A DNA stretch of 64,000 nt from Belnapia moabensis DSM 16746 (GTDB taxonomy: Bacteria > Pseudomonadota > Alphaproteobacteria > Acetobacterales > Acetobacteraceae). The notes beneath the pieces were generated by a model. The model was not told the origin of the DNA. It made no database searches and saw only the letters and a list, made by a program, of their open reading frames with translations. Each line of letters opens with the position of its first letter. Position 1 is the first letter of the stretch. Position numbers and translations under genes: made by a program. Shown piece after piece: positions 1 through 64,000 of the stretch. The stretch is from NCBI RefSeq assembly GCF_000745835.1, contig NZ_JQKB01000004.1, forward strand, positions 124,001 through 188,000, in the 5' to 3' direction.

Positions 1-41
1 TCGGGCACCTCGCGGAAGCAGTCGCGGCAGAGGGCGGGCAT
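1..41 (-). CDS. dinB: Start of probable DNA polymerase IV (partial)
   Basis: Only the first 13 codons are inside the window. They read MPALCRDCFREVP on the minus strand and begin one base after the stop of the ROK kinase (TGAGATG). Many alphaproteobacterial DinB proteins begin with a short CxxC zinc-ribbon-like lead of exactly this style (CRDC followed by a second CxxC) before the polymerase domain. The call therefore rests on recalled family resemblance over a very short stretch. The tight junction suggests co-transcription with the ROK gene. Another protein with an N-terminal CxxC pair cannot be excluded. Confidence 0.4.
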   Translation of the reverse strand, partial: MPALCRDCFREVP

Positions 42-42
42 C

Positions 43-945
43 TCAGTCCCAGAGCCGCGCCGCGCCCAGCACGCCGGAACTGTCGCCATGCACCGCCCGC
101 AGCAGCGGCGTCTCCACGACGTCGGAGAAGACGAAGTCCCGCCATCGCCGCGGCACTAGGTCATAGAGATGCGCCATGTTGGAGAGGCCACCCGCCAGCA
201 CGATGCAGTCCGGGTCGAGCAGGTTGATGACATGCGCCAGCGCCCGAGCCAGCCGGTCGGCATGGCGGGCGATCGCCCCGGCCGCCGCCGCATCCCCTGC
301 GGCAGCCCGCGCCGGCAGCCCGCCGGCATCGCGCGCGCCCGACCCATCGGCATCGGCCGCCAGCGCCGGGCCGCGGAGGAAGGTCTCGATGCAGCCCCTC
401 CGCCCGCACCAGCAGGCCGGACCGGGATACTCCTCCGGCGTCATCCAGGGCAGCGGGTTGTGGCCCCATTCCCCGGTGATGCGGTTGCGCCCTTCCTCGA
501 TTCGCCCCTCCGTGGTGATTCCCGCTCCGACGCCCGTGCCGAGGATGACGGCGAAGACACGGCGATAACCGGCCCCCGCGCCATCCGCCGCCTCGCTCAT
601 CGCCAGGCAATTGGCATCGTTCGAGAGCCGCACGGGTCGGCCGAGCCGCGCCGCGACATCGGCATCCAGCCGCCCGCCGTTCAGCCAGGTGGAGTTCGCC
701 CCGCGCACCAGCCCCGTCGCGGGCGAGAGGCTGCCAGGGATGCCGATGCCGACCGAGCCCTGGCCGCTCAGCTCCGCCTCCGCCGCCTCCACCAGCGCGC
801 CGATCAGGCCGATGACGTCGGCATAGTCGGGCGGCGTCGGCGCCCGGCGGCGGAGGCGGATGGCGCCCGTGGCGTCGAGCGCCACGATCTCTGTCTTGGT
901 ACCGCCGAGGTCGATGCCGAGGCGGAAGGGCATGGTGCTTGTCAT
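43..945 (-). CDS. ROK family sugar kinase
   Basis: This is a 300-residue ROK-family kinase, probably phosphorylating a hexose or amino sugar (fructokinase, glucokinase or N-acetylglucosamine kinase type) in the cytoplasm. The ATP-binding loop GIDLGGTKTE is at residues 10-19. The catalytic Asp110 lies in SNDAN, and GTGVGAG is near residue 136. The ROK zinc signature CWCGRRGCIE (Cys178, Cys180, Cys185, with His162 upstream) is intact. The length is normal for the family. An alternative start at 933 (MPFRLG) would remove four residues. It is divergent from the TusA gene, with only 29 bases between them. The substrate cannot be read from the sequence. Confidence 0.88.
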   Translation of the reverse strand: MTSTMPFRLGIDLGGTKTEIVALDATGAIRLRRRAPTPPDYADVIGLIGALVEAAEAELSGQGSVGIGIPGSLSPATGLVRGANSTWLNGGRLDADVAARLGRPVRLSNDANCLAMSEAADGAGAGYRRVFAVILGTGVGAGITTEGRIEEGRNRITGEWGHNPLPWMTPEEYPGPACWCGRRGCIETFLRGPALAADADGSGARDAGGLPARAAAGDAAAAGAIARHADRLARALAHVINLLDPDCIVLAGGLSNMAHLYDLVPRRWRDFVFSDVVETPLLRAVHGDSSGVLGAARLWD

Positions 946-974
946 GATGGGGGCCGGGTGCTGTGCTCTTCAGC

Positions 975-1208
975 ATGTCTGAAACGCTGCTCGATGTGCA
1001 GGGCCTCTCCTGCCCTCTCCCGGTGCTGAAGGCCAACAAGGCGCTGCGGGCCCTGCCGCCGGGCGCGCAGCTGGTGGTGCTCGCCACCGACCCGGCGGCG
1101 GCGAAGGACTTCCCCGCCTATTGCGCCGAGACCGGGCACGAGCTGGTCGAGGCCGCCGAGGCGGAGGGCGTCTGGCGCTTCGTCCTGCGGAAGAAGGAGG
1201 CGGCATGA
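975..1208 (+). CDS. TusA/SirA-like sulfur carrier protein
   Basis: This 77-residue protein has the SirA/TusA fold signature DVQGLSCPLPVLKA. Cys13 in the CPxP motif is the residue that carries persulfide sulfur in characterised TusA proteins. Such proteins feed sulfur to tRNA thiolation, molybdenum cofactor or other pathways. I chose the ATG at 975 because the protein then begins directly with the conserved MSETLLDVQG. An upstream ATG at 963 would add four residues. The stop overlaps the ATG of the next gene (ATGA), so the two are translationally coupled. The physiological acceptor is unknown. This could equally be one of the YedF-like orphan paralogues rather than true TusA. Confidence 0.85.
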   Translation: MSETLLDVQGLSCPLPVLKANKALRALPPGAQLVVLATDPAAAKDFPAYCAETGHELVEAAEAEGVWRFVLRKKEAA

Positions 1209-2131
1209 GCCTGCTGCTGCTCACCCATCGCGCCTGCCTCCGCCACGACCCGGGCGACTACCATCCGGAATGTCCCGACCGGCTGCGCGCCGTGCTGGCA
1301 GGGCTGGAGGTGGAGGAGTTCAGCGACCTCATCCGCGCCGAGGCGCCGGAGGCAACGGTCGAGCAGCTGGAGCGCGCCCATCCGCGCAACTACATCGACG
1401 CCATCCTTGCCATCCGCCCGGCCGAGGGCGAGAGCGTGGCGATGGATGCGGATACGGTGATGAGCGCCGGCAGCGCCGAGGCCGCGCTCCGGGCGGCCGG
1501 CGCCGCCGTCGCCGCTGTCGATGCGGTGATGGGCGGCGAGGTGCGCCGCGCCTTCTGCGCCACGCGCCCGCCCGGCCACCATGCCGAGCCGGCGCGGCCA
1601 ATGGGCTTCTGCTTCTTCGCCAATGCCGTCATCGCCGCGCGGCATGCGCAGGCGGTGCATGGCGCGGCGCGCGTCGCCATCCTCGATTTCGACGTGCATC
1701 ACGGCAATGGCAGCCAGGCCTGCGTCGAGGCGGATGCGTCGATCCTCTTCGCCTCCTCGCATCAATGGCCGCTCTATCCGGGGACGGGCGATCGGCGGGA
1801 GCGGGGGGTGGGCAACATCTTCAATGCGCCACTCCGGGCCGGGGCCGATGGCGCCGAGTTCCGCGAGGCCTGGCAGGCGCTGCTGCCCGCGATCGAGGGG
1901 TTCCAGCCGGACCTGCTGGTGATCTCGGCCGGCTTCGATGGCCATGCGCGCGACCCGCTGGCGCAGCTCCGCCTGCGCGAGGCGGATTTCGCCTGGGTAA
2001 CGGAGGCGCTCTGCGGCATCGCCGAGCGGCGCTGCGGCGGCCGCGTCGTCAGCCTGCTGGAGGGCGGCTACGACCTCGACGCGTTGGCCAGCAGCACGGC
2101 GGCGCATGTGCGGGTGCTGATGCAAGCCTGA
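1205..2131 (+). CDS. Histone deacetylase family amidohydrolase
   Basis: This 308-residue protein belongs to the arginase/deacetylase fold (HDAC class II, acetoin-utilisation or acetylpolyamine amidohydrolase relatives). The catalytic dyad is RPPGHH (His125, His126). The zinc ligands are Asp163 and His165 in FDVHHGNG and Asp245 in SAGFDGH. The transition-state tyrosine is Tyr289 in EGGYD. All key residues are present, so an active zinc amide hydrolase is expected. The substrate may be acetyl-lysine, an acetylpolyamine or another N-acyl compound. The start at 1205 overlaps the TusA stop by four bases, and the protein begins with the family-typical TH...H..PECPDR segment. It appears to be in one operon with the next two genes. 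Confidence 0.9.
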   Translation: MSLLLLTHRACLRHDPGDYHPECPDRLRAVLAGLEVEEFSDLIRAEAPEATVEQLERAHPRNYIDAILAIRPAEGESVAMDADTVMSAGSAEAALRAAGAAVAAVDAVMGGEVRRAFCATRPPGHHAEPARPMGFCFFANAVIAARHAQAVHGAARVAILDFDVHHGNGSQACVEADASILFASSHQWPLYPGTGDRRERGVGNIFNAPLRAGADGAEFREAWQALLPAIEGFQPDLLVISAGFDGHARDPLAQLRLREADFAWVTEALCGIAERRCGGRVVSLLEGGYDLDALASSTAAHVRVLMQA

Positions 2132-2188
2132 GGATCGGCTCGGAGCCGGTTGGAACTGCGGAGGGCGCCTGCCGTTCGCCCTGGCTGA

Positions 2189-3154
2189 ATGTACCATCCC
2201 GAACCCCTGAACGGCGCCGACGCCGCGCTCCTCACCCTTGCGGAGGCGGTGCGGAACACCGGCTATCGCTTCGTCACGCCAACGCCGGCGACCCATGCGC
2301 GGGTCAACATGCGACCCGGCAACAAGGTGGCGCGCGACCTGCGTGATGTCTTCGGCTGGAGCCGCCCCTTCTCACCGGATGTGATGCCGCCCGGGCTGTT
2401 CGAGCTGATGCGCCGGGCCGAGGTGGCGGTGCCCGAGGGCGATGGGCCGCTCTGGCGCAGCCTCCTGCGGCTGTCCAGCCTGGACGGCGAGGTGTTCCTG
2501 CATTCCGCTTATCCAACCGGCGCCGCCGATGCCGTGTTCTTCGGGCCGGATACATATCGCTTCGCCTCGGCCATCCAGGCGGAGCTGGCTGCCCGCACCG
2601 ATCCCATCCGTCGCGCAGCCGATATCGGCTGCGGCGCGGGGCCGGGCGGCATCCTCGTCGCCAAGGCCTGCCTGCAGGCCGAGGTGGCGATGCTCGACAT
2701 CAACGATGCCGCGCTCCGCCTCGCACGCGTCAACGCTGCCCTCGCCAATACGCCCAATGCGGCGGCCATCCGGAGCGACCTGCTGACGGGGGTGCCGGGC
2801 GAGTTCGACCTGATCGTCTCCAACCCGCCTTACCTGCTCGACCCAGCGCGGCGGTCCTACCGCCATGGCGGCGGGTCGCTCGGCGAGGGCCTCTCCGTCG
2901 CCATTCTCGATGCGGCCCTGGGGCGTCTGGCGCCGGGGGGCACCCTCGTCCTCTACACCGGCATTGCCATCGTCGGGGGGCAGGACGCCTTCCTCGACGC
3001 GGCTATGCGCCGCCTCGCCGGGGCCGACATGCCCTGGCGCTACCGCGAGGCCGATCCGGATGTCTTCGGCGAGGAGCTGGAGGGCGGCGCCTATGACCAA
3101 GCCGACCGCATCGCTGCCGTCGTGCTCACCGTAACGAAGCCAGGGAGGCGATGA
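2189..3154 (+). CDS. Class I SAM-dependent methyltransferase, NPPY type
   Basis: This 321-residue protein is a Rossmann-fold methyltransferase. Motif I is DIGCGAG (residues 145-151), and an acidic residue ends the second strand in MLDIND. The NPPY motif at 212-215 is characteristic of N-methyltransferases acting on glutamine amides or exocyclic amines of bases (PrmC/HemK, 'methyltransferase small' group). The N-terminal 120 residues do not resemble the PrmC helical domain, so this is not called as PrmC. It follows the HDAC-like gene after 57 bases and overlaps the iron-enzyme gene at its stop. The modified substrate is unknown. Confidence 0.82.
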   Translation: MYHPEPLNGADAALLTLAEAVRNTGYRFVTPTPATHARVNMRPGNKVARDLRDVFGWSRPFSPDVMPPGLFELMRRAEVAVPEGDGPLWRSLLRLSSLDGEVFLHSAYPTGAADAVFFGPDTYRFASAIQAELAARTDPIRRAADIGCGAGPGGILVAKACLQAEVAMLDINDAALRLARVNAALANTPNAAAIRSDLLTGVPGEFDLIVSNPPYLLDPARRSYRHGGGSLGEGLSVAILDAALGRLAPGGTLVLYTGIAIVGGQDAFLDAAMRRLAGADMPWRYREADPDVFGEELEGGAYDQADRIAAVVLTVTKPGRR

Positions 3155-4053
3155 TGCCGGAAGGCAGCCTGTATCCGACCACCACATCCGAGGACGCCGT
3201 GCAGGACCGTCTGCAGCGCCGCTTCGCCGGACTGAACCGCCGCCGCTTCACCCCGGCCCTGCCCGACAGCGATTGGGCGCAGGACAGGGAGGAGCTGACC
3301 GCGCTGGAACGTGAGGAGGCCGATTTCCTCGAAGCGCGCCGCGCCGCGGTCGCTGCCCGCGCCGCCGAGGCGCCAACCGACCCGGATGGCTTCATCGCCT
3401 GGTTCGAGGCGCTGGACCGCAACGGCCCCGGCCAGGGCGACCCGCTCTTTCCCTGGCTGGCCGAGCGGGCCTCGATGAACGAGATGCGCTGGTTCCTCAC
3501 CCAGGAAGTCGCCGGCGAGGCCGGCTTCGAGGATCTGGCCGCGTTGACCCAGGTGCGCATGCCGCAGCGGCCGAAGCTCGAGATCGCGCGCAACTACTGG
3601 GACGAGATGGGCCGCGGCAACCCGAAGGGCATGCACGGCCCGCTGCTCGACACGCTCGCCCATCGGCTCGGCCTCGATCCGCGGATCGAGACGACGGTGT
3701 GGGAGGCGCTGGCGCTGGCCAATGTCATGGCCGGGCTCGCGGCGAACCGGCGCTATGCCTATCACTCGGTCGGCGCGCTCGGGGTGATCGAGCAGACGGC
3801 GCCCGGCCGCTCGGCCATGGTCGCGCGCGGGCTGAAGCGGCTGAAGGTGCCGGCCGGCGACCGCCACTATTTCGACCTGCACGCCATCCTTGACGTGAAG
3901 CACTCGGCGGCCTGGAATGCCGAGGCGATCCGGCCGCTCGTCGCGGAGAATCCGCGCTATGCGACGGCGATGGCGGAGGGCGCGCTGATGCGGCTCGAAT
4001 GCGGCGCGGCCTGCTTCGCGCGGTACCGGCGGGCGCTGCGCCTGCCGTTCTGA
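3154..4053 (+). CDS. Haem-oxygenase-like iron-containing redox enzyme
   Basis: This 299-residue protein resembles the 'iron-containing redox enzyme' families of the haem-oxygenase-like diiron (HDO) superfamily, whose members include fatty-acid and amino-acid N- or C-oxidases. Candidate metal ligands are Glu118, His161 in the segment DEMGRGNPKGMH, Glu213, and the final helix pattern DLHAILDVKH (His243, Asp247, His250). This spacing is typical of HDO enzymes. I chose the ATG at 3154 over 3151 because GGGAGG then lies five bases upstream. The start overlaps the methyltransferase stop by one base (TGATG). The substrate cannot be predicted, but the coupling implies a shared pathway with the methyltransferase. 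Confidence 0.75.
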   Translation: MPEGSLYPTTTSEDAVQDRLQRRFAGLNRRRFTPALPDSDWAQDREELTALEREEADFLEARRAAVAARAAEAPTDPDGFIAWFEALDRNGPGQGDPLFPWLAERASMNEMRWFLTQEVAGEAGFEDLAALTQVRMPQRPKLEIARNYWDEMGRGNPKGMHGPLLDTLAHRLGLDPRIETTVWEALALANVMAGLAANRRYAYHSVGALGVIEQTAPGRSAMVARGLKRLKVPAGDRHYFDLHAILDVKHSAAWNAEAIRPLVAENPRYATAMAEGALMRLECGAACFARYRRALRLPF

Positions 4054-4058
4054 AGCAG

Positions 4059-4325
4059 TCAGAAGGGCGGCAGCGGGATGCCGCGCCGCCGGTCGCTCTG
4101 CCGGTTCCAGCGCTCGAACTGATCGCGGGAGAGGGCGCGCCGGGCTTCGCGCGGGCCGTTGATGGCGCGGTCGGTCGCCTCCTTCTCGCGCTGCCGGGCC
4201 CACCAGGCATCGAGCTGGCGCTGCCGCTCGGCCGGCGTCACCGGAGCAGGCGGGAGCTGCTGCGCCGCGGCTGGCAGCGCGGCCGCGATCAGGCCGAGGA
4301 TGAGGAGGCACCGCATCCCCGTCAT
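4059..4325 (-). CDS. Small secreted protein, function unknown
   Basis: This 88-residue protein begins MTGMRCLLILGLIAAALPAAA, a clean Sec signal peptide with an AxA cleavage site. A short proline-containing spacer follows, then a charged, tryptophan-containing, Arg/Glu-rich region (DAWWARQREKEA, EARRALSRDQFERWNRQSDRR) that should be helical. The start is at 4325, or nine bases later at 4316. Longer frames would bury the signal peptide. It is convergent with the iron-enzyme gene, five bases away, and divergent from the VOC gene. No domain is recognised. The mature product is expected in the periplasm. Confidence 0.65.
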   Translation of the reverse strand: MTGMRCLLILGLIAAALPAAAQQLPPAPVTPAERQRQLDAWWARQREKEATDRAINGPREARRALSRDQFERWNRQSDRRRGIPLPPF

Positions 4326-4366
4326 ATCGTGTGGCCGGGCTGGCTTGCGAAGGGGCATGATGCGGC

Positions 4367-4789
4367 ATGACCGACGCCCCGCCGCTTGCCGGATTGCTGG
4401 AGACCGCGCTTTACGCCGAGGACATGGCACGGGCGCGCGGCTTCTACGAAGGCGTGCTCGGCCTTGCGCCGATGTTCGCTGATGAGCGGCTGACCGCCTA
4501 TCCGGTCGGTGGGCGGAGCGCGCTGCTGGTCTTCCTGCGCGGCAGCACCACGGCGACGGTGCACCTGCCAGGCGGCACCATCCCGCCGCATGACGGCATC
4601 GGCGGGGTTCATGCGGCGCTGGCCGTCACGGCGGAGGCGCTACCCGCCTGGGAGGCGCGGCTGTCGGCGCATGGCATCGCCATCGAGGGGCGGACGCGCT
4701 GGCCGAGGGGCAGCGAGAGCGTCTATTTCCGTGACCCGGACGGCAACCTGCTCGAACTTGCGACACCCGGCCTTTGGCCGGTCTGGTAG
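4367..4789 (+). CDS. VOC family (glyoxalase-like) protein
   Basis: This 140-residue protein of the vicinal oxygen chelate superfamily has two beta-alpha-beta-beta-beta halves. The first begins LLETALYAEDMARARGFYEGVLGL and the second ends with the classic YFRDPDGNLLELATPGLW. His, Glu and Tyr residues of the usual metal site are present near the halves. Members include glyoxalase I, extradiol dioxygenases and bleomycin or fosfomycin resistance proteins. The sequence does not settle which, and a lactoylglutathione-lyase-like or uncharacterised role is most likely. It stands alone between divergent and unrelated neighbours. Confidence 0.85.
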   Translation: MTDAPPLAGLLETALYAEDMARARGFYEGVLGLAPMFADERLTAYPVGGRSALLVFLRGSTTATVHLPGGTIPPHDGIGGVHAALAVTAEALPAWEARLSAHGIAIEGRTRWPRGSESVYFRDPDGNLLELATPGLWPVW

Positions 4790-5074
4790 CGTTGCGCCTC
4801 GCGGAGCTCGTCCGGCCTCATCACCGTGAAAGCCCCGGACAGCTCTTGGACGCCATGCATCCTTCCCTGCGGCCGCTTCGCCTCCGTCATCCGCCCGCCG
4901 GCATGACGGCGATGTGCGGGCTCGTTGTGGCCGGGCTGGCCCATGGCGCGGGTGGTGACCGATGCGCCGCGAGCCCTCCTGCCGCAGGAATCGGGCACGG
5001 TGCTGCGGCCCGAGTGAGGCGCTTGCCCGCAGCGCCACCGCGGCCTATGGCGCGGGCAGCAGGGGATACTGGCG

Positions 5075-6313
5075 ATGAGCAATCAGCGGATCGACGGGGC
5101 AAGGCTGTGGGACAGCCTGATGGCGATGGCCGAGATCGGCGCGACGCCGAAGGGTGGCGTCCGGCGCCTCACGCTTACCGAGGTCGACCGGCAGGGGCGG
5201 GAGCGGTTCCGCGGCTGGTGCGAAGCGCTGGGGCTCACGGTGCGGGTGGACGCCATTGGCAACATGTTCGCCCGGCGCGAGGGGCGCGACCCGACACGGC
5301 TGCCGGTCCTGATGGGCAGCCATCTCGACAGCCAGCCTTCAGGCGGCAAGTTCGACGGTGCGCTCGGCGTGATCGCGGGGCTGGAGGTGATGCGCAGCCT
5401 GCACGATCTCAACATCCAGACCGAGGCGCCGATCGAGCTGGTCAACTGGACCGACGAGGAGGGCAGCCGATTCGGCCATTCGCTGATGGGGAGCGGTGCC
5501 TGGGCGGGCGTCTATACGCTGGAGAAGGTCTATGGGCTGCGCGATGTCGAGGGTGTCTCGGTCGAGGAGGCGCTGACCGGCATCGGCTACAAGGGCGAGA
5601 TGCCGGCGAAGCCATTCCCGGCGGATGCCTATTTCGAGCTGCATATCGAGCAGGGGCCGATTCTCGAGCGCGAAGGCAAGCGGATCGGCATCGTCACCGG
5701 GGCGCAGGCGCAGGTCTGGTACGATGCGGTCGTCACCGGGCAGGATGCGCATGCGGGGACGACGCCGCCCTCCGCGCGGCGGGATGCGCTGGTCTGCGCG
5801 GCGCGGATCATCGACCTGGTGGACCGCATGATGCGGGCGCGGGGCGAGGACGGGCGCGGCACCGTCGGGCAGCTGCATGTGCTGCCGAACAGCCGCAACG
5901 TGGTCCCGGGCGAGGTGCGGTTCAGCGTCGAGTTCCGCCACCCCGACTTTGGCGAGATCGAGCGGCTGGCGGCGCAATTCCCGCGCGAGGCAGGGTTCAT
6001 CGCCCGCGATTGCGGGACGCCGCTGAAGCTGGAGGAGCTGTTCCGGCTGCCGGCGCAGCCTTTCGATCCGGGCTGCGTCGACCTCGTGCGACAGGCGGCG
6101 GCGAGGCTCGGGCTGCCGGCGCGGGAGATCGTCTCGGGTGCTGGGCACGATGCGGTCTATGTGGCGCGAAGCGTGCCGACGGCGATGATCTTCACCCCCT
6201 GCAAGGACGGGCTCAGCCACAACGAGGCGGAGAGCATCGAGCCGGACGAGGCGGAGGCGGGGTGCCAGGTGCTGTTCGAGGCGGTGGTGGCGCGGGCGAA
6301 CCGGGCGGTTTGA
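5075..6313 (+). CDS. M20 Zn-dependent hydrolase (allantoate amidohydrolase / N-carbamoylase type)
   Basis: This 412-residue enzyme belongs to the M20 hydantoinase/carbamoylase subfamily, which removes carbamoyl or ureido groups from allantoate, ureidoglycolate or N-carbamoyl amino acids. Metal-binding motifs are present in order: GSHLDSQPSGGKFDGALGV near residue 82, WTDEEGSRFGHS near 125, and ELHIEQGPILE near 190. A dimerisation domain follows, with the late histidine in SGAGHDA. The N-terminus MSNQRIDGARLWDSLMAMAEIGATPKG... matches the family and fixes the start. The 285 bases upstream hold no convincing gene. A purine or pyrimidine nitrogen-salvage role is likely but unproven. Confidence 0.85.
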   Translation: MSNQRIDGARLWDSLMAMAEIGATPKGGVRRLTLTEVDRQGRERFRGWCEALGLTVRVDAIGNMFARREGRDPTRLPVLMGSHLDSQPSGGKFDGALGVIAGLEVMRSLHDLNIQTEAPIELVNWTDEEGSRFGHSLMGSGAWAGVYTLEKVYGLRDVEGVSVEEALTGIGYKGEMPAKPFPADAYFELHIEQGPILEREGKRIGIVTGAQAQVWYDAVVTGQDAHAGTTPPSARRDALVCAARIIDLVDRMMRARGEDGRGTVGQLHVLPNSRNVVPGEVRFSVEFRHPDFGEIERLAAQFPREAGFIARDCGTPLKLEELFRLPAQPFDPGCVDLVRQAAARLGLPAREIVSGAGHDAVYVARSVPTAMIFTPCKDGLSHNEAESIEPDEAEAGCQVLFEAVVARANRAV

Positions 6314-6342
6314 GTATTCTCAAAATTTGCAGGGGTGGCGCG

Positions 6343-6390
6343 GCAAGCCTTTGGTTCGCTTGGGGCTTGCGGGGAAAATTTTAGATTTTT
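6343..6390 (+). terminator. Hairpin plus T-rich tail after the M20 gene
   Basis: A seven-base inverted repeat (GCAAGCC at 6343-6349, GGCTTGC at 6364-6370) lies 30 bases past the stop. A few G residues follow, then a strikingly AT-rich stretch (AAAATTTTAGATTTTT) in an otherwise GC-rich region. This is a plausible intrinsic terminator for the M20 gene. The AT-rich block could also serve the convergent VIT1-like gene. The rest of 6314-6474 shows nothing else. Confidence 0.5.
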
Positions 6391-6474
6391 GGGATTGAGG
6401 CGGGGTGGCGGGCGCGGCTTCGCCTTCGGCAAATAATCCTGTAGCCGAGAGTGGGGCCGACGTCCAGCGGATCG

Positions 6475-7212
6475 TCAGCCGCCGACCCATTGCGCGATGA
6501 GGTAGGCGACCGTCGCCGCGAGGCCGCCGATGCCGAAGGTCTGCAATGCCCCGCGGAGCGGGGGCAGGCCCGTCGCGCGGGCCTTCAGCCAGCCGAAGCC
6601 AAGCAGGGCGAGGCCCGTCATCATGGCGGACACCATCAGGGCCGGGCGCGTCTCGGCCATGAGGATGTAGGGGGAGAGGGGGACCAGGCCGCCCATCAGA
6701 TAGGCGCCGCCAATGGTCGCCGCCGATCGCGCGGCGCGGCCGGGGGTGGGCTCGGTCAGTTCCAGCTCGAAGCGCATCATGAAGTCGACCCAGCGGCGGC
6801 GGTCGGTGGCGATGGCCTCCGTAGCCTGGCGCAGGGTGTCGCCGCGGAGGCCGTAGCGGTGGAGGATGGCCGCGACCTCCCAGCGCTCGCGGTCGGGGTA
6901 GTCGCGGGTTTCCTGTTCCTCGCGGCGGCGCTCGGCCTGGAAGTGCTGGGCGTCGGTGCGGGCGGCGAGGTAGCCGCCGAGGCCCATGGCGACGCAGCCG
7001 GCGGCGATCTCCGCAAGGCCGGCGGTCACGATCAGCGGGTTGGCGGCGATGGCGCCGGAGAGGCCGGCGGCGAGGGCGAAGGGGACGGTGAGGCCGTCGG
7101 CCATGCCGATGACGAGGTCGCGCACCGTCTCGGAGGCGGTGAAATGCTGCTCGCCCTCGGGCGGGCCGGGCGGGGCGGGGGGGAGTTCCTCGCGCTGGGG
7201 GGCGGCGTCCAT
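6475..7212 (-). CDS. VIT1/CCC1 family metal transporter
   Basis: This 245-residue inner-membrane protein is of the vacuolar iron transporter (VIT1/CCC1) type, which in characterised members exports Fe2+ or Mn2+ from the cytoplasm. The N-terminal signature is HFTASETVRDLVIGMADGLTVPFALAAGLSGA. There are about five membrane segments. The long cytoplasmic helical segment is rich in Glu and Arg (HFQAERRREEQETRDYPDRE), matching the metal-binding region of the family. The gene points back toward the M20 gene. No iron-responsive site is evident upstream. Metal specificity is not decided by the sequence. Confidence 0.88.
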   Translation of the reverse strand: MDAAPQREELPPAPPGPPEGEQHFTASETVRDLVIGMADGLTVPFALAAGLSGAIAANPLIVTAGLAEIAAGCVAMGLGGYLAARTDAQHFQAERRREEQETRDYPDRERWEVAAILHRYGLRGDTLRQATEAIATDRRRWVDFMMRFELELTEPTPGRAARSAATIGGAYLMGGLVPLSPYILMAETRPALMVSAMMTGLALLGFGWLKARATGLPPLRGALQTFGIGGLAATVAYLIAQWVGG

Positions 7213-7244
7213 GGCGGGAGACTAGCAGGGAAAGCGGTGTGAAA

Positions 7245-7263
7245 TCGCTAAGCGACTTAGCGA
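7245..7263. promoter_or_regulatory. 19-bp palindrome upstream of tkt, candidate operator
   Basis: TCGCTAAG-CGA-CTTAGCGA is a perfect inverted repeat with eight-base arms and a three-base centre. Its centre lies about 30 bases before the -35-like hexamer of the predicted tkt promoter, that is, near -64 relative to a start site at about 7318. That is a usual position for a LysR- or MarR-type activator or repressor site. It also lies just upstream of the divergent VIT1-like gene. The regulator is unknown, and the sequence does not match the TNA-N7-TNA box described for CbbR. Confidence 0.45.
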
Positions 7264-7282
7264 CCGCCGAAGGGAGGCCGGG

Positions 7283-7311
7283 TTGCCCCTCCCGGCCACC
7301 GGCCGTATAGG
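7283..7311 (+). promoter_or_regulatory. Predicted housekeeping promoter of tkt-gap-pgk
   Basis: TTGCCC (7283-7288), a 17-base spacer and TATAGG (7306-7311) form a sigma-70-like promoter 27 bases before the tkt start. It overlaps a GC-rich inverted repeat (GGCCGGG at 7276-7282 with CCCGGCC at 7291-7297), which could influence transcription or the 5' end. This is inferred from the sequence only. Confidence 0.45.
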
Positions 7312-7337
7312 GCGCGCAACCCAGGAGGACCGCTGTT

Positions 7338-9386
7338 TTGGCCAGCCTCGAACCCGATACCCAGCCCCAGGCCAAGCCGAACCCGGCGCTCGCGCTCCAG
7401 GCCGAGATCCTCGCCCGGCCGGCGACCGAGGAGCGGCGGATGGCGGATGCGATCCGGGCGCTGGCGATCGATGCCGTCGAGAAGTCGAAATCGGGCCATC
7501 CCGGCATGCCGCTCGGCATGGCCGATGTGGCGACGGTGCTGTTCAGCCAGTTCGTGAAATTTGACGCCGCCGATCCGCGCTGGCCGGACCGCGACCGCTT
7601 CGTGCTGAGCGCCGGGCATGGCTCGATGCTGCTCTACTCGATCCTGCATCTCACCGGTCAACCTGGGATGACGATCGACGACATCAGGCATTTCCGCCAA
7701 CTGCATTCGCCGGCGGCGGGGCACCCCGAATTCGGCGAGGCGCCGGGGATCGAGACGACGACGGGGCCGCTCGGCCAGGGGGTCGGCAATGCGGTGGGGA
7801 TGGCGCTGGCGGAGCGCATCCTGGCGGCGCGGTTCGGCAAGAGCCTGGTCGATCACCGGACCTGGGCGATCTGCGGCGACGGGTGTCTGCAGGAGGGGGT
7901 GAGCCATGAGGCGGCCTCGCTCGCAGGGCATCTCGGCCTCGACAAGCTCACGCTGCTCTGGGACGACAACAAGGTCACCATCGACGGGCCGACCGACCTC
8001 TCCTTCACCGACGATACGCTGAAACGCTTCCAGTCCTATGGCTGGGCGGTCAGGCGAGTCGATGGGCACGACACGGCGGAGGTGGCGGCGGCGCTGGCCT
8101 GGGCCGTCAGGACGCCGAAGCCGGTGCTGATCGCCTGCAAGACGATCATCGGCTTCTCCGCGCCGAAGAAGGCGGGGACGGCGGCGAGCCATGGCAGCCC
8201 GCTCGGGCCCGAGGAGGCGGCGGCGGCGAAGTCGGCGCTGGGCTGGAACCACCCGCCCTTCGAGGTCCCGGATGGGCTGCGGGAGCGCTGGGAGGCAGTC
8301 GGGCGGCGCTCGGCGGGGACGCGGCGGACCTGGCTGAAGCGGCTGGCCAAGCACCCGATGAAGGCCGAGTTCGAGCGCGCCATCGCCGGCAGGTTGCCGG
8401 AGGCCTGGCACGAGGCGCTGGCGGCGCTGCGGGCGAAGACTGCGGAGGAGCGGCCGAAGATCGCCAGCCGCATCGCGGGGCAGCGGGCGCTGGAGGCGCT
8501 GGTGCCCTCGATTCCGGAGATGGTCGGTGGCTCGGCGGACCTGACGGGGTCGAACAACACCAATGTGAAGGGCATCCCCTCGGTGAAGCCCGGGGATTTC
8601 AACGGGCGCTACGTGCATTACGGCGTGCGCGAGCACGGCATGGCGGCCGCCATGAACGGGATGGCGCTGCATGGGGGGATCATCCCCTATTCCGGCGCCT
8701 TCCTGGTCTTCGCCGACTACATGCGGCCGTCAATCCGGCTGGCGGCGCTGATGCGCCAGCGCGTCATCCATGTGCTGACGCATGACAGCATCGGCCTCGG
8801 CGAGGACGGGCCGACGCACCAGCCGGTGGAGACGCTGGCGGGGCTCAGGGCCATCCCGCACCTCTTCGTCTTCCGCCCCGGCGATGCGATGGAGACGGCC
8901 GAGTGCTGGGAACTCGCCGTGAAGCGGGCGGACGGGCCGAGCGTGATGGCGCTGTCGCGGCAGGGGCTGCCGGCCTACCGGACCGAGGCGGGCGAGAACC
9001 GCTGCGCCCGCGGCGGGTATGTGGTCGAGGAGGCGAGCGGGGCGCGGCGCGCAACCTTGATCGCCACTGGCTCGGAAGTGTCCATCGCCCTGGTTGCCCG
9101 GGCGGCGCTGGAGGCCGAAGGTATCGCCACGGCCGTCGTCTCGCTGCCCTGCTGGGAGCTGTTCGCCGCCCAGGATGCGGGCTACCGCGAGCAGGTGCTG
9201 GGCAGCGCGCTGCGGGTCGGCATCGAGGCGGCGGTGGGCTTCGGCTGGGAGCGCTGGCTGGGGCCGGAGGGCATCTTCATCGGGATGGAGGGCTTCGGCG
9301 CCTCCGCGCCGGTGGAGGACCTCTACCGCCATTTCGGCATCACCGCCGAGGCGGTGACGGCGGCGGTGAAGAAGCGTATCGGTTGA
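7338..9386 (+). CDS. tkt: Transketolase
   Basis: This 682-residue thiamine-diphosphate enzyme transfers two-carbon ketol units in the pentose phosphate pathway (and the Calvin cycle where present). Hallmarks are KSGHPGMPLGMA near residue 52, the ThDP site GDGCLQEGVSHEAASLAG with WDDN, and the pyrimidine-domain motif GEDGPTHQPVE near residue 490. I take TTG at 7338 as the start because AGGAGG lies just upstream at 7322-7327. An internal ATG at 7440 (MADAIRALAID) would give a product without the 34-residue lead. The gene opens a tkt-gap-pgk cluster, which is widespread in alphaproteobacteria. Confidence 0.95.
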   Translation: MASLEPDTQPQAKPNPALALQAEILARPATEERRMADAIRALAIDAVEKSKSGHPGMPLGMADVATVLFSQFVKFDAADPRWPDRDRFVLSAGHGSMLLYSILHLTGQPGMTIDDIRHFRQLHSPAAGHPEFGEAPGIETTTGPLGQGVGNAVGMALAERILAARFGKSLVDHRTWAICGDGCLQEGVSHEAASLAGHLGLDKLTLLWDDNKVTIDGPTDLSFTDDTLKRFQSYGWAVRRVDGHDTAEVAAALAWAVRTPKPVLIACKTIIGFSAPKKAGTAASHGSPLGPEEAAAAKSALGWNHPPFEVPDGLRERWEAVGRRSAGTRRTWLKRLAKHPMKAEFERAIAGRLPEAWHEALAALRAKTAEERPKIASRIAGQRALEALVPSIPEMVGGSADLTGSNNTNVKGIPSVKPGDFNGRYVHYGVREHGMAAAMNGMALHGGIIPYSGAFLVFADYMRPSIRLAALMRQRVIHVLTHDSIGLGEDGPTHQPVETLAGLRAIPHLFVFRPGDAMETAECWELAVKRADGPSVMALSRQGLPAYRTEAGENRCARGGYVVEEASGARRATLIATGSEVSIALVARAALEAEGIATAVVSLPCWELFAAQDAGYREQVLGSALRVGIEAAVGFGWERWLGPEGIFIGMEGFGASAPVEDLYRHFGITAEAVTAAVKKRIG

Positions 9387-9417
9387 GCCCGGATCGGGCT
9401 CCAAGAGAAGGAAGACG

Positions 9418-10461
9418 ATGATGGCCGTGAAGGTCGGGATCAACGGGTTCGGGCGCATCGGGCGGCTGGTGCTGCGGGCGATGATCGAGAGCGGGCGCGA
9501 CGACGTCGAATGCGTCGCCATCAATGACCTCGGCTCGGTCGAGGCCAATGCGCATCTCTTCCGCTATGACAGCGTGCATGGCCGCTTCCCGGGCGAGGTG
9601 CAGGTCGAGGGCAACTCGATGATCATCTCGGCCAATGGCCGGACCTATGCGCCGATCAAGGTGACGGCCGAGCGCGACCCGACGAAGCTGCCCTGGCAGG
9701 GCGTCGATGTCGCGGCCGAGTGCACCGGCATCTTCACCAATTCCGACAAGGCGGCGCTGCTGCTGCAGTCCGGCGCGCGGAAGGTGCTGGTCTCCGCCCC
9801 CGTCACCTGGGCCGAAGTGCATGCCGACGACAGCGCCCAGGCGACCATCGTCTATGGTGTGAACCACAAAATCCTGAAGCCGAGTCACCAGATCGTCTCG
9901 AACGCCTCCTGCACCACCAACTGCCTGGCGCCGGTGGCGAAGGTGCTGCACGAGAAGTTCGGCATCCAGCGCGGCTACATGGTGACGATCCACGCCTATA
10001 CCGGCGACCAGAACACGGTCGACACGCTGCACAAGGACCTGCACCGGGCGCGCGCCGCCGCCGTCTCGGCCATCCCGACCTCGACGGGTGCGGCGAAGGC
10101 CGTCGGCCTCGTGCTGCCGGAGCTGAAGGGCAAGCTGGACGGCACCGCCATCCGCATCCCGACGCCGAATGTCTCGCTCATCTCGCTCGACGTGAACCTC
10201 AAGACCGAGGGCGTCACCAAGGAGATGGTGAACCAGGCGATGAAGGAGGCCGCCGAGGGCGAGCTGCGCGGCATCCTCGGCTACAACACGGCGCCGCTGG
10301 TCTCCATCGACTTCAACCACGACAGCCATTCCTCGACCTTCGACGCGACGCAGACCCAGGTGGTCGACGGCGCGCTGGTGCGGGTGATGAGCTGGTACGA
10401 CAACGAGTGGGGTTTCTCCAACCGCATGTCGGACACCGCCGCGTTGCTCGGCAGCCTGTAA
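9418..10461 (+). CDS. gap: Glyceraldehyde-3-phosphate dehydrogenase, type I
   Basis: This 347-residue enzyme (346 if the second ATG at 9421 is used) interconverts glyceraldehyde-3-phosphate and 1,3-bisphosphoglycerate. The Rossmann NAD(P) motif GINGFGRIGRLV is at the N-terminus. The catalytic cysteine is Cys164 (from the second ATG) in SNASCTTNC. The C-terminal SWYDNEWGFSNRM is intact. It lies 31 bases after tkt and is followed by a strong hairpin before pgk. Asn-Asp after the second strand (AINDLG) suggests NAD preference, as in glycolytic enzymes, but this is inference. Confidence 0.96.
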   Translation: MMAVKVGINGFGRIGRLVLRAMIESGRDDVECVAINDLGSVEANAHLFRYDSVHGRFPGEVQVEGNSMIISANGRTYAPIKVTAERDPTKLPWQGVDVAAECTGIFTNSDKAALLLQSGARKVLVSAPVTWAEVHADDSAQATIVYGVNHKILKPSHQIVSNASCTTNCLAPVAKVLHEKFGIQRGYMVTIHAYTGDQNTVDTLHKDLHRARAAAVSAIPTSTGAAKAVGLVLPELKGKLDGTAIRIPTPNVSLISLDVNLKTEGVTKEMVNQAMKEAAEGELRGILGYNTAPLVSIDFNHDSHSSTFDATQTQVVDGALVRVMSWYDNEWGFSNRMSDTAALLGSL

Positions 10462-10476
10462 GACCAGACCAACACG

Positions 10477-10506
10477 ACGCCCGCCCGCGCTGCCGCGGGC
10501 GGGCGT
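10477..10506 (+). terminator. 12-bp GC hairpin between gap and pgk
   Basis: ACGCCCGCCCGC (10477-10488) and its exact complement GCGGGCGGGCGT (10495-10506) flank a six-base loop. It starts 16 bases after the gap stop. There is no T-run, so it may partly terminate transcription or protect the 3' end of the tkt-gap message rather than stop polymerase completely. The pgk start is 20 bases downstream. Confidence 0.6.
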
Positions 10507-10526
10507 TGCATTGAGGACCGCACCGG

Positions 10527-11726
10527 ATGGCCCGCTTCCGTACCCTCGACGACCTCGACCCCAAGGGCCGCCGCATCCTGCTGCGCGCCGACCTCAACCT
10601 GCCGGTGCGGGATGGCGTCATCACCGACCGCACGCGGATCGAGCGCTTGGCGCCGACCGTGCAGGAGCTGGCGGAGAAGGGCGGGCGGGTGATCGTCTGC
10701 AGCCATTTCGACCGGCCGAAGGGCAAGCGCGTGCCGGAGATGTCGCTGAAGCCGATGCAGGAGGCGCTGGCGCAGGCGCTCGGGCGGCCTGTCGCCTTCG
10801 TCGATGACTGCGTCGGGCCGGAGGCGGAGGCGGCTGCCGCCGCGCTGAAGGATGGCGAGGTGCTGCTGCTGGAGAACACCCGCTACCATGCGGGCGAGGA
10901 GGCCAATGATCCGGCGCTGGCAGCTGGGCTGGCGAAGCTGGCCGATGTCTATGTGAACGATGCCTTCTCGGCGGCGCACCGGGCGCATGCGAGCACCGAG
11001 GGCGTGGCGCAGCTGCTGCCCTCCTATGCCGGGCGGCTGATGCAGGCGGAGCTGGAGGCGCTGGATGCGGCGCTCGGCAACCCGTCGCGGCCTGTCGTCG
11101 CCATCGTCGGCGGGGCGAAGGTCAGCACCAAGCTCGACCTGCTCGGCAACATGGTGAAGCGGGTGGATGTGCTGGTCATCGGCGGGGCGATGGCGAATAC
11201 CTTCCTCGGCGCGCAGGGGCATGCCATGGGCAAGTCCTTGCAGGAGGCGGGGATGTACGACACGGCGCGCTCGATCCTGGAGACGGCGAAGGCGGCGAAC
11301 TGCGAGATCATCCTACCCAGCGACCTGGTGGTGGCGGCGGCCTTCGCGGCGAATGTGCCGACGCGGGAGGTTGGCATCGATGCGGTGCCGGCCGAGATGA
11401 TGGCGCTGGATGTGGGGCCGGATACCGTGGCGGCGATCGAGGCGCGGCTGCGGCAGGCCTCGACGCTGGTGTGGAACGGGCCGCTCGGCGCCTTCGAGAC
11501 GCCGCCTTTCGATGCGGCGACGGTCGCCGTCGCGCAGTCGGTGGCGGGGCTGACGCAGTCGATGGGGCTGAAGTCGATCGCCGGCGGCGGGGATACGGTC
11601 TCGGCCCTGAAGCATGCGGGGGTCGAGGAGCGGATGACCTATGTGTCGGCCGCGGGGGGCGCCTTCCTCGAATGGCTGGAGGGGAAGACCTTGCCCGGGG
11701 TGGCGGCGTTGGAGACGGCTGCCTGA
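10527..11726 (+). CDS. pgk: Phosphoglycerate kinase
   Basis: This 399-residue cytosolic enzyme transfers phosphate between 1,3-bisphosphoglycerate and ADP. The N-terminal substrate-binding segment [11 protein letters not shown] near residue 20, HFDRPKGKR near 61, and [13 protein letters not shown] near 115 are present. The nucleotide-binding C-domain includes [12 protein letters not shown] and the phosphate loop [14 protein letters not shown]. Length and motifs are ordinary. It follows gap after a hairpin and completes the tkt-gap-pgk group of central carbon metabolism. No aldolase gene follows in this window. Confidence 0.96.
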
Positions 11727-11858
11727 TCTTCGGGCAGATGTGACCAAAGCTTGCTGGACGGTTAACGGGGCCGGGCGCCATGCTGCGGCATGCGCATCCA
11801 GCCCCGCGACCGCCGGTATCGTGCTCCCGCCTTTACCGGGGATTCAGACCTCGAGGGC

Positions 11859-12068
11859 ATGATCCGGCGCATGATCAGCACCAATGCGCTCGCCGCCTTC
11901 ACGACGCAGGTGGCACAGACCAGGCCGGCCCAGCCGGTCAGGGGCGTCAGCCCGGGGCAGAATGGCCCGGCTGCCGAGGCCCAGCCGACGCAACGTACGC
12001 TGGAGGCGGTGCCGGCTGCACCGGGGCGTCCGCTGCCGCGCGGTTCCTTGCTCGACCTGCGGGTCTGA
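11859..12068 (+). CDS. Small hypothetical protein
   Basis: This frame of 69 residues begins MIRRMISTNALAAFTTQVAQ and ends RGSLLDLRV. It is rich in Ala, Pro, Gln and Arg in its second half and has no recognised domain, signal peptide or membrane segment. The start is uncertain: ATGs at 11790, 11859 and 11871 are all in frame, and none has a strong ribosome site. It lies between pgk and the Nudix gene on the same strand. Codon use resembles neighbouring genes, which favours a real gene, but this is a low-confidence call. Confidence 0.4.
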   Translation: MIRRMISTNALAAFTTQVAQTRPAQPVRGVSPGQNGPAAEAQPTQRTLEAVPAAPGRPLPRGSLLDLRV

Positions 12069-12105
12069 GCTTGCACCTGCCCGAGGGCTTGCCCATCCTC
12101 TTTGG

Positions 12106-12651
12106 ATGGCAAGTTTCGTGCGCACCGTCCCGGAAGGTGAGGATCGCGAGCGGCTGACCTGCTCCGATTGCGGCTTCATCGCCTATGAGAACCCCAAGAT
12201 CGTCGTCGGCAGCGTCGTCGAGGTGGAGGGGCAGGTGCTGCTCTGCCGAAGGGCGATCGAGCCGCGGCGCGGCTTCTGGACCCTGCCGGCCGGCTACATG
12301 GAAATGGCCGAGACCGTCGAGGAGGGCGCGCGGCGGGAGGCCTGGGAGGAGGCGCAGGCGCGCATCGCCATCGAGGGTGTGCTGGCCATCTATTCCATTG
12401 CCCGGATCGGGCAGGTGCAGGTGATCTTCCGCGCGGGGCTGGCGGAGCCGGGCTTCGCGGCGGGGCCGGAGAGCCTGGATGTGCGGCTGTTCGGCTGGGA
12501 TGAGATTCCGTGGGGGGAGATCGCCTTTCCCTCGGTCCATTGGGCGTTGCGGCAATGGCGGGAGGCGGCGGGGCGGCCGCTTGGCCTGCCGGCGATGAAT
12601 CCGCCCGAGGATGCGCGGGGAACCAGGCCCTTGCCGGGGGAGGGATTGTGA
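12106..12651 (+). CDS. Nudix hydrolase with zinc-ribbon-like lead
   Basis: This 181-residue Nudix hydrolase has a short N-terminal CSDCGF motif, then YENPKIVVGSVVEVEGQVLLCRR. The Nudix box runs GYMEMAETVEEGARREAWEE. The box glycine after the EE pair is replaced (EEAQA), a variation I recall in the related ADP-ribose/NADH-type Nudix proteins with this YENPK lead, so catalysis is probably retained. Likely substrates are nucleoside diphosphate derivatives such as ADP-ribose. The start at 12106 yields MASFVRTVPEGEDRERLTC. Longer frames read through the previous gene. The stop overlaps the next ATG by one base. Confidence 0.85.
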   Translation: MASFVRTVPEGEDRERLTCSDCGFIAYENPKIVVGSVVEVEGQVLLCRRAIEPRRGFWTLPAGYMEMAETVEEGARREAWEEAQARIAIEGVLAIYSIARIGQVQVIFRAGLAEPGFAAGPESLDVRLFGWDEIPWGEIAFPSVHWALRQWREAAGRPLGLPAMNPPEDARGTRPLPGEGL

Positions 12652-13061
12652 TGCGGCGGACTCTGCTCGCGCTGCTGCTGTTCGCCGGGCCGGCCTGGGC
12701 GGAGGAGGCGGCAGTGCTGGCGCCGGGGCCGGAGGTGCGGTTGCCGGAGCGGGCGGCGCCCGCAAGGCCGCGGCCCAGGGCGCCCGCGCTGCGGAAGCCT
12801 CCGGCGCTCGACCTCAGCAAGCGTGCGGCGCTGCCCTTGCCGCCGCGCCAACCCCAGCTGGGCAACCTCGCGCCGGTGCCGAATCGCATGGTGGAGCGGC
12901 AGGCGCCGTTGCCGGACCCGAGGACGACCCTCAGCCCGAGCCTGCTCTACCGGAACCTGCCGGGGCGGGGGCTGGCGGAGGAGGGCTCGCCGAGCCTGCT
13001 GGAGGACAAGCTTTACCGGCCAGCGCCGGGCGCGAGGCTCCGGGTGCCCTTCGCTTATTGA
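12651..13061 (+). CDS. Proline-rich secreted protein, function unknown
   Basis: This 136-residue protein has a signal peptide (MRRTLLALLLFAGPAWA) with a typical AWA cleavage site. It is translationally coupled to the Nudix gene (TGATG). The mature part is rich in Pro, Arg and Leu (RPRPRAPALRKPPALDL; LPLPPRQPQ) and low in predicted structure, ending LRVPFAY. No domain is recognised. It probably resides in the periplasm. It overlaps the 3' end of the convergent creatininase gene by seven bases. Confidence 0.65.
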   Translation: MRRTLLALLLFAGPAWAEEAAVLAPGPEVRLPERAAPARPRPRAPALRKPPALDLSKRAALPLPPRQPQLGNLAPVPNRMVERQAPLPDPRTTLSPSLLYRNLPGRGLAEEGSPSLLEDKLYRPAPGARLRVPFAY

Positions 13062-13855
13062 GGTTTGAGGCCGCGGCCGAGGTTCCAGACCGGGTCGGGG
13101 GTGGTCCAAAGCACGGGGTCGCGCATGGCGGCGGCCAGGGCCTTGGTGACGGCGGCGAAGATGGCCTCGCCCTTCTCGGCCGTGGCGGCGCGCGGGTCGC
13201 CGCGGACGCCGGTGCGAGGGGCGCGCTCCTCGAAGGAGTAGAAGCGGACGAAGCCGGCGGGCGGGTTCGGCGGCGGGTTGGAGAGGCTTTCGGCGATCTT
13301 CTCCTGGCGGACCTGGGCGGCGTCCAAGGCGAGCCAGAGGCTGGTCTCGCCCTCGCAGGCATGCTGGACGCCGGGCTGGGTCGTCAGGATCGCGGCGATC
13401 TCCTTTGAGGCGACCTGGGGCCAGGTGGTGGTGACGATGGGGATGCCGAACTCGACCGCCAGCTCGCGGCCGGCGACGGCCAGCGGGTCGATATTGCCGC
13501 CATGGCCGTTGACGATCAGCAGCTTCCGGAAGCCGTCCGCGACCAGGGAACGGACGACGCAGCGGAGCACGGCCTGGAAGGTGGCGTGGTCCAGCGTGAT
13601 GGTGCCGCCGAAGGGCAGGTGATGCTCCGAGAGGCCGAGCCAGATCGGGGGGAGGACGGCGACGGGTAACTCCCCGGCCACGGCGGCGGCGGCGCGGAGG
13701 GCGAATTCATGGGCGCAGGCGCTGTCGGTCCAGACCGGGAGGTGGGGGCCGTGCTGCTCGAGGCTGCCGATGGGGAGGATGACGAGGGCGTCGCGGGCGG
13801 CCAGCGCCTTCAGCTCGGGGCCGGTCATGCGGTCCCAGCGGATCTCAGTGGGCAT
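13055..13855 (-). CDS. Creatininase family protein
   Basis: This 266-residue protein belongs to the creatininase superfamily of metal-dependent amidohydrolases, which includes creatininase, the F420 and riboflavin pathway enzyme ArfB, and mycofactocin MftE. The signature LPIGSLEQHGPHLPVWTDS lies near residue 29, and LIVNGHGGN lies near residue 113. The late glutamate in HACEGETSL is also present. These carry the usual Glu, His and Asp metal ligands, so it should be active. No mycofactocin or F420 genes are nearby, so the substrate is open. The start at 13855 gives a family-typical N-terminus. A repeat element lies just upstream. Confidence 0.85.
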   Translation of the reverse strand: MPTEIRWDRMTGPELKALAARDALVILPIGSLEQHGPHLPVWTDSACAHEFALRAAAAVAGELPVAVLPPIWLGLSEHHLPFGGTITLDHATFQAVLRCVVRSLVADGFRKLLIVNGHGGNIDPLAVAGRELAVEFGIPIVTTTWPQVASKEIAAILTTQPGVQHACEGETSLWLALDAAQVRQEKIAESLSNPPPNPPAGFVRFYSFEERAPRTGVRGDPRAATAEKGEAIFAAVTKALAAAMRDPVLWTTPDPVWNLGRGLKPQ

Positions 13856-13881
13856 GGTGGTGGTTTCCTTCCGTTGGGAAA

Positions 13882-13940
13882 GAGAGAGGCTCTGCCCCTC
13901 TCATACTCTCCCTGCCAAAGGCCGAAAGGCCTTTGGAAAC
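13882..13940 (+). repeat. 59-bp double-hairpin intergenic repeat, copy 1
   Basis: This copy matches 30655-30713 at 52 of 59 positions in the same orientation. It holds an imperfect hairpin around GGCTCTGCCCCTCTC and a perfect nine-base stem, CCAAAGGCC (13915-13923) and GGCCTTTGG (13928-13936), closed by a GAAA tetraloop. It lies between two minus-strand genes, upstream of the creatininase start and downstream of the small gene ending at 14031. It is either a dispersed palindromic repeat or a reused terminator module. Confidence 0.75.
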
Positions 13941-13961
13941 CGTTAGTTTAACTCAAGGGGT

Positions 13962-13983
13962 CCAGGGGCCTTTCGGTCCCTGG
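13962..13983 (-). terminator. Hairpin with GAAA loop downstream of the ftsY run
   Basis: On the minus strand, CCAGGGACC, loop GAAA and GGCCCCTGG form a nine-base stem with one G-T wobble position. It begins 48 bases after the stop of the gene ending at 14031, so it probably terminates the minus-strand mtaB-ftsY run. The GAAA loop resembles that of the adjacent repeat copy, and together the two make a structured intergenic block. Confidence 0.5.
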
Positions 13984-14030
13984 TGGCGGAGTTCGAGGGG
14001 ATCGGGGGCAGTGCCTCCGATGCCCCCCGA

Positions 14031-14477
14031 TCAGCGGGCGGTAGCGATAGCGGCCATGACGTCGGCCACGGTTTCGCGCACCGCCACATCGGTCGCGAAG
14101 CGCAGCCCGGCGACGACGATGGCGGCGCGGGCGCCCGCCGCGTGTCGCTCTTCCGAAGGGCGGACCAGGACGATGCGGTCGAGCGCCAGGAAGGTGCGGG
14201 CGCCGTTGAGGTCGGTCAGCGGGACGAGGCGGAGGCCGGCGGATTGCAGGCGGCGGATGACGGCATCGAGCGCCTCGCTGCTGCGCTGCTGGACGAAGGC
14301 GGTGGTGTCGAGGATGGTCGCGCCGTCGAGCCGGGCGACGCGGACGACCTGCATGGCATTCAGCCGGACCGGGGCGCGGCCCTCGGCGGGGAGCAACTCG
14401 ACGAAGATGGCGGGCGGGTCCTGGGCCGCGGCCGGGAGGGCCAGGAGGAGCAGCGGCAGGATGCGCCGGGGGATCAT
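14031..14477 (-). CDS. Secreted protein of unknown function, coupled to ftsY
   Basis: This 148-residue protein begins MIPRRILPLLLLALPAAAQD, a signal peptide with an AxA site. The mature part contains mixed alpha/beta segments such as VVRVARLDGATILDTTAFVQQ and GLRLVPLTDLNGARTFLALDRIVLVRPSEE. It is moderately conserved-looking, with no recognised domain. Its ATG overlaps the ftsY stop (ATGA), so it is co-expressed with the SRP receptor, though there is no evidence of a shared function. A periplasmic location is likely. Confidence 0.65.
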   Translation of the reverse strand: MIPRRILPLLLLALPAAAQDPPAIFVELLPAEGRAPVRLNAMQVVRVARLDGATILDTTAFVQQRSSEALDAVIRRLQSAGLRLVPLTDLNGARTFLALDRIVLVRPSEERHAAGARAAIVVAGLRFATDVAVRETVADVMAAIATAR

Positions 14478-15769
14478 GGCAGGCCGACCAGCCCCCTCGC
14501 ATAGTCGCGGGCGGTGAAGGGGCGGAGGTCGGCGGCCTTCTCGCCGACGCCGACGACATGGACGGGCAGGCCAAATTCCTGGGCTAGCGCCACGACGATG
14601 CCGCCCTTGGCGCTGCCGTCGAGCTTGGTGACGGCGAGGCCGGTGACGTCGACCATCTCCTTGAAGACCTTCACCTGCTGCACGGCATTCTGGCCGGTGG
14701 TGGCGTCGAGGACGAGGAGGACGGAGTGCGGCGCCTCGGGGTCCACCCGCTTGATGACGCGGACGACCTTGCGGAGTTCTTCCATCAGCGCCGACTTGTT
14801 GTGCAGGCGGCCGGCGGTGTCGACGAGGAGGACCTGGATGCCCTCGGCGCGGGCGGCGGTCAGGGCGTCGAAGGCGAGGCCGGCGGCGTCGGCGCCTTCC
14901 TTCGCGGGGGTGAAGACGCGGGCGCCGGTGCGTTCGCCCCAGATCTGCAACTGCTCGACGGCGGCGGCGCGGAAGGTGTCGCCGGCGACGAAGGCGCAGG
15001 AGAGGCCCTGCTCGCGGTATTGCTGGCCGAGCTTGGCGATGGTCGTCGTCTTGCCGGTGCCGTTGACGCCGACAACCAGCACGACATGCGGGGCACGCGC
15101 CGGGTCGAGCACCAGGGGCTGGGCGACGGGGGCGAGAATCGTGGCGATCTCCTCGGCGAGGGCGGCCTTCACCTCCTCGTCGGTGACCTCCTTGCCGAAG
15201 CGGGTGCGGCGGAAGCCCTCCACGATGCGACGGGAGGCGGCCACGCCGAGATCGGCGGTGATGAGCGTGTCCTCCAGCTCCTCCAGGGCCTCCTCGTCGA
15301 GGCGGCGCTTGCGGAAGAGGGTGGTGACGCTCTCGGTGAGCCGGGCGGTGGAGCGGGAGAGACCGGTGCGGAGGCGGGTGAACCAGCCGGCGGGGGCGGC
15401 CTCGGCCGGCTCCTCCGTCGGGAGGGGGGCAGGGGCAGGGGGCGGGGCGGGGGGTGGCTGCGGCGCCTCGGCCTCGATTTCCGCCTCGAAGCCGGCCTCG
15501 CGCAGCGCGGCCTCCTCCTCGGGCGTGAGGGCGATCTCGAAGGGGGCGGGCTCGGGCGCGGCGCCGAGGCGGGCGAGGGGGGGCTGAGCGGTGAAGGGGG
15601 GCGGGACGGGGACGGGCGCCGTGGACAGGCCGGGGCTGGCGGCGGGCGGCAGGGTCGGGGCGCCCTGCGGCGGCTCGGGCTCCGGCAGCTGGCCGGGCGG
15701 GGTGGAGAGCGGCGTTTCCGCTTCGCTCGGCTTGGCGCGGATGCGGCCGAGCCAGTCCTTCAGCGCCAT
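14474..15769 (-). CDS. ftsY: Signal recognition particle receptor FtsY
   Basis: This 431-residue SRP GTPase docks ribosome-SRP complexes at the inner membrane for co-translational insertion. Residues 1-130 form a Pro/Ala/Glu-rich linker in place of the acidic A domain of enterobacterial FtsY. The N domain spans about 130-220. The GTPase shows G1 GVNGTGKTTT (234-243), the insertion box with FVAGDTFRAAAVEQL, DTAGRLHNK and TKLDGSAKGG. The gene lies downstream of mtaB with a two-base gap and overlaps the next small secreted gene by four bases. All GTPase motifs are intact. Confidence 0.95.
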   Translation of the reverse strand: MALKDWLGRIRAKPSEAETPLSTPPGQLPEPEPPQGAPTLPPAASPGLSTAPVPVPPPFTAQPPLARLGAAPEPAPFEIALTPEEEAALREAGFEAEIEAEAPQPPPAPPPAPAPLPTEEPAEAAPAGWFTRLRTGLSRSTARLTESVTTLFRKRRLDEEALEELEDTLITADLGVAASRRIVEGFRRTRFGKEVTDEEVKAALAEEIATILAPVAQPLVLDPARAPHVVLVVGVNGTGKTTTIAKLGQQYREQGLSCAFVAGDTFRAAAVEQLQIWGERTGARVFTPAKEGADAAGLAFDALTAARAEGIQVLLVDTAGRLHNKSALMEELRKVVRVIKRVDPEAPHSVLLVLDATTGQNAVQQVKVFKEMVDVTGLAVTKLDGSAKGGIVVALAQEFGLPVHVVGVGEKAADLRPFTARDYARGLVGLP

Positions 15770-15771
15770 GG

Positions 15772-17010
15772 TCAGGCGGCCTCGGCCAGCAGGCCGTCGG
15801 CATCGGCGGCGGTGACGCGGAGGCGGCGCAGGGTGCCGGGCTCGGCCTGGCCGCGCGCCAGGCGGATCGGGGCGAAATGCGCGGTGTGGCCGCGATCCTC
15901 ACGCTCGAACAGCACGGATTCCTCCTGACCAAGGCGGGCGGCGTAGAAGCGGGCGGCGCCTGCCGCACCGGCGGCGCGAAGGCGGGCGGCGCGGGTCTTC
16001 CGCACCGGCATGGGCACGGCGGGCATGCGGGCGGCCGGCGTGCCGGGGCGCTCGGAATAGGGAAAGACGTGCAGGAAGGCGAGTTCCATCTCGGCGACGA
16101 GGTCGAGCATCTCGGTGAACTGCTCCTCGGTCTCGGTGGGGAAGCCGGCGATGAGGTCGGCGCCGAAGGCGATCTCCGGGCGGAGGGCACGGGCGCGGCG
16201 GGCGACGGCAAGGGCGTCGGCCTTGAGGTGGCGGCGCTTCATGCGCTTCAGGATGAGGTCGGCGCCGTGCTGGAGCGAGAGGTGGAGATGCGGCATCAGC
16301 CGCGGCTCTTCGGCGATCAGGCGCCAGAGGTCGTCGTCGATCTCGACCGGGTCGAGGGAGGAGAGGCGGAGGCGGGGGAGCTCCGGGACGAGCGCGAGCA
16401 GGCGGCGGATCATCTGGCCGAGGCGCGGCTGGCCGGGGAGGTCGGGGCCGTAGCTGGTGATGTCGACGCCGGTGAGGACGACCTCCTTGTAGCCATGGGC
16501 GACGAGGGCGCGGACCTGCTCGACGATGGCGCCGATGGGGACGGAGCGGGAGGGGCCGCGGCCATAGGGGATGACGCAGAAGGTGCAGCGGTGGTCGCAA
16601 CCCTGCTGCACTTGGACGAAGGCGCGGGCGCGGCCGGCGAACTCGGTCACGAGATGGGCGGCGGTCTCGGTGGCGGCCATGATGTCCGTCACCGGGGCAG
16701 GCGGGGCATCGAGTGACCAGGCTTCGGGCTTCAGCTTGTCGGCGTTGCCGATGACGCGGGTGACGCCGGGGAGCGTCGCCCACTTGTCGGGGGCGATCTG
16801 CGCGGCGCAGCCGGTGACGATGATCGGCGTGCCCGGGTTCTCGCGGGCGGCGCGGCGGATGGCTTGGCGGGCCTGACGCTCGGCCTCGGCGGTGACGGCG
16901 CAGGTGTTGACGATGATGCCCTGCTGCCCGGCCTTGCCGGCGAGGTCGCGCATCGCCTCGGACTCGTAGGTGTTGAGGCGGCAGCCGAAGGTGAGGAGTT
17001 CGAGCGTCAC
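15772..17010 (-). CDS. mtaB: tRNA (t6A37) methylthiotransferase MtaB
   Basis: This 412-residue radical-SAM enzyme adds a methylthio group to t6A at position 37 of ANN-decoding tRNAs. The UPF0004 domain carries cluster-binding Cys10 (TFGCRLN), Cys37 (NTCAVT) and Cys68 (TGCAAQ). The radical-SAM CxxxCxxC is Cys138, Cys142 and Cys145 in GCDHRCTFC. The C-terminal TRAM-like segment is present. The start is a GTG at 17010 overlapping the dapF stop (GTGA). The ATG-initiated longer frame would intrude 84 bases into dapF. MtaB is preferred over MiaB or RimO because of the CRLNTYESE start and [12 protein letters not shown]. Confidence 0.93.
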
Positions 17011-17819
17011 AGGGGCAGGCTGTCGAGGTCGATGGTGCCGGTGAAGGCGGTGGCGACAGGGCCGGTCATCAGCACATGGCCGTCCGCGCGCCATTCGATG
17101 TGGAGGTCGCCGCCGGGGAGGGTGACGGTCGCGGCCCGGCCGGTGAGGCCGCGGCGGGCGGCGTTCACCAGGGCGGCGCAGGCGCCGGAGCCGCAGGCCA
17201 GCGTCAGGCCGGCGCCGCGTTCCCAGACCGTCAGGCGGATGTGCTCGGGGTTGAGGACCTGGACGAAGCCGATATTGGCGCGGTCGGGGAAGAGCGGGTC
17301 GTGCTCCAGGCGGGGGCCGAGGGTGGCGACCGGGGTGGCGTCGAGGTCGGGGACGAAGAGCGTCGCATGGGGGTTGCCCATGGAGCAGGCGGCGGCGTCC
17401 TCCAATGGCAGGTGGAGGGTGTCCATGGCGCGGGCGAGAGGGACATCCTGCCAGCCGAGGCGGGCGGGGCCCATATCGACGCGCCAGAACTCGCCGAGGC
17501 GATCGGCGGGCAGGTCGCCGGAGACGGTGCGGATGGTGACGCGGTCGGCGGCGGTCTCGGCGGCGACAAGGGAGGCGATGCAGCGGGTGGCGTTGCCGCA
17601 GGCGCCGGCCTCGGAGCCGTCCGGGTTGCGGATGCGCATGAAGACATCGGCGCCGTCGGTGCCGGGCTCGAGCACGATGAACTGGTCGCAGCCGATGCCG
17701 CGCCTGCGGTCGGCGATGGCGGCGGCGCGGGCGGCGCTCATCGGCAGCGTCTGGGCGCGGGCGTCGAGCACGACGAAGTCGTTGCCGAGGCCGTGCATCT
17801 TGCGGAAGGGAACCATCAC
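17007..17819 (-). CDS. dapF: Diaminopimelate epimerase
   Basis: This 270-residue enzyme converts LL- to meso-diaminopimelate for lysine and peptidoglycan synthesis. The paired catalytic cysteines are Cys74 in [10 protein letters not shown] and Cys209 in [10 protein letters not shown], and both are intact. The N-terminus [15 protein letters not shown] is canonical. The start is at 17819 or at the next codon, 17816. It precedes mtaB with a four-base GTGA overlap, an arrangement common in alphaproteobacteria. Its own promoter must lie in the 37 bases up to the HerA-like gene or further upstream. Confidence 0.95.
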
Positions 17820-17856
17820 GGGGGAGATATGCCCCGTGAGGCCGTCCGTTCCAACC

Positions 17857-19455
17857 CTACCGTTTCAGGATGGAGCCCAGCACGCCGCGCAGGACGGCCT
17901 GGCTGATCTGGCGGCCGACCGAGCTGCCGATGCTGCGGGCGGCGGATTTCGCCATGGATTCGGCGACGCCCTCGCGCTTGCCGCCGCGGCCGGTGAGGAT
18001 GTTGCCGAGGATGTCGCCCATGCCTCCCCCTTGGCCGCCGCCTTGCGGGATCTGGGGGATGCGGCTGCTGCGGGCGGGTGGCGGTGTCGGCAGGGGAGGA
18101 AGGGAGGTGGCGCCGCCCCAGGGGTTGCTGTCGCGGGTCGGGGCGGGGCCGCTGCGCCAGGGGCCGGAGGCGGGTGTGGCGGTGGCGCGGCCTTGCAGGC
18201 GTTCATAGGCCGACTCGCGGTCGATGGCCTCGTCGTAGCGGCCGGCGAGCGGGCCGGCCTTCAGCACGGCGGCGCGCTCCTCGGGGGTGATGGCGCCGAT
18301 GCGGCCGCGGGGGGGCAGGATGCGGGCGCGCTCGACCGGGCTCGGCGTGCCGTCCTCCTGGAGGGTGGAGATCAGGGCCTCGCCGACGCCCAGATGGGTG
18401 ATGGCGTCCTCGACGCGGAGCTTTGGGTTGGGGCGGAAGGTCTCGGCGGCGGCGCGGACGGCCTTCTGCTCGGCCGGGGTGAAGGCGCGGAGCGCGTGCT
18501 GCACGCGGTTGCCGAGCTGGCCGAGGACGGTCGCCGGGAGGTCGAGGGGGTTCTGCGTCACGAAGTAGATGCCCACTCCCTTGGAGCGGATCAGGCGGAC
18601 GACGGTCTCCACCTTCTCGATGAGGACCTTCGGCGCGTCGCGGAACAGGAGGTGGGCCTCGTCGAAGAAGAAGACGAGCTTGGGCTTCGGCAGGTCGCCG
18701 ACTTCGGGGAGTTCCTCGAAGAGCTCGGAGAGCAGCCAGAGCAGGAAGGTGGCGTAGAGCCGGGGCGAGGCGATCAGCTTGTCGGCGGCGAGCACGTTGA
18801 CGGCGCCGCGGCCGTCGGGGGTGAGGAGCATGAGGTCGGCGAGCGAGAGGGCGGGCTCGCCGAAGAATTGCTCGCCGCCGGCCTGCTCCAGCATCAGCAG
18901 GCGGCGCTGGATGGTGCCGATCGTCGCCTTGCTGACATTGCCGTAGGTGGCGCCGAGTTCGCTGGCGCGCTCGGCGACATGCGTCAGGATGGCGCGGAGG
19001 TCCTTGAAGTCGAGCAGCAGCAGGCCCTCGTCATCGGCCAGCTTGAAGGCGATGGTGAGCACGCCCTCCTGGGTCTCGTTCAACTCCAGCATGCGGGCGA
19101 GGAGCAGCGGGCCCATCTCGGCGACCGTCGCGCGCAGCGGGTGGCCCTGCTGGCCGAAGACGTCCCAGAGGATGGCGGGGGCGGATTCATAAGCGAAATC
19201 GGCCTCGCCGAGGTCGTGGGCGCGCTGCTCCAGCTTCGGGTTGGGTCGGCCGGGCTGGGAAAGGCCGGCGAGGTCGCCCTTGATGTCGGCGCAGAAGACG
19301 GGGACGCCGGCGCGGGAGAAGCCCTCCGCCAGGGTCTGCAGGGTGACGGTCTTGCCGGTGCCCGTGGCGCCCGCGACCAGCCCGTGGCGGTTCGCGCGCG
19401 AGAGGAGGAGGGTGCAGGGGTGCTCGCCCCGGCCGATCAGGATGTGGTCCGTCAT
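17857..19455 (-). CDS. HerA-like DUF853 family ATPase
   Basis: This 532-residue P-loop ATPase is of the HerA/FtsK-related DUF853 ('helicase HerA-like') family. Walker A is [10 protein letters not shown] (residues 29-38) and Walker B is [12 protein letters not shown] near residue 265. An arginine-containing region follows in [27 protein letters not shown]. The last 130 residues are low-complexity and Gly/Pro-rich (about 400-490), ending in a conserved-looking basic helix. HerA relatives act with NurA in DNA end processing in archaea. The role of the bacterial DUF853 group is not established. The start at 19455 begins [13 protein letters not shown], typical of the family. It is divergent from rpmI. 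Confidence 0.85.
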
Positions 19456-19485
19456 GGCAGGGTTTATAGGGCAGGCGGGCGGCGC

Positions 19486-19514
19486 TTGCATCCGGGGCGT
19501 GGCGCCGCTATACG
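19486..19514 (+). promoter_or_regulatory. Predicted promoter of rpmI-rplT
   Basis: TTGCAT (19486-19491), exactly 17 bases of spacer and TATACG (19509-19514) form a good alphaproteobacterial housekeeping promoter. A transcript starting near 19521 would have a leader of about 85 bases. That leader contains a compact stem GCGCC / GGCGC with a CTCG loop (19567-19580) before the strong AAGGAGGT ribosome site. The leader could be the target of L20 autoregulation, as in other bacteria, but no detailed match was shown. Confidence 0.55.
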
Positions 19515-19607
19515 CCGCCCCTCTCCGCGCGACGGGCTTGGTGGGCATGCCCGGCCGCGGCTTCGTGCGCCCTCGGGCGCGCATCCTGACCGGACAAGGA
19601 GGTCCAA

Positions 19608-19814
19608 ATGCCCAAGATGAAGACGAAGTCTTCTGTGAAGAAGCGCTTCAAGGTGACTGCCACGGGCAAGGTGCTCGCCGGCCCCGGCAAGAAGCGGCAC
19701 ATGCTCCGCAACCGCTCCTCCAAGGTGAAGCGGCAGAACACCGGGACCCAGGTGCTGCGGCACCAGGACGGTCTGACGGTGATGCAATGGGCGCCCTATG
19801 GGCTGGTCCGGTAA
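19608..19814 (+). CDS. rpmI: 50S ribosomal protein L35
   Basis: This 68-residue basic protein begins [17 protein letters not shown] and contains [15 protein letters not shown], the L35 signature. The length is normal. A near-perfect AAGGAGGT sits ahead of the ATG. It is followed after 13 bases by rplT. infC, which often precedes rpmI, is not here: the upstream neighbour is a divergent ATPase gene, so rpmI-rplT has its own promoter. Confidence 0.97.
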
Positions 19815-19827
19815 GGGGGTCTGAGCC

Positions 19828-20208
<381 letters not shown>

Positions 20209-20239
20209 TTTCCTTCCCCTCGCGGGGATCGAGTTGCGC

Positions 20240-20271
20240 AAGGGGCCGCTCCCGGCAGGGTGCGGCCTTTT
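20240..20271 (+). terminator. Terminator or attenuator between rplT and pheS
   Basis: AAGGGGCCGC (20240-20249) pairs with GCGGCCTTTT (20262-20271) through six GC pairs, two wobble pairs and two A-T pairs. The run of four T lies at the base of the stem. It would end rplT transcripts or attenuate read-through into pheST. I found no Phe-codon leader peptide that would support a classical phe attenuator. Confidence 0.55.
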
Positions 20272-20291
20272 GCCTGTTTGGGACCTGATGC

Positions 20292-21374
20292 ATGAGCGAT
20301 GACCTCGACGCCCTCCGGGGCGAGACCGCCGATGCCCTCGCGGCCGCCGCCGACCTCCGCGCCTGGGATGCGGTGCGGGTCGGCACGCTCGGCAAGAGCG
20401 GGCGGCTGACCGGGCTGCTGAAGGGGCTTGGCCAGGTGCCGGCCGAGGCGCGCAAGGAGCGCGGGGCGGCGCTCAACCGGCTGAAGGCGGAGCTGGAGGC
20501 GGCGATCGAGGCAAGGCGCGTCTCGCTGGAGGCGGCGGCGCTGGAGGCGCGGCTGGCCTCCGAGCGGATGGATGTGTCGCTGCCGCCGCGGGCGCATGCG
20601 CCGGGCGGGGCGGAGCTGGGCGGCATCCATCCGATCAGCCGGACCATCGAGGAGCTGACGGCGATCTTCGGGGCGATGGGCTTCCGCGTTGCTGAGGGGC
20701 CGGATATCGAGAGCGACTGGCTGAACTTCTCGGCGCTCAACATCCCGGACCATCACCCGGCGCGGCAGGACCATGACACCTTCTATTTGCCCGCGGGGGC
20801 GGATGGGCGGCGGCCGGTGCTGCGGACGCATACCTCGCCGGTGCAGGCGCGGACCATGCTGGGGCAGGAGCCGCCGATCCGTGTGATCGTGCCGGGGCGG
20901 ACTTGGCGAGCCGATCACGATGCGACGCATAGCCCGATGTTCCATCAGGTGGAGGGCTTGGTGATCGACCGGGGGATCACGCTCGGGCATCTGAAGGGCT
21001 GCCTGATCGATTTCCTGCGCGCCTTCTTCGGCATCGGGGATTTGCCGGTGCGGTTCCGGGCTTCGTACTTCCCCTTCACCGAGCCTTCGATGGAGGTGGA
21101 TATCGTGTGGAACCGGAAGACCGGTGAACTCGGCAAAGGGGGCGACTGGCTGGAGATCCTGGGGAGCGGGATGGTGCATCCGCGCGTGCTGGCCAATTGC
21201 GGCATCGATGCGCGGGAATGGCAGGGCTTCGCCTTCGGGATGGGGATCGAGCGGATCACCATGCTGAAGCATGGCATGCCGGACCTGCGCCCCTTCTACG
21301 AGAGCGACCTGCGCTGGCTGCGGCACTACGCGGCCGATCCGCTGTCGCCCCCATCCCTCGCGGAGGGTGTGTGA
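20292..21374 (+). CDS. pheS: Phenylalanyl-tRNA synthetase alpha subunit
   Basis: This 360-residue class II synthetase subunit carries the catalytic core. The N-terminal coiled-coil spans about residues 10-100. Motif 2 is seen as RTHTSPVQARTM and the following IVPGRTWRADHDATHSPMFHQVEG. Motif 3 is GFAFGMGIERITMLKHGMPDLR at the C-terminus. The last residues (DPLSPPSLAEGV) are a short lineage-type tail. pheT begins one base after the stop, as is usual. The start at 20292 (MSDDLDALRGE) is consistent with the family length. Confidence 0.96.
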   Translation: MSDDLDALRGETADALAAAADLRAWDAVRVGTLGKSGRLTGLLKGLGQVPAEARKERGAALNRLKAELEAAIEARRVSLEAAALEARLASERMDVSLPPRAHAPGGAELGGIHPISRTIEELTAIFGAMGFRVAEGPDIESDWLNFSALNIPDHHPARQDHDTFYLPAGADGRRPVLRTHTSPVQARTMLGQEPPIRVIVPGRTWRADHDATHSPMFHQVEGLVIDRGITLGHLKGCLIDFLRAFFGIGDLPVRFRASYFPFTEPSMEVDIVWNRKTGELGKGGDWLEILGSGMVHPRVLANCGIDAREWQGFAFGMGIERITMLKHGMPDLRPFYESDLRWLRHYAADPLSPPSLAEGV

Positions 21375-21375
21375 G

Positions 21376-23847
21376 ATGAAGTTCACCCTGTCCTGGCTCC
21401 GCGCGCATCTCGAGACCGAGGCGCCGCTGGCGGATATCCTCGCCACGCTCAACACCATCGGGCTCGAGGTCGAGGGGGTGGAGGATCGCGGGGCGGCGCT
21501 CGCCTCCTTCCGCATCGCGCAGGTCGTCGAGGCGGAGCAGCACCCGAATGCCGACCGGCTCCGCGCGCTGAAGGTGGATGCGGGGGATGGGAAGCTGCTC
21601 TCCGTCGTCTGCGGCGCGCCGAATGCGCGGGCCGGGATGAAGGGCGTGGTCGCGCTGCCGGGGGCCTTCATCCCGGGCACTGGAATCACCCTGAAGAAGG
21701 GCGAGATCCGCGGCGTCGCCTCGGAGGCGATGATGCTGTCGGCGCGGGAGATGGGGCTGGGCGACGACCATTCGGGGATCGTCGATCTTCCCGAGGATGC
21801 GCCGCTCGGCGAGAGCTATGTGCGCTGGGCGGGGATGGACGACCCCATCATCGAGATCAGCGTCACGCCGAACCGGGGGGATGCGCTCTCGGTGCATGGG
21901 GTGGCGCGGGACCTGGCGGCGGCGGGGATCGGGCGGCTGAAGCCGCTGGCCGAGCCGCGGATCGAGAGCGTCTATCCCTCGCCGCTGCGCTGGGAGATCG
22001 CCGACAGCCGCGCCTGCGACTACGTCATCGGCCGGGCCATCCGCGGGGTGAGGAACGGGCCCTCGCCGAAATGGCTGCAGGACCTTCTGGTGGCGATCGG
22101 GCTGCGGCCGATCAATGCGCTGGTCGATGTGACCAACCTCTACACCCATGGCCTCGGCCGGCCGCTGCATGTCTTCGACGTGGCGAAGGTGCGGGGCGGG
22201 ACGCTCACCTTGCGGATGGCAACGGAGGGGGAGGAGCTGGTCGCGCTGAACGGCAAGACCTATGCGCTGACGTCGGAGGATGGCGTCATCGCCGACGAGG
22301 CGGGGCCGGAATCCCTCGGCGGCATCATCGGCGGCGAGCATTCGGGCTGCGACGAGGGCACGACCGAGGTCTTCATCGAATGCGCGCTGTTCGACCCGGT
22401 GCGCATCGCGCTTTCCGGTCGGCGGCACGACATCCGCACCGATGCGCGGGCGCGGTTCGAGCGCGGGGTGGACCCGGCGCTGCCGGCGCATGCCCTCGAC
22501 CTCGCCACCTGGACCATGCAGGAGCTGTGCGGCGGCGAGGCGAGCGAGGTCTCGGTGGCCGGCACGCCGCCGGCCTGGCAGCGCAGCGCGACGCTGCGCT
22601 TCGCGCGGCTGGCGGGGCTCGGCGGCGCCGAGGTAGCGCCGGATGAGGCGGTCGGCATCCTCGAGCGGCTGGGCTTCGCCGTCGAGGCGCGGGATGCGGA
22701 GCGGGTGACGGTGGCGGTGCCGCCGTGGCGGAACGACATCGCCGGGGCCGGGGGCCTCGATCAGGCGCCGGGGTTGCCGGCGGAGCGGGCGCGGGCGGCG
22801 GCGGAGGGCTGTGCCGAAGTGGAGCCGGAGGCCGACCTCGTCGAGGAGGTGCTGCGCATCCGCGGGCTCGACCGGGTGCCGCCGGTCTCGCTGCCGGTCG
22901 CGGGCATCGTGCCGCCGCCGGCGCTGAGTGCGAAGCAGGCGCGGGCGGTGCTGGCGCGGCGGGTGCTGGCGGCGCGGGGGATGCTGGATTGCGTCGGCTT
23001 CGGCTTCCTCGAGGCGAAGGTGGCGTCGCTGTTCGGGGAGACGCCGGCGGCGCTGCGGCTGGAGAACCCGATCGCGGCCGATCTCGACCAGATGCGCCCG
23101 ACGCCGGTCGCCAGCCTGTTGCAGGCGGCGGCGCGGAATGCGGCACGGGGCTATCCGGATGTGGCGCTGGCGGAGCTGGGGGCGGCGTACCGGGATGCTT
23201 CGCCGGAGGGGCAGTTGCAGGTCGCGGCCGGGGTGCGGACGGGGCATACGCCACGGCACTGGGCGGAGGCCTCGCGCGCCGTCGATGCGATGGATGCCAA
23301 GGGCGATGCGCTGGCCGTGCTGGCGGCGCTCGGGGTGCCGATGGCGGCCGTCAGCGTCACCGCGGATGCGCCGGGCTTCTATCATCCGGGGCGGAGCGGG
23401 GTGCTGCGGCAGGGGCCGAAGACGGTGCTCGCCACCTTCGGCGAGATCCATCCGCGGGTCGCGGCGGCGCTCGACCTCGCCGGACCAGCCGTGGCCTTCG
23501 AGGTCTTCCTTGATGCCATCCCCGAGCCGAAACGGCGGAAGAAGGGGGCGCCCGACCTGCCGGCCTTCCAGCCGGTACGGCGGGACTTCGCCTTCCTCGT
23601 CGATGAGGGGGTCGCGGCCGAGGCGGTGCTGCGGGCGGCGCGGGGGGCGGACAAGGCGCTCATCGCCGAGGTGGTGCTGTTCGACCGCTATGCCGGGGAC
23701 AAGCTGCCGGAGGGCAAGGTGAGCCTCGCCATCCAGGCCGTGCTGCAGCCGCGCGAGGCGACGCTGACCGATGCCGAGATCGAGGCGGCGGCGGCGAAGA
23801 TCGTGGCGGCGGTGGCGAAGGCGACGGGGGCCACGCTGCGCGGCTGA
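21376..23847 (+). CDS. pheT: Phenylalanyl-tRNA synthetase beta subunit
   Basis: This 823-residue subunit forms the alpha2-beta2 enzyme and carries the tRNA-binding and editing (B3/B4) domains. The N-terminal EMAP-like tRNA-binding domain spans about 40-150. The B3/B4 region includes RPINALVDVTNLY. The C-terminal anticodon-binding domain is about 730-823 (FQPVRRDFAFLVDEGV). Unlike common PheT proteins, the B5 domain has an extra segment of about 28 residues (457-484) between PPWRNDIAG and EADLVEEVLRIRGLDRVPP. The frame is open throughout, so this is an insertion and not a frameshift. The start at 21376 (MKFTLSWLRAHL) is canonical. Confidence 0.95.
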   Translation: MKFTLSWLRAHLETEAPLADILATLNTIGLEVEGVEDRGAALASFRIAQVVEAEQHPNADRLRALKVDAGDGKLLSVVCGAPNARAGMKGVVALPGAFIPGTGITLKKGEIRGVASEAMMLSAREMGLGDDHSGIVDLPEDAPLGESYVRWAGMDDPIIEISVTPNRGDALSVHGVARDLAAAGIGRLKPLAEPRIESVYPSPLRWEIADSRACDYVIGRAIRGVRNGPSPKWLQDLLVAIGLRPINALVDVTNLYTHGLGRPLHVFDVAKVRGGTLTLRMATEGEELVALNGKTYALTSEDGVIADEAGPESLGGIIGGEHSGCDEGTTEVFIECALFDPVRIALSGRRHDIRTDARARFERGVDPALPAHALDLATWTMQELCGGEASEVSVAGTPPAWQRSATLRFARLAGLGGAEVAPDEAVGILERLGFAVEARDAERVTVAVPPWRNDIAGAGGLDQAPGLPAERARAAAEGCAEVEPEADLVEEVLRIRGLDRVPPVSLPVAGIVPPPALSAKQARAVLARRVLAARGMLDCVGFGFLEAKVASLFGETPAALRLENPIAADLDQMRPTPVASLLQAAARNAARGYPDVALAELGAAYRDASPEGQLQVAAGVRTGHTPRHWAEASRAVDAMDAKGDALAVLAALGVPMAAVSVTADAPGFYHPGRSGVLRQGPKTVLATFGEIHPRVAAALDLAGPAVAFEVFLDAIPEPKRRKKGAPDLPAFQPVRRDFAFLVDEGVAAEAVLRAARGADKALIAEVVLFDRYAGDKLPEGKVSLAIQAVLQPREATLTDAEIEAAAAKIVAAVAKATGATLRG

Positions 23848-23854
23848 ACCGGGG

Positions 23855-23886
23855 GCCGGCCAATCCAGTGCTTTGACTTGGCCGGC
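23855..23886 (+). terminator. Inverted repeat after pheT
   Basis: GCCGGCCAA (23855-23863) and TTGGCCGGC (23878-23886) are perfect nine-base arms around a 14-base loop, starting eight bases after the pheT stop. There is no T-run. The right arm overlaps the -35-like region of the predicted lepA promoter, so the element may serve both as an RNA 3' end and, as DNA, as a regulatory site. Confidence 0.5.
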
Positions 23887-23900
23887 ACCTGCCTTATCTG
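23873..23900 (+). promoter_or_regulatory. Possible lepA promoter
   Basis: TTGACT (23873-23878) followed after 16 bases by TATCTG (23895-23900) is a fair -35 and a weak -10 element. It lies 45 bases upstream of the lepA ATG. A second small inverted repeat (GGCCGGG with CCCGGCC) falls in the leader. The promoter is only moderately convincing. Confidence 0.35.
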
Positions 23901-23945
23901 CAACTGCAAGAGGCCGGGCATCCCAGACCCGGCCGCCGGAATCCC

Positions 23946-25751
23946 ATGCCCGACACTCCGCTCGCCCGCATCCGCAATTTCTCCATCATCGCCCATATCG
24001 ACCATGGGAAGTCGACGCTCGCCGACCGGCTGATCCAGGCCACCGGCACCGTGACGGCGCGGGAGATGAAGGAACAGCTCCTCGACAACATGGAGTTGGA
24101 GCGGGAGCGGGGCATCACCATCAAGGCGCAGACGGTGCGGCTGGCCTATCAGGCGAAGGACGGGGAGACCTATATCCTCAACCTGATGGACACGCCGGGG
24201 CATGTGGACTTCGCCTATGAGGTGAGCCGGAGCCTCGCGGCCTGCGAGGGCTCGCTGCTGGTCGTCGATGCCTCGCAGGGGGTGGAGGCGCAGACGCTCG
24301 CGAATGTCTACCAGGCGATCGACGCGAACCACGAGATCGTCCCGGTGCTGAACAAGATCGACCTTCCGGCCGCGGAGCCGGAGCGGGTGAAGCAGCAGAT
24401 CGAGGATGTCATCGGCATCGACGCCTCGGATGCGGTGGAGATCAGCGCCAAGACGGGCCTCAACATCGAGGGCGTGCTGGAGGCGATCGTCACGCGCCTG
24501 CCGCCACCGACCGGCGATGCCTCGAAGACGCTGACCGCGCTGCTGGTCGACAGCTGGTACGACGCCTATCTCGGCGTGGTCGTGCTGGTGCGGGTGCGGG
24601 ACGGGCATCTGCGCAAGGGCCAGCGCATCCGCATGATGTCGAACGGCGCGGTGCATACCGTGGAGCAGGTCGGCGTCTTCACGCCGAAGATGGTCCAGGT
24701 GGAAAGCCTCGGGCCGGGCGAGATGGGTTACGTCACCGCCGCCATCAAGACGGTGGCCGACACCAATGTCGGTGACACCCTGACCGACGACCGCAACCCG
24801 GCCGAGGAAGCGCTGCCCGGCTTCAAGCCAAGCATCCCCGTGGTCTGGTGCGGGCTCTACCCGGTCGACGCCGATGATTTCGAGAAGCTGCGCGAGAGCG
24901 TCGGCAAGCTCAGGCTCAACGACAGCAGCTTCCACTACGAGATGGAAACCAGCGCGGCGCTGGGCTTGGGCTATCGCTGCGGCTTCCTCGGGCTGCTGCA
25001 CCTCGAGATCGTGCAGGAGCGGCTGTCGCGCGAGTTCGACCTCGACCTGATCGCGACGGCGCCCTCCGTCGTCTACAAGCTCCGCCGGACGAACGGGGTG
25101 ACGGAGGACCTGCACAACCCGGCCGACATGCCGGACCCCTCGCTCATCGAGGAGATCGAGGAGCCGTGGATCAAGGCGACCATCATGGTGCCGGACGAGT
25201 ATCTCGGCCCCGTGCTGACGCTCTGCAACGAGCGGCGCGGGCGGCAGGTCGAGCTGACCTATGTCGGCACCCGCGCCATGGCGGTCTACCGGCTGCCGCT
25301 GAACGAGGTGGTGTTCGACTTCTACGACCGGCTGAAGTCGCTCAGCCGCGGCTATGCCAGCTTCGACTACCAGGTCGATGGCTACGAGGCCGGCGACCTG
25401 GTGAAGATCTCCATCCTGGTGAATGCCGAGCCGGTGGATGCGCTGTCCTTCATGGCGCATCGCAGCCAGGCCGACAGGCGCGGCCGGCAGATTTGCGAGC
25501 GGCTGAAGGAGCTGATCCCGCGCCAGCTCTTCAAGATCCCGATCCAGGCGGCGATCGGCGGGCGGGTGATCGCGCGCGAGACCATCTCCGCCATGTCGAA
25601 GGACGTGACGGCCAAGTGCTATGGCGGCGACATCAGCCGCAAGCGGAAGCTCCTCGACAAGCAGAAGGAGGGCAAGAAGCGCATGCGGCAATTCGGCAAG
25701 GTCGAGATCCCGCAGAGCGCCTTCATCGCGGCCCTGAAAATGGACGCCTGA
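23946..25751 (+). CDS. lepA: Elongation factor 4 (LepA)
   Basis: This 601-residue translational GTPase back-translocates or remodels stalled and initiating ribosomes. G motifs are AHIDHGKST (G1), [10 protein letters not shown] (G2), [16 protein letters not shown] (G3), NKIDLP (G4) and SAKTG (G5). The EF-G-like domains and the LepA-specific C-terminal domain ([21 protein letters not shown]) are complete. Length and ends are canonical. It stands alone, downstream of pheT with its own probable promoter and followed by a hairpin. Confidence 0.97.
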
Positions 25752-25759
25752 CGGGCTTG

Positions 25760-25779
25760 GGGGTTGATTTCTAAACCCC
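25760..25779 (+). terminator. Hairpin after lepA
   Basis: GGGGTT (25760-25765) and AACCCC (25774-25779) form a six-base stem around an AT-rich loop, beginning eight bases after the lepA stop. It is a plausible short terminator. The T-rich part lies in the loop and not after the stem. Confidence 0.4.
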
Positions 25780-25827
25780 ATGTCATCTAAGCGGCGCGTC
25801 GGAACGCCGTCGAACCGGGAGAACTCC

Positions 25828-26802
25828 ATGAATCGCGTGATGCGCCGTGCCTTGCTGGCGATGTCCCTTCTGACTGCAGGGCCGGCCATGGCGCAGCAAT
25901 TCCCTGGCCGCACCATCACCGTCGTCGTGCCCTTCGCGGCCGGCGGGCCGACCGACACCGTCTCTCGCCTTGTCGCCGAGGGGATCGGGCGCGAGCTCGG
26001 CCAGACCGTCGTCGTCGAGAATGCCGGCGGGGCGGGCGGCACGATCGGCTCGCAGCGCGTGGCGCAGGCGCGGCCGGACGGCTACACGCTGCTGCTGCAC
26101 CATATCGGCATGGCGACGACGCCGACGCTTTACCGGCGGCTCGGCTACGATCCGGTCGGCGGCTTCGAGCCGATCGGCCTCATCACCGAGGTGCCGATGA
26201 CGCTGGTCGCCAAGAAGGACTTCCCGGCGACGACGCTGCAGGAGGCGATCTCGGTGATCCGGCGGGATCGGGAGAACCTGAACTACGCCAATGCCGGGAT
26301 CGGGGCGGCGAGCCATCTTTGCGGGCTGCTGCTGATGAAGGCGGTCGATGCGCCGATGACGACGGTGCCCTTCCGCGGCACCGGGCCGGCGATGCAGGAG
26401 ATCCTGGCGGGCCGTATCGACCTGATGTGCGACCAGACGACCAACACCACCGAGCAGATCAATGCCGGTGCGCTGCGCGTCTTCTCGGTCACCACCGAGA
26501 GCCGCATCGCGGCGCTGCCGAATGTGCCGACCTCGGCCGAGGCGGGGCTGCCGGCCTTCCAAGTGAGCGTGTGGCACGGGCTCTATGCACCGAAAGGCAC
26601 GCCGGCGCCGGTGGTGCAGCGGCTCTCGCAGGCGCTGCAGGTGGCGCTGCGGGACGAGAAGCTGGTGGCGCGCTTCGCCGAACTCGGCACCACGCCGGTC
26701 GCGCAGGAGCGGGCGACGCCGGAGGCGCATCGGGCCTTCTGGCAGGCGGATATCGCCAAGTGGCGGCCGATCATCCAGGCGGCGGGGCAGTACGCGGACT
26801 AA
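25828..26802 (+). CDS. Bug family (TctC-like) periplasmic substrate-binding protein
   Basis: This 324-residue secreted protein of the Bug/TctC family begins MNRVMRRALLAMSLLTAGPAMAQQ, a Sec signal peptide. The fold signatures are TITVVVPFAAGGPTDTVSRL, GQTVVVENAGGAGGTIG and the late NVPTSAEAGLP. Family members bind small carboxylates or nicotinate-like ligands for tripartite tricarboxylate transporters or for signalling. No TctA or TctB gene is nearby, so it is an orphan receptor, as is usual for this large family. GGGAGA precedes the ATG at 25828. The longer frame from 25780 would mask the signal peptide. Confidence 0.9.
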   Translation: MNRVMRRALLAMSLLTAGPAMAQQFPGRTITVVVPFAAGGPTDTVSRLVAEGIGRELGQTVVVENAGGAGGTIGSQRVAQARPDGYTLLLHHIGMATTPTLYRRLGYDPVGGFEPIGLITEVPMTLVAKKDFPATTLQEAISVIRRDRENLNYANAGIGAASHLCGLLLMKAVDAPMTTVPFRGTGPAMQEILAGRIDLMCDQTTNTTEQINAGALRVFSVTTESRIAALPNVPTSAEAGLPAFQVSVWHGLYAPKGTPAPVVQRLSQALQVALRDEKLVARFAELGTTPVAQERATPEAHRAFWQADIAKWRPIIQAAGQYAD

Positions 26803-26830
26803 TTCCCCGCCACGCTGCGGAGGGACACCA

Positions 26831-26857
26831 GGCGAGGAGTAGGCCCTAGTCCTCGCC
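26831..26857. terminator. Convergent-gene hairpin
   Basis: GGCGAGGA (26831-26838) and TCCTCGCC (26850-26857) are perfect eight-base arms around an 11-base loop between the convergent Bug and LysR genes. The right arm includes the last codons of the LysR gene. It probably acts as a bidirectional terminator. Confidence 0.5.
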
Positions 26858-27748
26858 CCGGAGGTAGGCCTGCATCCGTGGCAGCATGAAGTCGAGGAAG
26901 GCGCGGACCCGTTGGGGTAGCAGCGGGCCGCCGAGGTGGAGGGCGTGGATCTCCTCCTCGTCGCCGGCATCGGGGAAGATTTCGACCAGGCGGCCGGCGG
27001 CCAGGTCGGCGCGGACATGGAAATCGGCAAGTCGGGCGAGGCCCATGCCGGCGACGGCCAGGCGGCGCACGGTCTCGCCGTTGTTGGCGAGCAGGCTGCC
27101 GGTCGCCAGGCGGCCGAGGATGCGGCCGCCTTCGCGGCTCGGCCAGACCGGGGCGCTGCGGCGGAAATTGAAGCCGAGGCAGTTGTGGGCGCCGAGCTCG
27201 GCGAGGCTCGTCGGCGTGCCGTGGCGGGCGAGATAGGCGGGGGCGGCGACGATCTTCCGCCGTGCGGCCCCGATGCGCCGGGCGACCAAGCTGGAATCGG
27301 GCAGCGGGCCGATGCGGATGGCGACATCCGTGCGGTCGAGGTAGAGGTCGACAATCTCATCTGAGAGCGAGAGGTCGACGACGATCCGCGGGTGGGCCTG
27401 CCAGAAGGCAGGCAGCAGCGGCTCCAGCGCCAGGGCGCCGAAGGTGACGGAGGCGTTCACCCGGATTGTGCCGCCGGGCTGGGCGGCGCCCTCCGCCAAC
27501 TCGCGCTCGAAGGAGTCGAGGTCGGCGAGGACTGCGCCCCCGCGCTCGTGGAGCAGGCGGCCTTCCTCGGTCAGCAGCAAGTGGCGGGTGGAGCGTTCGA
27601 TCAGCATCACGCCGAGGCGCGCCTCCATCCGGGCGATCAGCTTGCTGACGGTGGAGGGGGTCATCAGCAGCTGACGGGCGGCTTCGGAGAAGCTGCCGGC
27701 TTCCACCACGCGCAGGAAAACCTGCAGCTCGCCGATCCGGTTGTCCAT
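26846..27748 (-). CDS. LysR family transcriptional regulator
   Basis: This 300-residue regulator has an N-terminal winged helix (about residues 1-60: FLRVVEAGSFSEAARQLLMTPSTVSKLIARMEARLG) and a LysR substrate-binding domain (about 90-295). It is divergent from an MFS transporter gene, which it very likely controls. A T-N11-A palindrome lies between the two genes. The start at 27748 gives MDNRIGELQVFLRVVE, typical of the family. The 341-residue frame would run deep into the intergenic region. The inducer is unknown. It resembles the CrgA/DsdC-like group that often regulates neighbouring efflux or oxidoreductase genes. Confidence 0.9.
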   Translation of the reverse strand: MDNRIGELQVFLRVVEAGSFSEAARQLLMTPSTVSKLIARMEARLGVMLIERSTRHLLLTEEGRLLHERGGAVLADLDSFERELAEGAAQPGGTIRVNASVTFGALALEPLLPAFWQAHPRIVVDLSLSDEIVDLYLDRTDVAIRIGPLPDSSLVARRIGAARRKIVAAPAYLARHGTPTSLAELGAHNCLGFNFRRSAPVWPSREGGRILGRLATGSLLANNGETVRRLAVAGMGLARLADFHVRADLAAGRLVEIFPDAGDEEEIHALHLGGPLLPQRVRAFLDFMLPRMQAYLRGED

Positions 27749-27789
27749 GCGCCTTGCCTCCGCCTCGCGGCAGGAATCATGCGCCATCT

Positions 27790-27804
27790 GTGAAATACAT
27801 TCAC
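27790..27804. promoter_or_regulatory. LysR-type T-N11-A box
   Basis: GTGAAATACATTCAC is an interrupted palindrome with GTGAA and TTCAC arms. It contains TGAAATACATTCA, the T-N11-A pattern of LysR sites. It lies in the 136-base gap between the divergent LysR and MFS genes, 41 bases from the LysR start, where autoregulation and activation sites are usual. Confidence 0.55.
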
Positions 27805-27884
27805 GGCTGATGCGATGGCGGGGTGGGTTATCGCGCGTGCTGCGCTGCACCATCCTTCGAGCAACGCTCAAAGGAGACTGCTAC

Positions 27885-29090
27885 ATGTCCGTATCCGAAG
27901 CCGGCGCCGTGCCGCCGGACAGGAATTCGCGTGCCGGGGCCTGGCCGTTGCTGGCGCTCGCCGTCGGAGCCTTCGGCATCGGCACCACGGAATTCGCCCC
28001 GATGGGGCTGCTGCCGGTGATCGCTACCGGGGTCGGGGTTTCGATTCCGACGGCGGGGCTGCTGGTCAGCGCCTATGCGGTGGGCGTGATGCTCGGCGCG
28101 CCGGCGATGACGCTGGCGCTCGGCCGGCTGCGGCGGCGCAATGCGCTGATGCTGCTGATGGGCATCTTCACCATCGGTAACCTGCTCTCGGCCATCGCGC
28201 CCGACTACTGGACGCTGCTGGCGGCGCGCGTCGTCACCAGCATGAACCACGGCGCCCTCTTCGGCCTCGGCGCGACGGTCGCGGCGAGCGTGGTACCGAA
28301 GGAGCGGAAGGCGAGCGCCGTCGCCATCATGTTCATGGGGCTGACCATCGCCAATGTCGGCGGTGTGCCGGCGGCGACCTGGCTCGGCCAGGCGATCGGC
28401 TGGCGGATGTCCTTCGCGGCGACGGCGGGGCTCGGCGTGCTAGCGATGGCGGCGCTGTTCCTCGCCCTGCCGCGTGGCGATGCGGGGCGGATGCCGGATG
28501 TGCGGCGGGAGCTGGCGGTGCTGCTGCGGCCGGCGGTGCTGCTGGCGATGGCGACGACGGTGATGGGGTCGGCGGCGATGTTCACCCTCTACACCTATGT
28601 GGCGCCGGCGCTGACCACGCTGACCGGGGCGTCGGAGGGCTTCGTGACGCTCGCGCTGGTGTTGATCGGCATCGGGTTCACCATCGGCAACGGGCTCGGT
28701 GGGCGGCTGGCGGACTGGTCGCTGGATGGGGCGACGAAGATCTTCCTTGGTGCGCTGGCGGCGGTGATGGCGGTGCTGCCGCTGCTGCTGACGAGCCATG
28801 TGGGGGCGTCGGTGGGGCTGCTGCTCTGGGGCGTCGCAACCTTTGCCATCGTGCCACCGGTGCAGATGCGGGTGATGCAGGCGGCAGCGGATGCTCCGGG
28901 GCTCGCTTCCTCGGTCAATATCGGGGCGTTCAACCTCGGCAACGCGCTGGGCGCGGCGGTGGGAGGCGGGGTGATCTCGCTTGGCCTCGGTTACGGGGCG
29001 GTGGCGATCGCCGGGGCGGTCCTGGCGCTGGCGGGGCTGCTGCTGGTGGTGGCGGCCTCGGGCAGGCGGAAGGCGGTCGCGGTCGCCTAG
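27885..29090 (+). CDS. MFS transporter (AraJ / DHA1-like efflux permease)
   Basis: This 401-residue protein has 12 predicted membrane segments and belongs to the DHA1-type major facilitators (AraJ, chloramphenicol or sugar efflux relatives). The first helix GTTEFAPMGLLPVIATGVGVSIPTAG carries the family motif FxxMGLLP. The loop motif A equivalent is ALGRLRRRNALM, followed by the intracellular motif GxLxxAxApxYWxLLxARVV. AAGGAG lies eight bases before the ATG at 27885. The divergent LysR gene and the operator support regulated expression. The substrate is unknown. Confidence 0.88.
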   Translation: MSVSEAGAVPPDRNSRAGAWPLLALAVGAFGIGTTEFAPMGLLPVIATGVGVSIPTAGLLVSAYAVGVMLGAPAMTLALGRLRRRNALMLLMGIFTIGNLLSAIAPDYWTLLAARVVTSMNHGALFGLGATVAASVVPKERKASAVAIMFMGLTIANVGGVPAATWLGQAIGWRMSFAATAGLGVLAMAALFLALPRGDAGRMPDVRRELAVLLRPAVLLAMATTVMGSAAMFTLYTYVAPALTTLTGASEGFVTLALVLIGIGFTIGNGLGGRLADWSLDGATKIFLGALAAVMAVLPLLLTSHVGASVGLLLWGVATFAIVPPVQMRVMQAAADAPGLASSVNIGAFNLGNALGAAVGGGVISLGLGYGAVAIAGAVLALAGLLLVVAASGRRKAVAVA

Positions 29091-29956
29091 GCGGGACGGG
29101 CGCGGGCGAGCATGCGCCGCGCCCGCTCGACCACCGGCTCGTCGATCATCGCGCCCTCGAAGGTCGCGGCGCCGATGCCGCGGGCGAGGCTCGCCTCGAA
29201 GGCCTCGACCATGCGGCGGGCGCGGTCGATCGCCTCGGGGCTGTCGCCGTATTCCTCGTTGATCACCGCGACCTGTGAAGGATGGACGCAGCTGGCGCAG
29301 GCGAAGCCGAGCTTGCGCGAGCGGCGGAGCATCGCGCGATAGCCCTCCGGGTCGGAGAGGCCGGCGACGGTGCCGACGAAGCCGAGCGGCAGGATGCCGG
29401 CGGCGCGGGCGGCGAGCAGCGCCATCATCTTCGGCAGGTAGAGGGCGTCGGGCGAGGGCTCGGCGCCGAGATCGGTGGCGAGGTCCTCGCCGCCGGCACC
29501 CAGCGCGACGAGGCGCGGGTCGGCGCGGGCGATGGCCTCCAGGGACGAGAGAGCGTCGGCGGTCTCGACGAGGCCGATGCAAATCGTGCGGCCGACGGGG
29601 ATGCCGTGGGCGGCTTCGCTTTCGGCAATGAGTTCCGATAGCAGGCGGACGTGGTCTGGGCCCATCAGCTTGGTGAGCACCAACGCGTCGGCACCGGCGG
29701 CGATGGCGGCGTCGATGTCGAGCGTCGCCAGGCGGAGGGGGCGGTTGATGCGGACGCAGGCGGCGGCGCCACCCTGCGTCACCTGGGGGATGGCGGCGGC
29801 CAATGCCGCGCGGGCGGCGGGCTTCTCGGCGGGGGCGACGGCGTCCTCCAGGTCGAGGATGATGGCGTCGGCGCCGCGGGTGTGGGCCTTGGCCACGAAG
29901 CTCTCGCGCGTGGCGGGGACATAGAGCAGGGAGCGCCAGGCAGGGAGGGTACGCAT
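29087..29956 (-). CDS. HpcH/HpaI aldolase / CitE-like CoA ester lyase
   Basis: This 289-residue TIM-barrel protein is of the CitE-like family, whose members cleave or hydrolyse CoA esters such as malyl-CoA or citramalyl-CoA. The motif RSLLYVPATRESFVAKA starts the protein. DAIILDLEDAVAP carries the Mg-binding Asp and Glu, and VRINR follows. The second Mg ligand region is GLVETADAL, and ALGAGGEDLATDLG is also typical. There are no citrate lyase alpha or gamma genes nearby, so a stand-alone lyase or thioesterase is more likely. The start at 29956 fits the family N-terminus. It overlaps the MFS gene stop by four bases and is divergent from a GntR regulator. Confidence 0.87.
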   Translation of the reverse strand: MRTLPAWRSLLYVPATRESFVAKAHTRGADAIILDLEDAVAPAEKPAARAALAAAIPQVTQGGAAACVRINRPLRLATLDIDAAIAAGADALVLTKLMGPDHVRLLSELIAESEAAHGIPVGRTICIGLVETADALSSLEAIARADPRLVALGAGGEDLATDLGAEPSPDALYLPKMMALLAARAAGILPLGFVGTVAGLSDPEGYRAMLRRSRKLGFACASCVHPSQVAVINEEYGDSPEAIDRARRMVEAFEASLARGIGAATFEGAMIDEPVVERARRMLARARPA

Positions 29957-30008
29957 CGGGTGATGCTCCGCCCCTCGCGCCGGCCGGTCAATGCCGGTAT
30001 GGAGGGCC

Positions 30009-30653
30009 ATGCCGCGCGCCGCCGGAAGCCTTGCCGACCAAGCCTATGACCGATTCCGCGAGGGGCTGCGGAATGGCGGCCTTCGCCCCGGGCAGCGCGT
30101 GCTGGAGGTGGAACTGGCGGAGCGGCTGGGGATGAGCCGGACGCCGGTGCGGGAGGCGATCCGCCGCTTGCAGGCCGAGGGGCTGATCGCGCATGGGCCG
30201 GGCGGTGGGCTCTGCGTCGCCCGCTACGACCATGCGGAGGTGGCCGAGCTCTACGGCATGCGCGAGGCGCTGGAAGGCACCGCGGCGCGGCTGGCGGCGC
30301 GGCAGGCGGGGCGGCCGGACATCCTGCTGCTGGAGGCGCTGGTGGCGGCGGAGGCCGGGCTGCCGCCGGAGGCCGTCGCCGAGCACAACCGGCGCTTCCA
30401 TCGCGCGCTGCATCAGGCGGCGCATAACCGCTACCTGCTGCGGGCGCTGGCGCCGATCGGCGATGCGCTGCTGCTGCTTGGGCCGACGACGCTCGCGCAT
30501 CCGGGACGGGCGGCGGCGGCCAGGGCGGAGCATGCGCGGATCGTGGCGGCGGTCGCGGCGGGGGATGCCGATGGGGCCGAGGCGGCGGCGCGGGCGCATA
30601 TAGCAGCGGCGCATGCGGCGCGGTTGGCAATGGCGGCGGAAGAGCCGGTGTGA
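30009..30653 (+). CDS. GntR family transcriptional regulator, FadR/FCD subfamily
   Basis: This 214-residue regulator has an N-terminal winged helix (about 8-70: VLEVELAERLGMSRTPVREAIRRLQAEGL) and an all-helical FCD ligand domain. FCD metal-binding histidines are plausible in EHNRRFHRALHQAAHN and late in the protein. GGAGGG at 30001-30006 precedes the ATG at 30009. It is divergent from the CitE-like gene, whose start is 52 bases away, so that gene is the likely target. The effector is probably a carboxylate. The 59-bp repeat follows immediately. Confidence 0.9.
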   Translation: MPRAAGSLADQAYDRFREGLRNGGLRPGQRVLEVELAERLGMSRTPVREAIRRLQAEGLIAHGPGGGLCVARYDHAEVAELYGMREALEGTAARLAARQAGRPDILLLEALVAAEAGLPPEAVAEHNRRFHRALHQAAHNRYLLRALAPIGDALLLLGPTTLAHPGRAAAARAEHARIVAAVAAGDADGAEAAARAHIAAAHAARLAMAAEEPV

Positions 30654-30654
30654 C

Positions 30655-30713
30655 GAGAGGGGCTCTGCCCCTCTCGAGCTCTCCCCGCCAAAGGCCGAAA
30701 GGCCTTTAGAAAT
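30655..30713 (+). repeat. 59-bp double-hairpin intergenic repeat, copy 2
   Basis: This is the second copy of the element at 13882-13940 (52 of 59 positions identical, same orientation). It starts one base after the GntR stop and ends six bases before the convergent pppA gene. It has a perfect nine-base stem GAGAGGGGC / GCCCCTCTC with a TCT loop (30655-30675) and a seven-base stem AAAGGCC / GGCCTTT with a GAAA loop (30690-30707). Its position between convergent genes suits a bidirectional terminator. Confidence 0.75.
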
Positions 30714-30719
30714 CACGAG

Positions 30720-31442
30720 TTAGGGGGAGCGCAGGAGGACCACGCTGACGTTGTCGCGGGCGCCGCGGGCGACGGCGGTGTCGATGATGGCGGCGGCCGT
30801 CGTCCCCTGGGTGAGCATCGCGGCCAGCTCGTCTTCCGGCAGCGCCTTGAACAGACCGTCGCTGCAGAGCAGCAGCAGGTCGCCGGGGGCGATGCGGCCG
30901 CTCACCTTGTCGAGCACCAGCTCGCCGCTGGCACCGACGGCGCGGAGGATGACATTGGCCTGCGGGTGGCCCTCCGCCTCCGCCTCGGTCAGCGTGCCCT
31001 GGTCCACCATCTCCTGCACCAGGGAGTGGTCGCGAGTGACGCGCTGGAGCAGGCCGTCGCGCATCAGGTAGGCGCGGCTGTCGCCGGCCCAGAGGCAGGC
31101 GAAATGGCCATGCCGGGCGAGCAACAGCACCACCGTGGTGGCGATGATACGCGCCTCACCGAGTGCCGCGGCTTGGGCCTGCAATTCGGCATGGACGCCG
31201 GCGAGGCGGAGGCGGGCCTGGGCGAGCATCTCGGCGGCGGAGAGGCCGGGGGGGATGGCCTCCAGCGCGGCGGCGACGGCTTGGCTGGCGACATCCCCGG
31301 CGCCATGGCCACCGGCGCCGTCCGCCACGGCCCAGAGGCCGAGATCGGGGCGGTGGACCAGGCTGTCCTCGTTCCGCTTGCGTACGGCGCCGGGATGGGT
31401 CGCGGCGTCGGAGACGAGACCGGGCTCGATCGATGGGCTCAT
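30720..31442 (-). CDS. pppA: PP2C-type Ser/Thr phosphatase of the T6SS (PppA)
   Basis: This 240-residue PPM-family phosphatase would remove phosphate from threonine targets of the T6SS kinase PpkA. PP2C motifs are in order: RKRNEDSLV, AVADGAGGHGAGDVAS, WAGDSRAYLMRDG, LLCSDGLFKAL and ARDNVSVVLL. These supply the Asp residues of the dimetal site. The start at 31442 overlaps the tagF stop by four bases, making it the last gene of the nine-gene T6SS operon. The partner kinase is not in the window. The tagF-pppA order matches alphaproteobacterial systems where the two are fused or adjacent. Confidence 0.88.
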   Translation of the reverse strand: MSPSIEPGLVSDAATHPGAVRKRNEDSLVHRPDLGLWAVADGAGGHGAGDVASQAVAAALEAIPPGLSAAEMLAQARLRLAGVHAELQAQAAALGEARIIATTVVLLLARHGHFACLWAGDSRAYLMRDGLLQRVTRDHSLVQEMVDQGTLTEAEAEGHPQANVILRAVGASGELVLDKVSGRIAPGDLLLLCSDGLFKALPEDELAAMLTQGTTAAAIIDTAVARGARDNVSVVLLRSP

Positions 31443-31978
31443 GGCCGGGCATCCAGCAGCAGCACGAATTCGGCGGGATCGGGCAGGGCGGGGAGCGGCC
31501 AGACGAGGCCGGGCTCGGCCGCGGTCCACCAGCCGGGCTCGGGTGCCTCGGCGGGGTCGGCCTCGCCAGGGGCGGGGAGGAGCGCGGCCAGCGCGTCGGC
31601 GGTCAGCGATTCGGCCTGGGCGTGGTGCAGGGCACCCTCCAGCAGGGCGAACCAGGGGGCGGGCCAGAGCGGGATGCCGGGGGCGGTGGCGGCGAGCGTC
31701 AGAGGGAAGCGGCGGCCGACGCTGTCCATCGAGCAGGCCATGACGCCGGCCACGGCCTCCGGCCCGCAGGTGCCGGGAGGGAGGGCGAAGCGCCAGGTGG
31801 GGGCGGCGGCCCAGACGGCGTCGAAGCCATCGCCGAGGCTGTCGCGCGCGGCGGTCATGCCGGCTTGCAGCCAGGCATCCCAAGGTTCGCAGAAGCTCGT
31901 CGGCAGACCACGGCGCACGAAATCCCCATGCGCCGGGAGCTTGCCATGGAGACCGGTCACGGCGCGAGTTGCGGGCAT
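31439..31978 (-). CDS. tagF: T6SS-associated protein TagF (ImpM)
   Basis: This 179-residue protein of the TagF/ImpM family begins MPATRAVTGLHGKLPAHGDFVRRGLPTSF, the family signature, and continues with WDAWLQAGM and RRFPLTLAA. In characterised systems TagF is a post-translational repressor that sequesters Fha or otherwise blocks assembly. It overlaps tssM by 22 bases and pppA by four. The overlap with tssM is the longest in this operon and suggests strict coupling. Confidence 0.9.
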   Translation of the reverse strand: MPATRAVTGLHGKLPAHGDFVRRGLPTSFCEPWDAWLQAGMTAARDSLGDGFDAVWAAAPTWRFALPPGTCGPEAVAGVMACSMDSVGRRFPLTLAATAPGIPLWPAPWFALLEGALHHAQAESLTADALAALLPAPGEADPAEAPEPGWWTAAEPGLVWPLPALPDPAEFVLLLDARP

Positions 31979-34900
31979 CGGAATTCCTGCAGCTCGCGGA
32001 GGCCGAAGGGGTGGATGCTGCTGCCGGTGCGCAGCTCGAAGACGATGGAGCGGTCGCCCTGGGTCACCGTGGCGCGCAGCCGGTCGGCCTGGCCGGTCGA
32101 TTGCAGGGTCGTCTGGCGGCCGGCGACCAGCCTGAAGGCGGACCAGCCGCTATCGAGGCTGAGCGGACCGGCGGAGGAGGCGGGCTCGAAATTGAGCGTC
32201 AGGTTGCCGCGGCTCGGCCAGCCGAGCGGGATGGGCCGGCCGGGGCCGCCGCGCGGCATCTCGTAGCGGGTGCCGTCCACTTCGAGGATGGCGCCTTGCG
32301 CGTTCGGGTCGAGGCCCTGGGGGATCAGCTCGAAGCGGAGGCCGCCCATCATCGCGCCGCCGGGGAAGAAGGCGTCGCGGATGGCCTGGGCACGCTCGAA
32401 TTGCAGCACGTCGGCTTGCGTCACCGGCGGGGCGAGGCCCGCCGTCGCCACCAGCCGCCAGGGGCGCTGGGTGGTGTCCACATAGGGGCGGACCCATTGG
32501 GCGAAGAACTGGTCGAGCGCGCCGCCCGGGCCGAAGAGCCGGGCGAAGTCATCGATCGGGATGTCCTGGGCCGAGTCGCGGCGGAAGGGGAAGGGGATGC
32601 CGCGCGGGTCGGCGAGCGCGCGGCAGACTGGGCCGAGCGCCTGGCCGCCGGCCGCGGCGATGGCGGCCTTGGCGCCGCCGCTGCGCTGGGTGGCGGTCGA
32701 TTGGCCAAGGGCGGTCAGCCAGCGGGCCAGCGGCTGGGGCTGGCGGGCGGCTTCGGCGAGCAGGCGCTGGCCGGGGTCGAGGCCCGCGGTCGGTGCCGGC
32801 ACCACCGTCCCCGGCGGGGAGGAGGCGAGGCGGGCGACCTGGACGTAGAGCTCGTTGACGATGGCGAGGACGCCGTCGAGCGGCTGGCCGGCGGCGGTGC
32901 GCAGCGCCTGGAAGCGGGTCTCCACCACCTGGGCGACGGGCTCGGCGCCGGTGGGGGCCGCGGCCTGGCCCTGGGCGGCCTGGACGCGCTGGGCCTCGGC
33001 GCCGCGGCCGGGGGCGGCCCAGCCATCGGGCGGGGTGCCGGGGGAGAGCTGGCGGGCGGCGGCGCGGAGCAGGTCGCGGATGGGGGAGGTGGGCGCGCCG
33101 AGCACGTTCAGCCCCTCGGCGGCGTCGGTCAGGTTGCGGAAGGGGGGAAGGACGAGGTCGTCGAGCATCGCCTGCCAGGCGCGGGCATATTCCTCGGCGT
33201 AGAGGGCGAGGACGGCGGCTTCGAGCCGGGCCGGATCCTCGGCGCCGGTGGCCCTTGCCTCGGGACCGAGCACCCAGGCCTCGCCGGCGGCGGCGCGCAC
33301 GGCATCGCCGAGGGCGGGCATCAGCCCCTTGTAGAGCCCGTCCACGGTGTAGAGGCCGGGGACGCCCTCGGTCAGCGGGCGGCCGGAGGCGCGGGTGAAG
33401 AAGCGCTGGCCGGCGGGGCCGACCGCCTCGGCCGGCGTCCAGGGGCGAAGGGATTGGCCGAGGGGGCGGAGGCGGGAATAGACGCGCTCGGCCATCGGCA
33501 GGCGGGAGAAGACGCGGCGGGCGCCATCGACCAGCGCGCCGTCGAGCGGGTAGGCGGAGAAGTCCATCGCCAGCAGCGCGTCGAGATGGCCGAGGAGCGC
33601 ATCGCGCTGCGGCGCGCCGGTGGCGCCGGGGAAGCTGCGGAGCCAGTCGGCCAGCAGCCATTCGCGGACCAGCGGCTTGTCGAGCGGGCCCTGGCGGCCG
33701 AGCATCAGGTAGACGCGCGTCGCTTCGTAGAGATAGTCGGGGCGCTGGAAATTGGCGCGGATCTGCGCCTCCAGCCCGGCGAGTAGGCGGGGCAGCATTA
33801 CCCGATCGAGGGTGCGGCGGTAGGCGGCTTCGGCGCCCGTCGCCAGCTCGGCTTCCTGCGAGAGGCCGAGGCCGCCGCCGGGGGTGCGGGCGGCGTCGGG
33901 CAGGGGCTTCGCGGAGTCGAGATAGGGAAGGACGGCGGCGAGGTTGGCGTCGAGCACCGGGTCGAAGCGAACGGTGCGGCCGGCGCCCTCGGCCTTGGCG
34001 AGCGCTTCCTCGAGGGCGGCGGCGCGGCGCTGCTCGGCGGTGTAGGCGCTGTAGGACCAGGCGAGGCCGCCGAGTGTGACCACGGCGGCGAGGGACCAGG
34101 CGCCGATCGCCACCAGGCGGCGTCGGCGCTCCGCCCCGCGGTCGCGGGCGGCGAGGCGGGCCTCGTTGAACACCACCTCGCGCAGCAGCCGACCGAGGAA
34201 GAAGCTGCGGCCGCGCTGACCGAGCACGCCAACGGGGCGGCGCGGGTCGAGGCCGAAGGCGCGGCTGAGGGCGCCGGTGAGGCGGTCGATCGGCGTGCCT
34301 TCCTGGGTGCCGGAGGCGAAGTAGACGCCGCGCAGCATCGGCGCCGGGTCAAGCCGCGTGCCGCCGAAGGCGGCCTGGACGAAGCCGCCGACCGGATCGG
34401 CCAGCGAGGCGACCTGGCCGGGGAAGGCCATGATGGCGGCGCGCTGGGAGGGGCCGCGCTCGGCCTGCAGGCGCTCCAGCAGGCGGGCCTGGAGGCGGGT
34501 CATCAGCGCGGCGAACTCGCCGGCGAATTTGCCGGAGCTGCCTTCCGGGCCGGACTCGAGCGGGAAGGTCATGCCCCAGACCTGGGCGCGCGTCTCCTTG
34601 TCGAGGTCGTCGAAGAACTCGGTGAAGCCGGAGAGCAGGTCGGCCTTGCTGACCAGCAGGTAGACGGGCAGGCGCTGGCCGAGCTTCTCCTCCAGCTCCT
34701 TGATGCGTTTGCGGACGGCGCGGGCGTGGTCCTGGCGCCCTTGCGCATCGAGCTTGCTCAGCATGTCGACGCCGAAGCAGACCAGCACGCCGTTCAGCGG
34801 CTGGCGCGGGCGGTTGCGGCGGAGCATGGCGAGGAAGCGGTCCCAGCCGGCCTTGTCGGCGGCGGCGTCGCTGTCCTGAGTGGTGTAGCGGCCGGCGGTG

Positions 34901-35424
34901 TCGATGAGGACAGCGCGGTCAGTCAGCCACCAGTCGCAGTTGCGGGTGCCGCCGACGCCGGCGACGCGGCCCTCGGCCAGCGGGAATTCGAGGCCGGACT
35001 GGGCGATCGCCGTCGTCTTGCCGCTGCCGGGCGGGCCGATGAAGACATACCAGGGCAGGTCATAGAGATAGCCGCCCTTGCCGCCGGTGGCCTGTTTCAA
35101 TGCGGCGAGGGCCGCCGTCAGCTTCTCGCGGAGCGCGGCTTCCTCCTCGGCGCTGGCCTGGGCCGTGGGGTCGGGGGCGGCGGCCTCGGCGACCAAGATT
35201 TTGTCGCGCTTCGCCCGGCGGAGGCCAATCAGCGTGACGGTGACGAGGAAGACGATGACGGGGAGCGCCGCCAGGGCGAGGCGGGGGATGAAGGATTCGA
35301 AGGGGTAGAATTCGCCGGCCCCGATCAGCGGGCCGTAGACCCAGAAGAGCGCAGCCATGGCGAGCGCCGCGACGAGGCCGGCGAGCGCGGGGACGGAGCC
35401 GAGGACGGAGAGCAGGGCTTCCAT
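31957..35424 (-). CDS. tssM: T6SS membrane subunit TssM (IcmF)
   Basis: This 1155-residue IcmF protein of the T6SS trans-envelope complex bridges the inner membrane and periplasm. Two N-terminal membrane helices span about 12-32 and 48-68. The cytoplasmic NTPase has Walker A GPPGSGKT at 130-137 (with TTAIAQSG following) and Walker B-like LIDTAGRY. A third membrane helix lies near residue 450 (GAWSLAAVVTLGGLAWS). The large periplasmic region contains IcmF-related and C-terminal TssM domains (FQPAS near the end in NLTLNFEPASSAG). It overlaps the tssL stop by one base. No TssJ lipoprotein gene was found beside it. Confidence 0.95.
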   Translation of the reverse strand: MEALLSVLGSVPALAGLVAALAMAALFWVYGPLIGAGEFYPFESFIPRLALAALPVIVFLVTVTLIGLRRAKRDKILVAEAAAPDPTAQASAEEEAALREKLTAALAALKQATGGKGGYLYDLPWYVFIGPPGSGKTTAIAQSGLEFPLAEGRVAGVGGTRNCDWWLTDRAVLIDTAGRYTTQDSDAAADKAGWDRFLAMLRRNRPRQPLNGVLVCFGVDMLSKLDAQGRQDHARAVRKRIKELEEKLGQRLPVYLLVSKADLLSGFTEFFDDLDKETRAQVWGMTFPLESGPEGSSGKFAGEFAALMTRLQARLLERLQAERGPSQRAAIMAFPGQVASLADPVGGFVQAAFGGTRLDPAPMLRGVYFASGTQEGTPIDRLTGALSRAFGLDPRRPVGVLGQRGRSFFLGRLLREVVFNEARLAARDRGAERRRRLVAIGAWSLAAVVTLGGLAWSYSAYTAEQRRAAALEEALAKAEGAGRTVRFDPVLDANLAAVLPYLDSAKPLPDAARTPGGGLGLSQEAELATGAEAAYRRTLDRVMLPRLLAGLEAQIRANFQRPDYLYEATRVYLMLGRQGPLDKPLVREWLLADWLRSFPGATGAPQRDALLGHLDALLAMDFSAYPLDGALVDGARRVFSRLPMAERVYSRLRPLGQSLRPWTPAEAVGPAGQRFFTRASGRPLTEGVPGLYTVDGLYKGLMPALGDAVRAAAGEAWVLGPEARATGAEDPARLEAAVLALYAEEYARAWQAMLDDLVLPPFRNLTDAAEGLNVLGAPTSPIRDLLRAAARQLSPGTPPDGWAAPGRGAEAQRVQAAQGQAAAPTGAEPVAQVVETRFQALRTAAGQPLDGVLAIVNELYVQVARLASSPPGTVVPAPTAGLDPGQRLLAEAARQPQPLARWLTALGQSTATQRSGGAKAAIAAAGGQALGPVCRALADPRGIPFPFRRDSAQDIPIDDFARLFGPGGALDQFFAQWVRPYVDTTQRPWRLVATAGLAPPVTQADVLQFERAQAIRDAFFPGGAMMGGLRFELIPQGLDPNAQGAILEVDGTRYEMPRGGPGRPIPLGWPSRGNLTLNFEPASSAGPLSLDSGWSAFRLVAGRQTTLQSTGQADRLRATVTQGDRSIVFELRTGSSIHPFGLRELQEFRCPQLAP

Positions 35425-36815
35425 CAGCGGGCGCCTCCGTAGTTCACCACCACTTCGATGCGGCGGTTCTCCTCGCGGCCGTCGGGCGTCGTGTTGGCGG
35501 CGACAGGTTCGCTCTCGCCGCGGCCCTCGGAGGTGAAGCGGCTGCGGTCGCCGCCGGTGGCCGTGGCGATGACGTCGAGGGCCGACTGCGCGCGGGCGGC
35601 GGAGAGGTGGTAGTTGGAGGGGAAGCGTGCCGTCTTGATCGGCTGGTTGTCGCTGTGGCCGAGGATTTGCACCGAGCCGGGCTCCTCACGCAGGGCCTCG
35701 CCGATGCGGTTCATCAGCGGCAGGAAGCGCGGGTCGAGCGCCGCGCTGCCGGAGGCGAACATGCCGCGGTTGCGGATGCGGACGACGACGCGGTTCGGGT
35801 CGGCGAGCACGGTGACGAGGCCCTGCTGGATCTCGGGGGCGAGGAACTGGCGCAGGCGCGCGGGCAGGTCGGGCCGCGCGGGTGCCGGGGCCGGTGGCGG
35901 CGGGGCGGGGGGCACGGGCGGGGCCGAGCGTTGGATGGTCGGCAGGGCGCCGGGGGGCAGGGCAGCGAGGCGGGCGAAGAGATCCTCCGAACGGCTGCCG
36001 AGGCTGTTGGCGAGGCCAGCATAGGCGATGCCGAGCACGGCGACGGTCATCACCGCGGCGACCCAGCTCGGCACGCTGCGGCTGGTGCGGCGGTGTGGGG
36101 CGTCGACGCCGCGCCAATGCGGGGAGAGCTCCCGCTCATAGGGGCCGCGGAGCTGGACAAGGAGCTGGTAGAGGCCCTCGCGGATGCGGTCGAGTTCCGC
36201 CGTGCCGCGCGGGGAGAGGCGGTAGCGGCCTTGCAGCCCGAGGGCGAGGCAGAGGTAGGAGACTTCAAGCGCCTGGCGGTAGCGGCCGGGGTCCTTCTGC
36301 ATCCCGGCAAGCATGTCGAAGAAGCGGTCGCCGGCCTTCACCTCCTGATGGAAGGTGGAGACGAGGGAATGGGCGCCCCAGCCGCTCTGCTGGCCCCAGG
36401 GCGTCGCCATGGCGACGTCGTCGATGGCGGCGCAGAGGCCGTAATGGGCGGCGCGGATTTCGTCCGGGTTGATCTCGGCGGTGCGGGCCTCGGCCTCGAA
36501 GTTGCGCACGGCGCGGATGGCGCGCTGGCGCAGCTCCTCCGGGTTCGGGACATGGACGCTGGCGACGAGGCGCGAGAGCAGGTCGAGCAGCGGCGCGGCG
36601 GCGGCGGAGAGCGGGCCGAGGCCAGTCTTCGGCAGGGTCTCCGCCTCGCCCGCCATGCGGGGTGTCGGGCCGAAATCGGGGACGGCAGGCGGGGCGCCGA
36701 AGACGGGCGGAGGTGTCGCGGGTGCGGCGGCGGGCATCGGCGCGGTGGCGCGGGTGGGGCCGCGCACCACCGTGCGGTCGCTGTCGTCGGGCTCGGAGAA
36801 GGGATTGTCGCTCAT
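35424..36815 (-). CDS. tssL: T6SS protein TssL (DotU/IcmH) with C-terminal OmpA domain
   Basis: This 463-residue inner-membrane T6SS subunit is the 'extended' type. The cytoplasmic DotU domain is about 75-245, one membrane helix is near 255-275, and a Pro-rich periplasmic linker follows. The OmpA-like peptidoglycan-binding domain is about 330-463 (ILGHSDNQPI, NYHLSAARAQSALDVI, ENRRIEVVV). The N-terminus MSDNPFSEPDDSDRTVVRGPT contains Thr15 in the DRTVVR context. This matches the Agrobacterium TssL threonine that PpkA phosphorylates and the FHA protein binds. It overlaps tssK by four bases and tssM by one. Confidence 0.94.
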   Translation of the reverse strand: MSDNPFSEPDDSDRTVVRGPTRATAPMPAAAPATPPPVFGAPPAVPDFGPTPRMAGEAETLPKTGLGPLSAAAAPLLDLLSRLVASVHVPNPEELRQRAIRAVRNFEAEARTAEINPDEIRAAHYGLCAAIDDVAMATPWGQQSGWGAHSLVSTFHQEVKAGDRFFDMLAGMQKDPGRYRQALEVSYLCLALGLQGRYRLSPRGTAELDRIREGLYQLLVQLRGPYERELSPHWRGVDAPHRRTSRSVPSWVAAVMTVAVLGIAYAGLANSLGSRSEDLFARLAALPPGALPTIQRSAPPVPPAPPPPAPAPARPDLPARLRQFLAPEIQQGLVTVLADPNRVVVRIRNRGMFASGSAALDPRFLPLMNRIGEALREEPGSVQILGHSDNQPIKTARFPSNYHLSAARAQSALDVIATATGGDRSRFTSEGRGESEPVAANTTPDGREENRRIEVVVNYGGAR

Positions 36816-38149
36816 GCGAGGATCGCCCAGAGCTCAATGCGAAGATTGGGGAATTCACCGGCGACGTGGATGGCGAAGCCGCCCGAGGTCTGCATCTGCT
36901 GCCAGTGCGGGCTACCGCGATCCAGCTCGAAATAGGTGGCGCCAGCGTGGAAGGGAATCTGGCGCGGCGCGACGGGGAGGGGGCGGACGGCGATGCCGGG
37001 GAGGGCGACGTTCACCAGCTCGCGGATGTGCTCGACGGCGCCGATCTTCACCTGGTTGGGGAAGAGGCGGCGGAGGTGCTCGGAGGGCATGTCGGCCTGG
37101 ACGGAGAGCACGAAGGAGCCGGCGCGGAGCCAGTTGCGGTCGGTGATCGGGCCGATGCGCACGCCGTGGCGGGCGTCGCGCAGCGGGATGGAGACGGCGT
37201 TCTGGTCGATATCGGCAGAGAGGGCGCGGCGCAGATCGGCGATCACCGGGGCGAAGCTGCGTTGCAAATCCTCGTGGCGGTAGCCGGGATAGGAGGCGGC
37301 GCGGCGGTTCGGGTCGGTGAAGGTGGCCAGTTCGCCAGCGAGCTGGACGAGGCCGCTGTAGAGCGCTTCCGGGTGGATGTTGCCGGCATCGGCCCAGTGG
37401 GCGAGCAAGGGCTGCCAGCGGTTCAAGGCCTGCAGGAGAAGGAACTGGCTGACATCGGCGACGCCGCGCGAGCCGGGCTGGGCGAGGCGCCCGGCGAGCG
37501 CTTCGGCGCGCTGGCCGATCATGCCGACCAGCTCGGCGACGAGGTTGGCCAGCGGGGCGGCGGCCGAGATGCGGAGGCAGGTGGGGATGTAGCGCTCATC
37601 GACGACGACGCGGCGGTCGGCCTGGACCTCGACGATGCGGGCGATGCCGATGCCGGTGAAGCCGGCGCGCTCCTCCGTCTCCAGCATGAAGCGGAGGCGC
37701 GGGCGGCCGACCTGGAGTTCGGCGGGGAGGGTGCTGTCGGAATGGGTGTCGAAGGCCTCGAAGCTGCGCAGCGCGTAGCGGGCGCCGCCGCTCTCCGGGC
37801 CTTCGGTGAAGGCGACCTCAGGGCTGCCGGGCTGGCGGAGCGGGGCGGCGAGGTAGACGACGGCGTTGCGGGTGCCCTCGGGGAGGTCGAGGGGCACCGG
37901 CTGGTCGGCCTGGCCCGGGATGGCGAAGGGCGTGCCGTCCTCGAGGACGCCGGCGGCATTGGCGAGGGCGAATTTGCCCGCGCCGAGCAGGTCGCGGTCG
38001 AGGGAGAGTTCCGTCACTCCCCAGGGGTGCGGGCGCAGCGGTGCGGTGCGGGCCTGGAGCAGGTGCTCCAGGTAGCGGTCCTGCTGCTGGAAGTGCTGGG
38101 CGCGAAGGAACATCCCCTCCTGCCAGACCACCTTGTCGTACCAGCTCAT
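36812..38149 (-). CDS. tssK: T6SS baseplate subunit TssK
   Basis: This 445-residue protein begins MSWYDKVVWQEGMFLRAQHFQQQDRYLE, the strongly conserved TssK start. It forms trimers connecting the baseplate to the TssL/TssM membrane complex. The N-terminal shell domain, a helical middle and the C-terminal receptor-binding-like domain (about 315-445, with PSEHLRRLFPNQVKIGAVEHI) are complete. It overlaps tssL by four bases and follows tagH after 27 bases. Confidence 0.94.
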   Translation of the reverse strand: MSWYDKVVWQEGMFLRAQHFQQQDRYLEHLLQARTAPLRPHPWGVTELSLDRDLLGAGKFALANAAGVLEDGTPFAIPGQADQPVPLDLPEGTRNAVVYLAAPLRQPGSPEVAFTEGPESGGARYALRSFEAFDTHSDSTLPAELQVGRPRLRFMLETEERAGFTGIGIARIVEVQADRRVVVDERYIPTCLRISAAAPLANLVAELVGMIGQRAEALAGRLAQPGSRGVADVSQFLLLQALNRWQPLLAHWADAGNIHPEALYSGLVQLAGELATFTDPNRRAASYPGYRHEDLQRSFAPVIADLRRALSADIDQNAVSIPLRDARHGVRIGPITDRNWLRAGSFVLSVQADMPSEHLRRLFPNQVKIGAVEHIRELVNVALPGIAVRPLPVAPRQIPFHAGATYFELDRGSPHWQQMQTSGGFAIHVAGEFPNLRIELWAILA

Positions 38150-38176
38150 GCCCCGAACTCCCCCCGGCGGTGCCGG

Positions 38177-39604
38177 CTACCGCCCGCCATCCTTGCGCGA
38201 CGCTTCCTCATAGGCCCGCGCGAAGGCCTTGCCGAAGGCGCTGTCGAAATCATCCTCGAACTGGTCGAGCAGTTGGGCGTGCTGCGCCTTGTAGGCCTCC
38301 CACAGGCGCTTCTCCCTTGCACCGAGGAAGCCGCCGCCCTTGTCGGCCGCCTCGATGCCGGCGGGCGCCAGCTTCTCGAGCAGGGCGCGGGCGGCGGCCT
38401 GGGTCGCGGCGAGCGAGGCGACCTGATGCGCATTGAGGTCGGCGACCGTCTCGTCGACGGCCTTCACCTGCGGCTTCGGGCCGAGCAGGGCGGCGAGGGC
38501 GGCGTCGTCGGTGGCGGCGAATTTCAGCGGGTTGTTGCCGGCGACGCGGAGCATCGTCTGCTCGATGCGGAATTCGCGCTTCACATCGGCCCGGGCGATC
38601 AGCAAGGCGCGGAGGCCGGCGACGGCGGCGCGAAGGCTGGCGCCGGCGGCGGTGAGGGCGGCGGCGGGGTCGGCACCGGCGAGGGCGGTCGGCGGCAGGC
38701 CGGCGCCTTGCAGCAGCAAGGCGAGGGCGGCGTCGGGGGCGAGCGGGGCGGCTGCGGGTGGCGGCGCGGCGGCGCGATTGGCCGGGGCGGGGATGGCAAT
38801 GCTCGGCACGCCCTCCTCGGCGAAGGGATCGGCCGGCTCGGGCGCGGGCGGCGCGTCGGCCGGCGGGTCCCAGGCGGGCATGGCAGTAGAGGGCGAGGCG
38901 GCGATGGCGGGGCGCGGCGCGGCCGGCAGTGGCGTGGCGGCCGGGATGGGCGGCGCGGCGGGCGGCGGCGCCTTGGGCGCGAGGTCGAAATCGAGGTCCC
39001 AGTCATCCGGGAGCGCCGTCGCCGCCGGCACCACCGCGCGGGGCGGGGTGAAGGCGTCTGAGGCCGCCGGCCGGTGGTCGGGCATCGGCGCGTCGTCGAT
39101 GAAGGGGTCGAAATCCGCCGGCAGGGCGACGCCGCCGCTCGGCAGGGCCGGGGTGGCGAAGCCAGGAGAGGGCGCCATCGACGGGGCCGGGGCGAAGGGA
39201 TCGGCGAAGGGGTCGGGCACGGCGCGGCCGGTGCCGGGGAGGGGCGATGCGCCCCAGCCGGAGCCGCTGCCAAAGCCCTGCTGCGCGGCGGCGCTGATCC
39301 GCACCTCGATCTCGTAGCTGCCGAGGCGGAGGCGGTCGCCATCCGAGAGGGAAGCGACCAGGTCGCGGCCGATCGGCGCCGTCGCGTGGTTGAGGAAGGT
39401 GCCGTTGGTCGAGAGGTCGCGTACCTGCCAGAAGCCACCACGGTACTCGAGGACGCAGTGGCGCTTGGAGAGCACGCGCTCCGGGTCCTGCAGCTGCCAT
39501 TCGCATTCGAGGCCGCGGCCGATGGTGAGGTCGCCACCGGAGGAATGGCGGCTCTCGGGCACCGCAGCCTCCGGGCAGCGCAGCACGTTGAGGGTCAGCT
39601 GCAT
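38177..39604 (-). CDS. tagH: T6SS FHA domain protein TagH
   Basis: This 475-residue protein has an N-terminal FHA domain (about 20-105: LTIGRGLECEWQL, RVLSKRHCVLEY, VRDLSTNGTFLNH). It has a long Ala/Pro-rich linker (about 120-290) and a C-terminal TagH domain (about 295-475) ending FDSAFGKAFARAYEEASRKDGGR. The FHA arginine, Ser and Asn residues that contact phosphothreonine are present. In Agrobacterium such a protein binds phosphorylated TssL and activates secretion. Its ATG is one base from the PAAR stop. The low-complexity linker accounts for its size. Confidence 0.9.
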   Translation of the reverse strand: MQLTLNVLRCPEAAVPESRHSSGGDLTIGRGLECEWQLQDPERVLSKRHCVLEYRGGFWQVRDLSTNGTFLNHATAPIGRDLVASLSDGDRLRLGSYEIEVRISAAAQQGFGSGSGWGASPLPGTGRAVPDPFADPFAPAPSMAPSPGFATPALPSGGVALPADFDPFIDDAPMPDHRPAASDAFTPPRAVVPAATALPDDWDLDFDLAPKAPPPAAPPIPAATPLPAAPRPAIAASPSTAMPAWDPPADAPPAPEPADPFAEEGVPSIAIPAPANRAAAPPPAAAPLAPDAALALLLQGAGLPPTALAGADPAAALTAAGASLRAAVAGLRALLIARADVKREFRIEQTMLRVAGNNPLKFAATDDAALAALLGPKPQVKAVDETVADLNAHQVASLAATQAAARALLEKLAPAGIEAADKGGGFLGAREKRLWEAYKAQHAQLLDQFEDDFDSAFGKAFARAYEEASRKDGGR

Positions 39605-39605
39605 C

Positions 39606-39893
39606 TCAGCTCACTATGACGGTCGGGTAGCCCAGGACGACACTGCCGCCATGCGCCGTCATGCTGCCCATATACGCGGCGGGTTGGCCTTTGATGAACA
39701 CCTTGAAGGAGCCGAGCACGATGGCGTCGGGCGGGCCGACGCAGACGCACATGTCGCCGACGCGGGCGGCGGGCAGGCCGCCGATCAGCACCGTCACCCC
39801 GCCCGGCGGCAGGATCGGGCCGCCGACATGCGGGACCGGGCCGGTGAACATGGGGCAGACATGCATGTCGGTGATGCGGGAGGCGGGGGGCAT
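39606..39893 (-). CDS. PAAR domain spike-tip protein
   Basis: This 95-residue protein is made almost entirely of a PAAR domain: MPPASRITDMHVCPMFTGPVPHVGGPILPPG at the start, then AARVGDMCVCVGPPDAIVLGSFKVFIKGQPAA. Conserved His and Cys residues form the zinc-binding tip. PAAR proteins sharpen the VgrG spike and can recruit effectors. This one has no effector extension. It overlaps the preceding DUF6931-like gene by one base (TGATG) and lies between vgrG and tagH in the operon. Confidence 0.92.
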   Translation of the reverse strand: MPPASRITDMHVCPMFTGPVPHVGGPILPPGGVTVLIGGLPAARVGDMCVCVGPPDAIVLGSFKVFIKGQPAAYMGSMTAHGGSVVLGYPTVIVS

Positions 39894-40489
39894 CAGCCCT
39901 CTCCTTCGGGCGGCAGGCGGCCGGCGCCGCCGGTGCCGATGTCGCGGGCGCTGGCGATGAAGCGCGGGTAGCGCGCCGGCGCGCGCTCGGGCGCGATGCG
40001 GACGGTGGCGAGCACCACCGCGCCGGCGACGGCGACGCCGGTGAGGTGCTCGGCGGGCGGGACCACCGGCTGGCCCTCGGGCGACATGCTGCCGCCGGAC
40101 CAGAAGGCGCCGACCGCGGCCCAGGCTTCCGTGCTGCGGAAGGCAGCCTTTTCGGCCGCGGCCATGGCGGCGCGGCGGGCAGCTTCGTCGGGGCGGCGGA
40201 CCCAGGCTTCGGCGGCGTCGAGCGCCTGGGCGTCCTCGGGCCGGGCGGCCGGGTCGGGCACGGCACGGGCGCACATGCAGGCCCACCAGACGGCCTCGCG
40301 CTTCGGCAGGGCATGGGCGAGGAGGCGGAGCGCCTCGGTCATGCGGCCGGCGCCTTCGAGCCGGGCGAGGGCCGCCTCGGCATCGGCGAGGCCGGCCAGC
40401 AGCGCGCTGCCCTCGGCATCGAGCTCGAGCCGGGGGAGGAGGGGGGAGAGGGCCACCAAGAGCTTGGAGGCGGTGCGTGTCGCGCTCAT
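39893..40489 (-). CDS. DUF6931-like T6SS-linked protein
   Basis: This 198-residue, mostly helical protein lies between vgrG and the PAAR gene. It resembles a conserved T6SS-linked family (DUF6931) with a signature such as REAVWWACMCARAVPDP followed by a run of Ala/Arg-rich helices (EAWVRRPDEAARRAAMAAAE). No catalytic motif or signal peptide is visible. The context suggests a spike-loading adaptor or accessory factor. Its gene starts five bases after the vgrG stop. The family name is recalled, not searched. Confidence 0.65.
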   Translation of the reverse strand: MSATRTASKLLVALSPLLPRLELDAEGSALLAGLADAEAALARLEGAGRMTEALRLLAHALPKREAVWWACMCARAVPDPAARPEDAQALDAAEAWVRRPDEAARRAAMAAAEKAAFRSTEAWAAVGAFWSGGSMSPEGQPVVPPAEHLTGVAVAGAVVLATVRIAPERAPARYPRFIASARDIGTGGAGRLPPEGEG

Positions 40490-40494
40490 GCCGC

Positions 40495-42492
40495 TCAGCC
40501 GATCATCACGATGGCGCCGGAGGCCTGCAGCATGGCAGTGCCCTTGACCGTGGTCATCAGCCCCTGCGCGTCGAGCTGCATGGTGCCGTTGAGCTTGACC
40601 ATCATGCCGTCGATGGTGACGCCCATCTGGTCGATCTTCACCTGCGACGCCCCGACCTTCAACGTGATGCCCTGCATCGCCTCGATGGTGACGGCGCCAA
40701 GCGAGGTCTTCACGCTGTAGCTCCCCATGTCGAGCGTCGTGCTCATGGCGCCCATGGAGAGCTTCAGGTCGTAGTTGCCCATCTTCAGGGTCTGCGAGAG
40801 GTTGCCGGTGCTGAGCGTGTAGGTGTCGTTGCCGGTCTTGATGGTGGTTTCGCGGTTGCCGGTATTGACCGTCAGCGTCTCGTTGCCCTCGATCGTCGTG
40901 GTGCGCTTGCCGGTCTTGACGAGGCGCGTCTCGTTGCCGTTGCGCACGGTGGTGTCGAGGTCGTGCTTCACCAGGACGTTCATGTCGAACTCGGCCTGGA
41001 GATAGACCTCCTCCGAGCCCTTCTTGTCCTCGAAGCGCAGCAGGTTGGCGTTGTCCTTGCCGCCGCCCTTTGAGGAGCGGGTGGTGATGCCGCTCTGGGT
41101 GTTGAGCGAGGGCATGGCGTAGGGCGGCGGGGCTTCCTGGTTGTGGAGGCTGCCGAGGACCACGGGCTTGTCCGGATCGCCGTCGAGGAAGCCGACCAGC
41201 ACCTCGTCGCCGATGCGCGGCAGAAACCAGGTGCCGCCCCATTTGCCGGCCCAGGGCTGCGAGACGCGGACATAGCAGGAGGTGTTCTGGTCCTTCTTGC
41301 CGTAGCGGTCCCAGAGGAACTGCACCTTCACCCGGCCATGCGCGTCGCAATGGATCTCCTCGCCGGAGGGGCCGGTGACGACGGCGCTCTGCAGCGCGGG
41401 CATCGCCGGGCGGCGGCGGGGTGCGGCGTTGCGCCAAGTGCGGTCGGCGGGGATGGCGACGAAGCTGTTGCCGTAATGCGACTGGCCGTCGCCGACCAGA
41501 TGCGTCTCGTCCATCGCCTCGTGGCGGAGGGCGGTGATGATCCAGGGCGTCGCCGCGCCGTCGAGCCCGTCCTGCACCTTGACCTTGCCGCCGGCGAAGA
41601 GGGCGGCGACCTGAGTGTGGCCCTCGGCCGAATCGGCGCCTGCCTCGTTCTGCTCCATGCCGAGGAGCGCCGGGTCCATGTCGCCCTGGGCGGCCTGGCC
41701 GGCGCCCCAGCGATAGACCTCCCAGCTGCTGGCATTGGGCGTGCCGAGCATGGTGGAGGCGTTGGCCTGCAGCAGGGTCGAGGGCTTCAGCATGTCGAAG
41801 TCGCGGGCGACATGCTTGCCCGGCTGCAGCGTGCCGGAGACGCGCCAGTCGGTGACGGCGTCGGCCTCGTTGGGCGCGGCGCGGACCACCAGCGTGCTGT
41901 CCGGCACCGGCGGGAAGTCGGCATTGGCGCCGGTCACCGTCAGCGTGTGGTCGCTCTCGCCATGCTGGAAGAAGTAGCCGGCGCCGACCTCGTCCATCAG
42001 CCGGCTGGCGAAGTCGAAATCGGTTTCATGGAACTGCACGCAGTAGGGACGCGGGGCGGAGGGCAGGGTGCCGAAGCGCGCCGGGGCGACGCTCGCCTCG
42101 CCGAAGAGCTTCTGCAGGATGGCCTGCACGGACTGGTCCTGGAAGATGCGGCAATCCGCCGTGCGGGTCATGTTCCAGAGCAGCGGCACGGCCTCGAGCC
42201 GGTAGGCGGTGAGGTCGCGCTCATGCCCGGCGACCTTGGCGAAGCCGCGGACCATGCCGTTGAAGTGCCGCGGCGGCTGGGTGCCGAGGGTGACGGTGCA
42301 GGTGACCGACTTGCCGAGCAGGTCCTTCGGCGTGAGGGCGGCATTCGCCGAGAGGACCTCCGCCTCGATGACGAAGGGGCGGCCGATCGCTTCCGTCACG
42401 CTGAGGTGGCGGAGCACCAGAACGTCGGGCCCGAGCGGCGAGGTGATCCCGAGGAGCCTGCCCGACTGGCTGATCTCCGACGAACCCGACAT
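40495..42492 (-). CDS. vgrG: T6SS spike protein VgrG (TssI)
   Basis: This 665-residue protein combines gp27-like (about 20-380) and gp5-like OB (about 390-470) domains with a C-terminal beta-helix. The motifs RPYCVQFHETDFDFASRLMDEVGAGYFFQH and VKVQFLWDRYGKKDQNTSCYVRVSQPWAG are diagnostic. The C-terminal half shows repeated TG(N)-type strands (ETLTVNTGNRETTIKTGNDTYTL is cut from this stretch in part) typical of the needle. There is no extra effector domain. It is the first gene of the T6SS operon. The start at 42492 follows GGGGGAGT. The larger frame would run antisense through the RraA gene. Confidence 0.95.
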   Translation of the reverse strand: MSGSSEISQSGRLLGITSPLGPDVLVLRHLSVTEAIGRPFVIEAEVLSANAALTPKDLLGKSVTCTVTLGTQPPRHFNGMVRGFAKVAGHERDLTAYRLEAVPLLWNMTRTADCRIFQDQSVQAILQKLFGEASVAPARFGTLPSAPRPYCVQFHETDFDFASRLMDEVGAGYFFQHGESDHTLTVTGANADFPPVPDSTLVVRAAPNEADAVTDWRVSGTLQPGKHVARDFDMLKPSTLLQANASTMLGTPNASSWEVYRWGAGQAAQGDMDPALLGMEQNEAGADSAEGHTQVAALFAGGKVKVQDGLDGAATPWIITALRHEAMDETHLVGDGQSHYGNSFVAIPADRTWRNAAPRRRPAMPALQSAVVTGPSGEEIHCDAHGRVKVQFLWDRYGKKDQNTSCYVRVSQPWAGKWGGTWFLPRIGDEVLVGFLDGDPDKPVVLGSLHNQEAPPPYAMPSLNTQSGITTRSSKGGGKDNANLLRFEDKKGSEEVYLQAEFDMNVLVKHDLDTTVRNGNETRLVKTGKRTTTIEGNETLTVNTGNRETTIKTGNDTYTLSTGNLSQTLKMGNYDLKLSMGAMSTTLDMGSYSVKTSLGAVTIEAMQGITLKVGASQVKIDQMGVTIDGMMVKLNGTMQLDAQGLMTTVKGTAMLQASGAIVMIG

Positions 42493-42693
42493 ACTCCCCC
42501 CTGCGCCCCGTTCCGCTATCATACAGTCCCTACTTCCGGTGGAATAGCGCGATCCAGCCCTGGCCGGCGGGATTTTCGCGACGACGTGAGCATTATGGCG
42601 ACGGGTGTGGGCCCTGGGGGCTGGGCGGCGGCCGGGTATTTGACCGGTGGGCTCGCCTCCGTGAAGCTGGATGCCTCCGGGAGGACCGAACCC

Positions 42694-43401
42694 ATGACCG
42701 AACGCCCCTTCACCCGCGCCGATCTCGATCCGCTGCGGCGCTGGGACACGCCGACCATCTGCAACGCGCTGGAGCTCGTCGCCCCGGCCCGGCGAGGGCG
42801 CGGCTTCACGCTGAAGCCGTTCACCGTCGCCGACCCCTCGCTGCCGCCGCTCTGCGGCCTGGCGCGCACCGGGCAGATCCGCGCCGCCGCGCCCTCCGGC
42901 CGCACCCGCGAGCAGGACCGCGATGCGCGCATCGGCTGGTACGACTATGTCGCCGATGCCGACCTGCCGACCATCGTCGTCATCGAGGACCTGGACGAGA
43001 GCCCGGGCATCGGCGCCTTCTGGGGCGAGGTGAACAGTGCCATCCACAAGGGGCTCGGCTGCCAGGGCTGCGTCACCAGCGGCTCCTTCCGCGACATCGA
43101 CATGCTGGCGCCGGGCTTCCAGATCATCGGCGGCATGGTGAACCCGAGCCATGCGCATGTGCACATGGTGGATTTCGGGCGCGACGTGATCGTCCACGGC
43201 ATGCCCTGCATGCATGATGACGTGGTGCATGCCGACCGGCACGGCGCCGTCGTCATCCCGGCAGAGGCGGTGCGGCAGCTGCCGGAGGCGATCGACCTCG
43301 TCGCCCGGCGCGAGGCGGTGATCCTCGAGATGGCCAAGCGGGACGACTTCGACATCCACAAGCTGAAGGAGGCGCTCTCGCGGGCGGACGAGATTCACTG
43401 A
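42694..43401 (+). CDS. RraA family protein / HMG-type aldolase
   Basis: This 235-residue protein is of the RraA/4-hydroxy-4-methyl-2-oxoglutarate aldolase family. Members cleave oxaloacetate or HMG-type keto acids using Mg2+. The N-terminus RWDTPTICNALE, the GEVNSAIHKGLGCQGCVTSGSFRDID segment (Arg and Asp of the active site) and DDVVHADRHGAVVIP are present. GGGAGG at 42679-42684 supports the ATG at 42694. The 201 bases to the divergent vgrG gene hold no further gene. On the vgrG side there is only a weak TATGAT element (42518-42523, minus strand). It is followed by a coupled small secreted gene. Confidence 0.85.
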   Translation: MTERPFTRADLDPLRRWDTPTICNALELVAPARRGRGFTLKPFTVADPSLPPLCGLARTGQIRAAAPSGRTREQDRDARIGWYDYVADADLPTIVVIEDLDESPGIGAFWGEVNSAIHKGLGCQGCVTSGSFRDIDMLAPGFQIIGGMVNPSHAHVHMVDFGRDVIVHGMPCMHDDVVHADRHGAVVIPAEAVRQLPEAIDLVARREAVILEMAKRDDFDIHKLKEALSRADEIH

Positions 43402-43778
43402 GGAGGGCGGGCGCCTGCTTCCTCGCGCTGCTGCTGGCCGGGACGGCGGCGGCGGAGCCGGGCTGGGAGGAGCGGCTCGGCCTGCTGGCGCCGGCGCTCA
43501 GGGCCTGCCTTGACGGCGACCTCGGCGCCTATGTCGATGATGTCGGGCCGGCGGCAAATGGGCGGCTCGCCGTGCGGGTGCGGCGCGGGCGGGTGACGGA
43601 GCGCTGCCTGGTCGGCGAGCGGGGGCGGGTGGCGATGCGGCTGACGCTCGCCGATGCGCCGGCGCCGGAGCCGGCGGCGACCGCCTATTTCCTCGAGCGG
43701 CGCTGCGCGGATGCGCGGCGGGTGGCGGCGCCGGACGGGACGGTGCTGGGCTGGCTGGCCTATCCGGCCTGCTCGTAG
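43398..43778 (+). CDS. Small secreted protein with apparent CTG start
   Basis: A 126-residue frame opens with CTG at 43398, overlapping the RraA stop as CTGA. It then reads (M)RRAGACFLALLLAGTAAAEPG, an obvious signal peptide with an AAA cleavage site. The mature protein contains four cysteines (RACLDG, ERCLVG, RRCADA, YPACS) that could form two periplasmic disulfides. No ATG, GTG or TTG precedes the signal peptide in this frame. The first ATG is at 43572, which would remove the signal and half the protein. CTG initiation, coupled to RraA, is the simplest reading. No domain is recognised. Its 3' end overlaps the convergent GGDEF gene by 19 bases. Confidence 0.6.
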   Translation: MRRAGACFLALLLAGTAAAEPGWEERLGLLAPALRACLDGDLGAYVDDVGPAANGRLAVRVRRGRVTERCLVGERGRVAMRLTLADAPAPEPAATAYFLERRCADARRVAAPDGTVLGWLAYPACS

Positions 43779-44752
43779 CGGGCGCTGCGGACCTGATCCT
43801 TACCCCCGGCCTTGGCGGCGTACATCATGGCATCGGCGGCGGCGAGGGCGGCTTCGGCCGAGTCAGGCATGGTCTCGAAGCCGACCGAGCCGATCGAGGC
43901 GGTGACGGGCCAGCCTTCCGCGGCCATGCGCCCGGCAAGCATGCGGCGGATGCGCTCGGCCAGGGCTTCGGCGCGGGCCGTGTCGCCGACGAGGACACAG
44001 AACTCATCGCCGCCAAGCCGGGCCAAGCTATCCGCCTCCCGCGTCGCGGCGCGCAGCACCTCGGCCACGGCGCGGAGCACCGCGTCGCCGGCCGCGTGGC
44101 CGAGCCTGTCGTTGATGCCCTTGAAGCCGTCGAGGTCGCTGAAGATCAGGGTGAAGGGCCGCCGCATGGCGAGCGCCGCGTCGAGCGCCGTCATCAGCGC
44201 GGAGCGGTTGGGCAGACCCGTCAGCCCGTCTGTGACGGCCAGGGCATGCATCCGCCGCATCGCCCGGCGCAGCTCGAGCGCGGTCGAGACCGAGCGGGCG
44301 AGGCCGGAGAGGATGTCCAGCTCCTCCTCGCTGGTCTCGCGCGGGGCGTGGTCGAGCACGCAGAGGGTCCCGAGCGCATAGCCCTCCGCGTTCACGAGCG
44401 GGATGCCGGTATAGGAGCGGAGGCCGGGATTGTCGGTGACCAAGGGGTTGTCGGCGAAGCGCGGATCGGCCCGCATGTCCTGGACCACCAGGGGCTGGTC
44501 CGGTTGCAGGATGGCATGGGCGCAGAAGGCGACGTTCCGCGGCGCCTCGGTGACGTCGAGGCCGTGCCGGGCCTTGGCCCAGATCCGCTCCGCATCGACC
44601 AGCGAGACGAGGGCGATGGGCCGGTGGGTGAGGCGGGCGGCAAGCCGGGCGATATCATCGAACGCGGCCTCGCAGGCGGTGTCGAGCACGGCATAGGACC
44701 GCAGCGCCGCGAGGCGGCCGGCTTCGTCCGAAGGCAATGGGGCGGCTGGCAT
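43760..44752 (-). CDS. GAF-GGDEF diguanylate cyclase
   Basis: This 330-residue cytosolic protein has an N-terminal GAF domain (about 25-155: FDDIARLAARLTHRPIALVSLVDAERIWAK) and a C-terminal GGDEF domain (about 165-325). The active motif is LARLGGDEFCVLV, and an RxxD inhibitory-site motif (READ) lies five residues before it. It should therefore make cyclic di-GMP and be feedback-inhibited. There is no EAL domain. The GAF domain may sense a small molecule or the redox state. It stands alone and is divergent from the thioesterase gene. Confidence 0.9.
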   Translation of the reverse strand: MPAAPLPSDEAGRLAALRSYAVLDTACEAAFDDIARLAARLTHRPIALVSLVDAERIWAKARHGLDVTEAPRNVAFCAHAILQPDQPLVVQDMRADPRFADNPLVTDNPGLRSYTGIPLVNAEGYALGTLCVLDHAPRETSEEELDILSGLARSVSTALELRRAMRRMHALAVTDGLTGLPNRSALMTALDAALAMRRPFTLIFSDLDGFKGINDRLGHAAGDAVLRAVAEVLRAATREADSLARLGGDEFCVLVGDTARAEALAERIRRMLAGRMAAEGWPVTASIGSVGFETMPDSAEAALAAADAMMYAAKAGGKDQVRSARYEQAG

Positions 44753-44883
44753 GGTCCGGGCGATAATCCTGTCGTGTTCGCGGCGATACTAGCACAACCT
44801 GAAGGTGTGGTTCGTACGATTTCCAAGGGGGTGGACAAGCACCGGCTGCTCCGCCGGAATGGCAGGGCAGGATGGGAGGCGAC

Positions 44884-45333
44884 ATGGCGGAGCGGCAGGT
44901 GCTGGCGGTGGTGCGGCCGGATTGGGTCGACCATTACGGCCACATGAACATGGCCTTCTACCTGGCGGTCTTCGACATGGCGACGGACCAGCTCTGGCCG
45001 GGCCTCGGCCTCGGCAAGCCCCTGCATGCGGAGGGGTTCGGCACCTTCGCTGCCGAGACCTGGGTGAACTACGTGCGCGAGGTGCGCGAGGGCATGCCGC
45101 TCGCCTGCACCAGCGAGGTGCTGGCCTATGACGCCAAGCGGCTGATAGCGGTGCACCGGATGCACCATGCGACGGAAGGCTGGCTCGCCGCCGAGAACGA
45201 GGTGCTCTACCTCTGCATGGACCTCTCGGTGCGGCGGGTGGGGCTGTGGCCGGAGCGGGTGCTGGAGCGGTTCGCCGAAGTCTGCACCGGGGCGGCGCCA
45301 CGGCGGCTGGCGCTGCGGCGCCGTGAGGGGTAG
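44884..45333 (+). CDS. Hotdog-fold acyl-CoA thioesterase
   Basis: This 149-residue protein of the 4-hydroxybenzoyl-CoA thioesterase type has the signature VRPDWVDHYGHMNMAFYLAVFDMATDQLW. The Asp/His/Asn cluster in DHYGHMN lies on the active-site helix. GGGAGG at 44874-44879 supports ATG 44884 over the upstream ATG at 44872. Some related proteins are fused to or adjacent to carnitine dehydrogenase, but none is here. The acyl-CoA substrate is unknown. It is convergent with the LprI-like gene, 12 bases away. Confidence 0.85.
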   Translation: MAERQVLAVVRPDWVDHYGHMNMAFYLAVFDMATDQLWPGLGLGKPLHAEGFGTFAAETWVNYVREVREGMPLACTSEVLAYDAKRLIAVHRMHHATEGWLAAENEVLYLCMDLSVRRVGLWPERVLERFAEVCTGAAPRRLALRRREG

Positions 45334-45345
45334 GGCGCGGCCGGG

Positions 45346-46044
45346 TCAGGCCCCGCCGCAGAGATGCTGGGAATCCGGCAGCGACCAGGAGCCCCGTGTG
45401 CGCAGGTTGGTCACGGTGTAATAGCGGCCGCGGTCATCGCCGGGCGGGCAGGCGCGCGGGATGATGGTCAGGCACATGACGACGCGGTCGCCGGGGCGGG
45501 AGGCGATGAGCGCCTCCTCCCGGTCGTAGGAGACCTGGAAGCCGCGATTGGCGAAGCTGATGCTCGTGCCGCTGTCGAAGGCGCCGGGCTTGTCGCCGTC
45601 CAGGCGTGCCGCGACCTGGGTGACCCGCGTGGTGACGCATTGGCCCGGCCGGCCGGGCAGGCCGCTGCTCTCGGGCGCGGTGCCGTCGGCCATGTCGAGG
45701 GCGTTCACCCAGTCGGGCGGGGCGATGTCGGAGCCGAAGCGCTGGTAGCCGTGCAGGCCGCCGACATAGACCGCGAGCAGGCAGCCGCGGGTGGCGCCGC
45801 AGCGTCGCCTGTCGGCCAGGATGCCGCGGGCGACGGTGGTGAGCGACGCCAGGTCCTCCTTCGGCGTGGTGGCGCGGGCCTGCGCGTAGGCGGCGCCGAG
45901 CGCGCTGTCCAGTTCGGAGAGGTGCGGATCGGCGCAGACGGCCTGCTCGTCGGGAGCGGCGGCGCGGGCGCAGTCGAAGCTGGCGGCAAGGGCGGCCGGG
46001 GCGGCGGCCAGGGGCAGCAGGGCCAGGAGGAAGGCGGGTCTCAT
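45346..46044 (-). CDS. LprI-like periplasmic protein
   Basis: This 232-residue protein has a signal peptide (MRPAFLLALLPLAAAPAALAA) and an LprI-like (DUF1311) N-terminal part: SFDCARAAAPDEQAVCADPHLSELDSALGAAYAQA. The second half (about 95-232) is a separate region with conserved-looking Cys pairs (GQCVTTRV, VMCLTIIPRACPPG, HLCGGA) and no recognised name. LprI of Mycobacterium inhibits lysozyme. Whether this domain does so here is unknown. A periplasmic location is expected. It lies 53 bases downstream of the Bug gene on the same strand. Confidence 0.75.
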   Translation of the reverse strand: MRPAFLLALLPLAAAPAALAASFDCARAAAPDEQAVCADPHLSELDSALGAAYAQARATTPKEDLASLTTVARGILADRRRCGATRGCLLAVYVGGLHGYQRFGSDIAPPDWVNALDMADGTAPESSGLPGRPGQCVTTRVTQVAARLDGDKPGAFDSGTSISFANRGFQVSYDREEALIASRPGDRVVMCLTIIPRACPPGDDRGRYYTVTNLRTRGSWSLPDSQHLCGGA

Positions 46045-46097
46045 GAGCGGCTGTCTCCGGGGGTGTTGCGGGGCCTGCTGGCACTAGGCGCATGCAT

Positions 46098-47048
46098 TCA
46101 ATCGATCTGCAGGTTCATGCGGCGGAGGACGGGGGCCCAGCGGGCGGCCTCCTTTTGCATGAAGGTGGCGCAGTCCTCGGGGCCGCTGCCGATGGCGAAC
46201 TGGCCCTCGGCGAGGAGCCGGTCGCGGAAGCCCTGCTCCTTCAGCGCCTCCCCCGCCGCCGCGGCGAGGCGGGCGATGGCGGCGGGCGGGGTGCGGGCGG
46301 GGGCGACCAAGCCGAAATAGGTCTGCGCCACGGCCTCCGGATCCGTCTCGGCGAAGGTCGGGATGTCGGGGAAGCCAGGCATGCGGCGGTCGCCGGTCCA
46401 GCCGATGATATGGCCCTGGCCGTTGCGGTGTGTGCCGATCGCCGAGGCGCCGCCGACCACCAGCACCTGCAGCGTGCCGGCGAGGAAGTCGTTCAGCTGC
46501 TGCGCATCGCCCCGGTAGGTCACGTCCTGCATGCGGATGCCGAGGCGCTCGGCGATCAGCACGGCGGTAATGTTGTTGAAGGAGGAGGGACCGTTAGTGC
46601 CGTAATTCAGCCGGCCGGGCTGCGCCTTCGCCAGGGCCACGAATTCCGGGATGGTCTTCGGCAGGCTGTTTTGCAGCACGAAGGCGAAGGGGAGAATGCT
46701 GAGCAGCGCGACGGGGGCGAAGTCGTCGGGCCGGTAAGGCAGGCTGCGCATCAGCAGCGGGTTCAGCGTCAGCGTGGTGCCCGAGTTGACGAGGAGGGTG
46801 GTGCCGTCGGGCGCGGCGCGGGCGACGTATTCGGCGCCGACCACGGTGGCGGCGCCGGGGCGGTTCTCGACTTGGACGGGCTGGCCGAGCAGGGGCGCCA
46901 TGCGCTCGGCGAGGAGGCGGCCCATCAGGTCGGTGGAGCCGCCGGGCGGGAAGGGGACAACGAGCGTCACCGGCCGGCCCTGGGCGAGCGCGGGCGTGGC
47001 GAGGGACGCGGCGAGGAGGCCGCGGCGGGTGATGCTGATGCCTGGCAT
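46098..47048 (-). CDS. Bug family (TctC-like) substrate-binding protein, Tat-type signal
   Basis: This 316-residue protein begins MPGISITRRGLLAASLATPALAQ, a twin-arginine-like signal peptide. The Bug fold follows: PVTLVVPFPPGGSTDLMGRLLAERM, GQPVQVENRPGAATVVGAEYVARA and DIPTFAET. GGGAGGAG precedes the ATG at 47048. Like the copy at 25828, it lacks transporter partners nearby. It is divergent from the enoyl-CoA hydratase gene, with a 110-base shared promoter region, so the ligand may be linked to that catabolic pair. Confidence 0.9.
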   Translation of the reverse strand: MPGISITRRGLLAASLATPALAQGRPVTLVVPFPPGGSTDLMGRLLAERMAPLLGQPVQVENRPGAATVVGAEYVARAAPDGTTLLVNSGTTLTLNPLLMRSLPYRPDDFAPVALLSILPFAFVLQNSLPKTIPEFVALAKAQPGRLNYGTNGPSSFNNITAVLIAERLGIRMQDVTYRGDAQQLNDFLAGTLQVLVVGGASAIGTHRNGQGHIIGWTGDRRMPGFPDIPTFAETDPEAVAQTYFGLVAPARTPPAAIARLAAAAGEALKEQGFRDRLLAEGQFAIGSGPEDCATFMQKEAARWAPVLRRMNLQID

Positions 47049-47158
47049 GATTCTCCTCCCGGTCATTGCGGGCAGCCTTGCATGGCAGTGCCCCAATGGG
47101 GAGGTGGCGCTTGACGCGGGGCGCGGGCGCGCCTGCAATGCCCGGGAGGAGAACGAAC

Positions 47159-47908
47159 ATGTCCGAGAACATCAAGGTCTCGGTCGCCGACGGGGTCTGC
47201 ACCGTGGTGATCGCGCGGCCGGAGAAGAAGAATTCGCTGACGCGGACGATGTATGCCGGGCTGGCCTCGGCCATCGAGGAAAGCTCTGCCGACCCCAAGG
47301 TGCGCTGCCTGCTGCTGACCGGCGAGGGCGAGGTCTTCTGCGCCGGGAACGACATCGGCGAGTTCCAGAACCGGGCGCCGGAAGACCCGAACGCGCCGCC
47401 GCCGAGCAAGCGCTTCTATTATGGCCTTGCGAATTACGAGAAGCCGATCGTCGCCGCCGTGCCAGGCCTCGCGATCGGCATCGGCTGCACCATGCTGATG
47501 CATTGCGACATCGTCTATGTGGCGCCGGAGGCGCGGTTCCGCATGCCCTTCGTCGATCTCGGGCTGGTGCCGGAGCTTGGCTCCTCGATGATCGTGCCCT
47601 GGATGGTGGGGCGGCAGAAGGCGGCGGAGCTGATGCTGCTCGGCGATTTCTTCGGCGCCGAGGCAGCGCGCGAGATGGGCTTCGTCAACCGGATCGTGGA
47701 CCGGGCCGAGCTGCTGCCGACCGCGCGGGCGACGGCCGCCGTGCTGGCGGCGAAGCCGCCCGAGGCGATGCGGCTGACGCGGCGGCTGCTGCGGCAGCAC
47801 CATGCCATCCTGCTCGAGCGGATGGAGGAGGAGAGGAATATCCTCGCCGCGCAGCTGCAGACCGACGAGACCCAGGCCATCATGGCCAATGTGCTGAAGA
47901 AGCGCTGA
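47159..47908 (+). CDS. Enoyl-CoA hydratase/isomerase family protein
   Basis: This 249-residue crotonase-fold protein has VVIARPEKKNSLTRTMYAGL at the N-terminus and the oxyanion-hole segments GEVFCAGNDIGEF and AVPGLAIGIGCTMLMHCD. Position-specific acids are seen in PEARFRMPFVDLGLVPELGSS. The NDIGEF context and the single Glu near PELG suggest an isomerase-like (PaaG/ECI-like) activity rather than a classical two-Glu hydratase, but this is inference. GGGAGGAG lies eight bases or more upstream of the ATG at 47159. It is followed after 13 bases by the nitronate monooxygenase gene. Confidence 0.88.
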   Translation: MSENIKVSVADGVCTVVIARPEKKNSLTRTMYAGLASAIEESSADPKVRCLLLTGEGEVFCAGNDIGEFQNRAPEDPNAPPPSKRFYYGLANYEKPIVAAVPGLAIGIGCTMLMHCDIVYVAPEARFRMPFVDLGLVPELGSSMIVPWMVGRQKAAELMLLGDFFGAEAAREMGFVNRIVDRAELLPTARATAAVLAAKPPEAMRLTRRLLRQHHAILLERMEEERNILAAQLQTDETQAIMANVLKKR

Positions 47909-47921
47909 CGGGGAGCCGCGC

Positions 47922-48929
47922 ATGTCCCTCATCGACTCCCTCAAGGGCCGGCTCTCGCTGCCGCTCATCGGCTCGCCGCTCTTCATCATCTCGGTGCCCG
48001 ACCTCGTCGTCGCGCAATGCACGGCGGGCGTCATCGGTGCGATGCCCTCGCTCAATGCGCGGCCGGCGGAGCAGTTCGAGGAATGGGTGATCGAGATCAA
48101 GGAACGGCTTGCGACGCATGACGCGCGGCACCCGGACCGGCCCGCGGCGCCGTTCGCGATCAACCTCATCGTGCACAAGTCGAACGACCGGCTGGAGCAT
48201 GACCTGGCCGTCTGCGTGAAGCACAAGGTGCCGCTCATCATCACCTCGCTCGGCGCGCGGCCGGAGGTGAACCAGGCGGTGCATTCCTATGGCGGCTATG
48301 TGCTGCATGACGTGATCAACCAGCGCTTCGCGCATAGCGCCGTCGACAAGGGGGCGGATGGGCTGGTGCTGGTCTGCGCCGGCGCGGGCGGACATGCGGG
48401 GGCGCTTTCGCCTTTCGGCTTCGTGCAGGAGACGCGGGCCTGGTTCGACGGACCGATCGCGCTCTCGGGCGCCATCGCCAACGGGCGGAGCGTGCTGGCC
48501 GCCGAGGCGCTGGGCGCCGACTTCGCCTATGCGGGCAGCGCCTTCATCGCCACCAAGGAGGCGCGGGCGCAGCCGGAGCAGCAGCAGATGATGCTGGAGT
48601 GCGGGGCGGAGGACATCATCTACACCAATCTCATCACCGGCGTGCACGGCAACTACATGAAGCCGAGCCTGCTCCGTGCGGGGCTCGACCCGGACAACCT
48701 GCCGGAGAGCGACCCGAGCAAGATGGATTTCAGTTCCGACCGGAAGAAGCGTTGGAAGGACATCTGGGGCGCCGGGCAGGGAATCGGCGCGGTGAAGGCG
48801 GTGGAGCCGGCGGGCGATGTGGTGGCGCGCTGGCGGCGGGAGTATCACGCGGCGAGGGCACGGCTGGGGGCCGGACGCCCGCTGGTAAATCCGGCCTGGG
48901 AGGCCGTGATGGAGGCGGCGGCCGAGTAG
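47922..48929 (+). CDS. Nitronate monooxygenase family flavoprotein
   Basis: This 335-residue FMN-dependent TIM-barrel protein is of the 2-nitropropane dioxygenase/nitronate monooxygenase family. Motifs include PLIGSPLFIISVPDLVVAQC at the start, LVLVCAGAGGHAGALSPFGFV (with the flavin and catalytic His region) and ALSGAIANGRSVLAAEALGADFAYAGSAFIAT. Members detoxify nitronates or act as enoyl reductases. It forms a two-gene unit with the crotonase gene. The substrate is unproven. Confidence 0.88.
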   Translation: MSLIDSLKGRLSLPLIGSPLFIISVPDLVVAQCTAGVIGAMPSLNARPAEQFEEWVIEIKERLATHDARHPDRPAAPFAINLIVHKSNDRLEHDLAVCVKHKVPLIITSLGARPEVNQAVHSYGGYVLHDVINQRFAHSAVDKGADGLVLVCAGAGGHAGALSPFGFVQETRAWFDGPIALSGAIANGRSVLAAEALGADFAYAGSAFIATKEARAQPEQQQMMLECGAEDIIYTNLITGVHGNYMKPSLLRAGLDPDNLPESDPSKMDFSSDRKKRWKDIWGAGQGIGAVKAVEPAGDVVARWRREYHAARARLGAGRPLVNPAWEAVMEAAAE

Positions 48930-48947
48930 GCCGCCACCCGCCATGCG

Positions 48948-50477
48948 TCAGTCCATCGCCGCATGCGCCGGATCGGGCGCGGTGGCCTTGGGCGGGCGCT
49001 TCATCAGCGGCAGCAGGAGGAGCATCGACAGCGCCAGGATCATCAGCAGCCAGTAGTCGTCGGCATAGGCGATGATGCTGGCCTGGCGCGTGATCTCCTG
49101 GTTCAGCAGCGCGGCGCCGGGGATGGTGGAGGGGTCCCACCAGCGGTGGATCGCCGGGATGTCGAAGACCCGGTTCAGCGGCGTGACATGCATCGCCAGG
49201 TCCGCATGCACGACCTGGGTGTTGCGCGTCAGCATCGCCGCCATCGCCGAGATGCCGATGGCGCTGCCGAGGTTGCGCAGCAGGCTGATGAGCGAGGTGC
49301 CGTCGGTGCGCAGCGCCGGGTCAAGCGTCGCGAAGGCGACGAGGTTCAGCGGGATGAAGACGAAGCCGAGGCCGACGCCCTGTAGGATGGTCGCGGTCAC
49401 CAGCGTGCGCATCGAGACGTCGGGCGTCCAGCCGGTCATCTCCCAGAGCGTCCAGGCAAGGATCAGCACGCCGATCGCCATCACCTTGCGCGGATCGAAG
49501 CGGCTGGCGAGGCGGCCGGCGATGAACATGGCAGCCATGGTGCCGAGGCCGCGCGGGGCCATGGCGAGGCCGGCGGTGAAGACGGGGTAGTTGCCGAGCG
49601 TCTGGAGGTAGGGCGCGAGTAGAGCAGAGGTGGCGAAGAGGATGACGCCGACCGCGAACATGATGCCGAGCCCGGCGGCGAAGTTGCGGTCGCGGAAGAT
49701 GCGCGGCGGGATGAAGGGCTGCTCGGCCGTCGCCATGTGGACGAGGAAGAGGTAGAGGCCGAGACCGGCGAGCACGGCTTCCACAATGATCTCGGTGGAG
49801 CCGAACCAGTTCAGCAGCTCGCCGCGGTCGAGCATGATCTGCAGCGCGCCGACGCCGAGGGCGAGCACGCCGAAGCCGAACCAGTCGAAGCGGCGGCCGG
49901 ACTGCGCCTCGCCTTTCGGCAGGAAGAAGAGCAGGCCGAGCAGAGCGAGGATGCCGAAGGGCAGGTTGACGTAGAAGACCCAGCGCCAGTTGAGGTTCTC
50001 GGTCAGGTAGCCGCCGAGCGTGGGGCCGAGGATCGGGCCGACCATCACGCCCATGCCCCAGATCGCCATGGCGGAGCCACGCTGCTCCGGCGGGTAGATG
50101 TCGAGCATGGTCGATTGGCTGAGCGGCACCAGCGCGGCGCCGAAGGCGCCTTGCAGCAGGCGGAAGATCACCATCTGGTCGAGCGACTGCGCCGCGCCGC
50201 AGGCGACGGAGGCGAGGGTGAAGCCGCCGACCGAGGCGAGGAAGACCGCGCGCCGGCCGAAGCGGGTGACGAGGAAGCCGACCGGCGCGGTCAGGATGGC
50301 GGCCGCGGTGATGTAGCTGGTCAGCACCCAGGTGATCTGGTCGGAGGTCGCCGCCAGGCCGCCCTGCATGTAGGGCAGGGCGACATTGGCGATGGTGCCG
50401 TCCAGCGCCTGCATCAGCGTCGCCACCATGGCGCAGACGGTGATGATGCCGCGATGCGGCACCGCTTGCTCGCTCAT
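48948..50477 (-). CDS. emrB: DHA2-family drug efflux permease (EmrB-like)
   Basis: This 509-residue inner-membrane protein has 14 predicted helices. The DHA2 signature MQALDGTIANVALPYMQGGL is at helix 1. Motif A-like TRFGRRAVFL and motif C-like GPILGPTLGGYLTENLNWRWVFYVNLPFG are also present. It should pair with the EmrA-like adaptor encoded upstream to export hydrophobic drugs across both membranes. It follows emrA after 122 bases that hold a hairpin. The marR gene heads the operon. Substrates cannot be predicted. Confidence 0.9.
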   Translation of the reverse strand: MSEQAVPHRGIITVCAMVATLMQALDGTIANVALPYMQGGLAATSDQITWVLTSYITAAAILTAPVGFLVTRFGRRAVFLASVGGFTLASVACGAAQSLDQMVIFRLLQGAFGAALVPLSQSTMLDIYPPEQRGSAMAIWGMGVMVGPILGPTLGGYLTENLNWRWVFYVNLPFGILALLGLLFFLPKGEAQSGRRFDWFGFGVLALGVGALQIMLDRGELLNWFGSTEIIVEAVLAGLGLYLFLVHMATAEQPFIPPRIFRDRNFAAGLGIMFAVGVILFATSALLAPYLQTLGNYPVFTAGLAMAPRGLGTMAAMFIAGRLASRFDPRKVMAIGVLILAWTLWEMTGWTPDVSMRTLVTATILQGVGLGFVFIPLNLVAFATLDPALRTDGTSLISLLRNLGSAIGISAMAAMLTRNTQVVHADLAMHVTPLNRVFDIPAIHRWWDPSTIPGAALLNQEITRQASIIAYADDYWLLMILALSMLLLLPLMKRPPKATAPDPAHAAMD

Positions 50478-50504
50478 TGTCTGTTCCTGCCCTGGCCGGT
50501 GCCG

Positions 50505-50525
50505 TTCCGCGGCGTTGCCGCGGAA
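50505..50525. other. Perfect hairpin between emrA and emrB
   Basis: TTCCGCGGC (50505-50513), loop GTT, and GCCGCGGAA (50517-50525) form a nine-base stem within the marR-emrA-emrB operon, 28 bases upstream of the emrB start. It has no T-run. It may be a processing or stability element that sets emrA to emrB expression ratios. Confidence 0.5.
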
Positions 50526-50599
50526 TGGGTGCCGAAGTCTCGGGCGTGAGTGGAAATCCGGGGCCTCCGCGGCGCCGCGCAGCGGTGTCGTGGGGAGAA

Positions 50600-51688
50600 C
50601 TAAAAGATGTCGGAGAGATGCCGCTCGTGGCCGGTGTTGATGGAGACGACGGCGCTCATCCCCGAGCGCAGCGGCGGCGCATCGGCCGGTTGCTCGACGC
50701 GGATGCGGACCGGGATGCGCTGCACCACCTTCACCCAGTTGCCGGAGGCGTTCTGCGCCGGCAGCACGCTGAAGGTGGAGCCGGAGGCGGGGCTGATGCT
50801 CTCGACCACCGCCTTCCAGGTGATGCCGGGATAGGTGTCGATGGTGACGGTCGCGGCGTCGCCTGGCTTCACATGGGTGAGGTCGGTCTCCTTCGGCAGC
50901 GCATCCACCCAGACATGGTCGGAGGAGACGAGGGCGAAGGCGGGCGAGGCGGCGGCGAGGTACTGGCCGGGCTGGAGGGTGGAGACCTGCGTCACGGTGC
51001 CGGCGAAGGGGGCGCGGAGCGTGGTGTGGTCGAGCTGGCGCTGCGCCTCTGCGAGCCTGGCTGCGGCCTCGAGGTAGTCGGGGTGCTGCTCGACCGGCTG
51101 GTCCGGCTTGCCGCCGAGCTTCGCCAGTTGGACGCGGGCCTGGGCGCGGAGCGATTCGAGCTGCTGCTGCGACTGCTGCAGGCCGTAGCGTGCCTGGTCG
51201 TAGGCGGAGCGGGTGACGGCGCCGCTGTTCACGATCTGCGCGGCGCGGTCGTAGGTGGCCTGGGCCAACGAGACAGCGGCTTCCTGCGCCGCGGCGTCGC
51301 GCAGCAGGCGCTGGTAGTCCGCCTGCATGGCCTCGAGGTTCAGCGAGGTCTGCTGGAGCCGGGCGCGCGCCTGGTCGAGGGCGTGGCGGAAGGGGGCGTC
51401 GTCGAGCTGGACCAGGACCTGGCCGGCGGCAACGGTGTCGCCCTCATGCACAGCGATGCGCCGGACGATGCCGGAGACGTCGGTCGCCAGCATCAGCCGG
51501 TCGGCCTGGACATAGGCGTCGTCGGTGCCGGCATAGCGGCCGCCATTCAGCCAGAACAGGCCGGAGCCGGCGGCGACGGCGAGGACGCCGCCGAGCATCA
51601 GCGCCGGGCGCAGCCAGCGGCGGCGCTTCGGCCGGGCGGAGGCGGCCTCGGTCTGGGGCATTTCGGCGCGGATCGAACCTTCGGGCAT
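50600..51688 (-). CDS. emrA: HlyD/EmrA-type membrane fusion protein
   Basis: This 362-residue periplasmic adaptor has one N-terminal membrane helix (about 27-46), a biotinyl-lipoyl-like domain (SGIVRRIAVHEGDTVAAGQVLVQLDD) and a coiled-coil hairpin (about 95-200). A second lipoyl half (LRAPFAGTVTQVSTLQPGQYLAAASPAFALV) and a beta-barrel follow. It would link EmrB to a TolC-like outer-membrane channel. The gene starts ten bases after the marR stop. Confidence 0.9.
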   Translation of the reverse strand: MPEGSIRAEMPQTEAASARPKRRRWLRPALMLGGVLAVAAGSGLFWLNGGRYAGTDDAYVQADRLMLATDVSGIVRRIAVHEGDTVAAGQVLVQLDDAPFRHALDQARARLQQTSLNLEAMQADYQRLLRDAAAQEAAVSLAQATYDRAAQIVNSGAVTRSAYDQARYGLQQSQQQLESLRAQARVQLAKLGGKPDQPVEQHPDYLEAAARLAEAQRQLDHTTLRAPFAGTVTQVSTLQPGQYLAAASPAFALVSSDHVWVDALPKETDLTHVKPGDAATVTIDTYPGITWKAVVESISPASGSTFSVLPAQNASGNWVKVVQRIPVRIRVEQPADAPPLRSGMSAVVSINTGHERHLSDIF

Positions 51689-51698
51689 GGGACCACTC

Positions 51699-52154
51699 TC
51701 AGGCAGCGAAGTCGGCGTCAGTCTCGCCGGCCAGCAGGTTGGACTTCATCAGCAGCAGGGCGTCGCGTAGCGCCACGCGTTGCGCCTCGGGCAGGTTGCG
51801 CGTCGTGGTGGCGTCGAAGGCGGCCTTGGCCTCGTCGATCTCGGCCAGCACGGGCGCGGCCTCGGGCCGCAGGTGGAGACGCCACACGCGGCGGTCCGCT
51901 GGGTCGGCGCGGCGCTCGATCAGGTTGCGGGCGGCGAGGCGGTCGACCAGGCGGCCGACGGTGATGGGCTCGACCTCCAGCAGCTCGGCCAGCTCGCGCT
52001 GGGTGAGGCCGTCATGCCGGCGGAGGCGGACCAGGATGACCCATTGGGCGCGAGTCATGCCATGCGCGCGGGCGACGCGGTCCGCCATGGTGCGGATGAG
52101 CCGCGCCACATCGGTCAGCAGCAGGAGAAGGTCGTCATTCGGCGGGATGATCAC
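51699..52154 (-). CDS. MarR family transcriptional regulator
   Basis: This 151-residue winged-helix regulator probably represses its own marR-emrA-emrB operon. The DNA-binding core is LTQRELAELLEVEPITVGRLVDRLAARNLIERRADPADRRVW. I prefer the GTG start at 52154 (V-IIPPNDDLLLLLTDVARL) because the AT-rich block just upstream contains a TATAAT and looks like the promoter. An ATG at 52190 would add 12 residues (MRLIITQLIFTC) but would place the promoter inside the gene. Both readings share the same frame. The inducing compound is unknown. Confidence 0.85.
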   Translation of the reverse strand: MIIPPNDDLLLLLTDVARLIRTMADRVARAHGMTRAQWVILVRLRRHDGLTQRELAELLEVEPITVGRLVDRLAARNLIERRADPADRRVWRLHLRPEAAPVLAEIDEAKAAFDATTTRNLPEAQRVALRDALLLMKSNLLAGETDADFAA

Positions 52155-52159
52155 GCAGG

Positions 52160-52205
52160 TGAATATAAGCTGCGTTATTATAAGCCGCATCGGGGCCGAC
52201 GATCA
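52160..52205 (-). promoter_or_regulatory. AT-rich promoter/operator region of marR-emrAB
   Basis: On the minus strand this segment holds a perfect TATAAT (52182-52177) with a poor -35 (TGATCG, 17 bases upstream). Two direct copies of GCTTAT flank TAATAACGCA. Such AT-rich direct or inverted repeats close to the start are typical MarR binding sites. The region is one of the few AT-rich spots in the window. Confidence 0.45.
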
Positions 52206-52225
52206 CGTCGCTGCGACTCATGGCA

Positions 52226-55200
52226 TCAATATTCCAGCTCGTAGGAGAGGCCGATGCGGTCGCCGGCAGGGCCGGTGGCGGTCTGGCCTTCGACCTTGAT
52301 GCGGGGGGTGATCTCGACCTGGACGCCGACGCCGGTGCCGCCATTCGTCCCCTGGCGGACGCCGAGGAAGACGCCGGGGGCGACGTAGCGGCCAGCCTCG
52401 ACCGTGGCGCCGGCGGTGTTGCCTTGGGCGCCGCTGACGCCGAGGCGATCGAGGCCCAGGGCGCTGCGGACGCGGTCGAGCGGGCCGCCGCCGGAGCCGC
52501 CGATGCCGGTGAGTTGGGCGACGGCGGCGGCGATCTGGGCGATCTCGAAGGGCGAGAGGTTGCTGGTGGCGCGGTCGAAGAGCAGGCGAGCCAGCACCTC
52601 GTCCTGCGGCAGCTCGGGGGTGGAGGTGAAGCCGATTTGCGGGGCGTTGGCCGGGCCGGTAACGGTGACGGTAATGGTCGTGGAGCTGGCCGTCGCCTCC
52701 GCCGCCATGTCGAGCTGCGGGACGAAGGTGCCCGCGTTGAAGCCGATGGTGCCGCGCTTGAAGGTCAGCGTGCGGGTCAGGATGTTGAGCGTGCCGCGGA
52801 CCAGGTTGAGGCTGCCGGAGGGGACCGGGGCGGCGACGGTGCCGCCGACATCGATGGCGCCGCCCATCTCCACCTCGAGGCCGCGCCCGCGGATGAAGAC
52901 GCGGCGGGCCCTCACCTTCACCGCGAGGTTCAGGGGCGGGGCGGCGGGGGTGGGCGGGCCGGCCTTCGCCGGTGGCTCGGGTGGGATTACGCCGGGAGGG
53001 AGGCGGCCGCGCTGGCGGACATTCGTCAGGGTCGGGACGCTGGCGGGGAGCTTCTCCGGCACGCGCAGCTCGGCCTGCTCGATCCGCACCTCGCCGGCCA
53101 CGGTGCCGCCGCCGGTGATGGGGCCCTTCACCGTGATGTCGGCGCCGATGGTTGCGGTGCCGAGGTCGGAGGCGACGGGGCGGGCGTTGCGGGCGGTGAG
53201 GACGAGGTCGGCGGGCAGGCCGGGGGCACCGGCATCGATGCTGCCGCGGAGGCCGATGGTGCCGCCGCCGAGGGTCTTGCCCTCCAGCCGCTCGATGACG
53301 AGGCGGGTGCCCTCGCCGGTGATGGTGCCGCCGATCTCGGAGAGGCGGACGCCGGTCGTCGGGTTGCGGTAGTCGCCGCCCGAGAGGGTGGCGCGGCCAC
53401 CGAGGCGGGGAGTGCCGACACTGCCTTCGGCCCGGAGCGCCAAAGCGAGGCGGCCGGCAACGCGGTCGGCGCCGGCTGCGAGGAAGGGGCCGGCGAGAGG
53501 GGCGAGGTTCAGCGACCCGTCGAGGCTGGCGGCCAGCGGGGAGTCGGGGTCGAAGCCGCGCGGCAGGCGGGCGGTGGCGGTGACGGTGCCGGCCGGGCCG
53601 GCGGCGATCTCGGCGCGGGCTTCGGTGGCGGTGCCGAGCATGCTGGCCTCGGCGCGGAGCGTGACGGGCGGCAGGCCGCGGGCCCAGTCGGCGCCGAGGC
53701 CGATGCCGGTGCCGTTGAGGCGGGCACGGATCTCGGGCCTGGCGGTCGGGCCGGTGACGCGGACCTCGCCGGTGATCATGCCTCGGGGCTTGAGGTCGGG
53801 GGCGAAGCGCTCGGCCAGCGTCAGGGGAAGGGCGGCGATGGTGAGGGCGAGGTCGGCGCGCTCCGGACCCCAGCGGCCGGCGGCCTGGACCCGGCCGCCA
53901 TTGCCGATGGCGAGGGCGAGGGAGGCGATGTCGATGCCGCCATCGGCGCCGTAGGTGATGCGGGCCGGGGCGCCGAGGCGCACCGTCTCGCCCTGGGCTT
54001 CGGCCTGGAGGGCGGCGAGGTCGAGACGGTAGGCGCCGTCCGTCTGCGTGACGCGGCCGCGGCCGGAGAGTTCGCCCTCGGTCGCCTTGCCGCGGAGGGT
54101 CCAGTCGAGGGCGGCGGGGGTGCCGGCGACGGTGGCGGCGAGGTTGCCCTGCTGCCCGGCATAGGCGAGGCGGGGGGCGTCGAGCTTCAGGTCGAAGCCC
54201 TGGATGCCGTCGCGCGGTTCCAGCTCCGCGTCGAGGGTGAGGCGGCCGGCGAGGCCCACGAGCCCGGCGAGGCGGCCGAGGGGGGCAAGGTCGGGCGCGT
54301 CGAGGCGGGCGGTGCCGGCAAAAAGCTTTGCGACCGGGTCGAGGCGGCCGGTGGCGGTGAACCTGGCAGGGCCGATGCGGGCCTCGGCGGCCTCAATCTC
54401 GACTGCTTGGCCGTCCGGGCGGCCGCGGAAGTCGAGGGCGACGGGTTGGCCGTCGAGCGTCGCGCGGAGCTGGGCGGTGCCGCGCGGGGCCGAGGCGGGG
54501 GTGGCGACTTGGGCGTCGAGGGCGAGGCCTTCCAGCACGCGGCCGGCGGCGGCAATGCGGCCGGAGCGGGCCGCGATCGTCAGGTCGGGGTCGGCGAGCT
54601 TGCCGGTGGCGTGGACGGTGGCTTCCAAGGCGCCTTCGGAGCCGGCGCCGAGGACTTCCAGCCGGGGGAGGGAAAGAGTGGCGTCGAGGGCGATGGGCTC
54701 GGCAATGTTGCCCTTCGCGGTGAGGCGGCCGTTGGCGGCGTCGAGGGTCGCATCGAATGCGGGGCCGGGGAGGGCAGCGTTGAGGGCGAGGCGGGGGGCG
54801 GGGCCGAGAACGGCATCGGCCTGGGGCACGCCGGTCGCCAGGGCCTCGGGCGTCGCGGTCAGGACAATGGCGGGCTTCGCCATGGTGCCGGTGACATGGG
54901 CCTTGGCGGCGAGGCCCTGCCAGGCGAGGCCGGCGGGGAGCAGCGGGGCGAAGCGGGCGCTCTCGGCCAGGGCGAGGTCGAGGCGGAGGTCGAGAGCCTC
55001 GGTGCCAAGGTTGGCGCTGCCGGTGGCGGCGAGGCGGCCGGCGGGGAGGGTCAGTTCCAGCTTGCGCAGCGCCAGGCGCTGGTCGGGTGGCAGGTCGGCA
55101 TCGAGGGCGAAGGCGAGAGGGATGGCGAGCGGGCGAATGGTTTCGGGCAGCAGGGGGCCGGCGCGGGCCTCGCCTTGCAGGGTGGCGCCGTAGCCACCCT

Positions 55201-56014
55201 CGGGCGTCGCGCGGATCGTGCCGGTGCCGGTCAGCGCCACTTGCGCGCCGAGGCCGGCCTTTAGGTCGAGAGCGGCGCCGGAGGCGGGGCCATCGAGCGT
55301 CAGGGCGAGGTGGAGGGGGGCGTCACCCCAGCCGCCCTCGGGGGGTGGGATGAAGCTGGCGATGAGGCCGCCGGGGGCTTCGTCCAGCGTCAGTTGTGCG
55401 GCGAGGCGGTCGGCGCCGGGGGTGAGGGCGAGGGTGAGCGCCGCCGTGAGCGGGGCGTCTAGGCGCTTGAGGTCGAGCCGCGCAGTGAGGTCGCCGGCGG
55501 CGAGGCGAGCTTGGCCGTCGAGGCCGAAGACGGCGGCCTGGCCGAGGACGGGCTGGGCCAGCTCGATCCGCCCGATGGCGAGGCGGTTCAGCTCCACCGC
55601 GACGGGGAGTTGCGGCAGATGGGGGAGGACGGTGTCGGAGGGGAGCTGCGGCTCTGCGGGCGCCGTCTCGCCGCCGGCGGGGAGGCGGGCGAGGGCGATG
55701 CGCGCGGCCTCGATGCGCTCGATGCGGAGGGTGCGGGAGAGCAGGGCCGCGAGGTCGAGGTCGATGTGGCCGTCCTCCAGCACGACCCATTCGCCCTGGT
55801 CATCGGCATAGGCGAGGCGGGCGAAGCCGAGATGGCCGGGCAGCGGGCCGCGCAGGCCTTGGATATGCAGGCCGGGGACGAAGCCCTCCGCCTGGCGGGC
55901 GAGGAAGGCGCTACCGCCCTCGGTATTGATCCAGGCGAGGGCGCCGATGATGGCGACCACTGGCAGGAGGATCAGGAGCGCGAGCGTGCCGAGGAGCCAT
56001 TTCAGCCAGCGCAT
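52226..56014 (-). CDS. tamB: Translocation and assembly module protein TamB
   Basis: This 1262-residue protein is anchored by one N-terminal helix (MRWLKWLLGTLALLILLPVV). The rest is a long periplasmic beta-taco of repeated strands, ending in the conserved TamB/DUF490 domain (about 950-1262: GTLNILTRTLTFKRGTIGF, DEVLARLLFDR, DRIGLSYELEY at the C-terminus). TamB works with TamA, or alone with BamA, in outer-membrane protein insertion and phospholipid transport. The start at 56014 lies two bases after the tamA stop. The longer frame would run antisense into tamA. Length is within the family range. Confidence 0.92.
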   Translation of the reverse strand: MRWLKWLLGTLALLILLPVVAIIGALAWINTEGGSAFLARQAEGFVPGLHIQGLRGPLPGHLGFARLAYADDQGEWVVLEDGHIDLDLAALLSRTLRIERIEAARIALARLPAGGETAPAEPQLPSDTVLPHLPQLPVAVELNRLAIGRIELAQPVLGQAAVFGLDGQARLAAGDLTARLDLKRLDAPLTAALTLALTPGADRLAAQLTLDEAPGGLIASFIPPPEGGWGDAPLHLALTLDGPASGAALDLKAGLGAQVALTGTGTIRATPEGGYGATLQGEARAGPLLPETIRPLAIPLAFALDADLPPDQRLALRKLELTLPAGRLAATGSANLGTEALDLRLDLALAESARFAPLLPAGLAWQGLAAKAHVTGTMAKPAIVLTATPEALATGVPQADAVLGPAPRLALNAALPGPAFDATLDAANGRLTAKGNIAEPIALDATLSLPRLEVLGAGSEGALEATVHATGKLADPDLTIAARSGRIAAAGRVLEGLALDAQVATPASAPRGTAQLRATLDGQPVALDFRGRPDGQAVEIEAAEARIGPARFTATGRLDPVAKLFAGTARLDAPDLAPLGRLAGLVGLAGRLTLDAELEPRDGIQGFDLKLDAPRLAYAGQQGNLAATVAGTPAALDWTLRGKATEGELSGRGRVTQTDGAYRLDLAALQAEAQGETVRLGAPARITYGADGGIDIASLALAIGNGGRVQAAGRWGPERADLALTIAALPLTLAERFAPDLKPRGMITGEVRVTGPTARPEIRARLNGTGIGLGADWARGLPPVTLRAEASMLGTATEARAEIAAGPAGTVTATARLPRGFDPDSPLAASLDGSLNLAPLAGPFLAAGADRVAGRLALALRAEGSVGTPRLGGRATLSGGDYRNPTTGVRLSEIGGTITGEGTRLVIERLEGKTLGGGTIGLRGSIDAGAPGLPADLVLTARNARPVASDLGTATIGADITVKGPITGGGTVAGEVRIEQAELRVPEKLPASVPTLTNVRQRGRLPPGVIPPEPPAKAGPPTPAAPPLNLAVKVRARRVFIRGRGLEVEMGGAIDVGGTVAAPVPSGSLNLVRGTLNILTRTLTFKRGTIGFNAGTFVPQLDMAAEATASSTTITVTVTGPANAPQIGFTSTPELPQDEVLARLLFDRATSNLSPFEIAQIAAAVAQLTGIGGSGGGPLDRVRSALGLDRLGVSGAQGNTAGATVEAGRYVAPGVFLGVRQGTNGGTGVGVQVEITPRIKVEGQTATGPAGDRIGLSYELEY

Positions 56015-56016
56015 GA

Positions 56017-57873
56017 TCAGAAGGCCTGGCCGATGCCGACATAGAGGCCGTAGCCGGAGGAGCGGGGCTCGCGCACCACGGGCAGGGCGACATCGGCGCG
56101 GATCGGGCCGATCGGCGTGTAGTAGCGCAGGCCGAGGCCGGCGCCGACGCGGAGGTTGGAGGTGTCGGGGATCGAGCCGGTGCCGACCGCGCCGGCATCG
56201 ACGAAAGCGACGGCGCCGATATCGCCCCAGACCTTCTGGCGCCATTCGACGCTGGTCTCGAGCAGGCTGGCGCCGCCGGTGGGGCGGCCCTGCTCGTCGC
56301 GGGGCCCGATCGACTGGTAGTCGAAGCCGCGGACGGAGCCGCCGCCGCCAGCGTAATAGCGGATGTGGCGCGGCACGCTGTCGCGGTTGGCGCCGGCCAG
56401 AGAGCCGAGGGTGCCGCGCACCGCGAGGATGCTGCGGCGGTCGGCGAAGACATCCCAGTAAGTGCTGGCCGTCACCCGCGTCGGCAGGAAGGGCTGGGCG
56501 TCGCGGATGCTGTAGGAGGGGCTGATGGTGCCCTCCAGCCGGTAGCCCTTGGAGGGGTCTAGGAGGTTGTCGGTGCCGTCGTAGCGGCCGCCGAACAGGA
56601 CGCCGACGATCTGGTAGGGGCTCAGCTTGCCGTCCGGCGGGCCGGTGGAGCCGAGATCGACGGCCGGGCCGGCGCGGACCGTGAGCTGCTCGGAGATGCG
56701 GCGTTCGAAGAGTAGCGATGCGGTGATGGCGTCGCGGTCATAGGCCTCCAGCCGCTCGCGCAGCGCGCCAATGCTGGCGACCAGGGTCAGGTCGCGGCCG
56801 AAGACGCCGGGGCTCCTGTAGGTGACGCCGGTCCGGTAGGTCATCTGGTCGAGCGCCCCGCCGGTGCCGATGCGGGCCAGCTCGCCCTCGATGCGCAGCC
56901 GCTCCGCCCCGCCGAAGAGGTTGCGGTGCTCCCAGTAGACCCGGACGGAGGGGCCGTAATTCGTCTCGAAGGCAGCCGTGATGCCCAGCGCATGGCGGGC
57001 GCGCTCGGCGACGGTGAAGGTGGTGGGCAGGCGGCCCTCGGCATCCAGCCGCTCGGCGGCGCGGACGCGGACGGAGCCGAAGGGGCCGAGCGCCATCAGC
57101 TCGCGCCGGGCTCGCTCCAGCCGATCGGGGCTGTAGGTCTCGCCGGTGATGCGGCCGGCCTGGCGGCGGAGGAAATCGGCATCGACGCGGACGGCGCCCT
57201 CGACCTGAGGCGGGGCAAAGGTGGCGAGGGGGCCGGGGGCGAAGCGCCAGGCGATCTCCATCGTCTTGGCGCCATGGTCCACCACCGTCTCGCGCCCGGC
57301 CATGGTGGCCAGCGGGTGGCCGGAGGTGAGCAGGCGGTCGAGCAGGGTGCGCTCGGCGGCGAGCACGGGCTCGGCGCGGGCGACGTCGCCGGGGGCGAGG
57401 CCGAAGGGCCTGGCGGCCGCGGCGTCGAGGGCGGGCTGGTCGCGGGGCTCCGTCGCCCGGATGGCGATGGTGCGGATGCGGTAGGGCTCGCCCTTCTCGA
57501 CCTCGATGCGGATGGGGACGGGCTTCTCCGGTGGGGCTTCGAGGCGGGCGAGGAGGCCGGGATCCGCCAGGGGCAGGCCGGCGATGCTGATCTGGGTGGT
57601 GCCGCCCCAATAGCCTTCGGACTGAAGGGCCTGCTGAAGGCGCTCGCGGTCGCCCTGGGCGCGGCCGATCACGCCGCCGGCGCTGGTCGGTGAGGATTCG
57701 CGGAGCGCTTCGAGCTGGGAGACGGCGGCGAGGGCGGCATCCAGGCGCGAATCGCCGCTCGGGGCGATCTCCACCGTATAGGGGAGGGCCGCCGGGTCCG
57801 GCTCCTGTGCCTGGGCGAGCGAGGCGAGGAGCAGGGCCAGAATGATCGGCAGGCGTCGCAATGGATACAGCAC
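56017..57873 (-). CDS. tamA: Outer-membrane assembly protein TamA (BamA-like)
   Basis: This 618-residue outer-membrane protein begins with a signal peptide (MLYPLRRLPIILALLLASLAQAQ). POTRA-like domains follow at about 90-265, then a 16-strand barrel of the Omp85 superfamily (about 290-618). Hallmarks are the GGGSVRGFDYQSIGPRD lid-lock motif, GGASLLETSVEWR and a terminal Phe (GIGQAF). It is directly followed by tamB. Together they form the translocation and assembly module at the outer membrane. Confidence 0.93.
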   Translation of the reverse strand: MLYPLRRLPIILALLLASLAQAQEPDPAALPYTVEIAPSGDSRLDAALAAVSQLEALRESSPTSAGGVIGRAQGDRERLQQALQSEGYWGGTTQISIAGLPLADPGLLARLEAPPEKPVPIRIEVEKGEPYRIRTIAIRATEPRDQPALDAAAARPFGLAPGDVARAEPVLAAERTLLDRLLTSGHPLATMAGRETVVDHGAKTMEIAWRFAPGPLATFAPPQVEGAVRVDADFLRRQAGRITGETYSPDRLERARRELMALGPFGSVRVRAAERLDAEGRLPTTFTVAERARHALGITAAFETNYGPSVRVYWEHRNLFGGAERLRIEGELARIGTGGALDQMTYRTGVTYRSPGVFGRDLTLVASIGALRERLEAYDRDAITASLLFERRISEQLTVRAGPAVDLGSTGPPDGKLSPYQIVGVLFGGRYDGTDNLLDPSKGYRLEGTISPSYSIRDAQPFLPTRVTASTYWDVFADRRSILAVRGTLGSLAGANRDSVPRHIRYYAGGGGSVRGFDYQSIGPRDEQGRPTGGASLLETSVEWRQKVWGDIGAVAFVDAGAVGTGSIPDTSNLRVGAGLGLRYYTPIGPIRADVALPVVREPRSSGYGLYVGIGQAF

Positions 57874-57937
57874 GGTGGCGAAAGCAACTTCCGGGGTCAG
57901 GGTTCCCTCAGGAGATGGGGGGGACTAGGGTTCTTGC

Positions 57938-59092
57938 ATGGATCAGACGCTTGCTGAAACGCTCGCCGGATGGCGCCGCCACCTGCATGCCCATCCGGGT
58001 CTCACCCTGCATGAGGGGGAGACGGCCGCCTTCGTCGCAGCGAGGCTCAAGGAGATGGGGATCGAGGTCACCGAGGGGGTCGGCGGGCATGGGCTGGTCG
58101 CCACGCTGCGGCGCGGGGAAGGCGGGTCGAACCGCTCGGTCGGGCTGCGGGCCGACATGGATGCGCTGCCGATCCAGGAGCTGAACGAGGGGCTGGCCTA
58201 TCGCTCCACTATACCCGGAGTGATGCATGCCTGCGGGCATGACGGGCATACCGCGGCGCTGCTCGGCGCGGCGGCGCTGCTGCAGCGGGACCAGGGCTGG
58301 ACGGGGACGGTCCAGCTGGTCTTCCAGCCGGCCGAGGAGGGCGGCGGCGGGGCGCGGGCGATGATCGCCGACGGGCTGTTCCAGCGCTTCCCGATGGAGC
58401 GGATCTTCGGCTGGCACAATTGGCCGGGGCTGGAGGCGGGAACCGTCGCCGTGCATGAGGGGCCGGTGATGGCCGCCGGGGCGCGCTTCGAGATCGGCTT
58501 CACCGGGCATGCGGGACATGCGGCGCTGCCGCATCTGACGCGCGACCCGATGATCGGCGCCGGACATGCGATCATCGCCCTGCAATCCATCGTCGCCCGC
58601 AACATCGACCCGATGCAGGCGGCCGTCGTCAGCGTGACAGTCGCCGAGGCGGGCGAGGCGCAGAACCAGGTGCCGAACTCCGCCCGGCTCAAGGGCACCG
58701 CGCGCTGGCTGCAGCCGGAGACGGGCGAGGCGATCGAGGCGGCGATGCGGCGGATCGCGGCCGGCGTCGCCGCGACCTTCGCGCTGGAGGCGGAGGTAGA
58801 GTTCAAGGTCGGGGTGGAGCCGACGGTGAACCATCCGGCGGAGCGGGAGCTGGCGGCGGTGGCCGCAGGTGCGGTGACGACGGTGCGGCGGGACCTGCCG
58901 CCTGCCATGACGGGAGAGGATTTCTCCTTCTTCCTGAAGGAGGTGCCGGGGGCCTTCGTCTGGATCGGCAATGGGCCGGGCGATGGCGGGCGGGAGCTGC
59001 ACAACCCGGCCTATGACTTCAACGATGCCGTGCTGCCGATCGCAAGTGGCTATCTGGCGGAGGTGGCGAAGCGGGCCCTCGCCGGGGCATAA
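57938..59092 (+). CDS. M20 family amidohydrolase (hippurate hydrolase-like)
   Basis: This 384-residue M20D metalloenzyme is of the hippurate hydrolase, IAA-amino-acid hydrolase or N-acyl amino-acid hydrolase type. Metal ligands are seen in VMHACGHDGHTA, QPAEEGGGGARAMI and GWHNWPGLEAGTVA. The lid domain spans about 185-295, and the late ligand His is in GRELHNPAYDFND. The N-terminus RRHLHAHPGLTLHE is canonical. It is divergent from tamA and just upstream of the muramidase gene, with no evident functional link. The true amide substrate is unknown. Confidence 0.9.
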   Translation: MDQTLAETLAGWRRHLHAHPGLTLHEGETAAFVAARLKEMGIEVTEGVGGHGLVATLRRGEGGSNRSVGLRADMDALPIQELNEGLAYRSTIPGVMHACGHDGHTAALLGAAALLQRDQGWTGTVQLVFQPAEEGGGGARAMIADGLFQRFPMERIFGWHNWPGLEAGTVAVHEGPVMAAGARFEIGFTGHAGHAALPHLTRDPMIGAGHAIIALQSIVARNIDPMQAAVVSVTVAEAGEAQNQVPNSARLKGTARWLQPETGEAIEAAMRRIAAGVAATFALEAEVEFKVGVEPTVNHPAERELAAVAAGAVTTVRRDLPPAMTGEDFSFFLKEVPGAFVWIGNGPGDGGRELHNPAYDFNDAVLPIASGYLAEVAKRALAGA

Positions 59093-59114
59093 TCCCCGGT
59101 AGAGGAGCGCGGCG

Positions 59115-59984
59115 ATGGTAGGCGTGATTGCGAGGGGTGTCGGCCGGGGGCGGGCGAATGACCCGGCCGATGTGCTGGTGGTGGAGCAACTGCTCGTCCG
59201 GCATGGGCGCTGGACCTTCCCGCAGGGGCTGCCGGTGGCCAACGGCACGGCGGATGCGGCGACCTTCGCCGCCATCGAGGCCTTCCAGCGCAACGCCATG
59301 GGGCTGCTGAAGCCGGACGGGACCGTCGATCCCGCCGGGCTGACCATACGCTTCCTCGACCGGCCGATCATCGCCGGGCCACGGCACAAGGTCTTCCGCG
59401 AGATCTGCTGGGCGCGGCCGGAGACCTCCTCCATCACCCCGGCCCTGGTCGAAGCGGCGGCGAAGAGCCTCGGCTGCGAAGTGGCGGCGGTCCGGGCGGT
59501 GGCGCAGGTGGAGACCAAGCGATCGCCCTGGGACGAGGAGGGGCGGCCGACCATCCTGTTCGAGCGGCACAAGTTCCGGACGCATACCCGCGGCGCCTAT
59601 AACCGCTCGCATCCGGACCTTTCCGGGCCGCAGGGCGCCTATGGCAGGTTCAGCGCGCAATATCCGAAGCTTCGCCGCGCCGCCATGCTGGACGAGGCGG
59701 CGGCGCTGAAACCGGCCTCCTGGGGCACTTTCCAGATCCTCGGCGAGAACCACAACGAGGCCGGCTACAAGTCGGTCGAGGCCTTTGTCGAAGCGATGAT
59801 GGAGAGCGACGCCCGGCATCTCGAGGCCTTCGTCGCCTTCGTCGGCGCCAACAAGGGGATGAGGAAGGCGCTGCAGGACAAGGACTGGGCCGGCTTCGCC
59901 TCGCGCTACAACGGGCCGGACTACAAGAAGAACGACTACGGCAACCAGATGAGGGCGGCCTATGAGCGGCTCAGCAAGGGTTAG
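59115..59984 (+). CDS. N-acetylmuramidase-domain protein, putative T6SS effector
   Basis: This 289-residue protein has an N-terminal peptidoglycan-binding-like domain (about 8-80: DVLVVEQLLVRHG, DAATFAAIEAFQRNAMG) and a C-terminal DUF3380 N-acetylmuramidase domain (about 100-285). Glu133 in AQVETKRSP, before GRPTILFERHKF (143-154), is the likely catalytic residue. SWGTFQILG (202-210) is also typical. There is no signal peptide, holin gene or phage context. This combination is known from T6SS and endolysin-type muramidases. The downstream signal-peptide gene, overlapping by 23 bases, looks like its immunity partner. A housekeeping or phage-derived lysin is the alternative. Confidence 0.82.
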   Translation: MVGVIARGVGRGRANDPADVLVVEQLLVRHGRWTFPQGLPVANGTADAATFAAIEAFQRNAMGLLKPDGTVDPAGLTIRFLDRPIIAGPRHKVFREICWARPETSSITPALVEAAAKSLGCEVAAVRAVAQVETKRSPWDEEGRPTILFERHKFRTHTRGAYNRSHPDLSGPQGAYGRFSAQYPKLRRAAMLDEAAALKPASWGTFQILGENHNEAGYKSVEAFVEAMMESDARHLEAFVAFVGANKGMRKALQDKDWAGFASRYNGPDYKKNDYGNQMRAAYERLSKG

Positions 59985-60498
59985 CCTGGCGTTGGTCGCG
60001 GCGCTGCTCGGCGCGGGGCCGGCGGCGGCGGGCGGACCCGACCTTGCCGGCGAGGCTCGGGCCGGGCTGCCGGTGGCGGGCGGGTTCGAGGCGGCGGCGC
60101 CGCAACGCTGGACGCCGGTGCGTGGCGTCACGCTGAGCCTGCTGCCGGTGCGCTTCGCCCCGCTCGCGCCGAGCTTCCCGAACCAGGGGCGCTGGTGCGG
60201 GGTGGCGGTCGGCGGGGCGGGGGCGGTGGAGAGCCTCGTCACCGTGGGCAGGGACTGGACCGAGGCCGTCAGCTGCGACGGGCTGCGCGAGGCGGGCGAG
60301 GTGCCGGCTTCGGGTGGCGTGCCGCGCTTCGCCTTAGTCTACGCGGCGAGGTCGCCCAACACCACGGTTCGGGTGCCGGTCATCCTGCGCTGGGAGGCTG
60401 GGCGGGCGGTGTTGGATGCCGAGGCCTCGCAGTGGGTGGACGAGGCGGGGCGGGGCGGCAGCCTTGCGGCGGTCAGGGCGGCGCTTCGGCAGCGCTGA
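59962..60498 (+). CDS. Periplasmic protein, putative immunity partner of the muramidase
   Basis: This 178-residue protein begins with a signal peptide (MSGSARVSLALVAALLGAGPAAAGG). The mature part is beta-rich and contains two cysteines (RWCGVAV, VSCDGLRE) that could form a disulfide in the periplasm. No known domain is recognised. It overlaps the muramidase gene by 23 bases, so the two must be co-expressed. A secreted partner for a peptidoglycan-cleaving toxin without a signal is the expected design of an immunity protein. The role is inferred from context. Its 3' end overlaps the convergent P1 peptidase gene by 26 bases. Confidence 0.6.
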   Translation: MSGSARVSLALVAALLGAGPAAAGGPDLAGEARAGLPVAGGFEAAAPQRWTPVRGVTLSLLPVRFAPLAPSFPNQGRWCGVAVGGAGAVESLVTVGRDWTEAVSCDGLREAGEVPASGGVPRFALVYAARSPNTTVRVPVILRWEAGRAVLDAEASQWVDEAGRGGSLAAVRAALRQR

Positions 60499-61489
60499 GG
60501 TCCCGCCAGCCGGGGCGGTCGCCGAGCGCCGTCGCGTGGAAGACCCCGCGGGCGACAGCGCGGGCCAGGGTCGAGGCCGCCAGATGGCCGAGGCGGGCGA
60601 GCATGCCGGGGCCGGTCAATGGTACCCTTCCGGTTGCCAGGACGAAGACGCTGTCGCCGTCGAAGGGGGTGTGGATCGGGCGGATCGCCTGGGCGAGGCC
60701 GTCGGCGGCCATGATCGCCAGGCGCTGGAGCTCGCCCTTGCCGAGGGCGGCGTTGACGGCGACGACGGCGATCGTCGTGTTGGCCATCGGGTTCACCGCG
60801 GAGCCGAGGGGGAGGGGCATCTCAGGCTCCGCGCGCCAGTCGGTGGGGGGCGGGCCGAGGCCGCCGAACTCATCCCGCATCTCATGCGGCCAAGCCCAGA
60901 AATGCCGGCTGCCGGGCATCACCGCGCTGCCGAAGCTGTTGACGGCGACGATGGCGCCGAGTTGCAGGCCATCCGCCGTGACGGTGCTGGCGCTGCCGAG
61001 GCCGCCCTTCACCCGGCCGGAGCGGGCGCCGAGCCCGGCCCCGACATTGCCTAGGGCGAAGTCCGGGCCCACCGCGCCGAGGGCGGCGCGGCCGAGCGCC
61101 GCATAGGGCGGAGCCTCGCCCCAGGATTTGTCGCCGCCATTCATCAGGTCGAAGAGGATGGCGCCGGGGACCACGGGCACCGTCGTGCCGCCGAAGGCGA
61201 CGCCGCGGCCGCGGGCGCCGAGGGCGGCGACCACCGCGCCGGCAGCGTCGAGCCCGTACATCGAGCCGCCGGAGAGGACGATGGCATCGACCGTGTTGCC
61301 GATGCTGGCCGGGTCCAGCGCCTGGATGTTGAGGGTGCCGGGGGCGCCGCCGCGGATCTCGGCGGCGGCCTGGCAGCGCTCCACGGGGTAGATGACCGTG
61401 GTGCCGGTGCGGATGCGGTGATCCTCGGCTTGGCCGACGAGGATGCCTTCGACATCGGTTATGAGGTTGCGCGGTCCGGGGCGAATCAT
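60473..61489 (-). CDS. P1 family peptidase (DmpA/L-aminopeptidase-like)
   Basis: This 338-residue member of the P1 (DmpA, L-aminopeptidase D-esterase) family is expected to self-cleave into alpha and beta chains. The N-terminal NLITDVEGILVGQAEDHRIRTGTTVIYP is typical. AIVLSGGSMYGLDAAGAV, GNVGAGLGARSGRVKGGLGSAS and LGAIVAVNSFGSAVMPG are also typical. NTTIAVVAVNAALGKGELQRLAIMAADGLAQAIRPIHTPFDGDSVFVLATG holds the conserved C-terminal chain. The start at 61489 begins MIRPGPRNL. Substrates may be beta-amino or D-amino acid peptides. It is divergent from the GNAT gene. Confidence 0.88.
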   Translation of the reverse strand: MIRPGPRNLITDVEGILVGQAEDHRIRTGTTVIYPVERCQAAAEIRGGAPGTLNIQALDPASIGNTVDAIVLSGGSMYGLDAAGAVVAALGARGRGVAFGGTTVPVVPGAILFDLMNGGDKSWGEAPPYAALGRAALGAVGPDFALGNVGAGLGARSGRVKGGLGSASTVTADGLQLGAIVAVNSFGSAVMPGSRHFWAWPHEMRDEFGGLGPPPTDWRAEPEMPLPLGSAVNPMANTTIAVVAVNAALGKGELQRLAIMAADGLAQAIRPIHTPFDGDSVFVLATGRVPLTGPGMLARLGHLAASTLARAVARGVFHATALGDRPGWRDLSAAEAPP

Positions 61490-61535
61490 GCCGGGAGCCT
61501 CGCATGGCGGGCGGCGGCGCGCTATCGGAGGCGGC

Positions 61536-61997
61536 ATGGAATGGCGAATGATGACCGAGGCGGATCTGCCGGGCGTGGTGGCGCTCGCCGGGGTGGTGCA
61601 TCCGCAGCATCCCGAGCGGCCGGAGGTCTTTGCCGAGCGGCTGGCGCTGGCGCCCGGCTTCTGCTGGGTTCTGGGGGAGAGGCTGGGCTATGCGCTGGCA
61701 CATCCCTGGTCGGGGGAGGCGCCGCCGCTCGACACCCTGCTCGGGGCGCTGCCGCGGCCGGCGGAGGCGCTGCATCTGCATGACATCGCGCTCGCCCCGG
61801 AAGCACGGGGCAAGGGGCGGGCGGAGGCGATGGTGGAGCGGCTCGCGGCGGTCGGGGCGGCGGGCGGGATCGGGCAGATGACGCTGGTCGCGGTCGCGGG
61901 CAAGGGCGGGTACTGGCGGCGGCGTGGCTTCTGGCCGGTGGCGGAGGCGGCGGGCTACGGGCCGGACGCCTGGCTCATGGTGCGGGCGCTCGGTTGA
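61536..61997 (+). CDS. GNAT family N-acetyltransferase
   Basis: This 153-residue protein has the GNAT fold. LHLHDIALAPEARGKGRAEAMVERLAAVGAAGG carries the acetyl-CoA P-loop motif (Q/R-x-x-G-x-G/A, here ARGKGRA). The C-terminal strand is typical (YWRRRGFWPVAEA). GGAG is close upstream of the ATG at 61536. No neighbouring gene indicates the acceptor. A terminator-like hairpin follows nine bases after the stop. Confidence 0.85.
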   Translation: MEWRMMTEADLPGVVALAGVVHPQHPERPEVFAERLALAPGFCWVLGERLGYALAHPWSGEAPPLDTLLGALPRPAEALHLHDIALAPEARGKGRAEAMVERLAAVGAAGGIGQMTLVAVAGKGGYWRRRGFWPVAEAAGYGPDAWLMVRALG

Positions 61998-62006
61998 GAC
62001 CGGATG

Positions 62007-62033
62007 CGGCGGCGACACCTTGGGTCGCCGCCG
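62007..62033 (+). terminator. 10-bp hairpin after the GNAT gene
   Basis: CGGCGGCGAC (62007-62016) and GTCGCCGCCG (62024-62033) are perfect arms around a seven-base loop. It starts nine bases after the stop, and only a TG-TTG tail follows. It is a probable GC-rich terminator. The next gene is on the other strand. Confidence 0.55.
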
Positions 62034-62118
62034 TGTTGCCGGGGAGGCGGCTGCTGCGGCCGGCTTCGATGGCCCGGCGGTCGCGCTCGAGCCGGCTTTC
62101 GGTGAGGCGGGCCTGCCG

Positions 62119-63066
62119 TCAGCCGAAGCGCGCCTTGAGCCAGGTGGCGGCGGCGGCGACGGAGCGGCCGGCGGCGCCGACATGGCCGAGAGCGCGGAGG
62201 AAGCCATGCACCGTGCCGGGGAAGAGCTGCGTCTCCAGCGGGATGCCGGCGGCGCGGAGGGCCTCGGCCATGGCATGGTTCTCGTCGGCGAGCACATCGA
62301 GTTCGGCGATGTGCAGCAGGCAGGGCGGCAGGCCGGCGAGGTCGGCGCGGAGCGGGGCGGCGAGCGGGTTGAGCCTGTCGGCGGGTCGGGGAGCATAGGC
62401 GTTCCAGTAGAAGCGCATGCGCTCCTCGGTCAGGCCGTAACCGGTGGCGAATTCGCGGTAGCTCGGGCGGTCGAGGCGGCTGTCGAAGACGCCGTAGTTC
62501 AGCAGCAGGCCACGGAGGGGCACCGGGGCGCCGCCGTCGCGAAGCGAGAGGGCGAGGCCCATGGCGAGGTTGGCGCCGGCGGAATCGCCGCCGATCACGA
62601 TGTGGCTCGGGTCGAGGCTCCAGACGGGACCGTCCGTGGCTATCCAGCGCAGGACGCCCTCGCATTCCTCGAGCGCCTGGGGGAAGACGGCTTCGGGGCT
62701 CAGCGCGTAATCCGGGCCGATGACGGCGCAGCCGGCGGCGGCGGCGTATTCACGCATCAGCCGGTCATGCGTGTCGATGCTGTTCCAGACCCAGCCGCCG
62801 CCGTGCAGGTAGAGCAGCACGGGGTGGGGGCCGGGCCCCTCGGGCAGGTGGACGCGGCACTGGATGCGGCGGCCGCGGATGGGGAGCCAGCGGTCTCCGC
62901 TCACGGCGGGCACCGGGCCGCCGTCGGAGAGAGGGACGTTCAGCGCCTCGGTCAGGGCGCGGGGGCGGTCGAAGGGGAGTTCCAGGCGGATGGGCGGGTG
63001 GGCGGCGGCGCGTTCCTCCATCATCCGGTTGAAGGCCAGCATCTCAGGGTCGAGGCGGGGGTCCAT
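62119..63066 (-). CDS. Alpha/beta hydrolase, HSL (hormone-sensitive lipase) family
   Basis: This 315-residue esterase-like enzyme has the oxyanion motif YLHGGGWVW (about residues 86-94) and the nucleophile elbow IGGDSAGANLAMG (Ser near 160). The catalytic Asp is in LDVLADENHAMA, and the His is in TVHGFLRALG. All members of the triad are present. HSL enzymes hydrolyse short acyl esters. The natural substrate is unknown. The start at 63066 (MDPRLDPEMLAFNRMM) is the family-typical form. It is divergent from the acyl-CoA synthetase-like gene. Confidence 0.9.
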   Translation of the reverse strand: MDPRLDPEMLAFNRMMEERAAAHPPIRLELPFDRPRALTEALNVPLSDGGPVPAVSGDRWLPIRGRRIQCRVHLPEGPGPHPVLLYLHGGGWVWNSIDTHDRLMREYAAAAGCAVIGPDYALSPEAVFPQALEECEGVLRWIATDGPVWSLDPSHIVIGGDSAGANLAMGLALSLRDGGAPVPLRGLLLNYGVFDSRLDRPSYREFATGYGLTEERMRFYWNAYAPRPADRLNPLAAPLRADLAGLPPCLLHIAELDVLADENHAMAEALRAAGIPLETQLFPGTVHGFLRALGHVGAAGRSVAAAATWLKARFG

Positions 63067-63119
63067 GGGGCGTCTCCGGTAACCTTCCCTTATGGTTGCC
63101 GCTTCAGGCTTCCAGGTCC

Positions 63120-64000
63120 ATGTTGCGGTGCACCATGTCGATGATGATCACGCGCAGCCTCTCCCCCGGCTATCAGGCGAGTTCCCTGTTCCGGCCCCGG
63201 AGCTTGGTGCTGCTGGCGAACCCCGTGCAGCCGGAGGCGGCGGTCCTGGCCGCCAATATCGCCGCGGGCGGTTTCCAGGGGCGGGCCTATGCGGTGGGGA
63301 TGGCGGTGCCGGGGCTGTTGCCGGCCGATTCGATCCAGGCGCTGCCGGAGGCGCCGGATCTTGCCGTGCTCTGCCTGCCGCCCGCGGCGCTGGAGTCCGC
63401 GATGGCGGCGCTGGCGCGGCGGGGGTGCTTCGCCGCCATCGTGCCGGGGCCGGCGCCGGATCTGGCCGGCATGTCCGTGCGGACTGGGGTGCGGGCGCTG
63501 GGGCAGGGGAGCTTCGGCCTCTGCATCCCGGCGATCGGGCTGAATGCCTCGCTCTCGCATATGCCGCCGGCGCCGGGGCGGCTGGCGCTGGTGACGCAAT
63601 CGGCGGCGCTGGCGCGGGCGGTGCTCGATTGGGCGGCGGCGGAGAAGCTCGGCTTCAGCCATGTGGTCGGCATCGGCGGCAATGCGACGCTCGGCTTCGC
63701 CGCCTCGCTCGATTGGCTGGCGCGGGATGCGGGGACGGGGGCGGTGCTGCTCGACCTCAGGCGCGTCAGGAACCGGCGGGCTTTCGTCTCGGCGGCGCGG
63801 GCAACGGCCCGAACGCGGCCGGTGATGGCGATCCGGGCCGGGGGGCGGAGCGGGGATGCCTCGGGGCTGGCCGATGCGGTGATGGAGGCGGCGCTGCGCC
63901 GCGCCGGGGTGCTGCGGGTCTCAGGGCTCGAGGACCTGCTCTCGGCGGCGGAGACGCTGGCGCGTGTCAGGCTGCGGCCGGGGGTGCGGGAAGCACGGGT
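63120..64000 (+). CDS. Acyl-CoA synthetase (NDP-forming)-like protein, N-terminal part
   Basis: The frame is open from 63120 to the window edge (293 codons), so the protein is truncated here. It reads MLRCTMSMMITRSLSPGYQ, then a CoA-binding Rossmann domain (RPRSLVLLANPVQPEAAVL, AANIAAGGFQGRAYAV, PDLAVLCLPPAALESAMAAL, CFAAIVPGPAP). A succinyl-CoA synthetase-like flavodoxin domain follows (GRLALVTQSAALARAVLDWAA, VVGIGGNATLGFAASLDWLA, ARTRPVMAIRAGGRSG). This layout is that of acetate-CoA ligases (ADP-forming) or protein acetyltransferases of the Pat type. The start could be the ATG at 63135 instead. The missing C-terminal part would decide between ATP-grasp and GNAT domains. Confidence 0.75.
   Translation, partial: MLRCTMSMMITRSLSPGYQASSLFRPRSLVLLANPVQPEAAVLAANIAAGGFQGRAYAVGMAVPGLLPADSIQALPEAPDLAVLCLPPAALESAMAALARRGCFAAIVPGPAPDLAGMSVRTGVRALGQGSFGLCIPAIGLNASLSHMPPAPGRLALVTQSAALARAVLDWAAAEKLGFSHVVGIGGNATLGFAASLDWLARDAGTGAVLLDLRRVRNRRAFVSAARATARTRPVMAIRAGGRSGDASGLADAVMEAALRRAGVLRVSGLEDLLSAAETLARVRLRPGVREAR

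Follow-up and report, generated by a model that had tools for sequence, protein, structure and literature searches.

A CTG codon within the stop of an rraA-like gene as the probable start of a small, probably exported protein in Belnapia moabensis and its relatives

Can a bacterial gene for an exported protein start at a CTG codon that lies within the stop of the preceding gene? The question is raised by a locus of Belnapia moabensis DSM 16746, contained in a stretch of 64,000 nucleotides (contig NZ_JQKB01000004.1, positions 124,001 to 188,000), here called the window, to which all coordinates refer. An rraA-like gene (Aldolase/RraA) of 235 codons occupies positions 42694-43401 on the + strand. 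It matched Pfam PF03737 with an E value of 2.2e-10 and 41.4 bits against a cutoff of 24.5, and its NCBIfam matches all fell under their cut-offs. The gene ends with ...GAG ATT CAC TGA, the TGA being located at 43399-43401, and its last histidine codon and stop together contain a CTG at 43398-43400 on the same strand, resulting in a CTGA overlap of 4 nt. The frame opened by this CTG, here named X, reads LRRAGACFLALLLAGTAAAEPGW... and runs for 126 codons up to a stop at 43776-43778. Its translation bore out the sequence-only reading, which had placed a signal peptide in frame directly after CTG 43398. That reading had also stated that no ATG, GTG or TTG precedes the CTG in the X frame; indeed, the frame is open for 60 codons up to the upstream in-frame stop and none of the three codons occurs between. 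The first canonical start of the frame lies at 43572-43574 (+ strand) and leaves 68 codons, so that the position and length given previously were right, while the codon is a GTG instead of the ATG that had been claimed. A GAF-GGDEF gene (Pfam) at 43760-44752 on the - strand converges on X, its 3' end overlapping the last 19 bases of X, and a 4HBT_2 thioesterase-like gene is found at 44872-45333 on the + strand, separated from rraA by X and the - strand gene.

From the window alone, the CTG-started frame is unremarkable against chance. Counted over both strands, CTGA occurs 346 times, and in 24 of these cases the CTG opens a frame of 126 codons or more in which the 57 codons after it are free of ATG, GTG and TTG, as the DNA is GC-rich and long open frames are consequently present. 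Since so many CTGA sites open similar frames, a comparison with relatives was needed, and it is the conservation found there that strongly argues for X being above chance.

A first search detected X in 14 of 147 genomes, and a profile search covering 397 genomes of the family detected it in 38. The loci named from 25 contigs include Belnapia arida, B. rosea, B. mucosa and Paeniroseomonas aquatica, and further named loci belong to Roseicella, Siccirubricoccus, Falsiroseomonas and Caldovatus. At 34 of the 38 places X lies directly 3' of rraA, whose stop is TGA in every one of the 34. The overlap of stop and start on one strand, a feature of termination-reinitiation, recurs as an NTGA frame in 30 of these 34 homologues, with C as the first base in 22 and T in 8. 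The C-type junctions comprise 15 with a signal peptide right after the CTG, four reading CTGATG, one reading CTGnnnGTG and two with the signal peptide far downstream. The 15 genomes combining a junction CTG with an immediate signal peptide were defined as the CTG class, the labels being assigned by hand. They belong to four genus groups, namely the window's own (8 genomes), Rhodospirillales assemblies (3), Roseicella (3) and one further assembly. Their signal peptides vary in length and sequence, yet keep the frame with the rraA stop, and the X frame is free of stops in all 15. One of them, the Belnapia MAG RYN_447 (L006/L046), shows first X codons that resemble a tandem duplication (SRRLGRPLLV, SRRLGRPLLL), its signal peptide being longer and still in frame. 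A local sequencing error in this genome was also considered as the cause of the CTG junction and was rejected; the same junction recurs in separate assemblies, making such an error unlikely.

Falsiroseomonas-type relatives carry TTG at the junction position. Two of the eight T-type junctions differ in detail: in L062 an ATG occurs two codons downstream of the TTG, and in L050 a stop interrupts the NTGA frame, so that a later start must serve. In seven genomes an ATG lies at the rraA stop or closely follows it. Four of these are the in-frame CTGATG junctions; in the other three (L069, L073, L075) X occupies a different frame, so that the neighbouring gene does not dictate the frame relation.

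The comparison of start codons in relatives, proposed as a check of the CTG start, did not indicate a canonical start just upstream. Counting from the CTG, no in-frame ATG, GTG or TTG occurs between codons -20 and +8 in 13 of the 15 CTG-class genomes, the exceptions being a TTG at codon 4 in L046 and a TTG at codon 8 in L053, and codons 1 to 3 are devoid of them in all 15. When the interval is widened to begin at the upstream stop and end at codon 19, seven genomes, window included, have none; one of these seven, L047, has a TTG at codon 29, which is still within its long signal peptide. The remaining eight have some other ATG, GTG or TTG in this interval, and this counts against the CTG start. 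In three of them the codon lies farther upstream, inside rraA (ATG at -44 in L040, GTG at -22 in L045 and L046), L046 having in addition to its TTG at codon 4 a GTG at codon 10 and a TTG at codon 14. The other positions are GTG 16 in L049, GTG 10 in both L051 and L054, the TTG at codon 8 of L053, and ATG 10 with GTG 12 in L056.

X might also start at another non-canonical codon of the signal peptide region, for instance an ATC among the first two codons or a CTG farther on, or from several weak starts. L040 and L043 indeed have ATC as codon 2 and L044 has it as codon 1, and the hydrophobic core often contains CTG. In the window, however, no ATT, ATC or ATA occurs before codon 10, which is the next CTG of the frame and falls in the core, so that initiation there would drop the positive n-region. 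The junction codon is moreover common to all 15 CTG-class genomes, although by class definition. We regard a start of this kind as improbable and the junction CTG as the favoured candidate.

The coding nature of X was evaluated by pooled dN/dS on 28 pairs; of the 15 CTG-class genomes, the eight belonging to the genus group of the window were used. Mature X, 107 residues encoded at 43455-43775 on the + strand, returned a value of 0.29 in its own frame, while four of the five other frames gave 1.83-1.95. The remaining one, - strand frame 1, also showed a low ratio (0.38), which counts against the contrast between frames, but it contains stops. As judged from these substitution ratios, mature X is under purifying selection. 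The signal-peptide part gave scattered values, with several pairs above 1, and is fast-changing.

The same data bear on the GTG at 43572, the choice of a gene caller limited to ATG, GTG and TTG and the first such codon in the X frame, from which a cytosolic protein of 68 codons would be produced. Starting there would remove the signal peptide together with a conserved third of X, residues 20-58, for which the pooled dN/dS was 0.32 (28 pairs); the lost region holds the invariant C37 and the nearly invariant W23, and it is included in the TTG- and ATG-started homologues. Translation from 43572, named beforehand as the outcome that would speak against a CTG start, is thus contradicted, and this GTG was rejected as the true start, a role we consider extremely improbable for it. 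A further possibility is that X is a decaying gene, no longer translated in the CTG genomes, as shortened and decayed-looking X remnants occur behind rraA in some relatives (G330, locus L074, and, by eye, G053, locus L086). With frames free of stops in 15 genomes and a dN/dS of 0.29 among eight, decay appears highly unlikely.

The signal peptide of X corresponds to positions 43398-43454 on the + strand. By eye and hydropathy, it shows RR in the n-region, the core ACFLALLLA, with a Kyte-Doolittle peak of 2.88 over 9 residues, and AAA in the c-region before E, the cleavage site being placed by eye. The features of Sec export, i.e. n-region, hydrophobic core and small residues at -3 and -1, are present on the same type of judgement, and X is probably exported. 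In an alignment of 25 X sequences 16 residues are invariant, four of which are cysteines; the combination of an export signal with four cysteines suggests a disulfide-bonded periplasmic protein.

An AlphaFold2 model of X showed a mean pLDDT of 91.8 and consisted of one helix followed by seven strands. Searches of X against Pfam and NCBIfam returned no family at E values up to 1, those against PDB sequences no match at E up to 1, and that against a plasmid collection no match. With the structural model, no Foldseek match had an E value of 0.001 or less, and none of the 999 chains aligned by VIA-align reached Z 8, the best value being 7.0. Weak similarities were returned for BLIP-like and DUF2874 folds, with Foldseek E values of 0.22 (4fr9) and 0.92-1.1 (4k61); the corresponding VIA-align Z scores, 6.0 and 5.8 over model residues 1-69, fall in the background range. 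As a weakly held guess, X might have a binding or accessory role in the periplasm and not be an enzyme.

Since the X frame is -1 relative to rraA and is open upstream, a -1 ribosomal frameshift at the rraA end might instead produce an RraA-X fusion, with a hydrophobic stretch at the joint and no separate start for X. Inspection by eye of the joint, ATT or ATC followed by CAC TGA, revealed no slippery heptamer of the X XXY YYZ type. The position of the signal peptide, right after the joint, matches the requirement of a free N-terminus, and in L069, L073 and L075 X possesses its own ATG and lies in another frame. Frameshifting is accordingly given very little probability.

We consider it quite probable that X is a genuine gene, encoding a small protein for export and starting at CTG 43398 by reinitiation from the rraA end. 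A ribosome finishing rraA at TGA 43399 would still cover the overlapping CTG, and this ribosome, or its 30S subunit, might reinitiate there with fMet-tRNA. The resulting precursor would read M-RRAGACFLALLLAGTAAA|EPGW, be exported and fold in the periplasm, where disulfides would probably form. In the window's lineage the junction would operate as CTGA, and in the Falsiroseomonas-type genomes as TTGA, through the silent use of CAT for CAC as the last histidine codon of RraA; in other relatives, an ATG at or after the rraA stop can serve as the X start.

No strong Shine-Dalgarno sequence was found ahead of the junction CTG in the window. The best duplex before it, formed by GCGGGCGGA and ending 9 nt upstream, reached -5.8 kcal/mol, a value within one standard deviation of that calculated for random rraA positions (-4.2 +/- 2.8 kcal/mol). 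A Shine-Dalgarno-like GAGGAGG occurs at 43400-43406 on the + strand, downstream of the CTG, and no ATG, GTG or TTG of the X frame lies behind it at the usual spacing in the window; as the other junctions compared differ at this place, it is probably a chance motif. In the available part of PMC6728339, strict coupling is described for 13 of 14 overlapping gene pairs tested in Haloferax and E. coli, and the role of the Shine-Dalgarno sequence in those pairs varied by gene. A low yield of X is probable, because CUG ranks below AUG, GUG and UUG in E. coli initiation complexes according to the accessible portion of PMC11497404. An easy use of CTG is also spoken against by mycobacteria, in which, as far as the consulted text of PMC4633059 goes, CTG is not enriched as a start. 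At the level of mutations the two genes are tied together: the change of the junction CTG into CTC would convert the rraA TGA into TCA as well, with loss of the rraA stop, and its change into ATG would replace the last histidine of RraA with glutamine.

The same overlap has consequences for the question whether CTG itself is selected. The first base of the junction NTG is the wobble base of the last RraA histidine codon, so TTG in one frame and CAT in the other are one single observation, and rraA alone could fix C or T at this position. Control rraA ends were collected from the 183 matching genomes, a number that includes X-bearing ones, and were chosen mostly by nearness of rraA to that of the window. 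Among 59 ends without intact X directly behind, 41 carry CAC, 17 CAT and one GAC; the 59 include G012 and G035, in which X does not immediately follow rraA, and G053 with its X remnant. Nine more control ends gave CAC in 7 and CAT in 2, and at some control ends the NTGA frame is occupied by a different gene. The internal histidine codons of rraA in the CTG class are near half and half, with 69 CAC and 65 CAT. As the controls are mostly CAC (41 of the 58 ends with histidine) and the internal codons about equally divided, CAC at the rraA end is favoured even without X, perhaps owing to a stop-codon context effect or to the avoidance of TTGA.

The codons were also mapped on a tree of 34 rows, a quick one with 7 of its 31 inner branches starred. 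The last histidine codon undergoes 3 changes, and the seven other histidine columns undergo 2 to 8. In the CTG class the last histidine codon never changes, as is the case for one internal column. A silent change to TTG occurs in none of the 15 genomes, but the class definition excludes it; the TTG genomes sit in another part of the tree. The CTG class needs 5 changes on the tree and not one, which counts against the CTG start. Only L050 carries CAT among the genomes in the tree's CTG part, and it is also the genome with the interrupted NTGA frame. The interpretation of CTG conservation as selection for CTG was rejected as unsupported, since other histidine columns change similarly and the rraA ends lacking X also prefer CAC.

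Other genes were observed at the rraA end. In seven genomes (L100, L102, L103, L106, L113, L121, L122), which belong to genus group g4, a methyltransferase-domain gene follows rraA with a TTGA overlap, the last histidine codon being CAT; the domain was tested in L106 alone (Pfam Methyltransf_24), and in G325 (L110) the same gene seems to be broken early. A thioesterase-like gene occupies the NTGA frame in two further cases, with TTG in G365, where it was named by look, and with CTG in G297, where it matched Pfam 4HBT_2. The latter (L130) follows rraA with CTGACC and has no nearby ATG, a GTG at codon 9 being an alternative; in G441, G416, G370 and G350, from the same genus group as G297, an ATG occurs three codons on. 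Look-alikes of the window's own 4HBT_2 gene lie directly behind rraA in several genomes devoid of X. The G297 junction is possibly a second, independent CTG start, seen in one genome only, and the collection of these junctions suggests the rraA end as a general reinitiation site, a lead rather than a result. A broader version, in which the rraA 3' end (Ile-His-TGA) would be a standing reinitiation site for various downstream genes, the strength of a CTG or TTG start being set by the silent choice of the last histidine codon and CTG being held in Belnapia and Roseicella to keep X scarce relative to RraA, is a speculation that we find rather doubtful.

A CTG kept over several genus groups and separated from TTG by one silent transition would provide a clean natural case for start-codon choice by reinitiating ribosomes. 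Exported proteins of this type would be shortened and wrongly assigned to the cytosol by gene callers that accept no start other than ATG, GTG or TTG; under such callers X would have its export signal cut off.

Among known systems, the rep gene of FIB-type plasmids offers the nearest likeness in start codon. In the accessible part of PMC11983097, a CTG start is argued for related replicons whose annotations mostly show a downstream GTG, and this codon is suggested to give just enough expression. The same portion quotes 20 CTG starts in nearly 85,000 genes, a figure that agrees with the earlier statement that CTG starts are rare in bacteria. The FIB rep CTG, established through mutation and N-terminal analysis, works with a good ribosome-binding site, whereas the putative CTG start of X overlaps a stop codon and is not preceded by a strong Shine-Dalgarno sequence. 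With overlapping gene pairs translated by termination-reinitiation, rraA and X share the arrangement of a stop and a start having bases in common and a downstream gene on the same strand. The examples of the overlapping-pair paper are ATGA and TGATG, CTGA, TTGA and GTGA being absent from its main text, and the coupling of X to rraA is inferred. PMC4648390 deals with a channel produced in eukaryotic cells and was set aside. CUG and UUG are not mentioned in the available portion of PMC12548453, and no described case of a CTGA start/stop overlap was found in the literature searched, although one may still be in print. A start at CTG and an overlap of 4 nt between stop and start are each known; the rraA-X pair would unite them in a form for which no description was found in that literature. 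Finally, start-codon switches between close genomes include a UUG-to-CUG switch on record. According to the part of PMC5622118 consulted, such switches are very rare, 1 of 2,468 ancestral UUG and 2 of 61,358 ancestral AUG; compared with them, the CTG of X seems to persist over many species.
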